Assembly: GCF_000415985.1 (NCBI RefSeq)
Contig: NZ_KE356561.1
Coordinates: 557,555 to 616,930, forward strand
DNA: 59,376 bases
Reading direction: 5' to 3'
Source: Haloquadratum walsbyi J07HQW2
Lineage (GTDB): Archaea > Halobacteriota > Halobacteria > Halobacteriales > Haloferacaceae
This document shows positions 1 through 59,376 of this stretch, piece after piece. Both the position numbers and the translations under genes were made by a program. Each line of letters starts with the position of its first letter. The stretch's first letter is position 1. The notes under the pieces are model-generated. The model was not told where the DNA came from, ran no database searches, and saw only the letters and a program-made list of their open reading frames with translations.

Positions 1-352
1 ACAACTCCGCTACAAACGACAGTCTGACGACGATACGAATATGTAAGCGGCATTGGTCCATAGCATGACGTATACCAAGGCGGTTCCACCGCCCACCCAA
101 TTGCACAATATCGGGATTCCGAGATCCAGAATGTTCGAGACACCCTCTCGAACCGCTGTGGTGTCTCGGTGAAGATAACTCCGAGTCCCCTGCCGGGATA
201 GGAGTAACGGCGGTGTGGCTGTGGCTCCGCCATCGGCTCGTCATGCCGACGAGTCGTCACCCAGCAAATATCCCACCCTACCCCACCCCAGCGGAGCGGA
301 ACGGTACGGTACCGTGGGAAGCCCCATCGTTTACGACGGGGAGGAGGTCACC
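1..352 (+). mobile_element. Right end of a degraded TnpB-type (IS1341-like) element
   Basis: No intact gene is visible in this stretch. Positions about 318-352 carry a hairpin (CCCATCGT, TTTA, ACGACGGGG) followed by AGGAGGTCAC, preceded by a GAGCGGAAC...ACCGTGGGAAG segment. This arrangement resembles the right end of haloarchaeal TnpB elements, where the hairpin lies near the 3' end of the guide-RNA-like transcript. The tnpB body is not recognisable, so the element is either cut by the window edge or decayed. The assignment rests on remembered end architecture rather than an alignment. Confidence 0.4.
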
Positions 353-418
353 AGTAACTACTCTTTCGCCCTGAACTGACACCACCTCAGAGCAGGATAG
401 ACAAGTTCTACGAGTGAG

Positions 419-619
419 CTAATGTCCACATAAACGGAATAAAAGCGTCGGTAGCAAAGCGTAACCACAGACAAGGAGAGCAATGACGGGTGGAGGAAAT
501 CCCAGTCCACTCTCATCGGCGATGATAAGCCCCGTTGCGAGGATTGAGACCGCCATAGCGACGACTGCCGTGCGGATTGAGCGGAGGTGTATATCAAGCG
601 TAATTTGCTCGTCGATCAT
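419..619 (-). CDS. Small membrane protein, two predicted TM helices
   Basis: I do not recognise a family. From the ATG at 619 it encodes 66 residues with two hydrophobic segments, roughly residues 15-33 (AVVAMAVSILATGLIIA) and 42-60 (PPVIALLVCGYALLPTLLF), separated by a short loop ESGLGFPP. The frame stays open to an upstream ATG at 715, which would add 32 basic residues; I prefer the shorter start because the extension has no membrane or domain signal. Small two-helix proteins recur throughout this window. Function unknown. Confidence 0.4.
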   Translation of the reverse strand: MIDEQITLDIHLRSIRTAVVAMAVSILATGLIIADESGLGFPPPVIALLVCGYALLPTLLFRLCGH

Positions 620-719
620 ACGTGGAATATATGTGTATTCGATGCGAGCTTTCTGAACGAGTCTATTGGAAACCTGCTTTGATCTACGCTTTCCGCACAC
701 GGCGATAGCTTCCATCCTG

Positions 720-1192
720 AATTAACATTACCGCAAGGCGAGATAGATAGAGTCTATGGGCGAAACAGCTACCCAAACCCTACAACTACTGCGACAGATG
801 GTCACGGAACCTTTGCCCACATTTTTTTGAATCACACGAGAGAAGATCATTTGCAGGAATGGATATAGCGTTAGTACAGGTGTATATTAAGTCGGCTCAA
901 TCCGATATCCAGCAGTCACCCCAGATGGGAGAAGCGACTGGGAAAATAGCGGGTAGCGAGTGGCTGACAGAAAACAATCACACCTCTTTATTCATCTTGA
1001 GGTAGTCAATTTGCATGCAAATTCACCCCCACAACCACTTACAGTTAGTGTGTGGGTACAATCCCTCTGGAAGAACGAAAGCATAATTAACATTTTCTGA
1101 GCCGTGTGCTGTATCCTATCCCAGTCATGTCACACGATTGTCTGTCTGAGACGCAACAAGTATTAGTGGTGCACATACGAGCATCTGTATAC
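720..1192. other. Intergenic region without recognisable genes
   Basis: About 470 bases upstream of the surface-protein gene. I see no convincing frame, RNA gene or repeat. The start of the downstream gene is uncertain, so part of 1106-1192 could be coding. Confidence 0.4.
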
Positions 1193-2413
1193 GTGATATT
1201 ATCACGGCATAGCGCGGTGGTTATGCTTATTTTGATGCTGACTGTTTTTATGACAGGGGTCTCGGGTAGTGGATTCGTCAGGATGGCACAGGCGCAATCG
1301 ACTAATACATATACAGACGTGGACACAGCCGATCTGGTCGGTCACGGGACTGACTCAACCCCATACGAGATCTCAAACGTGTCCGAACTCCAGGCGATGG
1401 AAGATGGTCTGACTGCGAACTACGAACTCGTGGGCGACATCGACGCCTCAAACACAGCGCAGTGGAACGATGGACGAGGATTCGACCCTGTGGGTTCGTC
1501 CAGCGACCAGTTTGCGGGATCACTTGATGGAAATAATCACACAATCACCGGACTCACAATCGACCGACAATATGAGGATAACAGTCGGAGAAGAGTCGGG
1601 CTGTTTGGATATAGCTTTGGAACAATCACAGACGTCGCACTTACAGAAGTGACCGTCACTGGCAACGAGTATGCGGGTGGACTCGTCGGATTGAGCACCG
1701 GTGGAACGATACGGAACGTTACAGTCTCCGGAAAAGTGAGGAGCACGGTCACTGCTGGAGGACTCGCTGGACAGAACTTTAGAGGAGCGATACAGAACGC
1801 AACAGCCTCAGTGAATGTGACCAGTGACAATACAGCGGGTGGACTCGTCGGATTCAACAGCGGATCAATACGGAACGCCAGAGCCTCTGGGAGTGTGGCT
1901 GGCGACAATACAGTAGGTGGACTCGTCGGATCAAATCGAGGAATCATCAGAGACACATTTGCCGTTGGAAATGTTACTGGCAATCAAGAGACAGGTGGAC
2001 TCGTCGGGCGTAACAACGACGAAACAGGAACGGTCGAACAGTCGTACTTTGATACACAAGCCTCCGGTCAGGACCCCTCTGGTGGCTCTGCGATTAGACT
2101 GACAATTCTTATTTTCGGACCGACAAATTCAGCAATTGGACTGACAACCGGTGAAATGCAAGGGAGTGCAGCCAGTGAGAATATGTCTGGGCTGAAATTT
2201 GGAGAGAATTGGCAGACCGTCTCTGGGGGCTATCCAGAATTGATCGCGCTGTCTGACCCTGACTCTGACTTTGACTCCGACTCCGCCGACGGAACTCCCA
2301 AGCCCGAATCTACGACGACAAGTTCAGAAATACCAACCTTCCCGAATGTGGGGATTATATCTTTCGTTAGTATAATGACCGCAATCCTACACCGACTTCA
2401 AAGTTCAACATAA
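1193..2413 (+). CDS. Secreted GLUG-repeat cell-surface protein
   Basis: Probable exported, membrane-anchored surface protein. I place the start at GTG 1193, which gives a short basic N-terminus, a hydrophobic stretch (VVMLILMLTVFMTGVSG) and a signal-peptidase-like AQA site; the frame is open back to 1106. The centre holds about five GLUG-type repeats of the form GGLVGxNxGxIxNxxAxGxV, typical of extracellular repeat proteins of archaea and bacteria. The C-terminus has an acidic Asp-Ser repeat (DSDSDFDSDS), a Thr/Ser-rich stalk and a hydrophobic tail ending in HRLQ. This layout resembles haloarchaeal proteins with a C-terminal sorting tail, but a clean PGF motif is missing. No operon partner is evident. 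Ligand or partner unknown. Confidence 0.75.
   Translation: MILSRHSAVVMLILMLTVFMTGVSGSGFVRMAQAQSTNTYTDVDTADLVGHGTDSTPYEISNVSELQAMEDGLTANYELVGDIDASNTAQWNDGRGFDPVGSSSDQFAGSLDGNNHTITGLTIDRQYEDNSRRRVGLFGYSFGTITDVALTEVTVTGNEYAGGLVGLSTGGTIRNVTVSGKVRSTVTAGGLAGQNFRGAIQNATASVNVTSDNTAGGLVGFNSGSIRNARASGSVAGDNTVGGLVGSNRGIIRDTFAVGNVTGNQETGGLVGRNNDETGTVEQSYFDTQASGQDPSGGSAIRLTILIFGPTNSAIGLTTGEMQGSAASENMSGLKFGENWQTVSGGYPELIALSDPDSDFDSDSADGTPKPESTTTSSEIPTFPNVGIISFVSIMTAILHRLQSST
2251..2290 (+). repeat. Hexanucleotide repeat GACTCT/GACTCC encoding Asp-Ser
   Basis: Imperfect hexamer units (GACCCT GACTCT GACTTT GACTCC GACTCC) encode the acidic DSD stalk of the surface protein. The period keeps the reading frame, so unit number can change without frameshift. 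Confidence 0.6.
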
Positions 2414-2997
2414 TCATTATGTCTGAGACCCGAAATAGCGCGTATCATAACCGCACTGGCGTGTGGTTATCTGAAAACACTCTATCGTTGTTTATGAGAT
2501 ATCTTAGTGTAAATTATAATCTGCTGTGATGAGATTCAAACTGGAGATGACAGATCGGTGGATACACCTACTCAAATCGGTGGAATTAGTTATGTAGCGA
2601 CAGCAGATACTCACTCGAAATAACCCGCTACGACTCGCGTGTGTCGATTAACATCGGTATCACTGTTAAGAACTGAGTGTTTGTCAAAACCCGCAGTGCA
2701 TCTCGTCCATGCAACTATTCCATGCATGTATTGATCTAGCTCAGCCTTTGTTGATAAAATAACAATTTTTTAATATGTAGCGTCTACAGATCACTCGGCG
2801 TGCCGGTACGCTCAATCGTGTATAATAATTTACACCGTGTTATCAAGTTCCATACGGAGAGAATCACGTTACATCCTGACTAGCTATAGACACATTTTGT
2901 CACGTGTATCATCCGTGTCTTATTCTGTCAAGTGTGTCGAGTGAGTGGTTCATTTATACAACACACACACCATTTCTCAGTGAGACTGGTGTTCACT
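2414..2997. other. AT-rich intergenic region between convergent genes
   Basis: About 580 bases lying between two converging genes. Nothing recognisable as coding or RNA was found on either strand. T-rich stretches near 2755-2775 could serve transcription termination, but this is only a guess. Confidence 0.4.
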
Positions 2998-4068
2998 TTA
3001 GCTGAGTACATTAGGGTTGTCTTGATCAAGTGGATCTTCAATATCACCGACAATCGTTTCCAGTAGATCGGTGACGGTCACCAGTCCAATGGTCTCACCG
3101 TTCTCAATGACGAGCCCCATCTCTTGTTGTTCTGTCTGGAACTGGTCAATCGCATCGCTCACATCGGTATCGGGCGATAGCGTCATTGTCGGTGCTGCAA
3201 GTTCAGTTAATGCATCATTGCCATTAGACAGTTGCTCACGATGACTAAACAGAGCTGGGCTATAGACAATACCATAGAAGTCGCTCAATTCTCTACCAAC
3301 TAGTGGATACCGTGTATGCGGATATTGTTCGAGCTTCCGGAAGTTCGATTCAGGGGAGTCCTCAGTTGACAGGCTTATGATGTCGTCAGCGGAAATCATA
3401 ATATCTCTCACCGATTGGTCGCCGATTGTCAACGCGTTCATAATCTCCTCACGACGATCCGCAGGTAGTTCGCCCTGTTCAAGTACCGATCCAAGCCGGG
3501 TTCGGAGGTCAGCACGAGTTTCGATGACTTCTTTCTCGGTTTCTGTCCATGCTTGAGTCATCTCGATCCCAAACAGACCAAGTGTTCCTTTCGCAACTGA
3601 GTCGCCAACCCAGATAGCTGGAGCGAGTATCTTTGCGAACCAGTATAGTATCCGTGCCCCGTATTGAGCAACCTGTTTGGAGCGCTCGACACCGAGATAC
3701 GTGGGCGTCTGCTCCCCATGTGTCAGGTGGACCAAATTGATGATGAGGAATCCAAGTAGTGAACCAGCCCCGACCGATGCGAGCGTAGTGTTCTCGAATA
3801 CGGGTTCGATCAGAGCCGCTAGTCCCGGCTCGGCAATAATCCCGAGCGCAATACTCGTTGCGGAGATCCAAACCTGACAGGTAGTCAAATAAAACTCCAA
3901 ATCATTGGTCATCTCCCAGGCGAGTTCAAGTCCGGGTGTGTCGAACTCTGATTTGGGGTACTGTCTAACACGGGTTAATGCAAACTCAATTGCGACAAAA
4001 TATGCGTTCACCAAAATAAGAATGATACCACCGAAAATCCGTAATCCGATCTCAAGCGGTTCCATCAC
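2998..4068 (-). CDS. CNNM/CorC-family membrane protein with DUF21 and CBS domains
   Basis: Integral membrane protein of the hemolysin-C/CNNM family, whose members are linked to Mg2+/Co2+ homeostasis. Residues 1-180 form the DUF21 domain: TM segments near residues 8-30, 62-80, 95-115 and 140-160, with the family-like start NAYFVAIEFALTRVR. Residues about 215-340 form a CBS pair, beginning with the characteristic sequence VRDIMISADDIISLS and ending GLVTVTDLLETIVGDIEDP. The ends match this family, although the C-terminal CorC transporter-associated domain is absent, so 356 residues is the short form. Single gene; no partner visible. Substrate cannot be read from the sequence. Confidence 0.85.
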   Translation of the reverse strand: MMEPLEIGLRIFGGIILILVNAYFVAIEFALTRVRQYPKSEFDTPGLELAWEMTNDLEFYLTTCQVWISATSIALGIIAEPGLAALIEPVFENTTLASVGAGSLLGFLIINLVHLTHGEQTPTYLGVERSKQVAQYGARILYWFAKILAPAIWVGDSVAKGTLGLFGIEMTQAWTETEKEVIETRADLRTRLGSVLEQGELPADRREEIMNALTIGDQSVRDIMISADDIISLSTEDSPESNFRKLEQYPHTRYPLVGRELSDFYGIVYSPALFSHREQLSNGNDALTELAAPTMTLSPDTDVSDAIDQFQTEQQEMGLVIENGETIGLVTVTDLLETIVGDIEDPLDQDNPNVLS

Positions 4069-4432
4069 CGAATTGTAACGATAGCAGACGGAAATAGCCT
4101 TGATATTAAATAAATGATAGGATAAACTGAATAGAGTCTATAATCGCGTCTGGGTTTGTCACGATGAATCGCGCACCGTGGCTGATCAACCAGACAGCCT
4201 CAGTGATGTTCTAAAATGAATATGTGCGACTCTCTCCAAGAACGACAAAATCTGGGTTAGTATCAGTAAGCGTATAGCCCACGTCGTGAAGCGCCGTTTT
4301 CAACCCAGCCTCGCCAATCACGCACGCTGAAGCGTCCGGCATTTGATTCGAGACAAATTGTGCCGTAGCCACAGTTGAAGTCCAAATCCGGTCTTCCGGG
4401 GTATTAACTCCAACTCCTGAAAGGTGAGCAGG

Positions 4433-4600
4433 TGAACTACCCCACACCCTACTCACCCGCTTGCGCGGGGTTCTTTGAGGTGAGGGTGGGGCTTCCTGTT
4501 TCGATAACGCGCTTCACATCTATATCATCGGAAGATTCCGATGAAGTAAACATAGTATAGGGAGTGCAGCCTCCACAGGCGGTGACGAGAGCGAAGCTCT
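4433..4600 (-). ncRNA. Candidate omega-RNA / right-end structured RNA of element 1
   Basis: TnpB elements of this type make a guide RNA from the tnpB 3' end and right end. Here the right end has complementary arms (CCCCACCCTC with GAGTAGGGTG) around a GCGCAAGCGG core, and the tnpB stop lies inside this hairpin. The 5' limit of the RNA is a guess. Since the cognate nuclease is dead, any transcript would act only with another TnpB. Confidence 0.35.
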
Positions 4601-5753
4601 CGGTCGCATATCAGAATCGGTCCGCGATTTTGAGGACATGTTTTCGGAGTGAGCCACTCCTACTCCTCGCTGCTCAAGTCCGCGAGACAGAATGTCCAGA
4701 GCCGTGTTCGCGTCCACTGTCCATCTAAGACCACAGCCCAAGCACGAGTGTTCCCGAACCCACAGCGGTTTGTCGGTAGCCACGCCACAGCTAGCACACC
4801 CTTCGGTTGGTCCGGCTAGGTCAACCTCTACGAAACGCGTGCAGTTGTATTCTAGATAGTGCTGAAACTATCCCATGTCGCCGATACAGTGTTTTGGCTT
4901 ACTGGGTGACTCCAACAGAGACTTGATATTCAGCTTCTTAACGATCACAAGGTTGTATTCGGTGGCGTAGTAATTCGACAGTTTATGCAAGAAATCCCGG
5001 CGTTTTCGCTTGAGCTGCTGGTGACACTTTGTCAGTTTTTGCCGTTATTTGACCCGAGTTCTTTTCGTGAGAGTTTCCGCTGTTCACGGTGGAGTCGCTT
5101 GCGTTCCTCGAGCAAATCCAGCGAGTCAATGGCTCTGCCGTCAGTGTCGTGGATGTGCTTCAGAGTCCCCACATCAATGCCGACACACCGCTGTGGGTTC
5201 TCCGGGATCCCCAGCGTTTCTCTCCCATCAACGGTCACACAGGCAAACCACTCGCCGGTTGGCTTTTTGTTCAGTATTATCTCTCTGATTGTCTCAGTGT
5301 CTGGAATGTCACGGTGTTTCACAATTGGAATATCCGCGAGTTTGAACAGAGATAGTACATCCGACCGTTGTTACTATCGAGCTTGGAGCCGGATTGGACA
5401 TAGGTTTAGACTGCGGAACTCCTATGGGGATTTCTAGTTGAAGCTGTCGATATTGTGACCCTGCTGTTTCAACCCTAAAGGAGCCTTCACACTAGTCTTG
5501 ATTCGCTTTACTGCAGCCTGTGTGACCGTCGAATACAACTCACTGAGGTCATCCCACCAGTCTTTGAGATTAGGGAGTTGGTTGCGCACCTGTCGCACTC
5601 GTTGCTTGAGCGTCTCTGCCGACTCAGGGATTTCGTTGAACTCTTTGGGTGCGTGATTATACAATTGTCTACAGGTATCTCGATACCAATCCAACTGCTC
5701 TGTTCGCGGTGGGCATCAGTCAGCTTCAGTTGGTACCTGTAGGTATATCTCAT
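4449..5753 (-). pseudogene. tnpB: Transposon-encoded RNA-guided nuclease TnpB, degenerate
   Basis: Pieces of TnpB run in several frames. The N-terminus is MRYTYRYQLKLTDAHREQ (ATG at 5753), followed after a frameshift by WYRDTCRQLYNHAPKEF. The RuvC-I segment reads QRCVGIDVGTLKHI near 5200 and keeps its Asp. RuvC-II reads LVIVKKLNIKSLLESP (about 4930-4975), where Lys stands in place of the expected catalytic Glu. An in-frame TAG follows at 4868-4870 (DMG stop FQHYLEY, where Trp is likely in relatives). The zinc ribbon (CASCG ... REHSCLGCG) and the RuvC-III region VDANTALD are still readable, and the C-terminus VKRVIETGSPTL runs into the right-end hairpin. The nuclease must be inactive. Confidence 0.8.
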
Positions 5754-5759
5754 ACGTGA

Positions 5760-5888
5760 CTAGTCACTACGCTTTGCGATATGGTCGTCCAGTTGTTGCT
5801 GAGCGAACGAGGAGAGGTTGGGATGGTGTTGTTTAACATTAAGCCACTCGGCTTGGTCTTCACGGATTGTGATGTGTTTTTGCTTCAC
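5760..5888 (-). CDS. Small accessory protein upstream of tnpB in element 1
   Basis: A 42-residue protein starting at GTG 5888 (MKQKHITIREDQAEWL...) and ending six bases before the tnpB ATG at 5753, so it is probably co-transcribed with it. ATG 5957 is also open but would add low-complexity His/Tyr sequence. The HITIREDQAEWL...LSSFAQQQLDDHI pattern looks like a short ribbon-helix-helix-type DNA-binding protein, and similar small proteins precede tnpB in other haloarchaeal elements as far as I recall. A role in controlling the element is inference. It is intact while tnpB is not, and elements 2-4 here show no copy. Confidence 0.5.
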   Translation of the reverse strand: MKQKHITIREDQAEWLNVKQHHPNLSSFAQQQLDDHIAKRSD

Positions 5889-6403
5889 TGTGTATATTGA
5901 TATATACTCAACATAGATATTTGAGTGATGACGGTGGTGTATCTCCTCCCTACTCATTCCCTTCGGTCGCTCCTTGAGGAAGGGGCTTACCGCCTGTATT
6001 CTGCTAAATCGCGTCGTGTGTAAATTGTGTTGTTAGTTAGTACGAGGAACTGACGTTTTTTGTTCTCTGAGTTGATGAATGAAATCCTCGGCTTCTGGGA
6101 GAGCAGTGTCGTCATGCATCAACACGCCGTCCATACCGACCAACCATGTCTCAGGTTGTTTCTCTATATCAGGCATCTTCACCGATACCGGAAATTTATT
6201 AATACAGGTACAAACTTGAGACTCTGTTACAGTTGATAAGGGACGCATACATCAGGAAACGGTCTGATATCAACTCTCAGAAATATACTATATGGTTTTA
6301 TTCGCCGTGACTATCCAGATCACACTGTATCGGTGATATCGGTTGTGTAAATGCCCAACTCATTCGGAGTGGATTCATTTGTCTCGTTGGTGAATCATCG
6401 TAT

Positions 6404-8161
6404 ATGTCATCGGACTCACCGAATCGAGATTTGATTGAGGTCGCCAATATCGATGTTCTCCGCGATGAAGGACGGACAGTTACGATGGTAGAAGATCGTC
6501 CAGTCGCGCTTTTTTATTACGAGGATGAAGTGTACGCGATTGACAATCGCTGCCCGCATATGGGGTTCCCGCTTTCGAAAGGCAGTGTCAAGAACGGTCT
6601 ATTGACTTGTGACTGGCATCATGCGCGATTCGAACTCGCACAGGGTGATACACTAGATATTTGGGCTGACGATGTCCAGACATTCCCAACCCAAGTCCGG
6701 AATGGGACTGTCTACGTCGACCCGAATCCCGAACTCGACGTTCCGCCAGAGACACATTGGCGAAACAGACTGGCAGACGGGTTAGCGGAGAACCTCTCGC
6801 TGGTCGCCGCGAAGGCTGTCATCCATCTTGACCACTACGGCGAAGGATTTGTCACGCCGCTGGAGACCGCTGTCAATTTTGGGACGCAGTACCGCGCTGA
6901 CGGCTGGGGACGGGGTATGACGACGCTCGGTGCGATGGCGAATGTCTATAGCGATCTCGACCACGACGAGAGACTTCGAGCGATGATTGTCGGTGTTACC
7001 GAGGTTGCAGACAATTGCGACGGCGAACCACCGCGATTTGAACAGTACGCGCTCGATAATAATGATTTGTCTATGTCACGGCTCAAATCCTGGTTCCGCG
7101 ACACTTGTGATGTCCGCGACAGCACGGGTGCCGAGCGTTGTCTGCGCACCGCGGCGAACATTCTCAGTCGTGAGGACCTCGTTGAGATACTTGTCGCTGC
7201 TGGCACCGACCACATATATATGAATAATAGCCACACGGTCGACTTCATCAATAAAGCCGTTGAGACACTGGATCATGTCGGCTGGGACCGGCGTGAGGCT
7301 ATTCTTGCAACTGTGGTTGACGCGATTGCTGACGCCTCGCGTGGTGAGGAGACCAGCACATGGACTAGACCGGTTGACGTGGCTGAGATGTGCTTCGACG
7401 CTGCCGAGGATCTGCCTGAAATGGTCGCCGCTGGTGCCGGCAAGGACTGGAACCGCCCTGATGGATTCATAGAGACGTTGCTTTCCGCTGACCCACAGAG
7501 GCTGGACGAAGCCCTCCGGGACGCTGTCGCCAGCGGCGCGAGCACCGAGCAACTCGCGCATGCAGTCGCGGTCGCCGCACTTCGGCGGGTTGCCCACTTT
7601 GGGACTGGTAACGAGTTTCGCGACTGGAACACCGTCCATCATACATTCTCGTTTGCCAACGCCGTCGACAATCTCGCGCGTCGAACTGACGCTACAGATG
7701 TATATGAAGCCTGTTGGCAGGGTGCGATGTCAGTGTATCTTGACCGCTTTCTGAATCAACCGCGAGCGACCATTCCTGGGTCTGGTTCGGGAGCAGATGG
7801 CGACCCTGCCGACCTACGGGAGCGTCTGCTCGGGGTCCTCGATGAGCAAGGTGGTGTTGATGAGATAGCACGAATTGTCGGTGGGCATTTCGATGCCGGC
7901 GGTGACCCCGCGGCGCTCAAACGGACGATGGGTAAGGGACTACTGAGAGAAGACGCCGGATTTCACACGATGCAGAGCGTCGAGGCTGGCTTTCGGCAGT
8001 TTGACTTAGCCGAGAGCGAATACGAACGGCGACTGGCATTGATTGCGCCAGCACGTCATATGGCTGCTCACTTTCCTACACGGCGCGAGGATGAGCAGAC
8101 GGTCGCAATCGCGGAACGACTCTTCGAAGGCGAGAGCATCCACAAGAGCATCAAGGACTGA
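6404..8161 (+). CDS. Rieske [2Fe-2S] protein fused to a large helical domain
   Basis: Residues 8-108 form a Rieske ferredoxin-type domain with all four ligands: Cys50-Pro-His52 (NRCPHMGFPLSKG) and Cys69-x2-His72 (LTCDWHHARF). It is expected to carry a [2Fe-2S] cluster and transfer electrons. The remaining ~470 residues are mostly helical, with several His and Asp (for example AKAVIHLDHYGEGF, MNNSHTVDFINKA, HTFSFANAVDNL), and I cannot assign a family with certainty. A helical oxygenase-like (questin-oxidase-type) domain is one possibility. No signal peptide or TM segment is visible, so it is probably cytoplasmic. The S9 peptidase follows 200 bases downstream with its own promoter-like sequence. 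Length and codon use look normal and intact. Confidence 0.75.
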   Translation: MSSDSPNRDLIEVANIDVLRDEGRTVTMVEDRPVALFYYEDEVYAIDNRCPHMGFPLSKGSVKNGLLTCDWHHARFELAQGDTLDIWADDVQTFPTQVRNGTVYVDPNPELDVPPETHWRNRLADGLAENLSLVAAKAVIHLDHYGEGFVTPLETAVNFGTQYRADGWGRGMTTLGAMANVYSDLDHDERLRAMIVGVTEVADNCDGEPPRFEQYALDNNDLSMSRLKSWFRDTCDVRDSTGAERCLRTAANILSREDLVEILVAAGTDHIYMNNSHTVDFINKAVETLDHVGWDRREAILATVVDAIADASRGEETSTWTRPVDVAEMCFDAAEDLPEMVAAGAGKDWNRPDGFIETLLSADPQRLDEALRDAVASGASTEQLAHAVAVAALRRVAHFGTGNEFRDWNTVHHTFSFANAVDNLARRTDATDVYEACWQGAMSVYLDRFLNQPRATIPGSGSGADGDPADLRERLLGVLDEQGGVDEIARIVGGHFDAGGDPAALKRTMGKGLLREDAGFHTMQSVEAGFRQFDLAESEYERRLALIAPARHMAAHFPTRREDEQTVAIAERLFEGESIHKSIKD

Positions 8162-8327
8162 TATCGTGAAACTGGTAACAACTTCGCGTAATACAGTGAC
8201 TCCACAGGTATATGTGGCGACCACATCGATTGAGCACTCGGTGATTGCATGACTACCGACAGTCACTGTCGAGTGATCGATTCTCGGTCAGGCGAAGTTC
8301 TCTTGATCATCAGATGGGTCTTCCAGA

Positions 8328-8337
8328 GAGTTTTATC
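8328..8337 (+). promoter_or_regulatory. TATA-like element of the S9 peptidase gene
   Basis: GTTTTATCAC lies about 30 bases before the ATG at 8364. This is the spacing expected for a leaderless haloarchaeal transcript and supports that start codon. Confidence 0.4.
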
Positions 8338-8363
8338 ACAATCGAGACCGGTGTATACAGTAT

Positions 8364-10253
8364 ATGAGTCATGTTGAAGATACAGGAGAATTGCTTGAGG
8401 AGCTTGCGGCACTCCCGACGCTCGCCCACCCAACAGTCTCCCCAGACGGTAATGAGGTTGCTTTCTATTATGATATCACTGGACGCAACGAGTTGCACGT
8501 CCTCAATGTCGAGAGTGGCGAGGTAACTCAGTGGAGCGAAGCTGATGTTCCTCGAAATGCCCGATGGCCCATCAATTGGGCTGCCGACGGAGACAGCATC
8601 TTTTTTCACCTCGACAATAATGGTAACGAGCAAAACGATATCTACCGAATTTCTCGAGATGGCAAGGCTGAGGCTGTTATCGAAATGGACGGACAGGTCG
8701 CTATCAACGATATCGGTGAGGACGGCGATACACTGATTATTGGCTCCAGTCGCGACGGTCAAATGAATCTATACAATCATAATCTCCCATCCGGCGAGAC
8801 GACAAAGATAACCGAGTACGAACGAGCCGCCGCCGGCGCTATTCTTTCACCAGAGTGTGATCGAATCGCTTACGCGACAAATGAAAGCGATGACTTCGAT
8901 AATCAGGATGTCTACATCGCCGATACTGACGGGGCGACACCGCAAAATCTTGATATTGGAGATACTGGTGCAGAAGCCTCGCCTGCTGATTGGGGACCGG
9001 ACGGTGAGCGTCTTCTTATCTCAGACAATTCAACGGACCTCGGTCGGCTTGGGATTTACAATGTCGATTCTGAGGAACTAACATGGCTTGAGAATGATGA
9101 ATTTGAAGAGAGTCCAAAGGCGTTTCTGCCAGACGGCAAACGTGTCCTAGGCTATCGAAGCCGTGAAGCTGAGTCTGTCCCGATTATCTACGATATTGAG
9201 ACCAGCGAGGCAACCGAGTTTGACCTCCCTGGTGGTGTCACAAGCTTCGGTACGGAGGCGATTGTGGATAAAAATCGAGTTCTTCTGACCCACACCACTC
9301 CGACCCGGCGTCCGGAGTTACTGATCTACAATATTGAGACACACGAGCACAAGACACTGGTCGAAGCGGAGTATGGTCCCTTCAGTACAAATGACTTTGC
9401 TGATGCAGAGTATATTACCGTCGAATCTGATGGTGTCCCTGAGACTGATCAAGCGGCAGTCGAACACGACCCCTATGAGGAGTTTGAGATTGGTGCACTA
9501 TTGTTCGACTCAGGACAGCGTCCGTCGCCACTCATCATCAATCCTCACGGCGGTCCGCGAGCACGCGACACCAAGCGATTTAATCTTTATACCCAGGTGT
9601 TAGTCTCGCTTGGGTTCTCTGTTTTGCAGGTAAATTACCGTGGCTCGACTGGTCGGGGTCGAGAGTTTGTCGAAGAACTGTACGACGATTGGGGTGGTGC
9701 AGAGCAAGGTGATATCGTCACCGTCGCTGAGCACGTTCTCGATGAGCATGACTGGCTTAACGATGACCAGGTTGTCGTCTTTGGAGGCTCCTACGGCGGG
9801 TATTCCGCGTACTGGCAGATGGTCCAGTATCCAGATCTGTATGAGGCTGGAATTGCCTGGATTGGACTGACAGATCTTGAGGATATGTTCGAAACCACTA
9901 TGCCACACTTCCGGACCGAACTGATGGAGAAATACCTCGGTACGCCCACGGAGAATCCCGAAATCTATGACGAGCGGTCTCCAGTAAATTACGTTTCGAA
10001 TCTTGATGCTCCGATTTTCCTCATCCACGGCGTGAATGACCGACGCGTCCCTATCTCACAGGCTCGCATTTTCAAAGAGGCTCTTGAGGACCGTGATCTC
10101 GAAGAAACCGACGACTATGAGTACAAAGAATTGGGCGAAGAGGGTCACGCTTCCTCAGACCAAGACCAGAAACTCCGGACATTTCAAGCACTTGCGGACT
10201 TCTTAGACCGTCGGGTCGGTACAAATCCAAAATCTATCGTCGCTGACGACTGA
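8364..10253 (+). CDS. S9-family serine peptidase (prolyl oligopeptidase/acylaminoacyl type)
   Basis: Cytoplasmic oligopeptidase. Residues about 20-370 form a WD40-like beta-propeller with repeated blades (SPDGNEVAFY, GWADGDSIFFH-like and SPECDRIAYATNE segments) that restricts access to short peptides. Residues about 380-620 form the alpha/beta-hydrolase domain, with the oxyanion-region sequence NPHGGPRARD and the catalytic triad Ser476 in FGGSYGGY, Asp559 in HGVNDRRVP and His595 in GEEGHAS. All catalytic residues are present, and the 629-residue length fits the family. No signal peptide. It stands alone downstream of the Rieske gene. Its natural peptide substrates cannot be inferred. Confidence 0.92.
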   Translation: MSHVEDTGELLEELAALPTLAHPTVSPDGNEVAFYYDITGRNELHVLNVESGEVTQWSEADVPRNARWPINWAADGDSIFFHLDNNGNEQNDIYRISRDGKAEAVIEMDGQVAINDIGEDGDTLIIGSSRDGQMNLYNHNLPSGETTKITEYERAAAGAILSPECDRIAYATNESDDFDNQDVYIADTDGATPQNLDIGDTGAEASPADWGPDGERLLISDNSTDLGRLGIYNVDSEELTWLENDEFEESPKAFLPDGKRVLGYRSREAESVPIIYDIETSEATEFDLPGGVTSFGTEAIVDKNRVLLTHTTPTRRPELLIYNIETHEHKTLVEAEYGPFSTNDFADAEYITVESDGVPETDQAAVEHDPYEEFEIGALLFDSGQRPSPLIINPHGGPRARDTKRFNLYTQVLVSLGFSVLQVNYRGSTGRGREFVEELYDDWGGAEQGDIVTVAEHVLDEHDWLNDDQVVVFGGSYGGYSAYWQMVQYPDLYEAGIAWIGLTDLEDMFETTMPHFRTELMEKYLGTPTENPEIYDERSPVNYVSNLDAPIFLIHGVNDRRVPISQARIFKEALEDRDLEETDDYEYKELGEEGHASSDQDQKLRTFQALADFLDRRVGTNPKSIVADD

Positions 10254-10446
10254 TGACAATTGTTGACGATTTAATCCACTTATTCAGTGTGGTCGGTCGA
10301 GATACTACGGACTCTTTGTCTATCATTGTTCATATGTCAACGCTTAGTATTTAATATAACTGATACATAGGAGAAACTAAATATCACTAAGCGAGTATGA
10401 GTCTTGGACTTTATTCCCCTCTGTGTATGACAAATAACACATACTT

Positions 10447-10670
10447 ATGAGACGGACGCGACGCAAGAGCGTCGTATCGTGTGTCTGTCTAATCACTCTT
10501 CTTAGCAGCATTCAGCTGGTGGCGCCGCTATGATTACCGCAGTAGCGACGCCGACTGACGACTCAGCAGCCGTCACGAATATCTCAGTCAATCCAACTGC
10601 CGACACTGACACTGACGGGCATATCGCAGCAGGTCAGCTCAACGCAAGAAGGTTCTACGTAAGCGATTAG
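10447..10670 (+). pseudogene. Relic of a secreted protein (signal peptide plus frameshifted mature part)
   Basis: ATG 10447 opens a 28-codon frame that looks like a signal peptide: basic start MRRTRRKS, then SCVCLITLLSSIQLVAPL, ending in TGA at 10531-10533. A second frame overlaps it at 10530 (ATGA) and reads ITAVATPTDDSAAVTNISV, then an acidic DTDTDG stretch, ending with TAG at 10670, on top of the HIT gene stop. Joining the two by a one-base shift would give a signal peptide plus an AxA-like site and an acidic mature start. I interpret it as the frameshifted and truncated 5' end of a surface-protein gene. Codons run through a short GACACT repeat. Confidence 0.5.
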
Positions 10671-11056
10671 TACGTCCGCTCTGATGGAATCACTCCACGT
10701 ACACCTCCGGTCGGATCTTTCGTGTCCCCATTATATCGTGGAATGATGTGCCAGTGGAGATGTGGAATTGTCTGCCCGGCAACTGATCCATCGTTTATGC
10801 CAACATTCAGTCCATCAGGCTGGTATTGCTGGCGAACCCTCGTAATTGCCCGTTCAAGAAACGGATAAAATGAAAGAGTATCAAACTCGTTGAGGTGTTG
10901 TACATGTGCTTTCGGAAGTGCTAGTGCATGCTCCTTGTTGACAGGGTATTTATCAAGCACACAGATGCACTCATTGGTCTCAACGAGAACTGTCGCATCA
11001 CGGATTCCATCGATAATCTCGCAGAAGACACACTCATTGGAATCGCTCATACGCAT
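10667..11056 (-). CDS. HIT-family nucleotide hydrolase/transferase
   Basis: Histidine-triad protein acting on nucleotide conjugates such as Ap4A or AMP derivatives in the cytoplasm. The start is MRMSDSNE (ATG 11056, or ATG 11050). The N-terminal Cys pair CVFCEII, typical of zinc-binding HIT proteins, is followed by the family segment PVNKEHALALPKAHVQHL and by the catalytic HIT motif HLHWHIIPR. Length of about 129 residues is normal. The open frame reaches back to 11113, but that extension is hydrophobic and lies before the usual domain start, so I exclude it. It ends facing the relic at 10447-10670. Confidence 0.9.
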   Translation of the reverse strand: MRMSDSNECVFCEIIDGIRDATVLVETNECICVLDKYPVNKEHALALPKAHVQHLNEFDTLSFYPFLERAITRVRQQYQPDGLNVGINDGSVAGQTIPHLHWHIIPRYNGDTKDPTGGVRGVIPSERTY

Positions 11057-11299
11057 AGTCGATGGAACGAATACAAGAAAATAGGTGGTCAGAAATATCG
11101 TTATGATTCTCAAGGAAATAATAAATATGGGTTTGATATAAGATCATGAGTCCCAGCGTGGACAGAGAATACACGACTTCACTAGCAAAATAATGTCTTT
11201 GCCTGATTTATAGAACCGACTACGCTGCGTTTAGTTAGTGAAGTTTTTTAGCCAAGATACATGCCCAGCTAGTGTGAAAAAAGTCAGTTATACTATCAA

Positions 11300-11830
11300 T
11301 CAACGACTCCAAATCGTATCCCCTCTACGATGGATCCGACGCCTGGAGTGCTCAATATACCGTTGAGATGTCGATAGATCAGCGTGCCCCATCGTCTGTT
11401 TGATGAACTGTGCTGATGTGCCGTTGGCTGTGATCTGTGTTCCGTATGTGTGACGGAGTTACTTTCTTTCCGATCGATGTTTCATCAGCGACTTCTGTCA
11501 CCTGACGTCAGATTGTCGTACGTGAGATGTCCTGCTTCTGGAAGTGTTTGTTGAGCAGCCCGATCACGTCTAGATCTCCGAAAGGTACAATATGATTTCC
11601 AAAATCGAACTTGCGAGACTACTGTTTATTATCTGTGTCGACAGACTGGATTCGAATCTCTTCTTGCTGTTGTCCCAGCCGGTTTGAGCGCAGATGTACG
11701 AACTCATCGGCACGCATGCCAATGTGTAGCAATGTCTTGATTATCAGCTCATGCTCCTCGCTCAATCACGGAGTGTTTTTGATTCAGAATCTTCCAGTGG
11801 CTCTCGTGTCCAGCCAGCCGTGTTGAAACA
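11300..11830 (-). pseudogene. Tyrosine recombinase (phage/plasmid integrase) relic
   Basis: Several frames on this strand together spell an integrase catalytic domain. EHELIIKTLLHIGMRADEFVHLRSNRL near 11690-11770 carries the first catalytic Arg region. LRHTYGTQITANGTSAQFIKQTMGH at about 11380-11450 carries the Arg-His motif and the GH motif. LSTSQRYIEH near 11350 carries the candidate Tyr nucleophile. Stops and frameshifts separate the blocks, and the N-terminal arm-binding domain is missing. It marks an old integrated element; a matching integrase relic lies at 52.9 kb. Confidence 0.7.
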
Positions 11831-12338
11831 CATATGAGAAGACTATTTCAAATTGTGCTTGTCGCTATTCGAAAAGAGCGAGTGATCGATCGGAACCATT
11901 CAGCGGTCCCCTGTCAACAGAAATTCAAATCTCGTAGAGGTCCTGCTGAAATATGCCTGAAATACAGCCAATAAACACGGTGTCGGTAAATTATATTGAA
12001 TTTCTTTCGTCGATCCTCAATTCCGTGTCTTCCCCGGAAAGGTCGACGGAAATCATAGGTGAGAGGACTGTCCCGCTCATATCTTAAATCTAGGACTGGA
12101 AGGGAAAGAGAGAATTGACCCAGAACGTGACATAATCGAGAATGAACCCGGGATCGATCGTATCTTGGCACACTTCTGATATATCACCGGGGATATCAAT
12201 GATAATGGCAGAATTGACTTTGACTTTGACGATGCGTTGTATTATTGAAAGAAATCTAACTCAATCTGTCATCTTTTAGCATAAGTTATTTAAAATTTCC
12301 ACGTAATATTTCAGTAGGAGTTATACATATATTAACTC

Positions 12339-12479
12339 ATGACGGAGAAAGTTTATCGAAAAGTCACCCAGTGCTGTGAAGCGAGACCAATCAAAAGGAA
12401 TAATCGGATATACTGTCGTGATTGTGGAATGCTTGAACCACCTGTAACTACAGTCAAAGTCACTGAATATCACACGTAA
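12339..12479 (+). CDS. 46-residue CxxC mini zinc-finger protein
   Basis: A short gene: ATG 12339, TAA 12477-12479. The sequence MTEKVYRKVTQCCEARPIKR is followed by NNRIYCRDCGMLEPPVTTVKV. Cys12/Cys13 and the Cys26-x2-Cys29 pair could bind one zinc ion, as in the many tiny zinc-ribbon proteins of haloarchaea. An AT-rich stretch (TTATACATATATTAA) immediately upstream could serve as a promoter. Cytoplasmic; partner unknown. Confidence 0.55.
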   Translation: MTEKVYRKVTQCCEARPIKRNNRIYCRDCGMLEPPVTTVKVTEYHT

Positions 12480-14002
12480 CAGACGACTATCGTGTCAGCT
12501 ACTAATCTTTGAGCTATTATTCATAATAACTCTGGTGTTCTATCCACCAGCTCTCTCCTGAGCCGCATTTTCAGTCGTGTCGCTGAAGATACCACCTGGG
12601 ATGTTTTGATCCACACCCTCATGCTGTTGAAATAGTCGCTGCAGCTATTCGCATCCTGCCTACGACTACGGGGCGAGTCGTCAGCAAGAACGGAGATATT
12701 GAGGACTGTTTCATATCGACGAATCACTTTTTCCAAAGTGGTTGATGTATAGATATGGTGTCTCGTCACTCGGTACCGTATGGACTCGGCAGTGTTCTGC
12801 TCGTTGTGATTCAAGACCCAGATCCGACGCCCGAAAAAATACGAATACAGATCTAAACTCAGACGCAGAATCAGATCGGGATCCAGCCGTCACAGTAAAA
12901 TTGACGTCTCAGTATGTATATCTCAAGCTGTGCTTGAGCGTCGCTGAATAAATATTGTCTCTGGAAATATGTTGAGAATCGTGTATTTATTTGCGGTGGG
13001 TATACTGATTTCAAGCACAGTGGAGGTTATATCCATATCGCTATGATACCGATCAGTATTATCAGTCTGCCGGTTTTGACGCTGTGCTGTTAATTCATCA
13101 GCTCTTGTATCATGTGATGATCATATCTAAAAGAACTCGATTGTTACTACCTGATGTCAGATATCGATCCTGGAAATTATGACTGTGTATTATATATGAG
13201 ACTGTTGAGGTTGCCAGGTATCGACTTCTTGCCAGTCATGAGCACCTGTTGGGATGCCCATATGGACGTTCTCAACTTGGGTATAAACGGCAGAGCACAT
13301 CGATTTTTATACCGGAATTACACCTCTGACGACGTCAGCATCAATATCGCAGGTAGTAATACGAAACGACTCAATATTGAATAAAGAATACCGTGTCAGT
13401 GCCATCCATGTGACTCAGTGATTGTATGTGCTTCTGGAGGGTCATATTTACCACAAATACCGGGACAGGGACTCTATCACGCTTGTACGTTTGTTTCCAC
13501 AAAATATTGCCGGAGGTAACATCAATTTTCTAGCATAATACGAAGTGTAGTGTTGTTGATGACGCAGTCTCGATGAACATACAAAGAGATGAAACAAGGT
13601 GGAATCATAAACGCAAACCGTAGATGCAGACAGACATCATACTCTGTCGTCAGTAAGTTTGGTTTCCATGCAGGTGGGGGTCGACACAGATACCGGGGAC
13701 TGACAGCATCATATTATGCCTACAGTGCCACACAGCAGGGGTCCCCCGGTGACAACTGTAATTATAGCAACTCTTGGGCTGGATTCTCAGTATTACTCGG
13801 AATATAGGTTATGTCCCACGCAGGCTGGTGATCAATCTATATCTGATTGGCTTCTCAGTACCAATCACGATACTGTTCACTCGGGTCGTTCGTGCCTTCG
13901 ACCAGACCAACAATTGTCTCTTGATGCGTCAGCCTGCCCTCGTCACCACGAATGCCCATTGCATTGGTGTCATCGCCCACTGTGTATAGATTTAATTTTT
14001 AT
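12480..14002. other. 1.5 kb region without a firm gene
   Basis: Only weak reading frames are present. A 76-codon frame at 13154-13384 (MSDIDPGNYDCVLYMRLLRL...) has an AT-rich box about 25 bases upstream but no family I know. A 71-codon frame at 13774-13989 has one hydrophobic stretch (LVINLYLIGFSVPITILF) and may be a membrane-protein scrap. Minus-strand frames near 12521-12893 look random. I regard the region as decayed DNA. Confidence 0.4.
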
Positions 14003-14096
14003 AGGCTAAGTCCCCTTCCTCAAAGAGTGACTGCAGGAGAAAAGTAGGGAGAGGGATGGGATACAGCCGTATACTATAACCCGGCAAATACAATTA

Positions 14097-15296
14097 GCGG
14101 TAGTCCTGGCTATCAATTACTTAAAGAAGCGTTCAACTATCGAGCAGTGCTGGCGGACACCACTACTGCCGGGAGTGCGTGGCAGGCAATCCAAACTTGC
14201 CGTGAAGTATACAACCACGTACACGCAGTTACACAAGAGCACAGACCTGCTCCTGACCACAACAAGCCGTCGTATAATAAGATACAGTGCAGAAATGCTC
14301 CCCGACTGGAAACGAAAATGAGCAGAGTGGTAAAGAGTGTGCTTAAAATGCCTTCAAATGGCTGTTCGACGCATCACACACAGCGAGAGTGTCCTCGACT
14401 CCCTGGAAGAATGCGGCTTCAAAACTGGTCGTCTCAACTGGAAACCACCACGAGAATACCGTAGCAGTAAGTATACTTAATCTGGCTTTGACGTGGATAA
14501 TAACACGGGTCAGTCTGGTCACGCTACTGTGAGATTCTCGAAGATTAGTGACTTCTACCTGGACTATCATCGACCACTCACAGAGAGTACTGATATTATC
14601 GAAGTCATACTCAAGAACCAACAGACAGCTGACTGGGATGTAAGTATTGTGCTCGAGTACAATGCTGACTATCCAGACAAACCTGCTGTCGAGAATATCT
14701 CTATCGAGGATACCGGAGGAATCGACCTCGGTATCACGAGATTCAGTCACGATTCAGAGAATAGAGTGTTTGCTCGGCTGGACGAACATAAAGATCGTGA
14801 GAGAGTTGACAAACGGCATCAAAACCTTCCTCTCAAACAATACGAATCAGAAAACTAGAAAAAAGCCCAACGATCACTACTACGAGCATACAAGCGATTG
14901 GAAAACCGAAGAGAAGATTGTCGTGAGAAGCTCGCTTTCTGGCACACGAAAGAATACGACGCAGTATTTTTTGAAGACATATACGTAGCGTAGCCTCAAT
15001 GACACAGCAGGAGCAGGATAGAAGCGAAGTGTTCGAATCATAGTTGCAATGTCATGTCGTGGTATGCGACAATCCAAGCCTTTGCGAGACATTTTAAAGA
15101 GAACGGTTGTCACGCAGTGTTGGTTGACCCTGATGGAACGACAAAGCAATGTGTCAATTGTGGAGGTGAGACTGAGACACGGTTGCGGGTTCGGGAGCAC
15201 TCATGCCAACGTCGCGGATTCACGGCGGACAGGGAGTATAATGCATCGTTAGAGGTTCATCAGCGTGGATTCGAAGAGTTACAGTTGGGAGTGTGA
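14097..15296 (+). pseudogene. tnpB: TnpB nuclease of element 2, degenerate
   Basis: The N-terminal part reads AWQAIQTCREVYNHV (about 14167) and continues after a shift as RITHSERVLDSLEECGFKTG. The frame from 14493 gives FDVDNNTGQSGHATVRF and the RuvC-I motif GGIDLGITRF with its Asp. A frameshift near 14858 leads into EYDAVFFEDIYVASLN, which retains a RuvC-II Glu. The last frame (15054-15296) gives WYATIQAFARHFKENG, a zinc ribbon with one pair intact (CVNCG) and the other damaged (SCQRRG), and RuvC-III TADREYNAS. Catalytic residues are recognisable, but at least three frameshifts and the broken zinc ribbon make it inactive. Confidence 0.8.
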
Positions 15297-15317
15297 ACCC
15301 GAAGAGTAGGAGTTAGA

Positions 15318-15335
15318 GCTGGGGCTGGGGCTGGG
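15318..15335 (+). repeat. (GCTGGG)x3 hexamer repeat at the tnpB 3' side
   Basis: Three perfect GCTGGG units lie between the tnpB stop and the right-end hairpin of element 2. Confidence 0.7.
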
Positions 15336-15429
15336 ACAGTCCGAACAAATGTCCGTGGAGGCTGGTATCTCTGAGGGTAGGCGCCGGCGTCATTGTGATG
15401 CACTGTTTTCAAATGCTCCCGTAGAAGCA

Positions 15430-15516
15430 GAAAATCTACCGCGAAAGCGTGGAAGCCCCTTGCTCAAGGACCGAGCCACTCCTGTGGCGAGTGAGTAGAG
15501 TAGGGACGGGTAGTTC
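15430..15516 (+). ncRNA. Candidate right-end structured RNA of element 2
   Basis: Arms GAAGCCCC...GCTC and GAGTAG...GGGACGGG flank a core CGAGCCACTCCTGTGGCG that can itself pair. It is equivalent to the right ends of elements 1 and 3 and so a probable 3' part of an omega-RNA. Expression is not known. Confidence 0.35.
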
Positions 15517-15898
15517 AGTTCAGGATCATCGTGAGTTTCAGATTGGCTGGTAAAGTCAGTGAGTGCACTGTCCGGTACCATACAACATACTTATGAACTG
15601 GCGCATGATGATACCGACGCGATTCTAATTTTCTCATGTTGACCTGAACGCTGTGAGCACTCTCCTCAGAGGGGTGTGAGGGGCTGTAGTGTATTCAGTC
15701 AATTTCTCGGTCTTGCTGATGACCTTGGCGACCAACACAAGCGCAGTATTATCAACTAATCAGATGAGTAGACCACAGGTTTCTATCATCATCATATCAA
15801 CCAGACTGTGTGTGTCAATCAGTACTCGCTGACGCAACGGTACCGAATATCGACGTATGATAGAGAGTAACAATAAGACATAATCATCAACAGAGACT
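15517..15898. other. Intergenic region
   Basis: About 380 bases between element 2 and the SWIM gene. I see no coding frame or RNA. Confidence 0.35.
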
Positions 15899-16396
15899 AT
15901 GTATAATTCCCGGGTAATCGATACTGAAACCCGTTGTTCTGCGGAACTTATGTTTGTATTTAAACCTACACTAGAGTCAGAATCAGAATCAGAATCAGAA
16001 TCAGATACCGAGAGTAAGATCGAACATAGCACCGAGATCGAGCCTCGTCTGCGACGAGCACTCGAAGAGCCACTTTCTGTTGTCTCGACTGAGGGGACCC
16101 CAGTCGAAAGTGATGCGTGGTTTGTGTCGGTCGTCTCACACAGTGGTGAATCCTACACGGTCGACGTTCGGGAAGGTCGCTGTAACTGTCCCGATGCACA
16201 GTATCATCTCAGTGATGATCAACGATGTAAACATCAGCTTCGTGCAAAAATCGCACTCGGACAGATGTCGGTGCCACCACATGCTATCGAGAACGTGGAT
16301 GTTGATCAACTGCTCGGTGAACACACCGATGCGAAGTTGCAGTTCCTCGTGAACGACGGCGGGTGCTATCGACAGCATACACCGCTGAGAACCTGA
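15899..16396 (+). CDS. SWIM zinc-finger protein
   Basis: A 165-residue protein with a SWIM motif (CxC...CxH): Cys-Asn-Cys in EGRCNCPDAQYHL, then Cys-Lys-His in DDQRCKHQLRAKIALG. SWIM fingers bind zinc and are found in nucleic-acid-binding or recombination-associated proteins; small haloarchaeal members are common and uncharacterised. Between the N-terminus and the finger is a Ser-Glu tract (SESESESESDTES) encoded by a TCAGAA repeat at 15977-16006. ATG 15899 is used, but ATG 15950 is an alternative that would still include the domain. No operon partner; it lies just downstream of TnpB element 2. Confidence 0.75.
   Translation: MYNSRVIDTETRCSAELMFVFKPTLESESESESESDTESKIEHSTEIEPRLRRALEEPLSVVSTEGTPVESDAWFVSVVSHSGESYTVDVREGRCNCPDAQYHLSDDQRCKHQLRAKIALGQMSVPPHAIENVDVDQLLGEHTDAKLQFLVNDGGCYRQHTPLRT
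15977..16006 (+). repeat. (TCAGAA)n hexamer repeat inside the SWIM gene
   Basis: Four perfect TCAGAA units plus a near-perfect fifth encode alternating Ser-Glu. Unit gain or loss would keep the reading frame. Confidence 0.85.
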
Positions 16397-16800
16397 GAAT
16401 ATGGAGATACGGTAGTTGAATTGGCTTCAGGACTCCTGCACGGCGTCTGAGTAGTAGGTATCCTTCTTCGGCGATCAAATTTCAAATGTATTATCGCTTA
16501 ATCTCGTGGTGTCTTGGAGTTGGGAGCCGGTGTGGTGAATGTGTATTATGGGTCGGGTAGCGTTGAGCGCTGGATTTTATCTTGTGTAAATTAATTGGTT
16601 TAACACGGGACAATTTTGTACACAAGGTAGCATGAACGATCAAGCGCGAATTGTGCTTATCGAATAAACATCAGCGACTCATCTGCAGCAACTCCGCAGT
16701 GGATGTCTCGGCATTAACATCAGTCAGCACCGGCAGAGCAGGATAACAAATTTATTAATTGCATACAGCACAGTGTTTGCATCTGTGGTTTTGACGTATC
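16397..16800. other. AT-rich intergenic region
   Basis: About 400 bases with no recognised gene or RNA. Confidence 0.35.
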
Positions 16801-16962
16801 ATGGTCGATGAGTATCCGATTTATTATGCGTCGTTGGTAGTCTGTGGTGGCGGATTGATACTTACCGGACTCACAGAAATGAGCGTCATCAGTGTGTTTC
16901 TCATTACAGGTGGACTTCTCATTATCATTGGGACGGGAATCATGTTTTTTAGCACAGAGTAA
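16801..16962 (+). CDS. 53-residue membrane protein, two TM helices
   Basis: A short gene: ATG 16801 to TAA 16962. Hydrophobic segments are residues 8-24 (YASLVVCGGGLILTGL) and 29-50 (VISVFLITGGLLIIIGTGIMF), with acidic ends (VDEYP, STE). The layout is the same as the small proteins at 50720-50890 and 58176-58349, although sequence similarity is low. Function unknown. Confidence 0.55.
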   Translation: MVDEYPIYYASLVVCGGGLILTGLTEMSVISVFLITGGLLIIIGTGIMFFSTE

Positions 16963-17182
16963 ATTCCGACTAATACCTTGTGCTGGCTACATATTTTCCA
17001 AATATCCGAGTCGAAGATGGGCTTCAGCAGGACCTTTGTGGCATTGAGGCGGATCTGTCGAGATTATGGTCACAATAGATGCCGAGTCCCAGTTGGAGTT
17101 CTGTCGGAGTGATGCGCTTGCTACATCCACAAATTCTCGTGTATGTCTTGATTGACCATAGCGCCGATATGTACACAAAATA

Positions 17183-17511
17183 ATGAATCAACCACAAATG
17201 CCTGACTCACGACCGAAATACCTCGCTGAAGTCGTCCCAAAGCGGGATGACTCAACACTTGAATATATCAGGAGCACGCAACAGCAGTGGTTGAGTACCG
17301 TCAACAGAACCGAGCGGAGATGGAACCCGAAGAGATTCTATCCGAGGCAGAAAAGATTGGTACAGACGAATCGAGAACACTCACTACAGAGAAAGTCACC
17401 TGTGGCGACCAGAACTGCGAGTGTATGAATGGCGGTCAAAAGTACGTACCATGCGTCTACGAGTATATCTATGAAGACGGCACGTTGAGCTCAGAGTATC
17501 TTGGGAAGTAA
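17183..17511 (+). pseudogene. DUF6788-like small zinc protein gene with a frameshift
   Basis: The 5' frame from ATG 17183 reads MNQPQMPDSRPKYLAEVVPK ... DDSTLEYI. A second frame then reads QEHATAVVEYRQQNRAEMEPEEILSEAEKIG and ends VTCGDQNCECMNGGQKYVPC...YEYIYEDGTLSSEYLGK, stop at 17511. The junction needs a one-base insertion near 17269. The C-terminal C-x4-C-x-C-x2-G pattern with a YxY...YLGK end matches haloarchaeal DUF6788-type proteins. In that family the segment is usually HGPY, here YVPC. It could be a pseudogene or a sequencing error; the rest of the frame is well kept. Confidence 0.6.
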
Positions 17512-17588
17512 GCTAATGTGGATATCGATGTCTGGTCTAATCCTGATTCCGGCTCTACATACAAAGAAGGCGTTACCACAGAAGCTCT

Positions 17589-17705
17589 ATGATCAAGCGG
17601 TCATTTCCTGAGATTCGGGCAAACAATTGGCATTACGTGAATGATAGAGTTGTAGAAACGGTTAGTCTCGGATCAGCGACTGACAGTCAGGATGGTGATG
17701 ATTGA
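17589..17705 (+). CDS. Short 38-residue frame, possibly a gene remnant
   Basis: ATG 17589 to TGA 17705 encodes MIKRSFPEIRANNWHYVNDR then VVETVSLGSATDSQDGDD. The acidic tail is haloarchaeal in style, but I recognise no family. It follows the broken DUF6788-like gene and may be the last piece of a decayed gene. Low certainty. Confidence 0.25.
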   Translation: MIKRSFPEIRANNWHYVNDRVVETVSLGSATDSQDGDD

Positions 17706-18155
17706 GTGCTGTCAGTAGCGCCTGAGCGTGGAGATTCATATCTGAGTCTCGCACCGGAAGTATACCATCGCATGAAGACTCACGCAAATTCATCTAAGAT
17801 CTCTCATATATTCCAATATAACTGAACAACTAAGACTCAGACGGGGTTCATCAAAAGCAACGTCAATCCGAGCAATTCAGTGCCTATCAATGTCTTTTTT
17901 TATTCCATTTTGCTAACAGATGCATATAAAACATAAATAATAAAATCACTCTAATCTTCTAGAGAGTGACTGCCTCCTCTGCAACCGAGACTGTAGGTTG
18001 ATATATTGATAACATATCAAAACAACAACTGTAGCGCTGAGCAGGGCACATAACCGGCTGGTATGTGATTTTGTTACATGAAAGCACCTCATCGACGGTC
18101 ATATTGCCACTGATGGGTATTCGCATCATTTATTACTTCATCAAGCGTCTCATAC
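17706..18155. other. Intergenic region
   Basis: About 450 bases, AT-rich, no recognised gene. Confidence 0.35.
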
Positions 18156-19719
18156 GTGGTCATGATAAGTCGGGGTTCAATTGTGGTCATGGCGATCGGC
18201 GGAGCACTCCTGATTATTTCGATCGTTCATCATTCTCAGGAGTGGATGCGAGTTGCCTCCCGGCTGGGACCTATCATTTCAGTGATTCTTGACGGCGGGT
18301 TAGCAATTAGTCTCATCTCGGCGGGATGGTGGCTACGGAAACAGCAGACAACCCTCAGCCCCGATGAAACATGGGCGATTGCTCTCTGGACAGGTTGTGG
18401 CGCTGTCATCGGAGCCGGAATTACCAGTGTCATTTTCGGGGTCCTCTCTCTTGAGGGTCGACCTCTCTCTGAACCGATCTTTGTGTTTCTCGTTGCTACC
18501 GGGAGTGGGGGGGTTGTCATGTTCATCGCTGGATATCAGGCAACTCTCCAGCGAGCGACGAGACAACGGTACGACACGCTGGTCAATGACGCCGAACAGT
18601 TCATTGGTCTCCTCCAACTGGACGGAACCGTTATTGAAATCAATGACACAGCACTCACATTCGGAGGAATTGAACGGAGCGATGTCATTGGTCGGAAGTT
18701 TGATGATATCTCATGGTGGACACACTCGGAGTCAGTTCATGAGCGCGTCCAAAGTGCCCTTGAGCGCGCTGCGGATGGAGAATTCGTTCGGTATGAGACT
18801 AATGTGAGAGGAGTCGATGGGCTTCGTCGAATTCGCTTCTCAGCCAAGCCAATTGCTGACAACACTGGCAACGTCAAGCAGATTCTGGTTGAGGGCACCG
18901 ACATGAGCGATCAGCATCGGCAGCAACAACATCTCCAAGTTCTGTACCGGATATTTCGACACGACATGCGAAACGATGTGATGAAAATTCGTGGCTGGAC
19001 ACATGAGGCTGCCACTGCAGCAACACGTGAGGAGCGCGTTGAGTCATCTGAACGAGTTGATAAAATTCTTGCATCTTGGGATGAAATGTTTTTTGATTTA
19101 CAGGAGATTCAGGATGCCATCAGTGTAGACGCAGACGGAGACGAGAGATAGAACCGGGGACCGACAGCAACCCCTTCAGCCAGTAGAGGAGGTAGTGTCG
19201 GCTGCCATTGACACACATCAATCTACTCACTCGAAAGCTGATATTGACATTGAATACAGATCTCCGCAGACAAGAAATGAGCGCAGGGGAGAGGACACCC
19301 ATGAGCATAATTGTAACCGAAGCCGAAACACCGAGAAAAAAAGTCTGGGTTTGGTTCCTCAGTGGATTCAGTCGGCTGTCGAAGAGGTTCTTGACGACAT
19401 GACCACATCATCCATGCACCTGTCGACGATTGATCTCGAATTGTTTGCGTCGCAGGATGGAGCTTGGGAGGTTGAGACTGACACTCCCACCGAAAAAACT
19501 GACAGGTGGATTTATATTCGGGTTTCTGCTGACGGATCTGCGATGTCGGATGCAGACCGCACCGTGCTGGAGACTGGTGAAGAGACACCATTGACCCATG
19601 GCACACAGTTGGATCTCTGGAAGGTCAGAATGCTCATCACACAAGCAGGTGGGAGTATCTCTGTTGGTGGCTCCGATGATCGAACAGTCATGAATATTCG
19701 ATTGCCGAGCAGAGTGTAA
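18156..19719 (+). pseudogene. Membrane PAS sensor histidine kinase, frameshifted
   Basis: ATG 18156 starts a 331-codon frame with four hydrophobic segments (about residues 9-25, 40-60, 74-98, 107-127). A PAS domain follows (about 142-255: TLVNDAEQFIGLLQLDGTVIEIN). The phospho-acceptor region is RIFRHDMRNDVMKIRGW, with His269. The frame ends at TAG 19149-19151. A one-base shift there continues as QPVEEVVSAAIDTHQSTH and runs to 19719 as the ATPase half. That half has lost key boxes: the N-box Asn is absent (EEVLDDMTTSSMH) and the G2 box reads HGTQLDLWKV instead of HGTGLGLW-like. The kinase is therefore unlikely to work even if the shift were a sequencing error. Confidence 0.75.
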
Positions 19720-20380
19720 TGACGTTTATGATCGCTTGAGCGGTTTAAGAACGATATCATTAGGACAATAAGAGACGGTGGAAAGGAATTCGGCGAGTTA
19801 GTTGAGGAGTTTCGGGAGAATGAGCTAAATATTTTGATTGCTCTTCATACCCCAGTACATTTGTCAAAGAATTCAAAAACACAACAGTAATATGTGATTA
19901 AAAATTTCTAAGAGCCACAGAAAAATAAGATTGGTTCTGTCATCGTCATCAGTTAATAGATGAACTATTTGAAGCCGGAGACTCCCGTTAGAATGAAGAT
20001 ACCGGTCATGTTTGGTAAGAACCTTGCTGGTGACGTCACAACTGCTGTGACGACAACTGAAGCCTAGCGTCGTATAGTCAACATCACATCGCTGGCGAGG
20101 AATCGACTCACAGAATCAACATGTCATCGTATCTTTATATCATCAACTTAGGCAAGCGCTTCTTTATTTCAGTAGTGTTTAAAACTGAACAAAACGAGTT
20201 TGTCGAACAGCTGGACAATTCACCCGTCACAACGTGTGTGACGCTAGATAGGTACTCGCGTGGCTCCGGAGTTCAGGCCAGTCGCTACCGAGTCTTCTCC
20301 TGATCTGGGCATTAAACGATAGATCTCATCTCCAGATGGTCGGACACCACACAAGATATTATGAACGCTGTGGGCTCAGC
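19720..20380. other. Intergenic region between converging kinase genes
   Basis: About 660 bases. A 60-codon frame at 20121-20303 (MSSYLYIINLGKRFFISVVF...) is the only one of note, and I cannot support it with a family. Confidence 0.35.
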
Positions 20381-20412
20381 ATTCAATTCAATTCAATTCA
20401 ATTCGATTCAAT
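20381..20412 (+). repeat. (ATTCA)n pentamer repeat at the kinase stop codon
   Basis: Four perfect ATTCA units followed by ATTCG, ATTCA and ATTTG cover the 3' end of the kinase gene, including its stop. Because the period is not a multiple of three, slippage would change the last residues of the protein (now VSQIESN). Confidence 0.85.
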
Positions 20413-22938
20413 TTGACTCACTTCAACATTACTCACCTCAAACCGTGCTCCATCTTCAGAGCCCTCTGTGAGAGATATTTCCCATCCATGAGCTTCAACC
20501 ACCTGCTTTACAATTGAGAGTCCGAATCCAGTACCTTGGCTAGTCGTCGTATAGCCCGCTTCGAAGACATCGTCTCGCTCATCTGCAGGAATTCCGCTGC
20601 CATCGTCTTTGATATAGAATCCGTCTTCAAACTCACCAATGGTGACTGTCACATCCTCGTTTGTATGCTCGATTGCATTCCGCATCAGATTCTCCAATAA
20701 CTGTGCGAGCCGATTCGGATCTGCCTCGATAGTCTGTGTGGCAGTGATATCGATATGAATTGTTGCATCGGCACCGGTAGTCTCAACATTCTGCCAGCAA
20801 TTCTCAGACAACTCGGCGAGATTGACTGACTCTGTGCGGTTTATTCGCTTATCTGTATGAGCTAACGTGAGTAGATCTTCAATCAGCTCATCCATCCGAG
20901 TCAGTGCTGAGTCAATCGTGTCGATTCGCTCATTATCACAACGACAGTCCTCACGAAGGAGTTCCACGTTTCCTTCTGCAACAGACAGTGGGTTTCGGAG
21001 ATCGTGACTCACCACGCTCACAAACTCATCCAACCGTTTGTTTTGACGCTGAAGTTTTTCTCTGTCCTCAGCAAACTCGGTAATGTCCTGTGCAACCGCC
21101 ATCACATGAGTGATCTCCTGACTGTTGGATTCCACAGGCGTCACCCGAACTCGGTATCGGTCACCGTTGTATTCCTGTTCATCAGTGGTCGCAATCCCGT
21201 CGAACGCCTGCTCATATTGGTGGCAGGCTTCGTCCGCGAGTTCATCCGGAAACACGTCGTGTGGAACGTGACCCTCAATGTCTGCAGGCGACAGATCAGC
21301 TCGCTGTAATGCTTCACCTCGAGCACGGACATACTCGAAATTTTCATTGATGAGGTATACTGCACCATCGGGGAAATTCTCTGCAAGTGTCTGATACTCC
21401 TGTTTTAACTCTATTAATTCCTGTCTATGCCCTTTGATATCAGTAATATCTCGGCTTACACCAGCGATACATTCGACGTCCTCGTCAATAACGACTGGTG
21501 TGATTCTGGTCTGCCAGTGAGCGGACTCATTCCCAAACCGGATTTGTTCTTGATATTCGAGTGTCTCCTGCTGTTCGACACATTTCCGATACTTTTGTCT
21601 GACTTCGTTTGCCTGTTTCTCACCTAACACATCCTGTATTGTCTGTCCGCAACTCTCCTCAGCCGAGATGCCTGGCGTGTCTTCCCAAGCTTGGTTGAGT
21701 CGCTCAATTGTAAATTCCTCGCCAACATTGATCAAAAATAACTGATCCTGTGTACTGTTAAAAAAGGTCTCGGTCTGTTCGAGTTGCTGGCGACGCTTGT
21801 ACTGTTGTGTAATGTCACAGATTGCACCCCGAATTTTGATGATATCATCACCATCGTATACAGGTTCGCCAGTGGTGCGTACCCACTTTTGTTCATCTTC
21901 AGCGGTAATCAATCGTAATTCAATGTCGTACGGGTCGCCGTGCGTACGACAGTCACTCACCGCTGTCTTGATTTTTGCCTGATCATCAGGATGATAAAAC
22001 TCTATTGCAGTCTCAATCGATGGTTCAAACTCTTCATCAGGATTGATATCGTGGATTGCGTGTGTTCCCTGCGTCCAACGCAACTCGCCGGTTTCCATGT
22101 CGGCTTCCCACCCACCGACATCAGCCAACTGTTCGGTGTGTCGTAGTAGATCTTGGTTCCGTTTAAGCGTCTCTCTGCGTTCGCTTCGGTCTGTGATATC
22201 TGTATAACTGGCGAACCCACCAGAGCCGTCGTCGTAAGCAGCGATTTGAACGAGGAATTTCCGGGGACCATCTACAGTCTCACGGACAGTCTCTATTTGT
22301 TTGAGACCACCATCCGTTTGAACACGGTGATTAATCGCTGTGACTTCATCAGTTCGATTATCAGGAACAATGTGGGTGTCGAGAGAGTCACCAATGAGCG
22401 TATTGGCTTCATATCCAAATACGTCCTCAAAGGCTGAATTCACATGAGTGATGATTGGCTCGTCAGCTTCATATTGAACTTCCACGATTGGCTGTGAGAA
22501 GCGGTCGAAAAGCGTTTGAAGTCGCTGTTCAGTCTGTGACTGGTCGACAGCGTTCGTGATTCGGTGAGCCAATAGCTCATACTGCTCAGTCCCAGATGAT
22601 TTCTGCAGATACTCAGTCACTCCAGCAGAGATCGCTTCGCTAGCGACTGTTTCGGATCCTTTGCCTGTATACAGAATAAATGGAACATCGGGATACTCTT
22701 CTCGGACAGTTTCCAAAAAATCGATTCCATCCATCCGGGGCATATCGTAATCAGAAATAATACAGTCGAATGGTGAGTCAGCAAGGCGAGCGAGTCCGTC
22801 GCTTGCACTCGCGACGATTTCAGTATCGAATCGGTCGTTTTCCCGCTCCAGAAAGGTTGTCGTCATCTCGGCAAAGTCCAATTGATCATCAACGTGGAGG
22901 ATACGGATGATGTCCTCGGGTTTATGTTTAGTCGTCAT
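20398..22938 (-). CDS. Hybrid receiver - multi-PAS - histidine kinase
   Basis: An 846-residue soluble signalling protein. Residues 10-125 form a receiver domain with the acidic pair in HVDD, phospho-acceptor Asp63 (ISDYDMPRMDG) and the conserved TGKGSE segment. About four PAS/PAC units follow (from residues ~140, ~265, ~395 and ~520), with PAC-type ends such as FLVQIAAYDDGSGGFASYTDIT and TDIKGHRQELIE. The HisKA domain has His645 in VVSHDLRNPLS. The ATPase domain carries the N-box (MRNAIEHTNEDV), G1 (KDDGSGIP) and G2 (GTGFGLSIVKQVVEAHGW). No TM segment, so it probably senses an intracellular cue such as redox state or light. Its kinase half is close to that of the 37352-38491 gene. Output partner not seen nearby. 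Confidence 0.92.
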   Translation of the reverse strand: MTTKHKPEDIIRILHVDDQLDFAEMTTTFLERENDRFDTEIVASASDGLARLADSPFDCIISDYDMPRMDGIDFLETVREEYPDVPFILYTGKGSETVASEAISAGVTEYLQKSSGTEQYELLAHRITNAVDQSQTEQRLQTLFDRFSQPIVEVQYEADEPIITHVNSAFEDVFGYEANTLIGDSLDTHIVPDNRTDEVTAINHRVQTDGGLKQIETVRETVDGPRKFLVQIAAYDDGSGGFASYTDITDRSERRETLKRNQDLLRHTEQLADVGGWEADMETGELRWTQGTHAIHDINPDEEFEPSIETAIEFYHPDDQAKIKTAVSDCRTHGDPYDIELRLITAEDEQKWVRTTGEPVYDGDDIIKIRGAICDITQQYKRRQQLEQTETFFNSTQDQLFLINVGEEFTIERLNQAWEDTPGISAEESCGQTIQDVLGEKQANEVRQKYRKCVEQQETLEYQEQIRFGNESAHWQTRITPVVIDEDVECIAGVSRDITDIKGHRQELIELKQEYQTLAENFPDGAVYLINENFEYVRARGEALQRADLSPADIEGHVPHDVFPDELADEACHQYEQAFDGIATTDEQEYNGDRYRVRVTPVESNSQEITHVMAVAQDITEFAEDREKLQRQNKRLDEFVSVVSHDLRNPLSVAEGNVELLREDCRCDNERIDTIDSALTRMDELIEDLLTLAHTDKRINRTESVNLAELSENCWQNVETTGADATIHIDITATQTIEADPNRLAQLLENLMRNAIEHTNEDVTVTIGEFEDGFYIKDDGSGIPADERDDVFEAGYTTTSQGTGFGLSIVKQVVEAHGWEISLTEGSEDGARFEVSNVEVSQIESN

Positions 22939-23515
22939 GTTTAGTTACTAACGACTGTACTTTATGCTATAATAAAACCTCCTGGCTCAGTTGCAGTTAT
23001 TATGACACATAGCATAAATATAATACCTATGAGCGTTGTATATGAATGTCTGACTCGTGTCGGGTCGGGTCGGGTCGGGTCGAACTACACTAGTGGAATA
23101 ACCGTGTCTGCGTCTCGCACAGCGTCGTCTCTGAGTGGGACCTGTTAGGACCACGACTGGAGTCAGACAGAGCTCAGCACGAATGATTCTCGATGGTGCG
23201 CGTCAGTGGAAGGCAGGTCTGTCAGCGATTATTGAACCCGGTTTTATTCATACTGTGACAATAAAAACGTGATTGGGTGTTTAAATGTCTCTGTGAATCC
23301 GACTTCACTCAGAGGACTCGAGAGCAGAACTCGAACAGTTGTCCTGACTAATTACTGAAGCAACGTCTGTTGGATTTCAGGAGCTGAGCCTATCTATGAG
23401 TCTGTACATTCCTCAATTCGGTGGTCACGGGTACGAGTCATTATTGATCACGTTCAGAGTATTACAGAATCTACCTTACGATGCTCTGCCTTCCTCGAGC
23501 GTCATCTTTGAGATT
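22939..23515. other. Intergenic region with a pentamer repeat
   Basis: About 575 bases upstream of the hybrid kinase. It holds the GTCGG repeat (23059-23082); no gene recognised. Confidence 0.4.
23059..23082 (+). repeat. (GTCGG)n pentamer repeat
   Basis: Just under five tandem GTCGG units in non-coding DNA about 120 bases upstream of the hybrid kinase start. A shorter, imperfect version recurs at 59298-59316. Confidence 0.85.
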
Positions 23516-23746
23516 CTATTCGTGTATGGCTGTCTGAGCCTGTTTTAGACCAGTACAGGAAGACGCTACCAGCGAGAAGAACGACTCCAAGTTCATGCTA
23601 AATAACCCATCAGGAAACATTTGTGAGAAGTCAAAAGTCGGGTCTGCAAGAATTATCACACTGACGATGAAGTGTAGTAGAAGTAGTGTATTTCTGCTGA
23701 TTGCACGTCGGAGATCCACAGCCATAGCAAAACAAAATCTCTTCAA
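23516..23746 (-). CDS. Possible small membrane protein
   Basis: A 76-codon frame with hydrophobic stretches near residues 19-33 (NTLLLLHFIVSVIIL) and 50-65. An internal ATG at 23725 (MAVDLRRAISRN) is the more likely start. No family recognised; the C-terminal half is less typical and the gene may be a relic. Confidence 0.35.
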   Translation of the reverse strand: MKRFCFAMAVDLRRAISRNTLLLLHFIVSVIILADPTFDFSQMFPDGLFSMNLESFFSLVASSCTGLKQAQTAIHE

Positions 23747-23913
23747 CAGATAATAAACTAATGCGCTGTGCTGGGCAGTTCTTACCGATGTGGGAAGAAT
23801 TGTATAGCACTCCTGGCTCGTCGATAAGCTACAGTTCTTACAGAAAGTACTGGAGTCTCACTCGTAGAAGTTGTCTATCTCGCTCTTGAGTGATACCAGT
23901 TCAGAGCGGAAAA

Positions 23914-24102
23914 CTAGTCGCTGATAGGCTTCCATGGTGGCGGTATCACTCCGATGGTCGTTAAGATAACTGTTGGAAACAAGCATAAAATGATAATAAA
24001 CATCGTCAGTTCTCCTTGGAAATAAAGAAATCCTATTGGAAACGAAAACGATGTGACACTCAATACCCAGACGGCAATCGCTCGCTGTGAATCCTCGTCC
24101 AT
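23914..24102 (-). CDS. Possible small membrane protein, two TM helices
   Basis: From ATG 24102 (MDEDSQRAIAVWVLSVTSFS) 62 residues with hydrophobic segments about 8-27 and 35-55 (LTMFIIILCLFPTVILTTIGVI). The acidic start followed by TM helices is usual for haloarchaeal membrane proteins. An upstream ATG at 24129 adds a short Cys-containing stretch. Function unknown. Confidence 0.4.
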   Translation of the reverse strand: MDEDSQRAIAVWVLSVTSFSFPIGFLYFQGELTMFIIILCLFPTVILTTIGVIPPPWKPISD

Positions 24103-24389
24103 ACACCTACCACAGGGTATTCCAAGCAAATAGTCATTATTTATACGTCTGAGAATAGAAAACGGAGACTACTTTTTTACACTGCATTGCGACAGGTTGA
24201 GACTACTGAGCCTCAGGCTTACTACAGTTGGCTATTGTCGGATTCTCATCTCTCACTCAACTGTGAATTTCGCACGCTTGCCTGTTTAGTCACGACAGGT
24301 GAATCGTGTCGGTGCGAGTCGTCACTGTGATGGAGTTATTTGCATTGACATATGGGTATGACTGTGGTTTTAGGGATAGTTAATGCACA

Positions 24390-24668
24390 TCAAGACCCGG
24401 CGTACAGATACACAGAGATGAGCAAGATGGCGACTGCCCCGATGCTACTAAAGATAACGAATATCCGAGTCGCGAGAGGACCTAATTTAGTATCAGGAAT
24501 CGAGGATGGTGTCACTACGCCAGAAATTATTGCCCCACCAAGGAACCCAAGACCAACAGCAGAAGCGCCCGTGAGCAGGGAAACGAATCCTGACTGTGAT
24601 ATCGCCGTCCGTCCCCACCAGAGGCTCATCAAAAGAAACGTCAACCCGAGTGCCGAGTGTCGCCTCAT
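24390..24668 (-). CDS. Hypothetical membrane protein, three TM helices
   Basis: From ATG 24668 (MRRHSALGLTFLLMSLWWGR) 92 residues with three hydrophobic segments: about 6-17, 27-50 (LLTGASAVGLGFLGGAIISGVV) and 66-90 (IFVIFSSIGAVAILLISVYLYAG). The frame is open to 24845, but the upstream 59 residues look non-coding. No family recognised. Confidence 0.5.
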   Translation of the reverse strand: MRRHSALGLTFLLMSLWWGRTAISQSGFVSLLTGASAVGLGFLGGAIISGVVTPSSIPDTKLGPLATRIFVIFSSIGAVAILLISVYLYAGS

Positions 24669-25027
24669 ATTTGTTGCAGTGCTCACCCCAAACAAATAGG
24701 TATGAGGGTGCTGTCTCAAGGCGAGCAGACCTACTTGCACCCAGGCGGAGACAGTAATGAGAGGTATCCGATGGTTTGTCTCACACGCTCTGAGACGACT
24801 GAGAATGACATCAGTAGTGCGTTCAAGATCCCATATCGTTCGCATGTAACAAAACTATCTTAACTGAGAGAAAGTCACTCAGCAACTGTCGATAAGATAA
24901 ATATATCTGAGCAATCTTCGAACTCATCGAGTGGTCTGATTAGCACAGAGGTTAGATCAGAGTCGTCTTCATTATACTCGAAATTCCCTCGTAGATCGGG
25001 ACAACGAGAATCACCAACAATCGACGT

Positions 25028-25120
25028 GTAAACTACCCCACCCTACTCCCTCGGCGCATACGCGCCTCGGTTCTTGAGGGTGGGGCTTTGATGTGGACTC
25101 CCGACTCCCGGTCCCGGCAG
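25028..25120 (-). ncRNA. Candidate right-end structured RNA of element 3
   Basis: Long complementary arms (CCCCACCCTCAAGAACCGAG / CTCGGC-type core / GAGTAGGGTGGGG) form the strongest hairpin of the three elements. It is positioned where a TnpB guide RNA would end. The 5' limit is unknown. Confidence 0.35.
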
Positions 25121-26419
25121 TCAGTCACCAGCAGTAGACCGGTGACTCCCGCCGGTCAACGTCCCACCATTCACACGCAGGTCTACTTCTGCGTCTCCAC
25201 TCCCCGACTTGGGCGAGGAACAGAGCGGAATCTGTGTGTCTGGTTTCGGGCGTACCGCAGCCCGATATTCTTCGCACCATTGTAATCCGCGTTCACCTCG
25301 TAGCCACACTTCAGACAACAGAAGTGTTCTCCGTGGCGGTTGTCCTCGTGCGTGAACCCACAATCCGTCCGAGAACAGCGTTGAGACGTGTACGTGTGGT
25401 TCGGGTCGAGTTGCTCCACAGAGACACTCCGCTCAGGCGCTTTGTACTCGACGTACTCGTAGAGGCGTCGGAACGCCCAAAGGTGGTGCCACTTCGCGTG
25501 TGGAAGCCGCTCTCGAATGTTCGTTAGGTCCTCGAAAATAAGAACGTCGCAGTCGTGTTCGACAGCTTCCGCGATAAGTTCGTTAGCGACCGTGTGGATG
25601 TACTGTACTGTTTCCGCCACGCTTCTTCGCTTCGCGCTTCCTGAGGCGAAGCAAGTCGTTGTCCGCGGGTTGCGTGCCGCGCTGGTGCATCTCACCACTC
25701 ACCACGCCGCTTCTCAAACTCAACTCACGGCACCAGTGGTCGGAGTCGTTTCCCTGCCAGAACGTACCGGTCGAGGAGACTGCCAACGAGTTGATGCCGA
25801 GGTCAAGATCGATACCGAGGACCGTCTGGTCGGGCTCGGGGTGCCCGGTATCTGCCGAAACCTCTGCGTCACCGTCTGTTCGCCGCGTCGAGGTTGGATA
25901 TGATGGAGAACTCGTCGTCCACCGCGTCGTATCGAACCGTATTTTCGCTGAACTCGGAGCCCTCGGAGAGAACATACCGCTCGTAGGGCGTCGGGCTGTC
26001 TGCCGGGAGAACGAACGATGGTTCTACCCGCCTCTCGACGGTTGCCAGCGATAGCTTGTTGCGGTAGAAGGTCGCGCTCCGTGCGTCGTAGTCCATCGTT
26101 TCAGCGGTAAACGTCGGGCAAGAGATACGCTGCCCTTTCTTCCACCGTTCGACACACGCTTACGCTGTGACGGCTTCGACGGCGCGTTTGGTGGCGGCTT
26201 GGACGAGTTGTGTAGGACTGTCTCCTCTCGAAGTTCGGCGTAGAGTGCGTCACGAACCTGTCTTTTGTTGGTTCTGCACTCGGTGTAGGAGGTGTCGAAC
26301 CAATAGTAGTCGGCGGTTCGGTTCGCGCAGCATAGGTATTGCTCGGCGGTTCGGCGGAGTGCGTCGCGCTGCTCGTCGGAAACAGCGAGTTTCACGACGG
26401 CGGTTCGACGCACGTCCAT
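25121..26419 (-). pseudogene. tnpB: TnpB nuclease of element 3, frameshifted
   Basis: Starts at ATG 26419 (MDVRRTAVVKLAVSDEQRDAL). It continues in four further frames through MDYDARSATFYRNKLSLATV, the RuvC-I segment, [20 protein letters not shown] and the C-terminus. RuvC-I reads [15 protein letters not shown]: relatives have GIDLGxN, so a six-base GACCTC-type duplication has doubled the Asp-Leu. RuvC-II ([11 protein letters not shown]), the zinc ribbon ([11 protein letters not shown] ... FCCLKCGY) and RuvC-III ([10 protein letters not shown]) are intact. Homology is nearly full length, so inactivation appears recent compared with elements 1, 2 and 4. Confidence 0.8.
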
Positions 26420-26588
26420 GTTTCCGGAGAGTATTCGACGGTGTTTATAGGCTTGTGAGTCAGTCGGTCGCAGTGTGGCGGTTGCGTCGTCCAATGTCGG
26501 GTTCCTCCCCGACCTACTCGCTCACTCCGTTCGCTCCTTGAGGTCGGGGGCGGGGGCTCCACCTCGAAAATGCTGAATTCGGTACAGT

Positions 26589-27990
26589 TCATGTGATTTG
26601 AAATGTCATCCTGGGTATCATCGACGAATACCGAGACTGACATGGTTGGAGTAGGAGATAAGCGTCAGCATAATCAGCAGGGTCAGGACGTGATGTTGCA
26701 TAGTTCAGTTCCGCCGTTCCCTGAACTGCATCATGTAGCGTCTGATGGGTATTAGGACCAAGTTCGTGTCCACGTGATTTCGCCCACGTGTTGTACATTA
26801 TCATGATACCTGCTTTGACAACGTATTCGCTATCCTGATCTTTGAGACACTCATGCCCGAACTGTCGGATCGGATCCGCGCTTCGTTCATATCGCTGTAG
26901 ACGCTCCATTGGTGTCTCTGGAACTGAAACATCATCATTCATCTCAAAATGCTGAATCCCGTCGACTGCAAGCCGGAGCAGTCCAGACAGTGCTTCGTCG
27001 GTCAGAAGTTTCGCTTCAAGATTGCTTTCTGGGATACGCTGTTTTTTGAATCGGTCAGTCTCACTCGGATTGTTGACGAAGGTGTATGGAAGTTTAACTG
27101 ACGTAAGTCGGGACGTAATAGCCTGCTTGTCACGCTCACCGAGTATTGGCGGATTATTCGCTGCAAACATCATCGTCGGATTAATCTCATCGAAAAAATG
27201 ACTGCTTGCGCTTCAACTTGATCTTCACACTGTCACCGTCTGTGATGTCTTTCAGTGAGGCTGTGTTTCGCATCTTCTTGCCGTCGACCTCTCCGGCGAT
27301 GTTTGCCAGATTACCATACACGGAGTCCTTCGAAAATCGCTGTGTGGATACCTTCGAGAGTTTGACATTTGAGATGTTCTGCTCAGTGCCGTCTGGACCA
27401 TTGAGTAATGCCTTGATACATCGAAAAACACCGATTTACCGTTGTCTGCGCCCCGGTGAGCATCAAGAATTTCTTATATCGCTCGTTTGCATCCGGCACA
27501 AGTGCATGTCCGACCATCTCAATCAGCGCCTTTCTATCTGCGTCCCGTTCTGTCCAATCGTCGAAGTAGTGTTCATACGCTGCTGTGTCTGCGCTTGGGT
27601 GATATCTTACTGATATGTGGTCGATGAAGAAGTACTCCGGACTGTGATTTTTCAGTTCTCCTGTCGGGAAATTCAACACGCCGTTGTCAGCACAGACATA
27701 TGGATCTTCGAACTGCTGACTTCCATTGAATTGTCGGCGTTCAATAATGCCATCTTGTTTCAGTCGTGATATTATCTCAGTCCGTCCGTGGGTTGACCAG
27801 TGTTTTCCAAGACCGTCTTTTATTTCGGCAAATATCCCGAAATTCGATAGTTCGGCGGTATATGTGCCAGTCTCTGGATCGTAGATCAGTAACCCATCAT
27901 TATGATTTGTCGTGACGAAATCGTATTGATTTCGAAGCAGTGACTCAGCGAGATACCGACCTCGACATTGACCTGAAGTAGATATCTTGG
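26589..27990 (-). pseudogene. P4-type D5 helicase/primase relic of a plasmid or virus
   Basis: A replication helicase gene of the phage-P4/plasmid type, in pieces. Upstream part (27990-27383): QYDFVTTNHNDGLLIYDPETG, the D5-N-like region, then PDANERYKKFLMLTGA. After a frameshift near 27440 the Walker A-like segment (GAQDNGKS expected) continues in another frame, with NIAGEVDGKKMRNTASLKD-like sequence near 27250-27320. Downstream part (27173-26589): MMFAANNPPILGERDKQAIT, the sensor-type motif of SF3 helicases, followed by SNLEAKLLTDEALSGLLRLA. The N-terminal primase part is missing before 27990. It is a remnant of an integrated replicon. Confidence 0.75.
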
Positions 27991-28439
27991 CTTATGATGG
28001 AATTTATTTGACACAGTTCGATCGGACTGTCTCTGCACAGATTACTCCAATAGTTTGTGTGAGTGACAGCACCGAAGATCTTCGGAGTGCACCCACGGTT
28101 GTTTTTTCGAGTGTGATTTCTCACCAATCGCACTATGTATTATATTGTACTACTCCGCAGAGATCAGCAACGATCAAAAACAGCCACAAACCGGATAGAC
28201 AACAACAGTGACACGATACCGGTATGTTTCATCGTCTTCTCTGGGCACATATCTTGCACTTGTGTGTCCAATACTACCGTTTAGGATGATGTGCACACGG
28301 TGAACGTGCCGTTTCCGGAATTACTGCAATCCAAATTGTGGTGTGTGTGGCGATCGCTCAATGTTCGTATGTCACTGTATTCACCTGACACATGTAACGT
28401 GAGGCTACACGAAATTTATTTCAGTCTATGATCAAAAAG

Positions 28440-28543
28440 TATGATACTCCGAAGTCAAACACGGAGACATTCGGTTTCTCGTGACATGACCAACGACCAC
28501 GTTGTCATCTCCCTGACTTCGGGGTTATTCTTTGCCTACCGAT
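28440..28543 (+). repeat. Dispersed repeat, copy A (with 29457-29560)
   Basis: Shares AGACATTCGGT.TCT.GTGACA, CGACCAC and CTGACTTCGGG in the same order and spacing with 29457-29560. On the minus strand both copies read PEV...TECL in one frame, so they are probably 3' remnants of two related genes. Confidence 0.6.
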
Positions 28544-28808
28544 AATCCCAAATTCAGAACTTACTGATTACCGGTAATTCCCCGGATCCCGTATTCGCGC
28601 TCAGGCTTATCTTACATATCGACAATCATTACCACACGTACTTACTAATGCGATTGTTACACACTCGAGAGAACGTGCCCGTGTGTCCATCGGAGCATGA
28701 GTTGGGGGATGGAAGTCCCAACCCCACTCTCACACGATCATCGCCATCGTAGTCTGCCGGTGACGGTGACCATTGCCTCTTCGTGTGAGAACGCTGTTGT
28801 GGGTGTAA

Positions 28809-28844
28809 CACAGATCAAATGTGTCATATCTCATTTGATTTGTG
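28809..28844. repeat. Inverted repeat (hairpin)
   Basis: CACAGATCAAATG and CATTTGATTTGTG are complementary at 12 of 13 positions, around a 10-base loop. It lies in non-coding DNA and could be a terminator or an operator. Confidence 0.55.
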
Positions 28845-29456
28845 TTGTGTCGTGTCGTGTCCGCCTACGCCAACGGCGATATCAGTTGGCATCAGTGTCA
28901 TAGTTCGGGCAGATTCGGTGGCAGGTGCCTCCACCTTTCTCTCATACGAGATGTCTGTTGTCTTCTGTAGAGACGGCAAGTGCTTTGTGTTATATCTCCA
29001 TCTCCGGCTTCGGGAACTGATCACTCATGAGTGTCTTTACTATACTCACGCAACTACCAACAATAGCCTAGATTAGTGCAACAGTGTCTTGATATCACGG
29101 TGAGTATGACGCATCGCTGTCTTGCAGGAGTCCGTGTCTCTCGAAGGGTACTCTCGGAATTATCCGACCCTGACTCATCCAAAGTTCTCTCGGGTAATCC
29201 CGCGATAGAACCCCTTCGACTAGCCCCAGCATCATGAATACATGAGGCAGTTAATTGTATTTAGCTTGTTAGCATGATGTTGGTGTAGTCATATGTTCAT
29301 AGTATCACATTGAATCGGATTTATCGATGGTCGGTGGTCACAATACAATAACTATCAGGCATCATCGATTGATCAGTCATAAAGACAACCGTATCTTGTC
29401 AGCAGTCCCGATCCACGTCGCTGCGCGGAACTATTTTTAAATCTATAATTGAAATA

Positions 29457-29560
29457 TATGCCACTCCGCGGTCAGGAATTAGACATTCGGTATCTTGTGA
29501 CAGAGCAAAACGACCACTTTCATCATTACTGACTTCGGGTCATCCTCTGCCAACTGATGG
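29457..29560 (+). repeat. Dispersed repeat, copy B
   Basis: Partner of 28440-28543. It covers the 3' end of the gene fragment at 29540-29770 and the DNA just after its stop. Confidence 0.6.
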
Positions 29561-29770
29561 GCGTGTTTCATATTCAACGGGTAGCTCCCGCTCATCAAGA
29601 ATCGCAGCAATCTCCGGAGCTGTCAGAATCCCTTTCTCTTCGGCAACATCCAGCAAGTGTTGGAGATCTCCGCGCTCGTATGCAGCAACCCCACCGCACA
29701 TCTTCAGATAACTCAGGTTGGACCAGTGGCGCTTGATATAGTCGCCCCCGGTGTCGGTGTTGTTGTTATT
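29540..29770 (-). pseudogene. 3' fragment of an unidentified gene
   Basis: An open frame without start codon reads DTGGDYIKRHWSNLSYLKMC, GGVAAYERGDLQHLLDVAEEKG and ILTAPEIAAILDERELPVEYE, then stops at 29540-29542. The composition and helix pattern are clearly protein-like and the frame begins right after an upstream stop, so the 5' part is lost. The ILTAPEIAAILDERELPVEY end recalls small antitoxin-type or DNA-binding proteins, but I cannot name a family. The frame after the stop remains open (PEVSNDESGRFALSQDTECL), so the stop may itself be a mutation. Confidence 0.5.
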
Positions 29771-29994
29771 CCGATTTTATTGTATGTTGACTAGTGGAGA
29801 AAGTGGACTCTGCGTGTATCATACACTCATATCAAGAACACCACTGCAACATTCTTGAGACTCATCCTAATACCCCTGCTCCAGAGACACTTGTATCAAT
29901 AATTAATTTAATTCAATATCCGGCTCATCACTTTGGCGAGTTGAGGGTCGACCCTGTCCCGAGCAGAAGTTTATGCCTTTCTACACGTTTTCGA

Positions 29995-31200
29995 TTAGCA
30001 ATTCTGTGGGTATCGGCGCGTGTTCAGGGAGCGCTGCGTTTCTCCGCTGCCCGAATTCAAGACGTCGATCAACGTCTCCGGGCGCCGTAGAGCGTGTAGC
30101 CGACGGTCGTCGCCGTATGTCGACACCACGACGGTCTGTGACCCTGGTCGAATCCGGTCGAGTCTACTCGACTCGACAGTCACCTCCTCAATCTTGCTTT
30201 GATCAACCGACCATTGTGCTGCGTCGAGTAGCCCGTCGTATGCGACGATCTGGTCCGGATACACGTGATACTCTAGATGCCCTCGCTCCACGGCGGTTCG
30301 CCCGAGTATAATAACCATTGTTACCACGATAGCTATGATGAACGCAACTCCGCCGACTACCACCCCACTAACCAGTCCGACGATAACCGCAGCTAGACCA
30401 ACAAAGATGTATGGAGGCACCAATATAAGAAGAAAAGCGATTCCTGCAGCCCGGAGAAGCATGTCTCGCCGGTTCGTCTTGAACACCGCGGTCGGTTCTC
30501 TGCCAGGGATCTGCTCCTCAAGAGACTCTTCATCCCACCGGGTGAGCGTCTCATTTGACGCTTCTGCTTTGGCAATTACGAGGTCAGCGAGAAGTTTTCC
30601 AATCGCGATAATGAGGAACAGCACTGACGGTGGGGATGCACGCGAAAGGGTGAATACCCCGCCGACACCGAGCACAAACACACCAATCGCGTACCGTCTG
30701 GACATCGCCGAATTGACCGTGTCCTCGATGTATCGGTTGTTCCTGAAGTAGTTGATCAGACCGACGGTGTGTCCGGCGACGACACCAACCACCGCAAGCA
30801 ATACCGTCCCGATGGGGAGCTCCGGCCCGACGGTTGCGATGACGAGTCCCCCAGCGATGGGCCAGAAGATGAGTGTCACTATGATAGACGCGGACACCGC
30901 TGACATGTTCCGCGGATATACTGGTGGGAGCGGACCTATCGAGACACCGCCGCGTTTGTTTTCCCAAGATGCCAAGGGCAACCTTCCTCTAACTCTCTGT
31001 TGTTCAGGAGTCAGCTCCTCCGGCTCGCGCCGCGCGAACGGACCCTGAAAGAATCCACGGACCAGTGCGACACCTGCCTCAATCCAGTAAATAATCAGCA
31101 ACGCACCTGCCGACCAGCCAAACACCGCAACCCCCAGAACAGTCACAAGATTCGTCAGCCCTGTACGCACCTCTGGTGTGATCCCGTCCTTGTTAATCAC
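29995..31200 (-). CDS. DUF6498-like haloarchaeal membrane protein with PH-like tail
   Basis: A 401-residue integral membrane protein. The start TPEVRTGLTNLVTVLGVAVF and the WSAGALLIIYWIEAGVALVRGFFQ segment fit the DUF6498 family of halophilic archaea. About seven TM helices are visible (residues ~14-50, 100-125, 130-150, 170-190, 193-212, 250-275, 280-305). The last ~90 residues (HLEYHVYPDQIVAYDGLLDAAQ ... TVVVSTYGDDRRLHAL) resemble a bacterial PH-like (YdbS/YdbT type) domain facing the cytoplasm. No partner gene. Role unknown. Confidence 0.75.
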   Translation of the reverse strand: MINKDGITPEVRTGLTNLVTVLGVAVFGWSAGALLIIYWIEAGVALVRGFFQGPFARREPEELTPEQQRVRGRLPLASWENKRGGVSIGPLPPVYPRNMSAVSASIIVTLIFWPIAGGLVIATVGPELPIGTVLLAVVGVVAGHTVGLINYFRNNRYIEDTVNSAMSRRYAIGVFVLGVGGVFTLSRASPPSVLFLIIAIGKLLADLVIAKAEASNETLTRWDEESLEEQIPGREPTAVFKTNRRDMLLRAAGIAFLLILVPPYIFVGLAAVIVGLVSGVVVGGVAFIIAIVVTMVIILGRTAVERGHLEYHVYPDQIVAYDGLLDAAQWSVDQSKIEEVTVESSRLDRIRPGSQTVVVSTYGDDRRLHALRRPETLIDVLNSGSGETQRSLNTRRYPQNC

Positions 31201-31310
31201 ATCTACTCGTATATAGATGAAAAATAAGTAGTCTTGGGACTATCTCCACAATAAAAACCCGTGCCGTTGGAAAATGCTCTATTTAGATATCAGACGTGAT
31301 TAGATGCTCT

Positions 31311-31420
31311 TCATTCGAGAAGCACATAGAGGGAGGTTCCGCGTTCCCGATTGAGAACGTCTTGTTCTTGCAGCGTTCCGAGATGGTAAAACACTTGATA
31401 CCGCTTGGTTTTAGAATGTT
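31311..31420 (-). pseudogene. Winged-helix regulator fragment
   Basis: A minus-strand frame without a start reads KTKRYQVFYHLGTLQEQDVL then NRERGTSLYVLLE, stop at 31311-31313. YHLGTLQEQDVLNRERG is typical of the recognition helix and wing of ArsR/MarR-type winged helices. Only the C-terminal ~35 residues remain. Confidence 0.45.
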
Positions 31421-31771
31421 AAGATTGCCACGTCGAAGTCCTGCAGGGTCGGACAGAACACACTAGCCACTGGGATAAGTGTGAGTACGAATCCTCCCAG
31501 TGTGGTATATGTCAGTATTCAGCCGCACAAAGATATGTGGAGGTTCGTCTCTATTTTCCTCCTCGGTTCAGTGCATACTCTCAATAGTAAGAACTTCGCG
31601 AAAGCCGGCTCCAGATAAGACACTCCCCTGCTCCCATATCGATCATCATAATCCTCCCCCTTTCCCGATAGAGTCCACATCCGGTGCTCTCTTGTTAGTA
31701 GCCTACAATTAAACTCGTTGTAATACCACTTGCACGGTTTAATAAACGGTCTCTGCACGGTTTATACGGTT

Positions 31772-31921
31772 ATGATCTGTTTTACTCGGTTTGAGATACT
31801 ATCCGATGATAATTGGGCAAGCGCCACGATACACCAACTCGTGATTGTATCAATAATCTGCACTATCCTGAAGGTCCTGCTGCAGATAGGGCACGAATGG
31901 GTCACACCGAGATACGGGTAG
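31772..31921 (+). CDS. Possible 49-residue membrane protein
   Basis: ATG 31772 opens MICFTRFEILSDDNWASATI followed by a hydrophobic stretch HQLVIVSIICTILKVLLQIG and the tail HEWVTPRYG. One TM helix. Upstream are two GCACGGTTTA copies (31731 and 31755). Function unknown; could be chance. Confidence 0.3.
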   Translation: MICFTRFEILSDDNWASATIHQLVIVSIICTILKVLLQIGHEWVTPRYG

Positions 31922-32303
31922 ATATTTAGCCCTGTCTAGACACCCACACAGACAGCATGTCAGAACCCGCCGTTCGACCCGTAAGGTACATTGAGGACGG
32001 CTCTACCATCCGGCGAATCGGCGACCGAAACCTAAACGCTTGAGAGAGGGCTTTTCTGATGGTGGTGAAGCGACGCAACTACTCAGATCAACCACCGAAG
32101 AACCGACTCAACACGGAAGCTGGCTCTGAGTCATCATTCTCTTGAGTCCCAGATCAACGATGAGTAATAATCAGTTAAGAAGTCCATCTAAACATCGATG
32201 TCAGCTGAAGCTTTCTCATTCCAGAATGTCATTCATACGGATGCGGACCGTGATAATATATAAACAGCAGAGTGATATTAGCGATTACTCTAAAAAATTG
32301 AAA
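31922..32303. other. Intergenic region with a truncated 5' gene start
   Basis: Contains a 28-codon frame from ATG 31957 to TGA 32043 (MSEPAVRPVRYIEDGSTIRR IGDRNLNA), which resembles the start of a real gene cut short. Nothing else recognised. Confidence 0.3.
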
Positions 32304-32558
32304 ATGTCCAAGAAGATAACCGATCAAGAAGCCAAAGAAATTGGTATTGAGTCGCGGCTTGTAGAGAGAGCAACCAACATACGAAAAGTCACAATAGATG
32401 ATCTCCAGACTCAGGATGTAGGTGACATGAGCTTTCAATTCGCTTGTGATGCCAATCATAGCAGAGAAGAAGGTATACAGATTTACAGACCTCGATTTGA
32501 CAATTCTGAGTATCGGTGCATGGAGTGTGGCGGTCCAGCAGTGCTGGAGCTAGAATGA
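32304..32558 (+). CDS. Hypothetical 84-residue protein with a C-terminal CxxC
   Basis: From ATG 32304 (MSKKITDQEAKEIGIESRLV) to the tail SEYRCMECGGPAVLELE. One Cys-x2-Cys pair and a Cys/His pair (FACDANH) could form a zinc site. The upstream extension to 32142 is basic and low in typical haloarchaeal composition, so I exclude it. No family recognised. Probably cytoplasmic. Confidence 0.55.
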   Translation: MSKKITDQEAKEIGIESRLVERATNIRKVTIDDLQTQDVGDMSFQFACDANHSREEGIQIYRPRFDNSEYRCMECGGPAVLELE

Positions 32559-33170
32559 AATTGATGCAGGCTACGTGTTGTAGATGACAGCATCTGATAG
32601 CGCTCAACCGAGTTGAAAACATGAAACGGTCTTATACTCACTGTCACCGTCGTCAGAACAGCTATCCGTCCCACCGTCTCTCCGTCTTTCACTACGTTAC
32701 TTAACCAAACGCGTAGTCGCTATTGAGAATGAGGTGATCTAAGAGGACGATTCTTTATTTCCCAAGATGGCACAATCACAGCCACTTTGTGAACAGCATG
32801 AAGCAGAATTAGTTATTATTCTCTGAAAAATAATATATCATTAATTAACTCTCAACGTATTGATATCCCGCGGTGAGCAGCGAATCCGATAACTAGGGTC
32901 GTCGTTTCAGTACTGCGGTCAAGGCACCTGATGATCTAAACTCGCCCGTACCAGTATATAAATATTCTAGTTAATGAAGATTAACCACACAGATGCCGGA
33001 AGTGACCCTACTGACGTTACAGGATCATCAATATAGTGACAATCTGAATCCAGACGTTTGCGAGGCATGAGTAGCCATGAGCATGATCTATCCTTTCCCG
33101 AAACATTCCAGACGGTTCATCTGGAAATTTTGAGAATATACCAAACCCACCATTTAAGAAACCAATATTA
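32559..33170. other. AT-rich intergenic region
   Basis: About 610 bases with no recognised gene or RNA. Confidence 0.35.
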
Positions 33171-33374
33171 ATGAAAAGAAACAAAAATCAGATTATACCA
33201 GTCATGAGTATGTGGAAATTGGATCCGTCGGATACGTTAGCGATAGAGGACACCAATTTTAGCCTAGGAGAAGAAGTGAAGAATAGGGTATACATACACG
33301 AGGATTACGAATCGTACTTCTATACGGTCAAAATGGGAGAAAATCGCGGACTGATCGATCTTCCAACTTTTTGA
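33171..33374 (+). CDS. Possible small acidic protein overlapping the next gene tail to tail
   Basis: A 67-codon frame (MKRNKNQIIPVMSMWKLDPS ...) with acidic stretches LAIEDTNFSLGEEVKNRVYIHEDYE. It overlaps the 3' end of the convergent gene at 33328-33975 by 47 bases. No family; low certainty. Confidence 0.3.
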   Translation: MKRNKNQIIPVMSMWKLDPSDTLAIEDTNFSLGEEVKNRVYIHEDYESYFYTVKMGENRGLIDLPTF

Positions 33375-33975
33375 TCCTGCCCTGTAGTTGGTCGATCCGG
33401 TCGTCCTGTTGTTCGAGTTTTGATTCAACATGATCAACTTTATTCACTATTTCTGTTAGTTGCGTCTGAATATCGTCAAACTCTTGTTCAGTTTCTCGTC
33501 TGTGACTCTTTGTTTGTTCGTCCTCAGTATCTTGCAACTCCTGTATCCTTTCATTAATATCGTCGTGTGTGGGGTTGTTATCAACTCTTTCAGATAGTGT
33601 CTCAACTGACTCTTGAATACCTCTGATAGTCGTATTCACTCGAGTTATATCCTCGCGAAGCTGATTTACCTCTGAGGAATTGATATTAAATCTGTGTTGG
33701 TTAACGAACTTTTTTCCTTCCTTTGTCAAGGCGTACACATTTGCTTCTCTTTGTTCATCCGCCAGTGTTCGCTTCTCAACTATTGTGACAAGTCCTGCGG
33801 GCTCTAGATACTGGTCAACTCTGTAGTGAATCGGTCTATTCGTGTTAACATCGACATACTCCTGCATTTCTGTTGCTACTCTCTCTCCTCGTGTTAGTTT
33901 TTCTAGAATTCGCTGCGAGGTATCATCTATTTTGTATTCTTCTCCGTCTTCTTTCGATTCATATTTGAGAACCAT
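33328..33975 (-). CDS. Winged-helix protein with long coiled coil
   Basis: A 215-residue protein. Residues 14-90 form a winged helix-turn-helix (DDTSQRILEKLTRGERVATE, ... HYRVDQYLEPAGLVTIVEKR, ... YALTKEGKKFVNQH), as in PadR/MarR-like transcription factors. Residues ~95-208 form an uninterrupted coiled coil with heptad repeats (INSSEVNQLREDITRVNTTI to IDQLQGRIKKLEDR). Proteins with this layout are common in haloarchaea, often near mobile elements. Probably DNA-binding and oligomeric; the target is unknown. Start ATG 33975 directly precedes the domain. Confidence 0.75.
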   Translation of the reverse strand: MVLKYESKEDGEEYKIDDTSQRILEKLTRGERVATEMQEYVDVNTNRPIHYRVDQYLEPAGLVTIVEKRTLADEQREANVYALTKEGKKFVNQHRFNINSSEVNQLREDITRVNTTIRGIQESVETLSERVDNNPTHDDINERIQELQDTEDEQTKSHRRETEQEFDDIQTQLTEIVNKVDHVESKLEQQDDRIDQLQGRIKKLEDRSVRDFLPF

Positions 33976-34930
33976 ATTATAGCCATTTCCTCATACATTG
34001 ATAACCCGCTATAAACCATCGAATTTCTTGATTGTAAAGTAGTGGCTGAAAATAAATATGAACAGACAGGTCAGACACATCATGCCGAAGACAATCCGGT
34101 CGGATACCTCCCAAAGGCTAATTCAAATGTAGTCATTCAAGATGGTTTGACTGTATTGGAAACTGCATATTTTAGAAGTTCAACATAAGATATCGTGAGA
34201 CCGCTTGGGAACACACACCAGGCGTTGACTGACGGTTAAAATATTAGTGTTGGAACTCAAGTAATTCGGGCGTTCAGATAACGTACTCAATTTGGTGTGT
34301 GGAATGAATCCGGCGACAATGAGACAACAAGACTGCTACTTTTCGCCGGAATCAAGGAAGAAAATCCTGCGTACAGAGCTGCGCACATCAGTGCAAACAA
34401 CGGGCGAGAGAGATTACTGAGATACTATTACCGTAGGCGGATTTTCGGTGATCTCATTATTACGCCGGACCAAATGTGTGATAATCTATCTAATTCAATA
34501 ACGCATATTCGTCATCTGAGATACAACCGTCGAGATAAAATGCGCGATGAGACGCCGCCTAGAATCGGTGGAATCACTTCGAGCACTGCAGAGTGTTGAG
34601 CGACCAGCCCGATACCCCATCCACCGGGGATCAAAATAGGTGAGAGAACTATGTGCAGCGTCTTCGCAACTCGTGGATGATTCCATTCGGCATAACCGAT
34701 CGAGAATAGCCGAAACTGAGTCTGTCCATGAGCGTCCGCATACCTCGATTAAAAAGTTGTGAATGCAAGAGACTGTCCGCTGTGTGTAAATAACAGTGTG
34801 AGATGATATCTGATTCTGAATCTAGTGATCGAGATACTCACGACTTGTGGGGTCGTGGTAGTATCAGAAGACATGGACAATATACACGACTCATACTGTT
34901 TGAATCGTGGAAATGAGAAACGACAATTAG
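33976..34930. other. Region without a firm gene
   Basis: About 950 bases. A 100-codon frame at 34297-34599 (MWNESGDNETTRLLLFAGIK...) has no recognised domain and a basic composition unlike its neighbours; I leave it out. Confidence 0.35.
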
Positions 34931-35218
34931 CTAGAAGGACTGTTGTTTTCTGTCTGTGTGGGTTGTCCCTCGATCATCGTAGTTCGCTCTTCCGACACTT
35001 CCCCTCGGAGCGAGAGACATCAGGGTATTATGCAGGTCACCACTCGACTCAAATGTTTCAGGTGGATCATCAAGAACATCAAGCATTTCTCCGAGTGTTG
35101 TTTCAGAGCCGCCTTGTAATTCTATCTTCATACTTTCACACCTCGCTTCGATGTCATCGATACTGGCTGGATACTCGCAGTTACACAACTCGTCTAACGC
35201 CTGTGTGAAATTCATCAT
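34931..35218 (-). CDS. DUF5789-like small protein
   Basis: A 95-residue acidic protein. MNFTQALDELCNCEYPASID, then MKIELQGGSETTLGEMLDVL and the end LAPRGSVGRANYDDRGTTHTDRKQQSF follow the DUF5789 pattern: N-terminal helix, short beta pair with an E.L..G..TLGE.L element, then GR..Y.DR. ATG 35218 or the next ATG at 35215 may be the start. These haloarchaeal proteins are uncharacterised. Cytoplasmic. Confidence 0.65.
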   Translation of the reverse strand: MMNFTQALDELCNCEYPASIDDIEARCESMKIELQGGSETTLGEMLDVLDDPPETFESSGDLHNTLMSLAPRGSVGRANYDDRGTTHTDRKQQSF

Positions 35219-35542
35219 GTATTATCATTATGTACTAGATATATTAAACCACCGATTGAGCAAAACGGTCTTTTGCACGAGAAGGTCTGCTATGACACTA
35301 GCTATTCTTGGGCATCGACGACACAGAATACCTTGATTAGATCATATTTCGAGGACGAGGACGCACCGTCCGACTTCATAAGCATAGACAGCAAGAGAAA
35401 ATAATTACCTGGACGCATCCACCAACACAACAGTACCGCGTCATAAATAGTTGGAAATATTGAAATATAGAGGGTCGATGGACTAAGTACCCGGTTATAA
35501 TCGAGTGTTTATTAGGTATGATAGTTGAATTCTTATCGAAAT
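35219..35542. other. Intergenic region between divergent small genes
   Basis: About 320 bases; no gene recognised. Confidence 0.35.
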
Positions 35543-35950
35543 ATGAAGATAGCCGAGGACGCGAAAATCGATGCACCACAAAGAGCAGTCAGGTGGGCAA
35601 CGGAGCTCTATGAGGCGGTCGACAGCACTGATGAAACGGGTTTTGCAGACGCTTTCACTGAGGAGGGATGTCTTACGTGGGGTAACCAAGACATGATCAA
35701 AGGGTCGGAGAGGATCGAGGAGTATATTGGTGGATTTTTTGAGTCGATTGATACTCTTGATCACAATTTTAGCGGAATTTGGGTGACCGAGGGAATTGAA
35801 GATATTGACGATATCCTCACGCTTGAGGCAGACGTGACGTACACGCGTCACGATGGATCAACTATGACAGTTCCTGCGACCACAATCATTGAGCGAGACA
35901 CTGACAAGGCGAAGGCTGCCCGCATATACGTCGATATCAGCTCTCTTTAG
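35543..35950 (+). CDS. SnoaL/NTF2-like protein
   Basis: A 135-residue protein from ATG 35543 (MKIAEDAKIDAPQRAVRWATE). It has the cone-shaped alpha+beta fold signature of the NTF2-like superfamily: an N-terminal helix with LYEAVDSTDETGFADAFTEEG, then TWGNQDMIKGSERIEEYIGGF (the G...I..F helix) and a curved sheet ending TVPATTIIERDTDKAKAARIYVDIS. Members act as small-molecule isomerases or binding proteins; no catalytic residues can be fixed here. An upstream TTG at 35525 is less likely. No neighbouring partner. Confidence 0.75.
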   Translation: MKIAEDAKIDAPQRAVRWATELYEAVDSTDETGFADAFTEEGCLTWGNQDMIKGSERIEEYIGGFFESIDTLDHNFSGIWVTEGIEDIDDILTLEADVTYTRHDGSTMTVPATTIIERDTDKAKAARIYVDISSL

Positions 35951-36573
35951 CACCCACTGGTCATTTGGGTAAGCCCATAGCAGGTCTGAGAGCTATTAAT
36001 ACCGATATTCTGTCTAATATTATTATTGAATCGAAACTGTGTGCTGCCGTTTCCGAATATCTCATTTTTCACCGTCTCACTCACAGTCTTTCCGATAGAG
36101 AACCTGACACAACGAGCTATCGGATACCAGATGAAATACCAGTCAGGAGATTGAGTCATATGGAATCAGAGTTACAGAACATATTCACGAGCTATATGTG
36201 TTGTCGGACACGATTATTATCGTGTGACAGTGTATACATACGACCACACCAATATCATGCCACCGACCCGCAAGTAGTAGTTTGCCCCACCGTATTCATG
36301 ATGATGGGGCTATGCTAAGGACTCTGTCGGGTATCAGGATTCCCCGAGAGGAGTTTTTATAGCTCTTTGCTCAATTTGCGAGAGATGTTTATCAGTTGTT
36401 TCATCGAATTATGTTTACTAATAGGTGGTATGCTACACAGGACTACTCACAAAAGTGCCGATACAGGTGCTTTCTTGGGAATCTCGATAAGAGGTCATTT
36501 GTGTTCGACAAGATTGCGTCGAAACCGGCTATTGAATACCAGTTAGCTTCTAATTCTCAATATTGAAACCATG
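35951..36573. other. AT-rich intergenic region
   Basis: About 620 bases; I see no gene or RNA. Confidence 0.35.
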
Positions 36574-36921
36574 CTACCACGAGAGCAATCGTTGCCACAA
36601 CGACTCGGAGCGAGTCTCACCACGGTCATTCCCTATACCAACTGCTGATCCATCAGGGGCTATATCAGAGCCTGATTTACCAGTCTCAGCTGGCGGTGAG
36701 CCGACCGTTCGCCCCTCTGTTATTTCCATCGAATTACTGGCTGGTTCGCCGGTTGATTGTTTCTGACTCGCTGGCAGTGATGAGCTAAACTATCCACCAC
36801 TCAGTGGTTCCGATTGTGTTCCAGCACAGTCATGTTTCTCAGGAAAATGATGCTCCATGCAACGCGTATATCCACAGTAGTTACACTCATTCTCTATTGG
36901 ATGCGAAAGCGATTCATTACT
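36574..36921 (-). pseudogene. AN1-type zinc-finger protein gene with in-frame stop
   Basis: The minus-strand frame reads SNESLSHPIENECNYCGYTR and CMEHHFPEKHDCAG. Its Cys/His spacing (CNYCGYTRCMEHHFPEKHDC) is that of an AN1 zinc finger as found in small haloarchaeal proteins. At 36790-36792 a TAG interrupts (SGG stop FSSSLPASQKQ). The same frame then continues as an acidic/Ser-Gly-rich linker to the tail ETRSESLWQRLLSW, stop at 36574. No start codon lies in frame upstream; the usual first Cys/His ligands (MxxCxxCG region) are missing. Probably a decayed gene rather than recoding. Confidence 0.6.
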
Positions 36922-37351
36922 ATTTTATTTTATTCAGGATTATCAAATCATACTCCTGATGCTACCTAGACCAGCACATGGCTGATGTTTTGATCACATT
37001 AGAAATGGTTTATAAATGACGCATTCAGCAGTCTTGTCGAATGTATATCACAAGCAAAGTATAAGATTAATTCGGCGTCTTACTCACCCGAGTTCGAATG
37101 CACTGGTATGACGACTGCACTGACTAAGCTACGACTAATTCGGACGAGCGATTACTCCGTAGATCTTCCCGACGCTAGTAGACGTTCCTTGAGCTGCCTA
37201 GGAATCATATGGGAAGAGTTCCATCTCGTGTCTATGTCTGTGTGACCCAGCGCATGCAATGATGAATGACGAACAGAAGAGATAATAATATTACGTCATC
37301 AAATAGTTTGATACTCACCATCTTTTTTTCTCATGCTTGAGATAAACGACC
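36922..37351. other. Intergenic region upstream of the GAF kinase
   Basis: About 430 bases. A 46-codon frame at 37107-37247 (MTTALTKLRLIRTSDYSVDL...) is not supported by any family. Confidence 0.35.
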
Positions 37352-38491
37352 ATGAGCAAAGGCAGATCAACTGCGGTCCAAGCGCGCCGGGAACTCTACG
37401 AAGTGATGGCAGCGGATATCTCGTTCAATGAGAAGGCTGAACATGCACTTGATCTGGGCGAGGAGTATCTAAACGCTGACAACGGTCACCTGAGCAAAAT
37501 TGATCAACAGACCGACTACTGGAAGGCTATCAGCAGCACCGATCCACCGGACGGCGAGTTTCCAACAGGTCTTCGAATTGACCTCTCAACCACTTATTGC
37601 CAGCGGACAATTGAACAAGGTGACTCAATTGCATTGCATGACGTGCCGAATCAAGGATTAAAAACCGATTCTGCTTTTCAAACGCATGAAATCTATTGTT
37701 ATCACGGAACGCCGCTTAGAGTTAACGGGGAGATATATGGAACAGTCTGTTTTGTTGCCGATGCCCCTCGCGACCACCCGTTTACAGACGACGAGACGCT
37801 GTTTGCAGAACTCATTGCCCGTATGCTCGAAAAAGAACTCCAACGCGATCAGCTGATGAACCGCGTTAATCGATTAGAGCAGTTCGCAAGCGTCGTCTCA
37901 CACGACCTCCGGAATCCACTCAACGTTGCACAAGGACGACTCTCAATTGCTAATGAGGAGACCGACAGCGAACATATTGAGATAGCTGTGGATGCAATTG
38001 ACCGGATGGAAGGTCTCATTACCGATGTGCTTGCCATGGCTCGGCAAGGACAGGATGTCAAAGAAACTGAGCGGGTTAACCTGTCATCAATCGTCAAGAC
38101 ATGTTGGCAGTCGGTTGAAACGGGTAATGCCGAACTCCTAACTGAGGTGGATATGATATTCCAAGCAAATCCTGACCGCGTCCAGCAACTCTTTGAGAAT
38201 CTGTTTCGGAACGCAATCGAACACGGTGGTGAGGACGTAGTGGTTCGCGTTGGGGCACTGCCTAAGAAAGACGGCTTCTACGTTGAAGACGATGGGTCAG
38301 GCATCCCCGATTCGAGGCACGAAGATGTATTTGAAGCGGGCTTCTCGACAGGCGACGATGGAATTGGACTCGGGCTCTCGATTGTTGACGCCGTCGTTTC
38401 TGCCCACAACTGGATGATTCAATTAACCGAACCGGCAACCGGCGGGACACGGTTCGAAATTAGTAATATAGTAACTATCCAGAATTCGTAA
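37352..38491 (+). CDS. GAF-domain sensor histidine kinase
   Basis: A 379-residue soluble kinase. Residues ~20-160 form a GAF domain (EHALDLGEEYLNADNGHLSK, ... YCYHGTPLRVNGEIYGTVCF, ... PFTDDETLFAELIA), which binds a small ligand or cofactor. The HisKA domain has His184 in ASVVSHDLRNPL. The ATPase domain has the N-box LFRNAIEHGGEDV, G1 VEDDGSGIP, F-box region FEAGFSTG and G2 GLGLSIV. All motifs are intact. The kinase half is very like that of the hybrid kinase at 20398-22938, so the two probably share an ancestor and perhaps an output partner. No response regulator adjoins. Confidence 0.92.
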   Translation: MSKGRSTAVQARRELYEVMAADISFNEKAEHALDLGEEYLNADNGHLSKIDQQTDYWKAISSTDPPDGEFPTGLRIDLSTTYCQRTIEQGDSIALHDVPNQGLKTDSAFQTHEIYCYHGTPLRVNGEIYGTVCFVADAPRDHPFTDDETLFAELIARMLEKELQRDQLMNRVNRLEQFASVVSHDLRNPLNVAQGRLSIANEETDSEHIEIAVDAIDRMEGLITDVLAMARQGQDVKETERVNLSSIVKTCWQSVETGNAELLTEVDMIFQANPDRVQQLFENLFRNAIEHGGEDVVVRVGALPKKDGFYVEDDGSGIPDSRHEDVFEAGFSTGDDGIGLGLSIVDAVVSAHNWMIQLTEPATGGTRFEISNIVTIQNS

Positions 38492-39277
38492 TCACGGTTT
38501 CAATTTTTTGATGCCGTATGCACCTCTCAGCTCTCGTATGACAGCCGAAATGTCAAATGATGCTGCGATACGTACGATAATATAATGTATTTTAGATAGT
38601 GTACATTTCCGTTGAAATTGTCGAGAGGATTCGGGAAACTGAAAATGAAACGGGTTATGAGATACCCTGATCATACTGATCCACGCTGATTCTGTATGTG
38701 TGAAACTCATGTGTCGCCGAATGTCTGAAATTAAATATAACGATTTTATCGACTGGGAATACGGATGTAAACATAATTATTGCGATGAAAACTATGGATG
38801 CATCTGTGTTATTAACAAACCTGAGTTACTACTTTTCAATTCGAAGCAATTACAATATTTGTGAATATTTCATCGAAATGCAATAACGATCGTACCTGTA
38901 TTATAGATTCAACCACTCCGTGACAGCCTCTCTTAAGCAGATAACTATCATCAACGGGGTGAATAGCGTTGTTCGGTATACTTGTAAATATGACCTGAAT
39001 TTATCGCCGAAAACAGTCCGTATATAATTTCTGGTGCGATTTCAAAGTATATCGCTAGAATAGGATGTTTTTAAATACATATACTTCATGACTACTCCTG
39101 AAATTAGGACTCTACCCAATCGAACTAACGCATAAATCAATAAATCCGATAGTAAATCAGAGAGACAGCCACATTTTCACGAGCAGAGCGATTCCACATA
39201 TTGCTATTTGATTGAGACTAATGCAACCGGCAGTCATATCAGTGTGATCTTGATATCAGTGCTGCAATCTTGTTGTC
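38492..39277. other. Strongly AT-rich intergenic region
   Basis: About 790 bases of low GC. No gene recognised; the frame at 38492-38710 (minus) is not convincing. Confidence 0.4.
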
Positions 39278-39301
39278 GATGTTGATGTTGATGTTGATGT
39301 T
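39278..39301 (+). repeat. (GATGTT)x4 hexamer repeat
   Basis: Four perfect GATGTT units in non-coding DNA just before the AbiE relic. Confidence 0.9.
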
Positions 39302-39413
39302 TATATCTATTTCCGCCAATATACCCCCGAATAAACCCGTCTTAGATGTATTTGCCACTAGTCTCAGAAAAATAGGCATACTGATACAACTACTCCATCA
39401 GATATCATTCTCC

Positions 39414-40037
39414 ATTGAGTCCCTTTTTACTGCTCAAGATATCTTTTCCCGGCTCACCGAGAAAGGCTAGCTCAACCGGCTCTTCTCGGACACGCGCCTT
39501 ATCACTCCACTCACAGCCGGCGAGGAAGCCGTGTACACAACCCACGAGTACCTCATCGCCGCCCACGTCGCCAAGCCGATGTACATCAGCTACTACAGCA
39601 CCCTCAGCCACCACGGGCTGACCGAACGGGTACCTTGGACTGTGCGCGTCGTCACGTCGACCCGAGCGCAAAGCCGAGAGATCCACGACGTTCCGCGCCG
39701 CGTCACGGCAGTCGCCGAGCGGAAATTTTTCGACTTTGAGCCGACATCGACTGAGGGCATGACCGTGCAGGTCAGCGAACTGGGAAAGACGCTGGTCGAC
39801 TGTACGGACCACCGCGAGTTCTGTAGTGGCCCTCGGGAGCTCGCGACTGCGATGCGGACTGTCGACGAACAGGGTTGCAACCGGGAGATCGTCAGCGAGT
39901 GTCTTGACCGGCTCGACAACGGCGCTGCGACCGAGCGGATTGTCTACCTCGTCGACCAGTTCGGCATTGACTTCCCTGCACACGAGAAACTTGTCGCATC
40001 GCTCACGAGCGGCTATTCCCCACTGGACCCGACGTGA
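39414..40037 (+). pseudogene. AbiEi-like antitoxin gene with in-frame stop
   Basis: The frame reads ESLFTAQDIFSRLTEKG, then TAG at 39468-39470, then LNRLFSDTRLITPLTAGEEA and VYTTHEYLIAAHVAKPMYISYYSTLSHHGL to TAA-free end at 40037 (SGYSPLDPT stop). The AHVA-PMYISYYSTLSHHGL core is the hallmark of AbiEi antitoxins of type IV toxin-antitoxin systems. The TAG stands where Trp (EKGWL) is common, and the winged-helix N-terminus is missing or scrambled. The region is clearly richer in G+C than its surroundings, pointing to transfer. The toxin relic follows 85 bases downstream. Confidence 0.7.
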
Positions 40038-40122
40038 CCCGACACCGGATCAACGACAGTACGTGTCGCCTCCGGATCAACGTCGAGCCAGCCACGCTGG
40101 AGCCGACGGAATCATAATCGCG

Positions 40123-40929
40123 ATGCTCAGTCAGGATCGGCTCCGAATCCCCGCTCGCAAACTGGGCGTTCGGCAAGGATACGCTGAAAAGAACTACGTC
40201 AATTCGTGGCTCCTCTGGGGTATTTTCACGAGCGACTGCGGCGACAACCTCCTGTTCAAAGCCGGGACTGCACTGTCCCAACTGTATCTCCCCCAATCGT
40301 GTCGGTTCTCGGAAGACCTCGATTTTGATGTTGAGAGGAGTACCGGGGGTCCAAACAAGAAATCCAAGCGGTCCTCGATACAATTGCTGACTGTTCTGGT
40401 ATCGAATTCGAGATTTGAGAGCACCCCGAATCCCAACACGACCACTATCCGACCCACTACGTCGACATCAGCATTCAGTACTGGGTCGCCCTCAACTATC
40501 CCATCCCAACACGACCAGTATCGACGTGATGGTCGACGAGCACGTCGCCTTCGATCCCGCTCAACATACTCACGCTATGAAGATGTGCCCGAATTTAATC
40601 TCCAGACGTACAGCGTCGAGGAAATCTTCGCCGAAAAGTTCCGGACGGTCTACCAGCGTGGGGTCGTCCGTGACTACTACGACCTCTATCAACTGTTCGG
40701 AGGCGAGTCAGTCATGGTCGATTTTGCCGACGCGGGACCCGCCTCCGACGCAAAGTGCAAACACGATGGGCTCACCGTTGATGTGAACGACGGACTCCTA
40801 GACGAGCAATAAGAAACGATCCATCATCAGTGGGAGACCACCCTGCTGGACCTGACCAGTGATCCACCGGTGCTCAAGATAGTCTGGGACCGATTGGAAA
40901 CAGCGGTCTCCCGGCAGAGATCGTCGTAG
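40123..40929 (+). pseudogene. AbiEii-like nucleotidyltransferase toxin, frameshifted
   Basis: ATG 40123 starts MLSQDRLRIPARKLGVRQGY and reaches the nucleotidyltransferase motif LLFKAGTALSQLYLPQSCRF followed by SEDLDFDVE, with both catalytic Asp present. A shift near 40345 puts the middle in other frames (NYPNTTSIDVMVDEHVAFDP near 40495). It returns as NLQTYSVEEIFAEKFRTVYQRG with the family Lys. A stop at 40810-40812 is followed in the same frame by ETIHHQWETTLLDLTSDPP to a TAG at 40927. At least two shifts and one stop make the toxin inactive; with the AbiEi relic it is a dead type IV system. Confidence 0.75.
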
Positions 40930-41031
40930 CTAAGGAGTGTATTTGTCAACTATGATTTCACTCCTCCACAACGATTAGACTCACACAGCTGCGAAGAATT
41001 ATGTGTGCAACTATAATCGATTTAATATCAC

Positions 41032-41112
41032 TCAATCTGGTTTATTATCCAGAGTTTCATAAGTGTCTGCACTACTGGGGCTGAAGTAATTGTAGAAGTA
41101 TTCAAATATCAT
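41032..41112 (-). CDS. Micro-ORF 1 of the MIFEYFYNYFS pair (26 residues)
   Basis: ATG 41112 to TGA 41032-41034 encodes MIFEYFYNYFSPSSADTYET LDNKPD. The first 11 residues are identical to the micro-ORF at 50414-50518, with 35 of the first 36 bases the same; sequence upstream of the ATG is also similar. It is divergent from the small membrane protein gene at 41175. No known family. Whether the conserved unit is translated or is a DNA repeat is open. Confidence 0.45.
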   Translation of the reverse strand: MIFEYFYNYFSPSSADTYETLDNKPD

Positions 41113-41174
41113 GGTTTGTTCAACAAAACCGATGCGTCACACTCACGTGTGAATCTACCCAAATTGACAGCAAC

Positions 41175-41396
41175 GTGGTTAATACGAACATCAAGACTGG
41201 CGTGGTTGGAGCCAGTATTCTCATCCTTGTCTTATCCGTCGCAAGAATCGCGAATAGCCGACTCGCCCCACAGCCGGGTGAGCGATTTTTCGCCATTTGG
41301 CGGGTTCTGCTTCAGTATGGACCGGAAATGGTCCTCATACTCTTGCTTGGCGTTGTCATAGTACTGTTACGGGACGAAGGTCCAATTTCATCGTAA
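41175..41396 (+). CDS. 73-residue membrane protein, two TM helices
   Basis: GTG 41175 start: MVNTNIKTGVVGASILILVLSV-type first helix (residues ~8-26) and a second helix MVLILLLGVVIVLLR (~51-65), linked by a basic stretch RLAPQPGERFFAIWRV. No family recognised. It is divergent from micro-ORF 1, whose start lies 62 bases away. Confidence 0.55.
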   Translation: MVNTNIKTGVVGASILILVLSVARIANSRLAPQPGERFFAIWRVLLQYGPEMVLILLLGVVIVLLRDEGPISS

Positions 41397-41583
41397 CCGT
41401 TCACACGATGCCAACATTTCCACAAGTCGTGCACAACAATTCCGTATTCGCGTTTCCAGGTTTATTTTAAGTTATTCTCACAAATTTACCGAGGACTCTC
41501 TTTTTTATCTACACAGTGCTGTTGAGGAACTTTGCGGTTAATCTCTCTCAATGATGACTCTCGACATATCACGCTTTTTTCGA

Positions 41584-41596
41584 TGTTTTTTTATGT
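41584..41596 (+). promoter_or_regulatory. TATA-like element of the GlcG-like gene
   Basis: TGTTTTTTTATGTTATT lies 25-35 bases before ATG 41620, consistent with a leaderless transcript beginning at that codon. It argues against the upstream ATGs at 41551/41554. Confidence 0.4.
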
Positions 41597-41619
41597 TATT
41601 TCTCTTCTTGTTTTCACTA

Positions 41620-42066
41620 ATGTCTGAGGAAATCCCCCTTGACACGGCAAAAGAAGTGATCGAAGCTGCCGAAGACCACGCCGAAGAAATCGGTCAGCCA
41701 ATGGTTATTACAGTCGCTAACAGCGAAGGTAACCTTATCGGTCAACATCGGATGAATGACGCGTGGCTTGCTTCTGTTTCCATCTCCCGAAACAAGGCAT
41801 ATACAGCAACGGCGTTGGACACGCCGACCCACCAACTGGCGGAGGCGAGTGAGCCCGGTAACTCTCTGTACGGTCTGCAGACCACCGACGATAACAAAAT
41901 TGTCATTTTTGGCGGGGGCTACCCCCTCAAGAAGGACGGTGAGATTGTCGGTTCGATCGGCGTCTCCGGTGGTGAAGTCAGCCAGGACCGCGAGGTTGCA
42001 GAAGCAAGTGTCGAAAAGTGGGACGAACTCGTCGCTGAAGGGAACGTCGCACCCGCGGACGACTGA
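41620..42066 (+). CDS. GlcG/HbpS (DUF336) family protein
   Basis: A 148-residue cytoplasmic protein: MSEEIPLDTAKEVIEAAEDH, AEEIGQPMVITVANSEGNLI (the V..V.D..G-type strand), MNDAWLASVSISRNKAYTAT, and GGYPLKKDGEIVGSIGVSGG near the C-terminus, all family hallmarks. GlcG/HbpS proteins bind haem or small corrinoid-like cofactors in some bacteria and accompany glycolate or diol metabolism in others; in haloarchaea the role is unknown. The open frame upstream would add a hydrophobic N-terminus (ISRFFRCFFMLFLFLFSL) resembling a signal, but the promoter-like box inside it argues for ATG 41620. Confidence 0.85.
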   Translation: MSEEIPLDTAKEVIEAAEDHAEEIGQPMVITVANSEGNLIGQHRMNDAWLASVSISRNKAYTATALDTPTHQLAEASEPGNSLYGLQTTDDNKIVIFGGGYPLKKDGEIVGSIGVSGGEVSQDREVAEASVEKWDELVAEGNVAPADD

Positions 42067-42400
42067 CAACGTCTATCTCTTGCAGTATAGCTTCTGACGG
42101 CTCCATCTATTTTCGGAGTGAGCTTTGTTTGAATCTGAGTGTGAATGACGATAATCAGTGCGCTGGGCGTCAGATAGCCAATCTAACGTGTTAGTGTTAG
42201 TTGTGTGAACACAGCGAAGACACTCGTGAGTGACCACTCCCCAGAGCTCGATGTGTAACTGAGAAAACTCGTGACCTCTGTGGAAGATAACAGATGCCTC
42301 ATGGGAGAAGGGTAGAGGCGTCCGTCACCCAATCTGGCCAAACTATGACGGTCGAGAGACGGATGTTAACTAGCATCATCGTTGGCGTAGGCAGACGCGA

Positions 42401-42438
42401 CACAAATTAAGTAATCGATAGGACACACTTAATTTGTG
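42401..42438. repeat. Perfect 11-base inverted repeat (hairpin)
   Basis: CACAAATTAAG and CTTAATTTGTG, exactly complementary, separated by 16 bases, in non-coding DNA. Candidate operator or RNA hairpin. Confidence 0.75.
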
Positions 42439-43101
42439 CTACATCCGCGAGAGTGTTCTCACACTGAGAGGCAATAGTCACCGTCGCTGTCATTGGCAGA
42501 CTGACCTGATCGTGACTGTGTCTATCTTAAGAAAAGTGAGGTTGGGCTTCCAACTCCAACTCCAATTTATTCTCCAATAAACGCACGAGAACTTTTTTCG
42601 AATGTAGCAACTACGTTAATTAGTGTATGATAATGTTTGTCAGTGTAGCATATGAACCCAGCGTGATCACGTAGCTCCTTACTCCAGAGGAACTTGCATT
42701 AATGATTAATTTAATATGACACTCAGATAATTGTTTTCGGGAGTCGGGAGAGTCGCGCCAGCTACCCCTATCCTACTGATCGCGTACCCTCCCCCGGCTC
42801 CAAGGGCTCCCGTCCCTTCAAATAGGATTGATGATGAATATCAGTTGTGTGCAACCTTCTCAAGAATCCCGTATTCGCGTTCGGGTGGTTATATAACTGT
42901 TATTGAGCACCTCAATATCGCTGTATTTCTCATGGTTCCTCACTCGAAAAGCGAGAATATGAGGAGCGCGAGCCTGTCCTCCCAGTCGGCACGACGGGCC
43001 CCGGATGTGACTATGTTCCCCATAGAGAGGTGAACTTTATATTCCATTTCTCCAAAGGTGATAATGGCGCGATATATCATATCGTGTTACGTAGCGCCGT
43101 G

Positions 43102-43161
43102 GGGTACTCCCCGGATTATTGCAAATCCTGACTCATCCAAAGTGGTTCCCCCAATAATTCG
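43102..43161 (+). repeat. Dispersed block similar to 29148-29203
   Basis: GGGTACTC..CGGA.TTATT and CTGACTCATCCAAAGT occur in the same order and spacing at both sites, in otherwise non-coding DNA. Confidence 0.5.
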
Positions 43162-43229
43162 AGAAAACTCTCACAGCGGTCGATTACACTCTCAGTACAT
43201 TAATATAATCACTCAGGTGAGATATTATC

Positions 43230-43779
43230 TCACTCACCAGTAACCGTCGTATAACGTGAGTATTCTCTGTTAATCTGGACTGTTGACATTGAGTGGTTGT
43301 GATCTACGGCGAGATTCTCAACCGGGAACTCAAACCCGTGCATCAGCGTGGTCTCACCATCGTCGTAAGTTACCTCAACAACCCCAAGTCTATCACCTCT
43401 CTCGGCTTCTGCGTCCGGTGAGTCGATAAGTATTGTCGCTGTTTCAGCGTCATCGTCAGTTCTCACTTCGGTTAACGTCGTTTTTCCATCTCCAAACATG
43501 GCGTTGAGATCAACATTTTTGCTCTTGGCTTTTTTATCAGCCGGTTGAGCCGCTTGATTTTTCCTTTAGTGTTGAAGTCATTCCTTCCAGATTTGTCACT
43601 GGTGCCAGATTGTCGGCTTCCTCTGCGTTTTGCTGGGCGGCGTGTGCTTCGTGGGACCTGAGCAGGTCACCGTCAGAAAGATTGCTAATGGTAGTTTCAG
43701 CATCGAAGGTAAAATTATCTTTATCAAGATCATCCACCATTGACTGTAGTTGCTTTAAAATGCGGAGTAGCTTGTCCAT
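43230..43779 (-). pseudogene. Acidic hypothetical protein gene with a frameshift
   Basis: The 5' frame from ATG 43779 (MDKLLRILKQLQSMVDDLDK ... VTNLEGMTSTLKEKS) ends at TGA near 43537. The next frame (QAAQPADKKAKSKNVDLNAM-FGDGKTTLTEVRTDDDAETA...) continues to GLY-GLU stop at 43230. A single-base change in the GAAAAATCAAG run near 43560 would fuse them to about 180 residues. Both halves are strongly acidic, as haloarchaeal proteins are, and the junction residues (KEKQAAQPADKKAK) form a plausible linker. The C-terminal half looks like a small beta-rich domain (LGVVEVTYDDGETTLMHGFEF). I do not recognise the family. Confidence 0.55.
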
Positions 43780-44161
43780 GTGTTGCGCTAAGCGGATACA
43801 GCCGCATATATGCGTGTGCCTCTACGAGTTCACATTGCACATAGGAGCCTGTCGTGTGTCACATGAGGTTTGTTTTCCATTTCACCAGATTGTGAGACAC
43901 TCGAAGTCTCCTCTCTTAGCTAGATATGAAGGGAGTCACTGACGACTGACGTCTCCAATTAATTCCACGACACAGAACTGGCAATGTTGTTCCGAGCGGT
44001 ATCAACGAATACCGAGACTGTCAAATTTAACAACTCGGCTGTTATCTATCTGGGCAGGTACAATGGTTGATACAGTATCATGTACACGAGTTACTACAGA
44101 ATCTAATTGCCATCATCGCCTATCCGAAACTTGATTCGTTCATATCTATTTGTGCATCTTG
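43780..44161. other. Intergenic region
   Basis: About 380 bases. CGAATACCGAGACTG near 44008 recurs at about 26620, next to the helicase relic; otherwise nothing. Confidence 0.3.
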
Positions 44162-44356
44162 ATGGCATACGTCAAATATGAGCCTGAGCCAGGCGAGACA
44201 AAAGAAGCATTAAATGAATCCGTCAAATACGACGAGAGACTTGATGCGTTCGTGATTGATGGGTCCGGATCAAACTTTGATGAAAAAATTATTCCCCGTG
44301 AGAAAGTCTATGAAATACAGATGGACAATCGTTCATCTATCGAGAGTCGAGATTGA
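44162..44356 (+). CDS. Small hypothetical protein (64 residues)
   Basis: ATG 44162: MAYVKYEPEPGETKEALNES, then VKYDERLDAFVIDGSGSNFDEKIIPREKVYEIQMDNR. Acidic and well-formed, with beta-strand pattern KYDERLDAFVID and KIIPREKVYEIQ. An upstream TTG at 44150 is open but unnecessary. No family recognised. Confidence 0.55.
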   Translation: MAYVKYEPEPGETKEALNESVKYDERLDAFVIDGSGSNFDEKIIPREKVYEIQMDNRSSIESRD

Positions 44357-45459
44357 CACCGTTCGGAATGCACCAAGCTGCTCAGAAAGGAGATACAATT
44401 TCTTGGACTGATTCTGTTTTTTGTCTCCGATTATGAGTGATGCAAACTGATCAGTATGAAAAATATCGTCGATAGCTATCAAAGAAAAATCCCAGCACTA
44501 CTGATTGGAGTGGCATAGATTATTGATAGTTCTGTTGCAAATCTTACTCGAAATGAGCCAATCTCAGACCCTGTTAGCCTAATTACAACATTTTGTATGG
44601 CAGCAACAACATATTATGTTTGTTACGTCTAAGCAACGTAGATTTGGGTGAGTAGCTTAGCGGGATAAACGACCACGGGTCGGGTGATCAGTGGAACTCT
44701 CGCTGAAATCTTTAGATATCCCTACTCCCGATATAAACTATGGATCCTTGCTTGCCGACGAGTAACTGAGGGTCCAATAATTCAGTAGATAAAGTGATGT
44801 ATTAAGACCTGTATAATTTCCCTCCAGATTATTATCGGACCGGAATTATCGATTATCACCCTCGTCATACTCATTTCCATTTCTCTCATATATCGGCTAT
44901 AAGATACTTCAGGGATTTCAGGAAGCAAGAACGTAACCTAATGATCTGGTGATCAGCGTACGATCCACTCTACATCGATACCGTTTGACCGGACATCGAT
45001 GTTATGTACTGGAACTCTGAGTTAAACTTCCTTCTGCTCATATGTTGTTTCTTACAGACAGGCAAGTTTCAACTCATAAAGATTGCTTCTACAGTTTGTA
45101 CCGTGTAGTGAATATGCTCGTTTCACCACTATCGACTATGCGTGTATTCCCATACCATCACCAGTCTATACAATATGGGTGGATTCATCGATAATAAACT
45201 CAGCAGTCATCGCTGAGTCAGGTCAGAGATATAGACTCTACCGTCAAAATTCGCAACTGAACCCTGAGAAACTGATTTACTATATCTAATGGACACATCA
45301 ATTTGTTAGTCTCTGTCAACTTTTGTTCCATCTCCGCTTGCATATAAAAAGTGTCTATGACGGCGCATATGCTCAGACGCCGATCACCATGTTGAGTCGT
45401 TCAAACACAACAATATGGAGACAGCTAGAACTGACTACACGTGCCGGAGAGCACTTTCC
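44357..45459. other. 1.1 kb AT-rich region without genes
   Basis: No gene or RNA recognised on either strand; the 68-codon frame at 45083-45289 looks random. Confidence 0.4.
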
Positions 45460-46170
45460 TCAGAAAAACCGAGAAAGAAACCCATTGCTCGACTCGTTTT
45501 CTTCGGTCGTGTCGCGTCCACCGTCCGTCGACACACTCTCTGCTTCAACGCCTGCGGTGGCTAACCGGTCGGTCGCCTGCTCAGTTGTGACAGTCTCGTG
45601 AGCGATGAACCCGAAGTTCGTGTGTGCGGCCTCGAGTGCGTCCTGCCCAGCAGCAGCGGTCGCGTCTGTCACCGTGATCACCTCGAAGCCATTCTCAACG
45701 GCATCACGGAGATGTGACTCAACACAGAGGTTTGCGCTCATTCCCGCAAGTACAAGCGTGTCAATACCTCGTTGGCGGAGTTGCGTCCCGACGTCGTTGC
45801 TCCAGAATCCCGAAAGTTGCTTGTGTGGTGAGAGCACGAATGTGTTGTCGTCCGGCGACAACTCGGGGACGAAGTCGCTCCCTTTGCCGTCGGCATCAAA
45901 CATCCGCGTGTCGAACATGATCTGGTCGATCGTGTTCAGCTTCTCCCAGCTATCAAATTCGTCGTCGGTGTACTCGTGAGGTGAGTAGACTACCGGCACA
46001 TTCCCTTCGCGAGCCGCTTCCCGGAGGGCGACGAGTTTGTTGACGACTGCGTTCTCTTCGACTGTCTCACCGACCTTGTCCCACACCACGCTGTCGGGTT
46101 TCAGGAAGTCGATCTGAGGGTCAGTGATTAAGAGTGCTGTGCTGTCAGCGTCGATTTCTACGTCTGTCAT
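45460..46170 (-). CDS. Isochorismatase-family cysteine hydrolase
   Basis: A 236-residue cytoplasmic hydrolase of the isochorismatase/nicotinamidase superfamily. ATG 46170 starts MTDVEIDADSTALLITDPQI. The catalytic triad is Asp17 (LLITDPQIDF), Lys117 (LSPHKQLSGFW) and Cys149 (AGMSANLCVESH), and the cis-peptide region precedes the Cys as usual. The C-terminal ~30 residues are an acidic low-complexity tail ending SSNGFLSRFF. Substrate cannot be fixed; relatives cleave ureas, carbamates, amides or isochorismate. The gene is divergent from an HxlR regulator at 46382, and repeated GGTAAC sites lie between them, suggesting control by that regulator. Confidence 0.88.
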   Translation of the reverse strand: MTDVEIDADSTALLITDPQIDFLKPDSVVWDKVGETVEENAVVNKLVALREAAREGNVPVVYSPHEYTDDEFDSWEKLNTIDQIMFDTRMFDADGKGSDFVPELSPDDNTFVLSPHKQLSGFWSNDVGTQLRQRGIDTLVLAGMSANLCVESHLRDAVENGFEVITVTDATAAAGQDALEAAHTNFGFIAHETVTTEQATDRLATAGVEAESVSTDGGRDTTEENESSNGFLSRFF

Positions 46171-46184
46171 TTGGGCTACCTCTA

Positions 46185-46356
46185 GTAACTTGGTACGGGA
46201 TGGTAACTTAAAAGTCCGAGCTGAGTGAGGGGAAACCCACTGAGACACCGGTGAGCAGGTAACTTGCCGGTAACCGTGACCATAGAACATGCTGAAACTA
46301 TTTGTGATAAGATTCACCCGCCGATGAACAAGGTTGTGTTTGGTAACCTTATTACC
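46185..46356. promoter_or_regulatory. Repeated GGTAAC operator-like sites between divergent genes
   Basis: AGTAACT at 46184-46190, GGTAACT at 46202-46208, GGTAACT at 46258-46264, GGTAACC at 46269-46275 and the palindrome GGTAACCTTATTACC at 46342-46356. The last overlaps a TATA-like CTTATTA some 28-34 bases before the HxlR ATG. The second abuts the TATA-like AACTTAAAAG of the hydrolase gene. They are good candidates for HxlR binding sites controlling both genes. Confidence 0.55.
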
Positions 46357-46381
46357 TCTTTAATCCGTATCATTGAGAGTA

Positions 46382-46753
46382 ATGAGCGATAGCAAGAAAC
46401 TTCCAGTATGGTGTAGCGGTAAAGAGTGGTGCCCGATTACCTCAACAGCGACACTGATCGGACGAAAATGGCATACTGTTGTCATCGATCGGTTGTTAGA
46501 GGATGGAGCGATGGGATTCAGTGAACTCCAGAGTGCTGTTGGCGAAATCTCGAGTAAAGTACTTTCTGACGTCCTCGAAGATCTAGAAGAGAAGAAACTT
46601 GTCGATCGTGATATCGTGAGTGAGAAGCCATTTCGTGTCAACTACTCTTTGACTGAGCGAGGTGCTGCTCTTCAGCCGGTTGTCGAAGAAATGAACAACT
46701 GGGGAGAAAAATATCTCAAACCGGCTGAAAATAAAAACAGTTCAGTTGCATAA
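46382..46753 (+). CDS. HxlR-family transcriptional regulator
   Basis: A 123-residue winged-helix regulator. ATG 46382: MSDSKKLPVWCSGKEWCPIT. The HxlR signature WCPIT...LIGRKWHTVVIDRLLEDG is followed by FSELQSAVGEISSKVLSDVLEDLEEKKLVDRDI (helix-turn-helix) and the wing KPFRVNYSLTERGAAL. Conserved Cys in CSGKEWC may sense thiol or aldehyde stress, as in other HxlR members. It likely represses its own gene and the divergent hydrolase by the GGTAAC sites. Confidence 0.9.
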   Translation: MSDSKKLPVWCSGKEWCPITSTATLIGRKWHTVVIDRLLEDGAMGFSELQSAVGEISSKVLSDVLEDLEEKKLVDRDIVSEKPFRVNYSLTERGAALQPVVEEMNNWGEKYLKPAENKNSSVA

Positions 46754-47140
46754 TCAAGTCCTAACTGTCGCCTGAGGTGGTCACCAAAGTAGGAGTGTTC
46801 TACGACCAGCACAAAGTCAATCTCATTGAGGTCAAGGGATTGAATTTTCGGTTGTTTAACTCGGCAAACGCGAATCTCGTTACCGTTATCGAACTTTACA
46901 CCCGACAGGGACACCGGAGATGTCCAAGAGCCCAGAGCAATCAGACACTCCCGAAGAGGCTAACGACTTCAATTTTCGGGATGCGACGTGTCGCGCTCAA
47001 GTTGTGTATTTGCCACGACTTCTGGAACCTATCGCTAACTTGGGCTTACGCCATAGTCAGTTACTATCGTCGCTATTCTGACTTTGACTGTTAGAATCAT
47101 ACTCTTTACCCCTTCCCCATATTCCCCAAGTCTACAGGCC
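46754..47140. other. Intergenic region with a weak short frame
   Basis: A 53-codon frame at 46920-47081 (MSKSPEQSDTPEEANDFNFR DATCRAQVVYLPRLLEPIAN...) begins acidic and could be a real small or truncated gene, but I recognise no family. Nothing else supported. Confidence 0.3.
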
Positions 47141-47216
47141 GAGTGCCTCGGGACCTGACCCCGAGACGGTTCACAACATCACTAGTAAGATCGCTTGTGG
47201 TAGTCGTCTTGAATTC

Positions 47217-47390
47217 TCACCGAACACCGAGAACGGAACCACAGTCCGGACATCGCCACACTGCGTGTTTATTTGTGCCAATCTGAATCCGCGGTCGGTC
47301 ATCATCGGTTGTCTCTATCTCATCAACCTCGTCCTCGCTGACCTCATCGGCATGCTCAAACGATGTTTCACAGCTCTTACATCGAACCAT
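47217..47390 (-). CDS. 57-residue double-CxxC zinc-ribbon protein
   Basis: ATG 47390 to TGA 47217-47219 encodes MVRCKSCETSFEHADEVSED, then an acidic linker DEVDEIETTDDDRPRIQIGT and HAVWRCPDCGSVLGVR. Two Cys-x2-Cys pairs make a standard zinc ribbon. Intact. Many haloarchaeal mini proteins of this kind are transcription- or stress-related. It lies inside the 47141-49052 hairpin-bounded region, upstream of and divergent from the tnpB relic. Confidence 0.65.
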   Translation of the reverse strand: MVRCKSCETSFEHADEVSEDEVDEIETTDDDRPRIQIGTNKHAVWRCPDCGSVLGVR

Positions 47391-47763
47391 AATACGTATG
47401 ATATGACGACGTGTATATTAAGCTGACGGGATGTTCATGTTATTTACTGAGATTATCTGCTGATATGTCTGGGGTTAGTGGTGACAGTGACATGATCAAA
47501 ACTACAAGATTGTATTCTCAAAAAGTATAACTTAGCTATCACCGACCTGAGGGAATTGTATCTCTGTGCTATTATAGAAAGACAAGGTGAATACACCCGC
47601 CTTACCGTGAGCAGAGAGTGTCCCGACGACTGTCGGAACCGAGTGACGAACAGCCGGGCGATGAGACCGACATGAGCGAGTCACATCCATACCATCATAG
47701 CATGACCGGATATTCTACCGACATGTTTCATCTGCAAACTCACACAACGTGTTATGTAACCTG

Positions 47764-48657
47764 ATGCTGGACACAACCCGCACATACGTCGCCAAAATCA
47801 CGAACCATCAACAGGTTCGGGACGATCTCGACGCTTGCGGGTTCAGTACCGCCAAACTCTGGGATGTAGGACGCTACTACAGCCAAGAAATGGGATGAGA
47901 CGGGTGAAATTCCTGAAGAGGATGAACTAAAATCGGCATTGAAAGACCACGAACGCTATACTGACCTCCACGCTCAACTCAGCGAGTTCTTGAAGAGCTC
48001 GCTGAGGCGTTCAGCGGATGGTACAATTCCGATGCCGATGACGGCAACAACCCACCGGGATATCGAAAACGTGGTGACGACCACCCCCACCCACGCTCAA
48101 CGATCACATGGAAAAAACAGTATCAGACACAACGCAAAACACAGTCAGATTCGGCTATTTAAGGGATTCAACTTGAAGGATAATCAATCAGACTTCATCC
48201 TTATCGAATACGAGACACGCCCCGACGTAACTGTTGAGAACATCCAGCAGGTGCAGGCGGTTTGGAATGGCAACTGCTGGGAAATCCATCTTGTCTGTAA
48301 CAAACAAATCCCCGTTGAGGATGCTCCCGAGCAAAATACCGCTGGGGAGTAGTAACTACCTCGCTATTGACTACGAAAACAGTGTGAGCGAGTTGTATCC
48401 GGGGAGTCCGCTCAAAGAAGACAAACACTATTTCACAAGATGAGTCCCAGAGCGACGGTAAGAACGACCTCTCAGACCGGGCACTGAAAGCCCGTCGAAC
48501 ACTCTCAAGCCGGAAAGACCAGTTTCTGCATACACTGTCGAAACATATCGTTGAGCAGTGTGTCGCTAACGATGTTGGCGAGATAGCAATCGGTGATCTC
48601 AGAACGAACTGTGGATTCAATTGCTTTTTAGATGGGCATGTGACCGCACTTGCGTGA
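47764..48657 (+). pseudogene. tnpB: TnpB nuclease of element 4, degenerate and truncated
   Basis: ATG 47764 begins MLDTTRTYVAKITNHQQVRD DLDACGFSTAKLWDVGRYYSQ, the common N-terminus of one haloarchaeal TnpB group. A frameshift near 47893 leads to KWDETGEIPEEDELKSALKD and so on to CWEIHLVCNKQIPVEDAP. At 48345-48360, where RuvC-I (AGIDLGICN) should stand, the DNA reads TAGE stop and the frame resumes one base off with NYLAIDYENSVSELYPG; the catalytic Asp motif is deleted. After VGEIAIGDL the C-terminus, including the zinc ribbon and RuvC-III, is gone and the gene runs into the right-end hairpin. Dead nuclease. Confidence 0.75.
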
Positions 48658-48684
48658 AGTGCCTCGGGGACAAGCCCCAAGCCG

Positions 48685-48879
48685 AGGCTTCACCGTTTTG
48701 TCCGTGTCGCCCGCAAAGTGGGCGGACGGACGCAGGCGAATTTCATTCCCCTCGACCTTCCCCGAGAGTGGGGTCGGCTGGAGTTAACACCCGAACACCT
48801 CGCTGGTGTCCGTGAGGGTCAGTCGCTCCATCACGACCCGATAGTGTCCGTCTCACCACGTCGAAGACGCGGGTTTTGA
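48685..48879 (+). pseudogene. 3' fragment of an unidentified GC-rich gene
   Basis: An open frame without start reads RLHRFVRVARKVGGRTQANF, IPLDLPREWGRLELTPEHLA and GVREGQSLHHDPIVSVSPRRRRGF, stop at 48879. It is GC-richer than the surroundings and clearly protein-like. It starts right at the hairpin of element 4, so that element or a deletion probably removed its 5' part. I recognise no family. Confidence 0.45.
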
Positions 48880-49347
48880 GAGACACCACATTTCCATTTC
48901 CATATCGTGTCTCAGTCAGCGTCAGATTAAGCTCTTTAATCCGTCTTTTGGGTTTTCTGACTGCCTTGATATCTTAGGAACGTGGTTTCGTGAATGTTCC
49001 GACGGGCTTCACCCTTGGGGCCAAGCCCCGACCCCGAGGCACTCGCCCTGCTCTACCTGTAGATTACACTTGATAGCTGTATGAGCACTGTATGGATTCA
49101 TCAGAAATATTCAATTTACTGTGTATAACAGATCACATTCATATGGGGACAGAGCGGTTCATATCTCTTCTTGATGTTCACTAGCGTTGATGCACCAACC
49201 GAGGCTAGCTTCTGAATTACCTCTGTTTGCTTTCGCTTATCTTAATATTGAATTCTATGTGACTGTGAGCGTCACTATATCAAATAGACATCTCCAGTCA
49301 AAACAGATTTTGTCGCTTTCGGATTCAAATCAGAGTAAATTGACCTC
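48880..49347. other. Intergenic region
   Basis: Includes the reverse end hairpin at 49012-49049; otherwise AT-rich with no gene. Confidence 0.35.
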
Positions 49348-49905
49348 TCAGCATATATAATAATACGATCTTAAATTGCCGTCTTTCGTTATTTCTACAT
49401 TCGCATCGCTGTGGCAATCATTAGTTCTGATTGTCATGCTATCACGTGTATTATTATATTCGGCGACAACTCTGTAGTTTTGAACCCCATTTGGATTGAG
49501 TTGTTTCAGATTATACACAGACTCTTGCTCACTGTTCGGCGCTATAGAGAAACTGTCGTTATATAGTTCAATTCCAGTAGTAGGGTTCTCAACAACGATC
49601 TTCAATTCAACAGCATCAGAGTGCTTATTATGAATATTGATATCCTTATTAGGGTCTGGTGTGTTTATTGCTTCTTGAGTCAAACTTTGAAAATCTGCAG
49701 TTGGTGTGGCGGTCGTGTCCTGTATCGTGTTTTGTTGAGTTGATGTGCCTGTCGCCTCTTGCACCGGACTCCCTGGATCTGGTGTGCCTGTTGCTTTTTG
49801 TACTGCACTGTTGGTTTCATCGGTACAGATATAATATCCAGCACCTCCCAGGATAGATCCGATAATTAATGCAGCAATTATTATTCCGGTTTTTGTATTT
49901 TCCAT
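49348..49905 (-). CDS. Membrane-anchored extracellular hypothetical protein
   Basis: A 185-residue protein. Residues 6-25 form an N-terminal TM anchor (TGIIIAALIIGSILGGAGYY). Residues 30-80 are a Thr/Pro/Gln-rich linker with an internal repeat (VQKATGTPDPGSPVQEATGTS). The rest looks like a small immunoglobulin-like beta domain: INIHNKHSDAVELKIVVENP and LYNDSFSIAPNSEQESVYNL, as in other haloarchaeal surface proteins. Asn-x-Thr/Ser sequons (NNT, NDS) could be glycosylated. Single gene; role unknown. Confidence 0.65.
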   Translation of the reverse strand: MENTKTGIIIAALIIGSILGGAGYYICTDETNSAVQKATGTPDPGSPVQEATGTSTQQNTIQDTTATPTADFQSLTQEAINTPDPNKDINIHNKHSDAVELKIVVENPTTGIELYNDSFSIAPNSEQESVYNLKQLNPNGVQNYRVVAEYNNTRDSMTIRTNDCHSDANVEITKDGNLRSYYYIC

Positions 49906-50413
49906 ATCTGTTTACTCGTAGTTATTCACTTTCATATTACTCAAAGAGGTATGGGGAGAGTAAGCGAGTGAGCAACTATACAATGAGAGTGATGAATATA
50001 TCTCAATTGACACAGTCGACGATTCCGATACAGTGTGAGGGGTTACTAATAGTCAAGAACGCCTAATAACTGTATTTCAAGTATCTTTCAGCGTCGCGAG
50101 TGACTCGTCACCGCTAATTTGAATCATAATCCTGTAACAAGTCCGTCTATTCTTTAGAACCCGCTCGTTCACTGTGGACTACCAGTTATTACCGCAAGCA
50201 GCATTTTATTGATTGCATTCTTATTATTAGGTGACCGCCCGGCAATGTAACTACTTGTTTTCGTATTCGCAGTATTTGATATTATCGTGATCCCATAGTT
50301 TCTTAGACGCGCATTTGAGTCTTAGAAGGTGATTCCACTCTGTTTATTCTAAACCCGGTGATCATAATACCGGTAGTCGAGATACTATTTACTTAATTTG
50401 ATTCACTGAAATA
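49906..50413. other. Intergenic region
   Basis: About 500 bases, AT-rich, nothing recognised. Confidence 0.35.
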
Positions 50414-50518
50414 TCAATACTCGTCATCATCATCCTCAGTATTGTTCACATCCTCTTCAGTTTCTTGAGTCTCTGTACTGTCGGAGCTAAAGTAATTGTA
50501 GAAGTATTCAAATATCAT
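50414..50518 (-). CDS. Micro-ORF 2 of the MIFEYFYNYFS pair (34 residues)
   Basis: ATG 50518 to TGA 50414-50416 encodes MIFEYFYNYFSSDSTETQET followed by the acidic tail EEDVNNTEDDDDEY. The hydrophobic-aromatic N-terminus is shared with 41032-41112, while the tail differs but is also acidic. A very acidic tail is what haloarchaeal selection gives a real protein. Both copies lie next to genes for small two-helix membrane proteins. Function unknown. Confidence 0.5.
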   Translation of the reverse strand: MIFEYFYNYFSSDSTETQETEEDVNNTEDDDDEY

Positions 50519-50719
50519 AATTTCTTTTATGATTCGTTTAGTAAAAACGGCACGTCACGCTCGTTATGACGGGCGTCACAGTGACTGCAATTAGTTGTCT
50601 ATCATACGGGCGAGGAGTTATCGCATCTATCAATAACAACAGGTATGTGTACAGTACACAGTGTGCTGTCGTAGATTCTTATGTTATCTGTAAAATTACA
50701 GTTTCATATTATTCTGTCC

Positions 50720-50890
50720 CTATAACAGTGCAATAGCAACGCCGATAATGATGAGACCTCCAGCTGCAACATTTAGTAGTAGCATCACATTGGATGATCG
50801 ACCAATTATGGACATAATCGAAGCAATCCCACCTAAGAGAAAGCCAGTGATCAGACAGATCATAACTACGACAAAATCGATATCAACCAT
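50720..50890 (-). CDS. 56-residue membrane protein, two TM helices
   Basis: ATG 50890: MVDIDFVVVMICLITGFLLG, GIASIMSIIGRSSN, VMLLLNVAAGGLIIIGVAIALL, stop 50720-50722. TM helices about residues 5-28 and 35-56. An acidic start and a short polar loop, as in the protein at 16801-16962. No family recognised. Confidence 0.55.
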   Translation of the reverse strand: MVDIDFVVVMICLITGFLLGGIASIMSIIGRSSNVMLLLNVAAGGLIIIGVAIALL

Positions 50891-50951
50891 ATCTGCAGAA
50901 AGCGTAATCTGAGAATATAAAAATCATTGTTAGATTAGTACCTCAGAACCA

Positions 50952-50971
50952 GAGTCTGAGTCTGAGTCTGG
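50952..50971 (+). repeat. (GAGTCT)x3 hexamer repeat
   Basis: Three GAGTCT units in non-coding DNA between small membrane-protein genes. Confidence 0.8.
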
Positions 50972-51085
50972 ATTTGATTAGCACATCGCCCGTGCGCAGA
51001 CTATAGACTCTTAGTTGTTGACGGGCAGGTAAGAGAGGAAGTGCAGAATCATATATACTTTTTAGAGTGGATTATCGACAAAGAT

Positions 51086-51286
51086 TCAGAAGATAGCTCT
51101 GAGCGGTGACCACGCTGCTGACATGACGAATGTGAGAATACTGATGATCCAAGCGAGAAATCCTGTACGAAGTCTAGTGACTCCTAAATCTATTGAGCGT
51201 GTTGCAGCGAGACCTCCTGAAATAACCGACGCTACAATTAGAGCTCTTCCACCGACGCTAGCTTGCGAATTCGGCAGCCAATTCAT
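51086..51286 (-). CDS. 66-residue membrane protein, two TM helices
   Basis: ATG 51286: MNWLPNSQASVGGRALIVAS with a first helix around residues 12-30, and a second helix LAWIISILTFVMSAAWSPL near residues 44-60. No family. Could equally be a fragment of a larger membrane protein. Confidence 0.45.
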   Translation of the reverse strand: MNWLPNSQASVGGRALIVASVISGGLAATRSIDLGVTRLRTGFLAWIISILTFVMSAAWSPLRAIF

Positions 51287-51589
51287 AACGACTATTTTTT
51301 GGAGCGATACGACGACACCGGCAAGCGTGAATCGCCACGCTAGGGAGAGAGACTAGGGGCATGGAGCTGTGAGGTCATTGTGCGGTTATCTCGCTGCTAA
51401 ATGGATCTGAGTGCCTCACATGCTTGCATCGCTTGGCAGCCCGATAGATACTGGTATTTTGATCTACCCAGTCGGTAGCTTTGGAGCTTGATAAAAGTCA
51501 TTTAATTGGACAGCGAGTTTCCCATTTGTCGATTAAACAATCAGAGATCTGTCGCCACGGCTTTGCTGGTTCGATTCGTAGGCTACTAC

Positions 51590-52297
51590 ATGACACATAC
51601 AGCGGTCATCGCGGGTGTCGGTCCGGGGCTTGGTGAATCACTTGCCCGAAAGTTTGCAGCCGAGGGCTGTCAGGTCGCCCTCTTCGCTCGATCGGCGGGC
51701 TACATTGAGGAACTCGCGGAGAAACTGCCGGCACCCGGTGAGGGGCTTGCCGTCCAGACAGACCTCACAGATATCGAGCAGATACGAAAGGGGTTCACGG
51801 CGGTTCGGGAAGCATTTGGCGCAGTCGACGTGCTCGTGAATCACGCGAGCGCCGCCTCTTGGAAAGGGCTCATGGACGTGAGCGTCGAGGAGTTTGAACA
51901 GTCGTGGGCGGTTAATGGGCGAGGTGCGTTTGTCTGTTCGCGGGAAGCTGTCAGTGATATGCTTCAGACGGGTGGCGGGACGGTCATCTTTACCGGCGCA
52001 ACCTCTTCGGTACGGAGTCTCGGCGGTGCAATCGGCTTCACAGCCGCGAAGTTCGCCGCTCGTGGGATGGCGATGGACATTGCCCAGGAGTTCGGCTCTG
52101 AAGGAATTCATGTATCTCACGTTGTCATCGATGGGCAAATCGACACGCCGGGTGTCCCCGATAAAGAAGACGAGACGATTCTCGACCCCAACGAGATGGC
52201 TGAGACGTACTGGCACCTAATCAAACAGGATGACGTCAGCACGCAACCCTTTGAGGTTCATATCACGAACGGTCCGCAAAATTCGGAATTCATCTGA
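51590..52297 (+). CDS. SDR-family oxidoreductase, atypical active site
   Basis: A 235-residue Rossmann-fold protein from ATG 51590 (MTHTAVIAGVGPGLGESLAR). It has the NAD(P)-binding glycine motif GVGPGLG, the LVNHAS equivalent of NNAG, and the active-site Ser region FTGATSSVRS. The usual YxxxK is FTAAK (GFTAAKFAARG), so the catalytic Tyr is replaced by Phe. The tail HVSHVVIDGQIDTPG is typical of the SDR subgroup that shares this change. Such members may have another acid or a non-enzymatic role. GC content is higher than in the neighbourhood. The frame is open to 51506, but ATG 51590 begins exactly at the first beta-strand. Confidence 0.85.
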   Translation: MTHTAVIAGVGPGLGESLARKFAAEGCQVALFARSAGYIEELAEKLPAPGEGLAVQTDLTDIEQIRKGFTAVREAFGAVDVLVNHASAASWKGLMDVSVEEFEQSWAVNGRGAFVCSREAVSDMLQTGGGTVIFTGATSSVRSLGGAIGFTAAKFAARGMAMDIAQEFGSEGIHVSHVVIDGQIDTPGVPDKEDETILDPNEMAETYWHLIKQDDVSTQPFEVHITNGPQNSEFI

Positions 52298-52482
52298 CTT
52301 CGCTGGTAACGGAAGAACATCACCCGTGTGACACGTTTCCGTAGCGTAGCCTAGTTTATATGACTACTCAGATAGAAAGCACAGGGATCAATCATAGGAA
52401 TGTGTGCTGATACCCTTCCTCCTCATGATAATCAATCGTTGCTTCTGTGTAGGTTAATTACCCCTGCTATCTGATACGATAA

Positions 52483-52631
52483 TCATTGTGGCTGAACAGG
52501 CTCGTCACAATCATAACACTCAGCAAAGATTCGTGTTTCATCATCAACTATATACTCCAATATCACGGCTTCCGACAGAAGAGTTCTTCCGCAGAACGGA
52601 CACGTTCCGATGTCTGTTTTTTATTTGGCAT
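52483..52631 (-). pseudogene. Zinc-ribbon mini-protein gene with a frameshift in an A-run
   Basis: ATG 52631 reads MPNKKQ and then loses the frame. Restoring one A in the AAAAAA run near 52617 gives MPNKKTDIGTCPFCGRTLLS followed by EAVILEYIVDDETRIFAECY DCDEPVQPQ, stop 52483-52485. Two CxxC pairs (CPFC and CYDC) are then in frame. Either a natural frameshift or a base-call error in the homopolymer. Confidence 0.55.
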
Positions 52632-52817
52632 GTGAAGCTGAACTTGGAGTATGTAAATTGGCTACAATCTATATAATTGAAATCACCCCAAGATCAAATA
52701 GTTACGCAAACGACGGTGAAAATAATATATAAGAATCACCGGTCGGTCAGATGCCAGTATTTATCTGAGCAGTCAGTGGTTCGACGAGCGTGTGCTACTG
52801 TCTCCTCTCCAGTACCA

Positions 52818-52835
52818 ATGCAGATGCAGATGCAG
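52818..52835 (+). repeat. (ATGCAG)x3 hexamer repeat
   Basis: Three perfect ATGCAG units close to the second integrase relic. Confidence 0.8.
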
Positions 52836-52876
52836 AGGGACTCAAATGAGCCAATAAGCACGGAACATGGCGAGGT

Positions 52877-53449
52877 TTGTTATTATCGGAGGCTAGTGTC
52901 CAACAATGCCTTCGAACCGGGCATCCTGACCCCGATAACCCAAACGCAATTGTGTTTTATTCAATGAGACAACGTAATAAAGCAACTCATAGAATAAGAA
53001 GCTCATCGACAATATATGATAAACTAGATTATATGAAAAAAGCCGGAGTAGACAAGCCATTGAATCCTCATACACTTCGGCATAACTTTGTCACAATTGC
53101 TCTTCGCCGTGGAGTAGCTGAAAGTGCAATCAAGCATCAACTTGGTCATGCTCCAAGCAGTCGGGTCATGAGGTCAACATACTCTCATCTGAAGGATAGC
53201 GATTATATCCGACAAGCACGGGAGTCATTTGATTTAGAAGTAAATGATGATGAATCAGAGTTAACTACAGAGGTTTGTCCTCGGTGTGGTGAGAATCCCC
53301 CCGAGTGAAGCGCGGGTTTGTCCATGCTGTGCTTTAGAGCACACACACCAGATGCAAAAGGTATGATGGAGAAAGCACATGAAGCAACACGGATGGCATA
53401 TCGAGAACGCCCATTTTCTCGGCTTTCAGACCTTTCACCTGCAGTTTGA
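52877..53449 (+). pseudogene. Tyrosine recombinase (integrase) C-terminal relic
   Basis: The frame reads GHPDPDNPNAIVFYSMRQRN, then KPLNPHTLRHNFVTIALRRG (catalytic Arg-His), KHQLGHAPSSRVMRSTYSHL (GH motif and the Tyr nucleophile) and a tail ending CPRCGENPPE at TGA 53306-53308. The tail continues in other frames as EARVCPCCALEHTHQMQK and MMEKAHEATRMAYRERPF to a stop at 53449, so a zinc-finger-type C-terminal extension has been frameshifted twice. The first ~200 residues are lacking. It is a sibling of the 11.3 kb relic and marks another old integration. Confidence 0.75.
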
Positions 53450-53493
53450 GATATATTTAACTCTCTTTATCACTATCATATTACTTGTGTTCG

Positions 53494-53733
53494 ATGGGAG
53501 AGACTATTGAGATTATCGTCAACGGAAGGGAACATACAATACTAGCGACAGCCGATTCGGAAACACAGATACTTTCCGAGATAGGACTGACTCCTTCTGA
53601 ATATCGTCTTTTTCGAGATGATGTCCCGTTAGTAGAACGCGGGAAGGAACACCGAATTGATCAGTCGGTGTCACTCGAAGACGGAGACAGATTTGCGGCT
53701 ATTCCATCGGAGGTTTTTCACGATGACTCATAG
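53494..53733 (+). CDS. Single-domain ubiquitin-like (multiubiquitin-type) protein
   Basis: A 79-residue protein from ATG 53494: MGETIEIIVNGREHTILATA, DSETQILSEIGLTPSEYRLF, RDDVPLVERGKEHRIDQSVS, LEDGDRFAAIPSEVFHDDS. The beta-grasp order fits the multiubiquitin-domain family of bacterial ubiquitin-like conjugation systems: strand IEIIVNGREHTI, helix ILSEIGL, strand EYRLF, late strand DGDRFAAIP. It has no C-terminal Gly-Gly. An ATG at 53722 overlaps the end of this gene and starts MTHSHGGT before a stop, so the next gene of an operon has probably decayed. Partners (E1/E2/JAB type) are not visible. Identification is by pattern only. Confidence 0.55.
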   Translation: MGETIEIIVNGREHTILATADSETQILSEIGLTPSEYRLFRDDVPLVERGKEHRIDQSVSLEDGDRFAAIPSEVFHDDS

Positions 53734-56369
53734 CCACGGCGGTACTTGATTACGAGAACAGTCCGTCAGATACCGAGACATGATTCCACAAAGAGCCGGC
53801 AGGCTTCCGTAGACACCGACTCTTCAGATTTTCAGGAGGCTCTCATACTAATGCCTGAGAACGGAAGCAGACAGCTCTCACAGACTATTGTCTCGAGTTG
53901 TCATCACGGTGTGGGAATATTCGCTCATGCAGTGATGAAAAGAAGTGCTCGATTCAGATACGTGAATCTGGGAGAGGGAACCGCACCCTGGACCTGGAGG
54001 TACCGACCGCCACTATTCTGAGAGACGAGATCGACCGCAATTAAATGCTGGAAATATGGTTCAGGTGTTCGATCATGCAAACTTAGCACAGAGCTCGAGA
54101 CAGTTTGGATCAGAGCCCCGTCGAAAACCGACGTTGTGGAAGCTATCTGTGATTGGGCGTATCCAGATGTAGTAATTTCCGTTCTTGAAATAATCACGGC
54201 TCATCTCTTGAGACTCGGAGATATCCCAGCATGTGTACCTCTCGCATAGATTGGGAAGCTCTTGACCTTCCAATATCGATTATTGTAGATTATTGTAGAG
54301 AAAACATCAGGGATATATGGTGTGCAGGAGGACCTCACACAGAGTGGATGAGGCTGAAAGCCACGGTAGCTAACAGTCCTGTAACGGCTTTCAGCGGTCC
54401 ATGTTGTTGATCTAGTGGCACATTTAGATCGGTTGTGAGTCCTCTGAGGGTAGTTGCAGTAGATACGACATTGTGTAAGGAGTGATCGAAGAGTTGAGCT
54501 CCTGAATATCACGATTGATTCAGTTACTGGCGTTGTGGGTTATCGAGCAATGCCAGCAATGCCAGCAACCGATTCACAGTCACTGGGAACAGCGTAGAAA
54601 TCTCCTGTATCGTCATGAGGGAGCCAACAGATCCCCTAAAGTCAATCTTCGAATCCTACACTACATGACGGTCGACATCATGTCCGAATCAAACGCTGTC
54701 AGAGCACACTTAGAGTGATGCCAGTAAACATGCGATTGTTTGCTGAACTCATAGTTGGGACCACTGGAACTGCTCATTCGCATTGATCCGTCGGTCTATC
54801 AGTTTGATTTCTTCATTTATTGATTGAATCAGAAAACTGACCAAACAGTCAATTCTATGCTCAACGTCACTTGGGTCAAGAGAGTAAACAAATGCCTCCC
54901 CGTGACGAGACAGAAGATTTGAGTCACTCGGGAACATCATCATTAGGATCGTGATCGTCACGGGACAAGCGGAGAGATACCTCGCCTTCTCGCCTATTTC
55001 AGACTCAGAAGATGAGAAGGACAATTATATGTCTTCTCGTGGCATTATTCTGTACCGTTGTAACGGGGCTCCCCCCTCCCCCTTCCCGACTGCAAGCCAG
55101 CTTACCCTATTACAATCCCCCCCCCCGTCCGTTGCAACGGCGAGAACCCTCATTGAGTGGTTTCTGAGTCAGTACCAATGTCATAACTTGACGGTGGTAT
55201 TCGACTATCGTATGAGACCTATCATCCACAAAGCGAGACGATAGAGGAGATATATCTGGATAATTGCGAGAGTAGTGACTGTGAATAATTCAGGGACACC
55301 ACGAATCCCAACTCCGGTAACAATTGCAATCCTCCGCTCTTCTTCACCAATCCTTCTTGACGTTCTTCTTCGACGGACAGGTTCACGATCTGAATACATC
55401 AGTGAATCTCCCTCTGCTATTATATTAATTCTCTTCGATATAGCAAACCGGATGCCGAGTAAGGAAGTCCACCAGTGGATGAGGGAAGACATAGCCTCTC
55501 GGTGTGAGAGCAATCGATATGTGAGATTCTCCTTTGGACTTCCCCGAAATACAAGACGAATCCCAACTGAACTTTCGTTGATCACGAGTAGATGGGTGAA
55601 CAAATGCCATGATTACCCGGATCCCAAGGATAGCAAGCTCGCGCCTTCGATAAAGAGCCGTCTCTCCGTGTGTAAGAGCCGAAGAGATACAGGGGTACGT
55701 CGGATGCGTCGTAGTGATCATTGCTTCGGCAGAGAGACGTACTCTTGATACAAGAGAAATATCGGGATTCTACGTTGGGTGCTCGAAGGACAAGTCTAGG
55801 GAAATTTGCCAGAGGTCAAGATCAATGCCATCACCTAGTTTGAGATAATGTTGGGATAACGCTCCGAAGGTCACGTATACTGAGGAGACTCGACCCGAAG
55901 ATTGGAATATCTGGGAGTGCCTCCTATCGAATACAGCGAGAGGACGAAATTCACCAGCAAACCGGTAGGTATGTGAGGCTGCTGAAAATCTTGGAATCAG
56001 ATCCCGTCAAATCAGTATCTTGAGTTATGTCGCCGACCGGCGAGTTGTCCGTGCGATCACTGGGGAAACAGCATCAGCATCAACAAACTCACCTTGATAA
56101 GGTGAGATTTTGGAGACACATAGAATTTATACTTTCTTCGTGTCAAATATACACACTGTTGCGACGGGAAGAAAGTCCACAGAGACGACAATCTCACCCT
56201 TCACTCCACATATCCTGTCCTAGTTCAAGACTGTCGGCGGACTGACCGTCGCAACGGCGAGAAAACAAAAACATACTGAGTGACTTCTCAAAAGACACGC
56301 TCAAACTGACACTGATCATGGTGCTGTTGAAACCTGTTTAGGGTTGAATCTGGTAGAGTAGAGTAGAGC
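53734..56369. other. 2.6 kb region without a firm gene
   Basis: Decayed DNA downstream of the ubiquitin-like gene. The best frames are a 91-codon one at 54749-55024 (minus; SLDPSDVEHRIDCLVSFLIQ and similar) and a 132-codon one at 55205-55603 (minus) with one hydrophobic C-terminal segment; neither has a family. It also holds a C10 run (55117-55126) followed by the palindrome CCGTTGCAACGG (55129-55140). Confidence 0.4.
55129..55140. repeat. Perfect 12-base palindrome next to a C10 run
   Basis: CCGTTGCAACGG is its own reverse complement. The related CCGTTGTAACGG lies at 55051-55062 and GTCGCAACGGCGAGAA at 56246. The first is preceded by ten C residues. Confidence 0.6.
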
Positions 56370-56762
56370 ATGATAACTGTCTACACTGATGGAAGTGTTG
56401 ACCCAGCCGAGCAGGAGGCAGGCATCGGATGGATACTCACAGATGCCACGGGCGAGGAAATCACACACAACTCACGGATTGAGTATCGAGAATCAACAAG
56501 TGCCGAATGGCTTGGGGTGATACATGCTCTCTCATGGATTGCCACACACAGAGACACCGATAGAGTCATGATTCACACAGATAGTAACAGTCTCGCAGAA
56601 GTGGCAGACGGCAAAAGTACACCAACAGCACAGAGCACACACAGATGGTATGGAAGATTCCGCAAATTGACGACGTACTTTGACACGGTAAGAGTACATT
56701 CTATTGCAAGTGCTCATAATCGAAAGGCAGATAGACTGGCCAGAACGGCATACAGGAACTAA
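56370..56762 (+). CDS. rnhA: Ribonuclease HI
   Basis: A 130-residue RNase H that cleaves the RNA of RNA-DNA hybrids. Catalytic residues are Asp7 (VYTDGSV), Glu46 (SAEWLGVIHAL), Asp71 (MIHTDSNSL) and Asp121 (NRKADRLAR), with the flexible-loop His116 just before the last one. The length matches compact archaeal/bacterial-type RNase HI with no extra domain. ATG 56370 is the only sensible start. Basic residues are fewer than in mesophilic relatives, as expected in a halophile. It stands alone; it may be a chromosomal or an element-borne copy. Confidence 0.9.
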   Translation: MITVYTDGSVDPAEQEAGIGWILTDATGEEITHNSRIEYRESTSAEWLGVIHALSWIATHRDTDRVMIHTDSNSLAEVADGKSTPTAQSTHRWYGRFRKLTTYFDTVRVHSIASAHNRKADRLARTAYRN

Positions 56763-56995
56763 TTAATTCCACAACGTGTCCTGTGCTGTGCTGAAATCTT
56801 GTCTCGACTCGAATGTGATCGGGCAGAATTGGGACGCGATTCTCTGCATGCCCGTAGCCACCCATATGACGTGAGTGGGTTGTGTGAGGACAGCAGATTA
56901 TCCCTAGTCCTGGACTTGGAGGTCTTGCTCAGCGTCAATTGAACGTGTGGAAACCCCATGTCATGTGTGCAGTGACAGAATTTTCATTATTTCTA

Positions 56996-57820
56996 TTATG
57001 TTAAACTGCTGAGAGTGGAAATAAAAATAGCTAATCCAATAAGAGTAAACTGAGACCCAACAATTGCAAAAAGTGCCCCCACGGTGTCTCTTTTTAATAC
57101 AGTGGTTCCTGTCAGATCATTCATTACATTCAGATGGTCTGTTTCAGGTGTCATGACTGCATCTGCGTCCGTATCCACATCTATACTGGTATCTTTGGCC
57201 CCCGTCTTTGGCGTTGGGTTTGCTTTTCCGACAACCGTCATTTGCTCGCCAAGACTGAGTGCTCCCTCGATCAATTCAATCGGATTTGGGACACTACCTG
57301 AGTCGCTTATCTCAGCTAGTGGATCCACGTTAATTTTCTCTTCATCAATCTCGCTTGATACCTCCCTCCCTCCTGTGACCGTCTGTTTCTGGGTATTCAA
57401 TGACAGAGTTTCTGTCGTAGGGGTAATCAATACCCCCGCTGTCTCATCAGAAATGTTAAATGGTCGATACTCGGTGCCAGAGTCAATTGAGCAGCCATCA
57501 TTCAGTTGAGAGCGAATTTCATACTTGTACGCCACACATACTTGATTGTGGATTGGTGAGAGAATCGTCTCACTCGGCTGAGATGGATGGACACCGGTGA
57601 TCTGAACTAATTCATCACTCCCAACAGCCTCATCAATTGGCACTGAATCCGTCGTGAATATTCTCCACGATCGATTGAGCTCCTTGATTCCACTAATTGT
57701 CAGAGATAATCCAACTCCTGTTGCGGCTATTCCGGCAAATAATCCGGGTAAAATCCCATCGACAGCTAATACAGAGCCGCCAAGTAACATAATAGACTCA
57801 AGAAAACTCTCAAGAGACAT
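56996..57820 (-). CDS. GIDE/BAM-domain membrane protein (MUL1-like, no RING)
   Basis: A 274-residue protein with TM helices at residues ~12-45 (VLAVDGILPGLFAGIAATGV region) and ~247-270 (GALFAIVGSQFTLIGLAIFI). Between them is a soluble domain: ELVQITGVHPSQPSETILSP, VCVAYKYEIRSQ, YRPFNISDETAGVLITPTTE. This CxxY(K/R)YE ... PF.(I/L)..D.TG.VL(I/V).P pattern is the GIDE (BAM) domain of mitochondrial MUL1. There is no RING finger, so ligase activity is not expected; the usual database name E3 ubiquitin ligase is misleading. It lies 3 kb from the ubiquitin-like gene, but no operon link exists. Confidence 0.7.
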   Translation of the reverse strand: MSLESFLESIMLLGGSVLAVDGILPGLFAGIAATGVGLSLTISGIKELNRSWRIFTTDSVPIDEAVGSDELVQITGVHPSQPSETILSPIHNQVCVAYKYEIRSQLNDGCSIDSGTEYRPFNISDETAGVLITPTTETLSLNTQKQTVTGGREVSSEIDEEKINVDPLAEISDSGSVPNPIELIEGALSLGEQMTVVGKANPTPKTGAKDTSIDVDTDADAVMTPETDHLNVMNDLTGTTVLKRDTVGALFAIVGSQFTLIGLAIFISTLSSLT

Positions 57821-58175
57821 ATCATATGTTATCTCCCTGTTCGTTCTGTTCTTAGGACGATATTGACCGCCGGCACGCGCGTAAGCCTGTTGATTAACCC
57901 TTGGTCCCGATAATCGCCGATCTCGTAAAAATAGAACTAAATGATCAAATTACAGTGTTATAGCATGGATGACACTGAGAGAGAGACGAGATCCGATTGC
58001 TGATTGTAGTCACACAACTAATGGTGAGAATCTGTGGAGATATTGTCGACTCATGCCTTATGTAACAAATTGTCGTGCTCACAAGGCGATATGTTGCACA
58101 CAGCGCTGAAACAGTCAATAACCGACTGTGTCAATGGTATGATACTGAAGATTCACGAAACAGATACTACGCATC
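57821..58175. other. Intergenic region
   Basis: About 350 bases; nothing recognised. Confidence 0.35.
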
Positions 58176-58349
58176 ATGATGTCACAGAAATCCCTCTTGT
58201 TGATTGTGGCTCTCACGAGTCTCTTTTCGGGGTGTGCGGGCTTTGTGATGATGCTCACGGGCGAGTCTTCACTGTTTGAGATAGCGACATCGGTTGCATA
58301 TCTGATAGTCGGTGTCTATTTCGCTGACAGGTATAGAGACAGGCGGTGA
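58176..58349 (+). CDS. 57-residue membrane protein, possible lipobox
   Basis: ATG 58176 (or 58179): MMSQKSLLLIVALTSLFSGC, AGFVMMLTGESSLFEIATSV, AYLIVGVYFADRYRDRR, stop 58349. The first hydrophobic stretch ends in LFSGC, which fits a lipobox; alternatively both stretches are TM helices (residues 6-27 and 35-50). No family recognised. Confidence 0.5.
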   Translation: MMSQKSLLLIVALTSLFSGCAGFVMMLTGESSLFEIATSVAYLIVGVYFADRYRDRR

Positions 58350-58931
58350 CACAGTCCAGTCACTGCACATTTGTTGCAACTGTCATAGCTGTATTGTCTT
58401 TCTCTGCCGAATCCCGGCATATTCGTGGCTTCGTGAGTCCCAGTTCCCCGCCAACTGACACAGTGCTTACGAGGATGTTTAAGTATATGTTGGGGGTATC
58501 AGAGAACCTGGATATGAGACAGCGAGCCGGGACAGTGTCACAGTTTATTCAGCACGGAGATCAAGCACATCACAAATGCCAGCAGTCGCGAGCATTCGGA
58601 TACCCATAGTGAATAACGCATGACTCAATGGCTCAACGAGTCTGAAGACAGGGAAGGTGAACCCAGCCATAAGAAGGAATCTTCCATCCATTGCCACGAG
58701 AAACTCCAGCTACATATGATGAACAATGCCGAATAACACAACAGACCCGGACCTCTGAAGACGTTATTCTTCTTGACAATCGTTGGAATGGCTCGCGTGT
58801 TGTGTCCGACCTTGCAAGGCTTCGACCTCGCAATCTCTCACTCGAGACGTGAGCCCCAGTGTGTCCGTGCTCCCCTCAACTGAGTCCCCGACAGAGTCAG
58901 GTTGAAGAAGTGGGGAAACCGAGCCTGAGAT
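58350..58931. other. Intergenic region with a possible coding scrap
   Basis: About 580 bases. The frame near 58755-58850 reads SEDVILLDNRWNGSRVVSDL ARLRPRNLSLET without a start and might be a fragment of a gene; nothing else. Confidence 0.25.
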
Positions 58932-59240
58932 ATGAGGGACAAGCTACCGGATGACCCGGAGCAACTGAAGCAGAAGGTGACGAGGCTTCAGGAGGACTTG
59001 GAAGAGTCCGAGAAACGGGTTGAGGATCTGAAGCAGGAGCTGGAGGAGTCCGAGGACCCAGGCGAGGAACTGAAGCAGGAGCTCGACGAGGTCAGTAAGC
59101 AACTGTCTGGGACCCACAGTGAGCTGCTGGCAATCTTGGACTCGATGCAAGGGCAGTGAGAGACGGTTGAATCGGAGTCCCTGGCTGACGACTCGGATTC
59201 CGGTTACGGCGCCGTCGACGTTTCCCCTCTGGAAGAGTAG
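58932..59240 (+). pseudogene. Coiled-coil acidic protein with an in-frame TGA
   Basis: ATG 58932: MRDKLPDDPEQLKQKVTRLQ followed by a strongly predicted coiled coil (EDLEESEKRVEDLKQELEES, ELKQELDEVSKQLSG) to MQGQ and a TGA at 59157-59159. The same frame then continues for 26 codons as ETVESESLADDSDSGYGAVD VSPLEE before TAG at 59238. The tail is acidic in the usual haloarchaeal style, so the TGA is probably a recent nonsense change (CGA or GGA). Otherwise a 75-residue protein is made. Locally GC-rich and reminiscent of phasin-like or scaffold coiled coils; function unknown. Confidence 0.55.
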
Positions 59241-59297
59241 AGTTGAGTTGACCCGCGACGAGAATTAGCCGCGAGAGAAGAGAGTATTCAGTTAGTC

Positions 59298-59316
59298 GGG
59301 TCGGATCGGGTCGACT
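59298..59316 (+). repeat. Imperfect GTCGG repeat
   Basis: GTCGGGTCGGATCGGGTCG resembles the 23059-23082 pentamer repeat. Confidence 0.6.
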
Positions 59317-59376
59317 GATCTGTGTGTTTACAGTGTTCTTTATGACTCGCCAATCACCAGTGGCAGTATTGTTTCA

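Follow-up and report, generated by a model that had tools for sequence, protein, structure and literature searches.

A predicted ubiquitin-fold protein encoded alone in Haloquadratum and the question of a lost conjugation operon

The 59,376-nucleotide stretch of DNA analyzed here (the window; G000:C1:557555-616930, within a single-contig genome of 3.59 Mb) carries a small gene that raises the question whether a ubiquitin-like conjugation operon has decayed around it or whether it was always a gene on its own. The first-pass annotation had described its product as a multiubiquitin-type protein of 79 residues followed by a decayed overlapping gene and offered two explanations: all that is left of a conjugation operon, or a protein that acts alone. 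Here, the gene, its single relative and the surrounding DNA (Table 1) were analyzed, and the results make it probable that the ubiquitin-like protein (Ubl) is a stand-alone, Haloquadratum-specific ubiquitin-fold protein which is under selection, is no operon leftover, is not conjugated and serves as a non-covalent binder.

Table 1. Features at the Ubl locus, in window positions
Feature	Position	Strand	Remarks
Tyrosine integrase relic	52829..53407	+	~207 C-terminal residues of a 471-aa protein; lacks the N-terminal part and contains in-frame stops
TATA-like element GATATATTTA	53448..53457	+	~37-46 bases 5' of the Ubl ATG; from sequence
Stand-alone ubiquitin-like (predicted beta-grasp) protein gene	53494..53733	+	79 aa; ATG 53494, TAG 53731-53733; ORF, ortholog and fold model
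Overlapping 8-codon frame MTHSHGGT-stop	53723..53749	+	judged chance, no gene
Intergenic DNA	53734..54119	.	no coding remnant recognised; no repeat copies in the genus
Mosaic of dispersed Haloquadratum repeats	54120..56369	.	no Pfam domain in any frame

The gene, its ortholog and its predicted fold

The open reading frame is present with the motifs quoted in the first-pass annotation and is a real gene. Its product is acidic (18 D/E versus 7 K/R) and ends in AIPSEVFHDDS, without a terminal glycine. A TTG at 53485 is in frame with the gene and might serve as an alternative start, and the TATA-like element could be a promoter giving a short leader. Searches of whole genomes of the family (170), the order (392) and the phylum (393) yielded one convincing relative, with 57% identity over 69 residues (E 8.5e-24; L003:1480-1719), on scaffold KE356560.1 (G100) of Haloquadratum walsbyi J07HQW1, a reconstructed Lake Tyrrell genome of the same genus (PMC4330952). 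Both this genome and that of the window are probably metagenome composites. A wider profile search of the 393 phylum genomes added no member, GTDB species contigs gave nothing convincing past the J07HQW1 copy, and no relatives were found in 50,697 phage records, 72,556 plasmids and IMG/VR; likewise, PDB sequence searches, PHROGs, NCBIfam and PADLOC returned no match. Weak matches at E 0.001-0.01, two in the family search (G117, G094) and six in the order search (G358, G329, G062, G267, G205, G409), were judged to be chance, G358 being a loose similarity of frame that was set aside and G267 being judged on a frame that differed from the matched one. The lone IMG/VR match (L002), antisense to a phage structural gene, was rejected, and plasmid matches to the J07HQW1 ortholog were short and weak. 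With 2 of 17 Haloquadratum genomes carrying it, the gene is, as far as can be seen, specific to two lineages of this genus.

Comparison of the two orthologs points to a protein that has been kept. Their 68 aligned codons contain no indels and differ 21, 11 and 39 times at codon positions 1, 2 and 3, respectively; dN of 0.29 and dS of 1.68 correspond to a dN/dS of about 0.17, which is a rough value since dS is near saturation. Judged from this one pair of sequences, the gene is shown to be under purifying selection. Moreover, when the last 14 kb of the window were compared by tblastx with 20 kb around the ortholog, the Ubl gene was the sole shared segment, and the selection pattern within the gene together with the unrelated flanks indicates that the protein was maintained while its surroundings differ. 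A spurious frame or a decaying, functionless fragment would fit a gene-poor, repeat-rich stretch in a species whose genome is sparsely coding and has more than 300 pseudogenes (PMC3119063); however, the 68 codons conserved between unrelated flanks, with changes biased to third positions and with intact length, leave this explanation with hardly any credibility.

The beta-grasp fold claimed for the protein was predicted by AlphaFold2 from a two-sequence alignment: the model (mean pLDDT 74) has strands at residues 4-9 and 12-17, a helix at 23-29 and strands at 37-41 and 66-71, which is the beta-grasp order. Foldseek against the PDB retrieved ubiquitin, SUMO and other ubiquitin-fold proteins as best matches, with Caldiarchaeum ubiquitin at the top (E 8e-04), and VIA-align superposed the model best on NEDD8 (Z 8.8, 1.9 Å over 67 residues). 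The separately modelled J07HQW1 ortholog was poorer (pLDDT 72), its best matches being again ubiquitin and SUMO. Over the first hairpin and the helix, both orthologs match the ubiquitin-like Pfam family DUF348 weakly and below threshold (E 0.009 and E 0.003). The features of the ubiquitin-like beta-grasp superfamily, namely a hairpin, a helix and strands packed on the helix, are present in the model with moderate confidence, the ortholog reaching a best VIA Z of 4.2. Taken together, these predictions make a beta-grasp fold of the Ubl likely.

Downstream DNA and the operon question

The overlapping ATG that had been read as the start of a decayed gene does open the reported short frame, albeit at 53723 and not at 53722. 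As a sign of gene decay it fails, because an out-of-frame ATG within 14 bases 5' of the stop accompanies 24% of all stop codons in the window. The proper yardstick for the "broken frames" reported behind it is the genus itself, in which low coding density, abundant pseudogenes and repeats are described (PMC3119063). Open runs in 53734-56369 extend over at most 167 codons, which is ordinary: shuffled sequences had a mean of 124 and 19 out of 300 reached 167. Six-frame translations of the same DNA (X at stops) matched no Pfam family, the one match obtained being at chance level (E 0.12), and 1789 of its 2636 bases (68%) have further copies in Haloquadratum genomes, certain stretches at six to eight sites, which marks them as dispersed repeat DNA. 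The repeat blocks lie at 54120-54289, 54676-54831, 54891-55169, 55180-55321 and 55328-56369 and beyond. A decayed gene was thus not borne out here either. The stretches 54891-55169 and 55328-56300 are non-coding repeats found in up to eight Haloquadratum places and were matched to no named transposable element.

The assignment to the multiubiquitin type could not be upheld: neither ortholog matched PF14452 (Multi_ubiq) by hmmscan at E up to 10, membership of this family being set at more than 24.5 bits to the profile, a whole-genome scan with PF14452 did not find the Ubl locus, and hhalign of the ortholog pair against three haloarchaeal Multi_ubiq-type proteins gave a probability of 0.6%. As a positive control, the PF14452 model does find a haloarchaeal operon (L034; G419:C5 around 14073-14276), in which a 110-aa PF14452 Ubl (E 1.3e-07) is followed by a gene that we take to be E2-like from its position and the operon type, its ORF having no Pfam match, and then by a ThiF-domain gene. 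The same gene order occurs on plasmids of Halorussus vallis (NZ_CP100004.1) and Halorarius halobius (NZ_CP101164.1), and haloarchaeal operons of this type start with a small Ubl that abuts or overlaps the E2-like gene. The Haloquadratum Ubl resembles the Ubls of these three operons in being a small single-domain protein of a haloarchaeon, and the first strands (VVFVDG and IIVNG) are superficially alike; by contrast, those proteins match PF14452 (L034) or are its relatives and have E2-like and ThiF genes immediately behind them, neither of which is true of the Haloquadratum protein. With the multi-Ubl protein mlr6139 of Mesorhizobium loti (PMC1779556) it has its predicted ubiquitin fold in common, whereas the type member consists of three tandem repeats and the Ubl of a single domain. 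The operon L034 and the two plasmid operons are good candidates for archaeal ubiquitin-type conjugation and better subjects for its study than the Ubl locus. In these operons (L034; L039, 4000-6460; L040, 4000-6336) the ThiF gene appears JAB-like by eye in its N-terminal part, and the first two genes of both plasmid operons are annotated as "hypothetical protein". Further PF14452 matches were discarded, those in G332 and G405 lying inside dehydrogenase-like and histidine-kinase-like ORFs and that in G312, beside a DnaJ-like gene, being judged chance.

The view that the Ubl alone outlived a Multi_ubiq-type E1/E2/JAB operon whose partner genes decayed in place can draw on its predicted ubiquitin fold, on the existence of genuine haloarchaeal operons with a small Ubl as first gene and on the adjacent integrase relic, which suggests a mobile element. 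Against this stand not only the missing resemblance to Multi_ubiq proteins and the repeat character of most of the downstream DNA, but also the partner genes themselves: tblastn with the proteins of haloarchaeal Ubl-E2-E1 operons, E2-like and E1/JAB proteins included, detected none near the gene in the window and none credible around the ortholog, no E1, E2 or JAB gene or remnant was found in 53734-56369 or near the ortholog, and the ThiF/E1-like and JAB genes of the genome are more than 1 Mb away. The E2-like, E1-like (ThiF) and JAB partners that define a Multi_ubiq operon are thus missing at the locus, the ortholog is equally solitary, and neither copy is decaying. The survivor explanation is therefore most unlikely, and with it goes a false lead, the idea that an antiviral or protein-tagging operon had decayed here. 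The first-pass annotation had itself named homologues never found beside E1, E2 or JAB genes as an observation that would speak against an operon, which is what the sole homologue in the collections searched displays; its second suggestion, a protein that acts alone, is supported.

Conjugation, mobile elements and a possible binding role

SAMP and MoaD work via a C-terminal glycine that is activated by an E1-like enzyme, and SAMP conjugation uses that glycine (PMC4443979). The Ubl lacks this hallmark of SAMP, ThiS and MoaD proteins, usually Gly-Gly: the orthologs end in SEVFHDDS and LSRQ, with no glycine in either, so that E1 activation and conjugation are unlikely. By analogy with the SAMP/MoaD/ThiS requirement, the Ubl would be neither adenylated by the E1-like enzyme of the cell nor attached to proteins. 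Some unrecognised processing might conceivably expose a glycine, but G64, the last one in the sequence, is situated inside the predicted fold. Like SAMP1-3, MoaD and ThiS of haloarchaea, the Ubl is a small protein with a predicted ubiquitin fold in the same kind of host, and E1-like and JAB genes are located elsewhere in the genome; it differs from them in its C-terminus and in having no Pfam ThiS/MoaD match. Haloarchaeal SAMPs need no linkage to their E1, and two full ThiF/E1-like proteins as well as JAB proteases are encoded elsewhere in the genome, which is what a conjugatable modifier of the SAMP type would need in order to be used in trans by a UbaA-type E1 and JAMM proteases; with the glycine absent from both orthologs, we nevertheless consider such a modifier very unlikely. 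One candidate partner pair, the genome's second cluster of an E1-like ThiF gene adjacent to a JAB protease gene, at 3.469 Mb (L051; G000:C1:3469091-3470464), was rejected on account of its sulfur-type neighbours and because J07HQW1 has one full ThiF as compared to two here; with cysteine-synthase-like and rhodanese-like ORFs alongside, this locus is probably a sulfur-transfer cluster. Another JAB-domain match (L048; G000:C1:1702133-1702414) contains one in-frame TGA and is apparently a decayed JAB gene.

Prokaryotic ubiquitin-fold families without the glycine are known, several of them stand-alone, and family-specific interactions have been proposed for them (PMC1779556). Two features of such proteins, a single predicted ubiquitin-fold domain and a C-terminus without glycine, are seen in the Ubl. 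It is comparable to the TmoB, YukD, RnfH and RSc1661 type (PMC1779556) in consisting of one predicted beta-grasp domain of about 80 aa, glycine-less and outside any conjugation operon. However, no sequence match to these families was found, and they are more widely spread and mostly have conserved neighbours, whereas the Ubl occurs in two Haloquadratum genomes and has no such neighbours. Following this analogy, we propose that the Ubl most likely functions as a folded module that binds a partner protein encoded elsewhere without covalent attachment, in the manner of TmoB, YukD and RnfH, a role that we infer solely from the predicted fold and the missing glycine. The two orthologs would extend the set of probably non-conjugating ubiquitin-fold proteins of prokaryotes by a small orphan family that is under selection and that, in the collections searched, was seen in two Haloquadratum genomes only.

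The integrase relic reported just upstream of the gene is real: residues 218-424 of an integrase that is intact (471 aa) in another Haloquadratum genome align with it at 57% identity, and PF00589 matches at 52877-53305 (E 1e-09). The Ubl gene may conceivably have arrived with the mobile element of this integrase. Separate entry into two Haloquadratum lineages as cargo of a mobile element such as a virus or plasmid, with the Ubl acting for example in counter-defence or regulation, would be in line with the patchy distribution, with the unrelated flanks of the two copies and with the relic beside one of them. Since the phage, plasmid and IMG/VR scans revealed no relative and the longer ORFs next to the J07HQW1 copy included none recognised as an integrase, this origin appears rather unlikely. 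It is highly improbable that a glycine-less, mobile-element-borne Ubl serves as a decoy that binds the sampylation machinery (UbaA, JAMM protease or Cdc48/proteasome) and modulates it; if true, it would be the archaeal equivalent of ubiquitin mimics that act as inhibitors.

Beyond the repeats, two further ORFs were noted. The ORF at 56996-57820 (-) encodes a membrane protein of 274 aa with a sequence pattern reminiscent of GIDE/MULAN-type proteins; Pfam gave no GIDE match and one weak match to another family. The ORF at 56370-56762 (+), intact and 130 aa in length, is by its sequence a small RNase H-like (RVT_3) gene that is duplicated or mobile: a second copy (L020, G000:C1:715899-716339) is 83% identical, and J07HQW1 has a related one (L015), which is partly masked.
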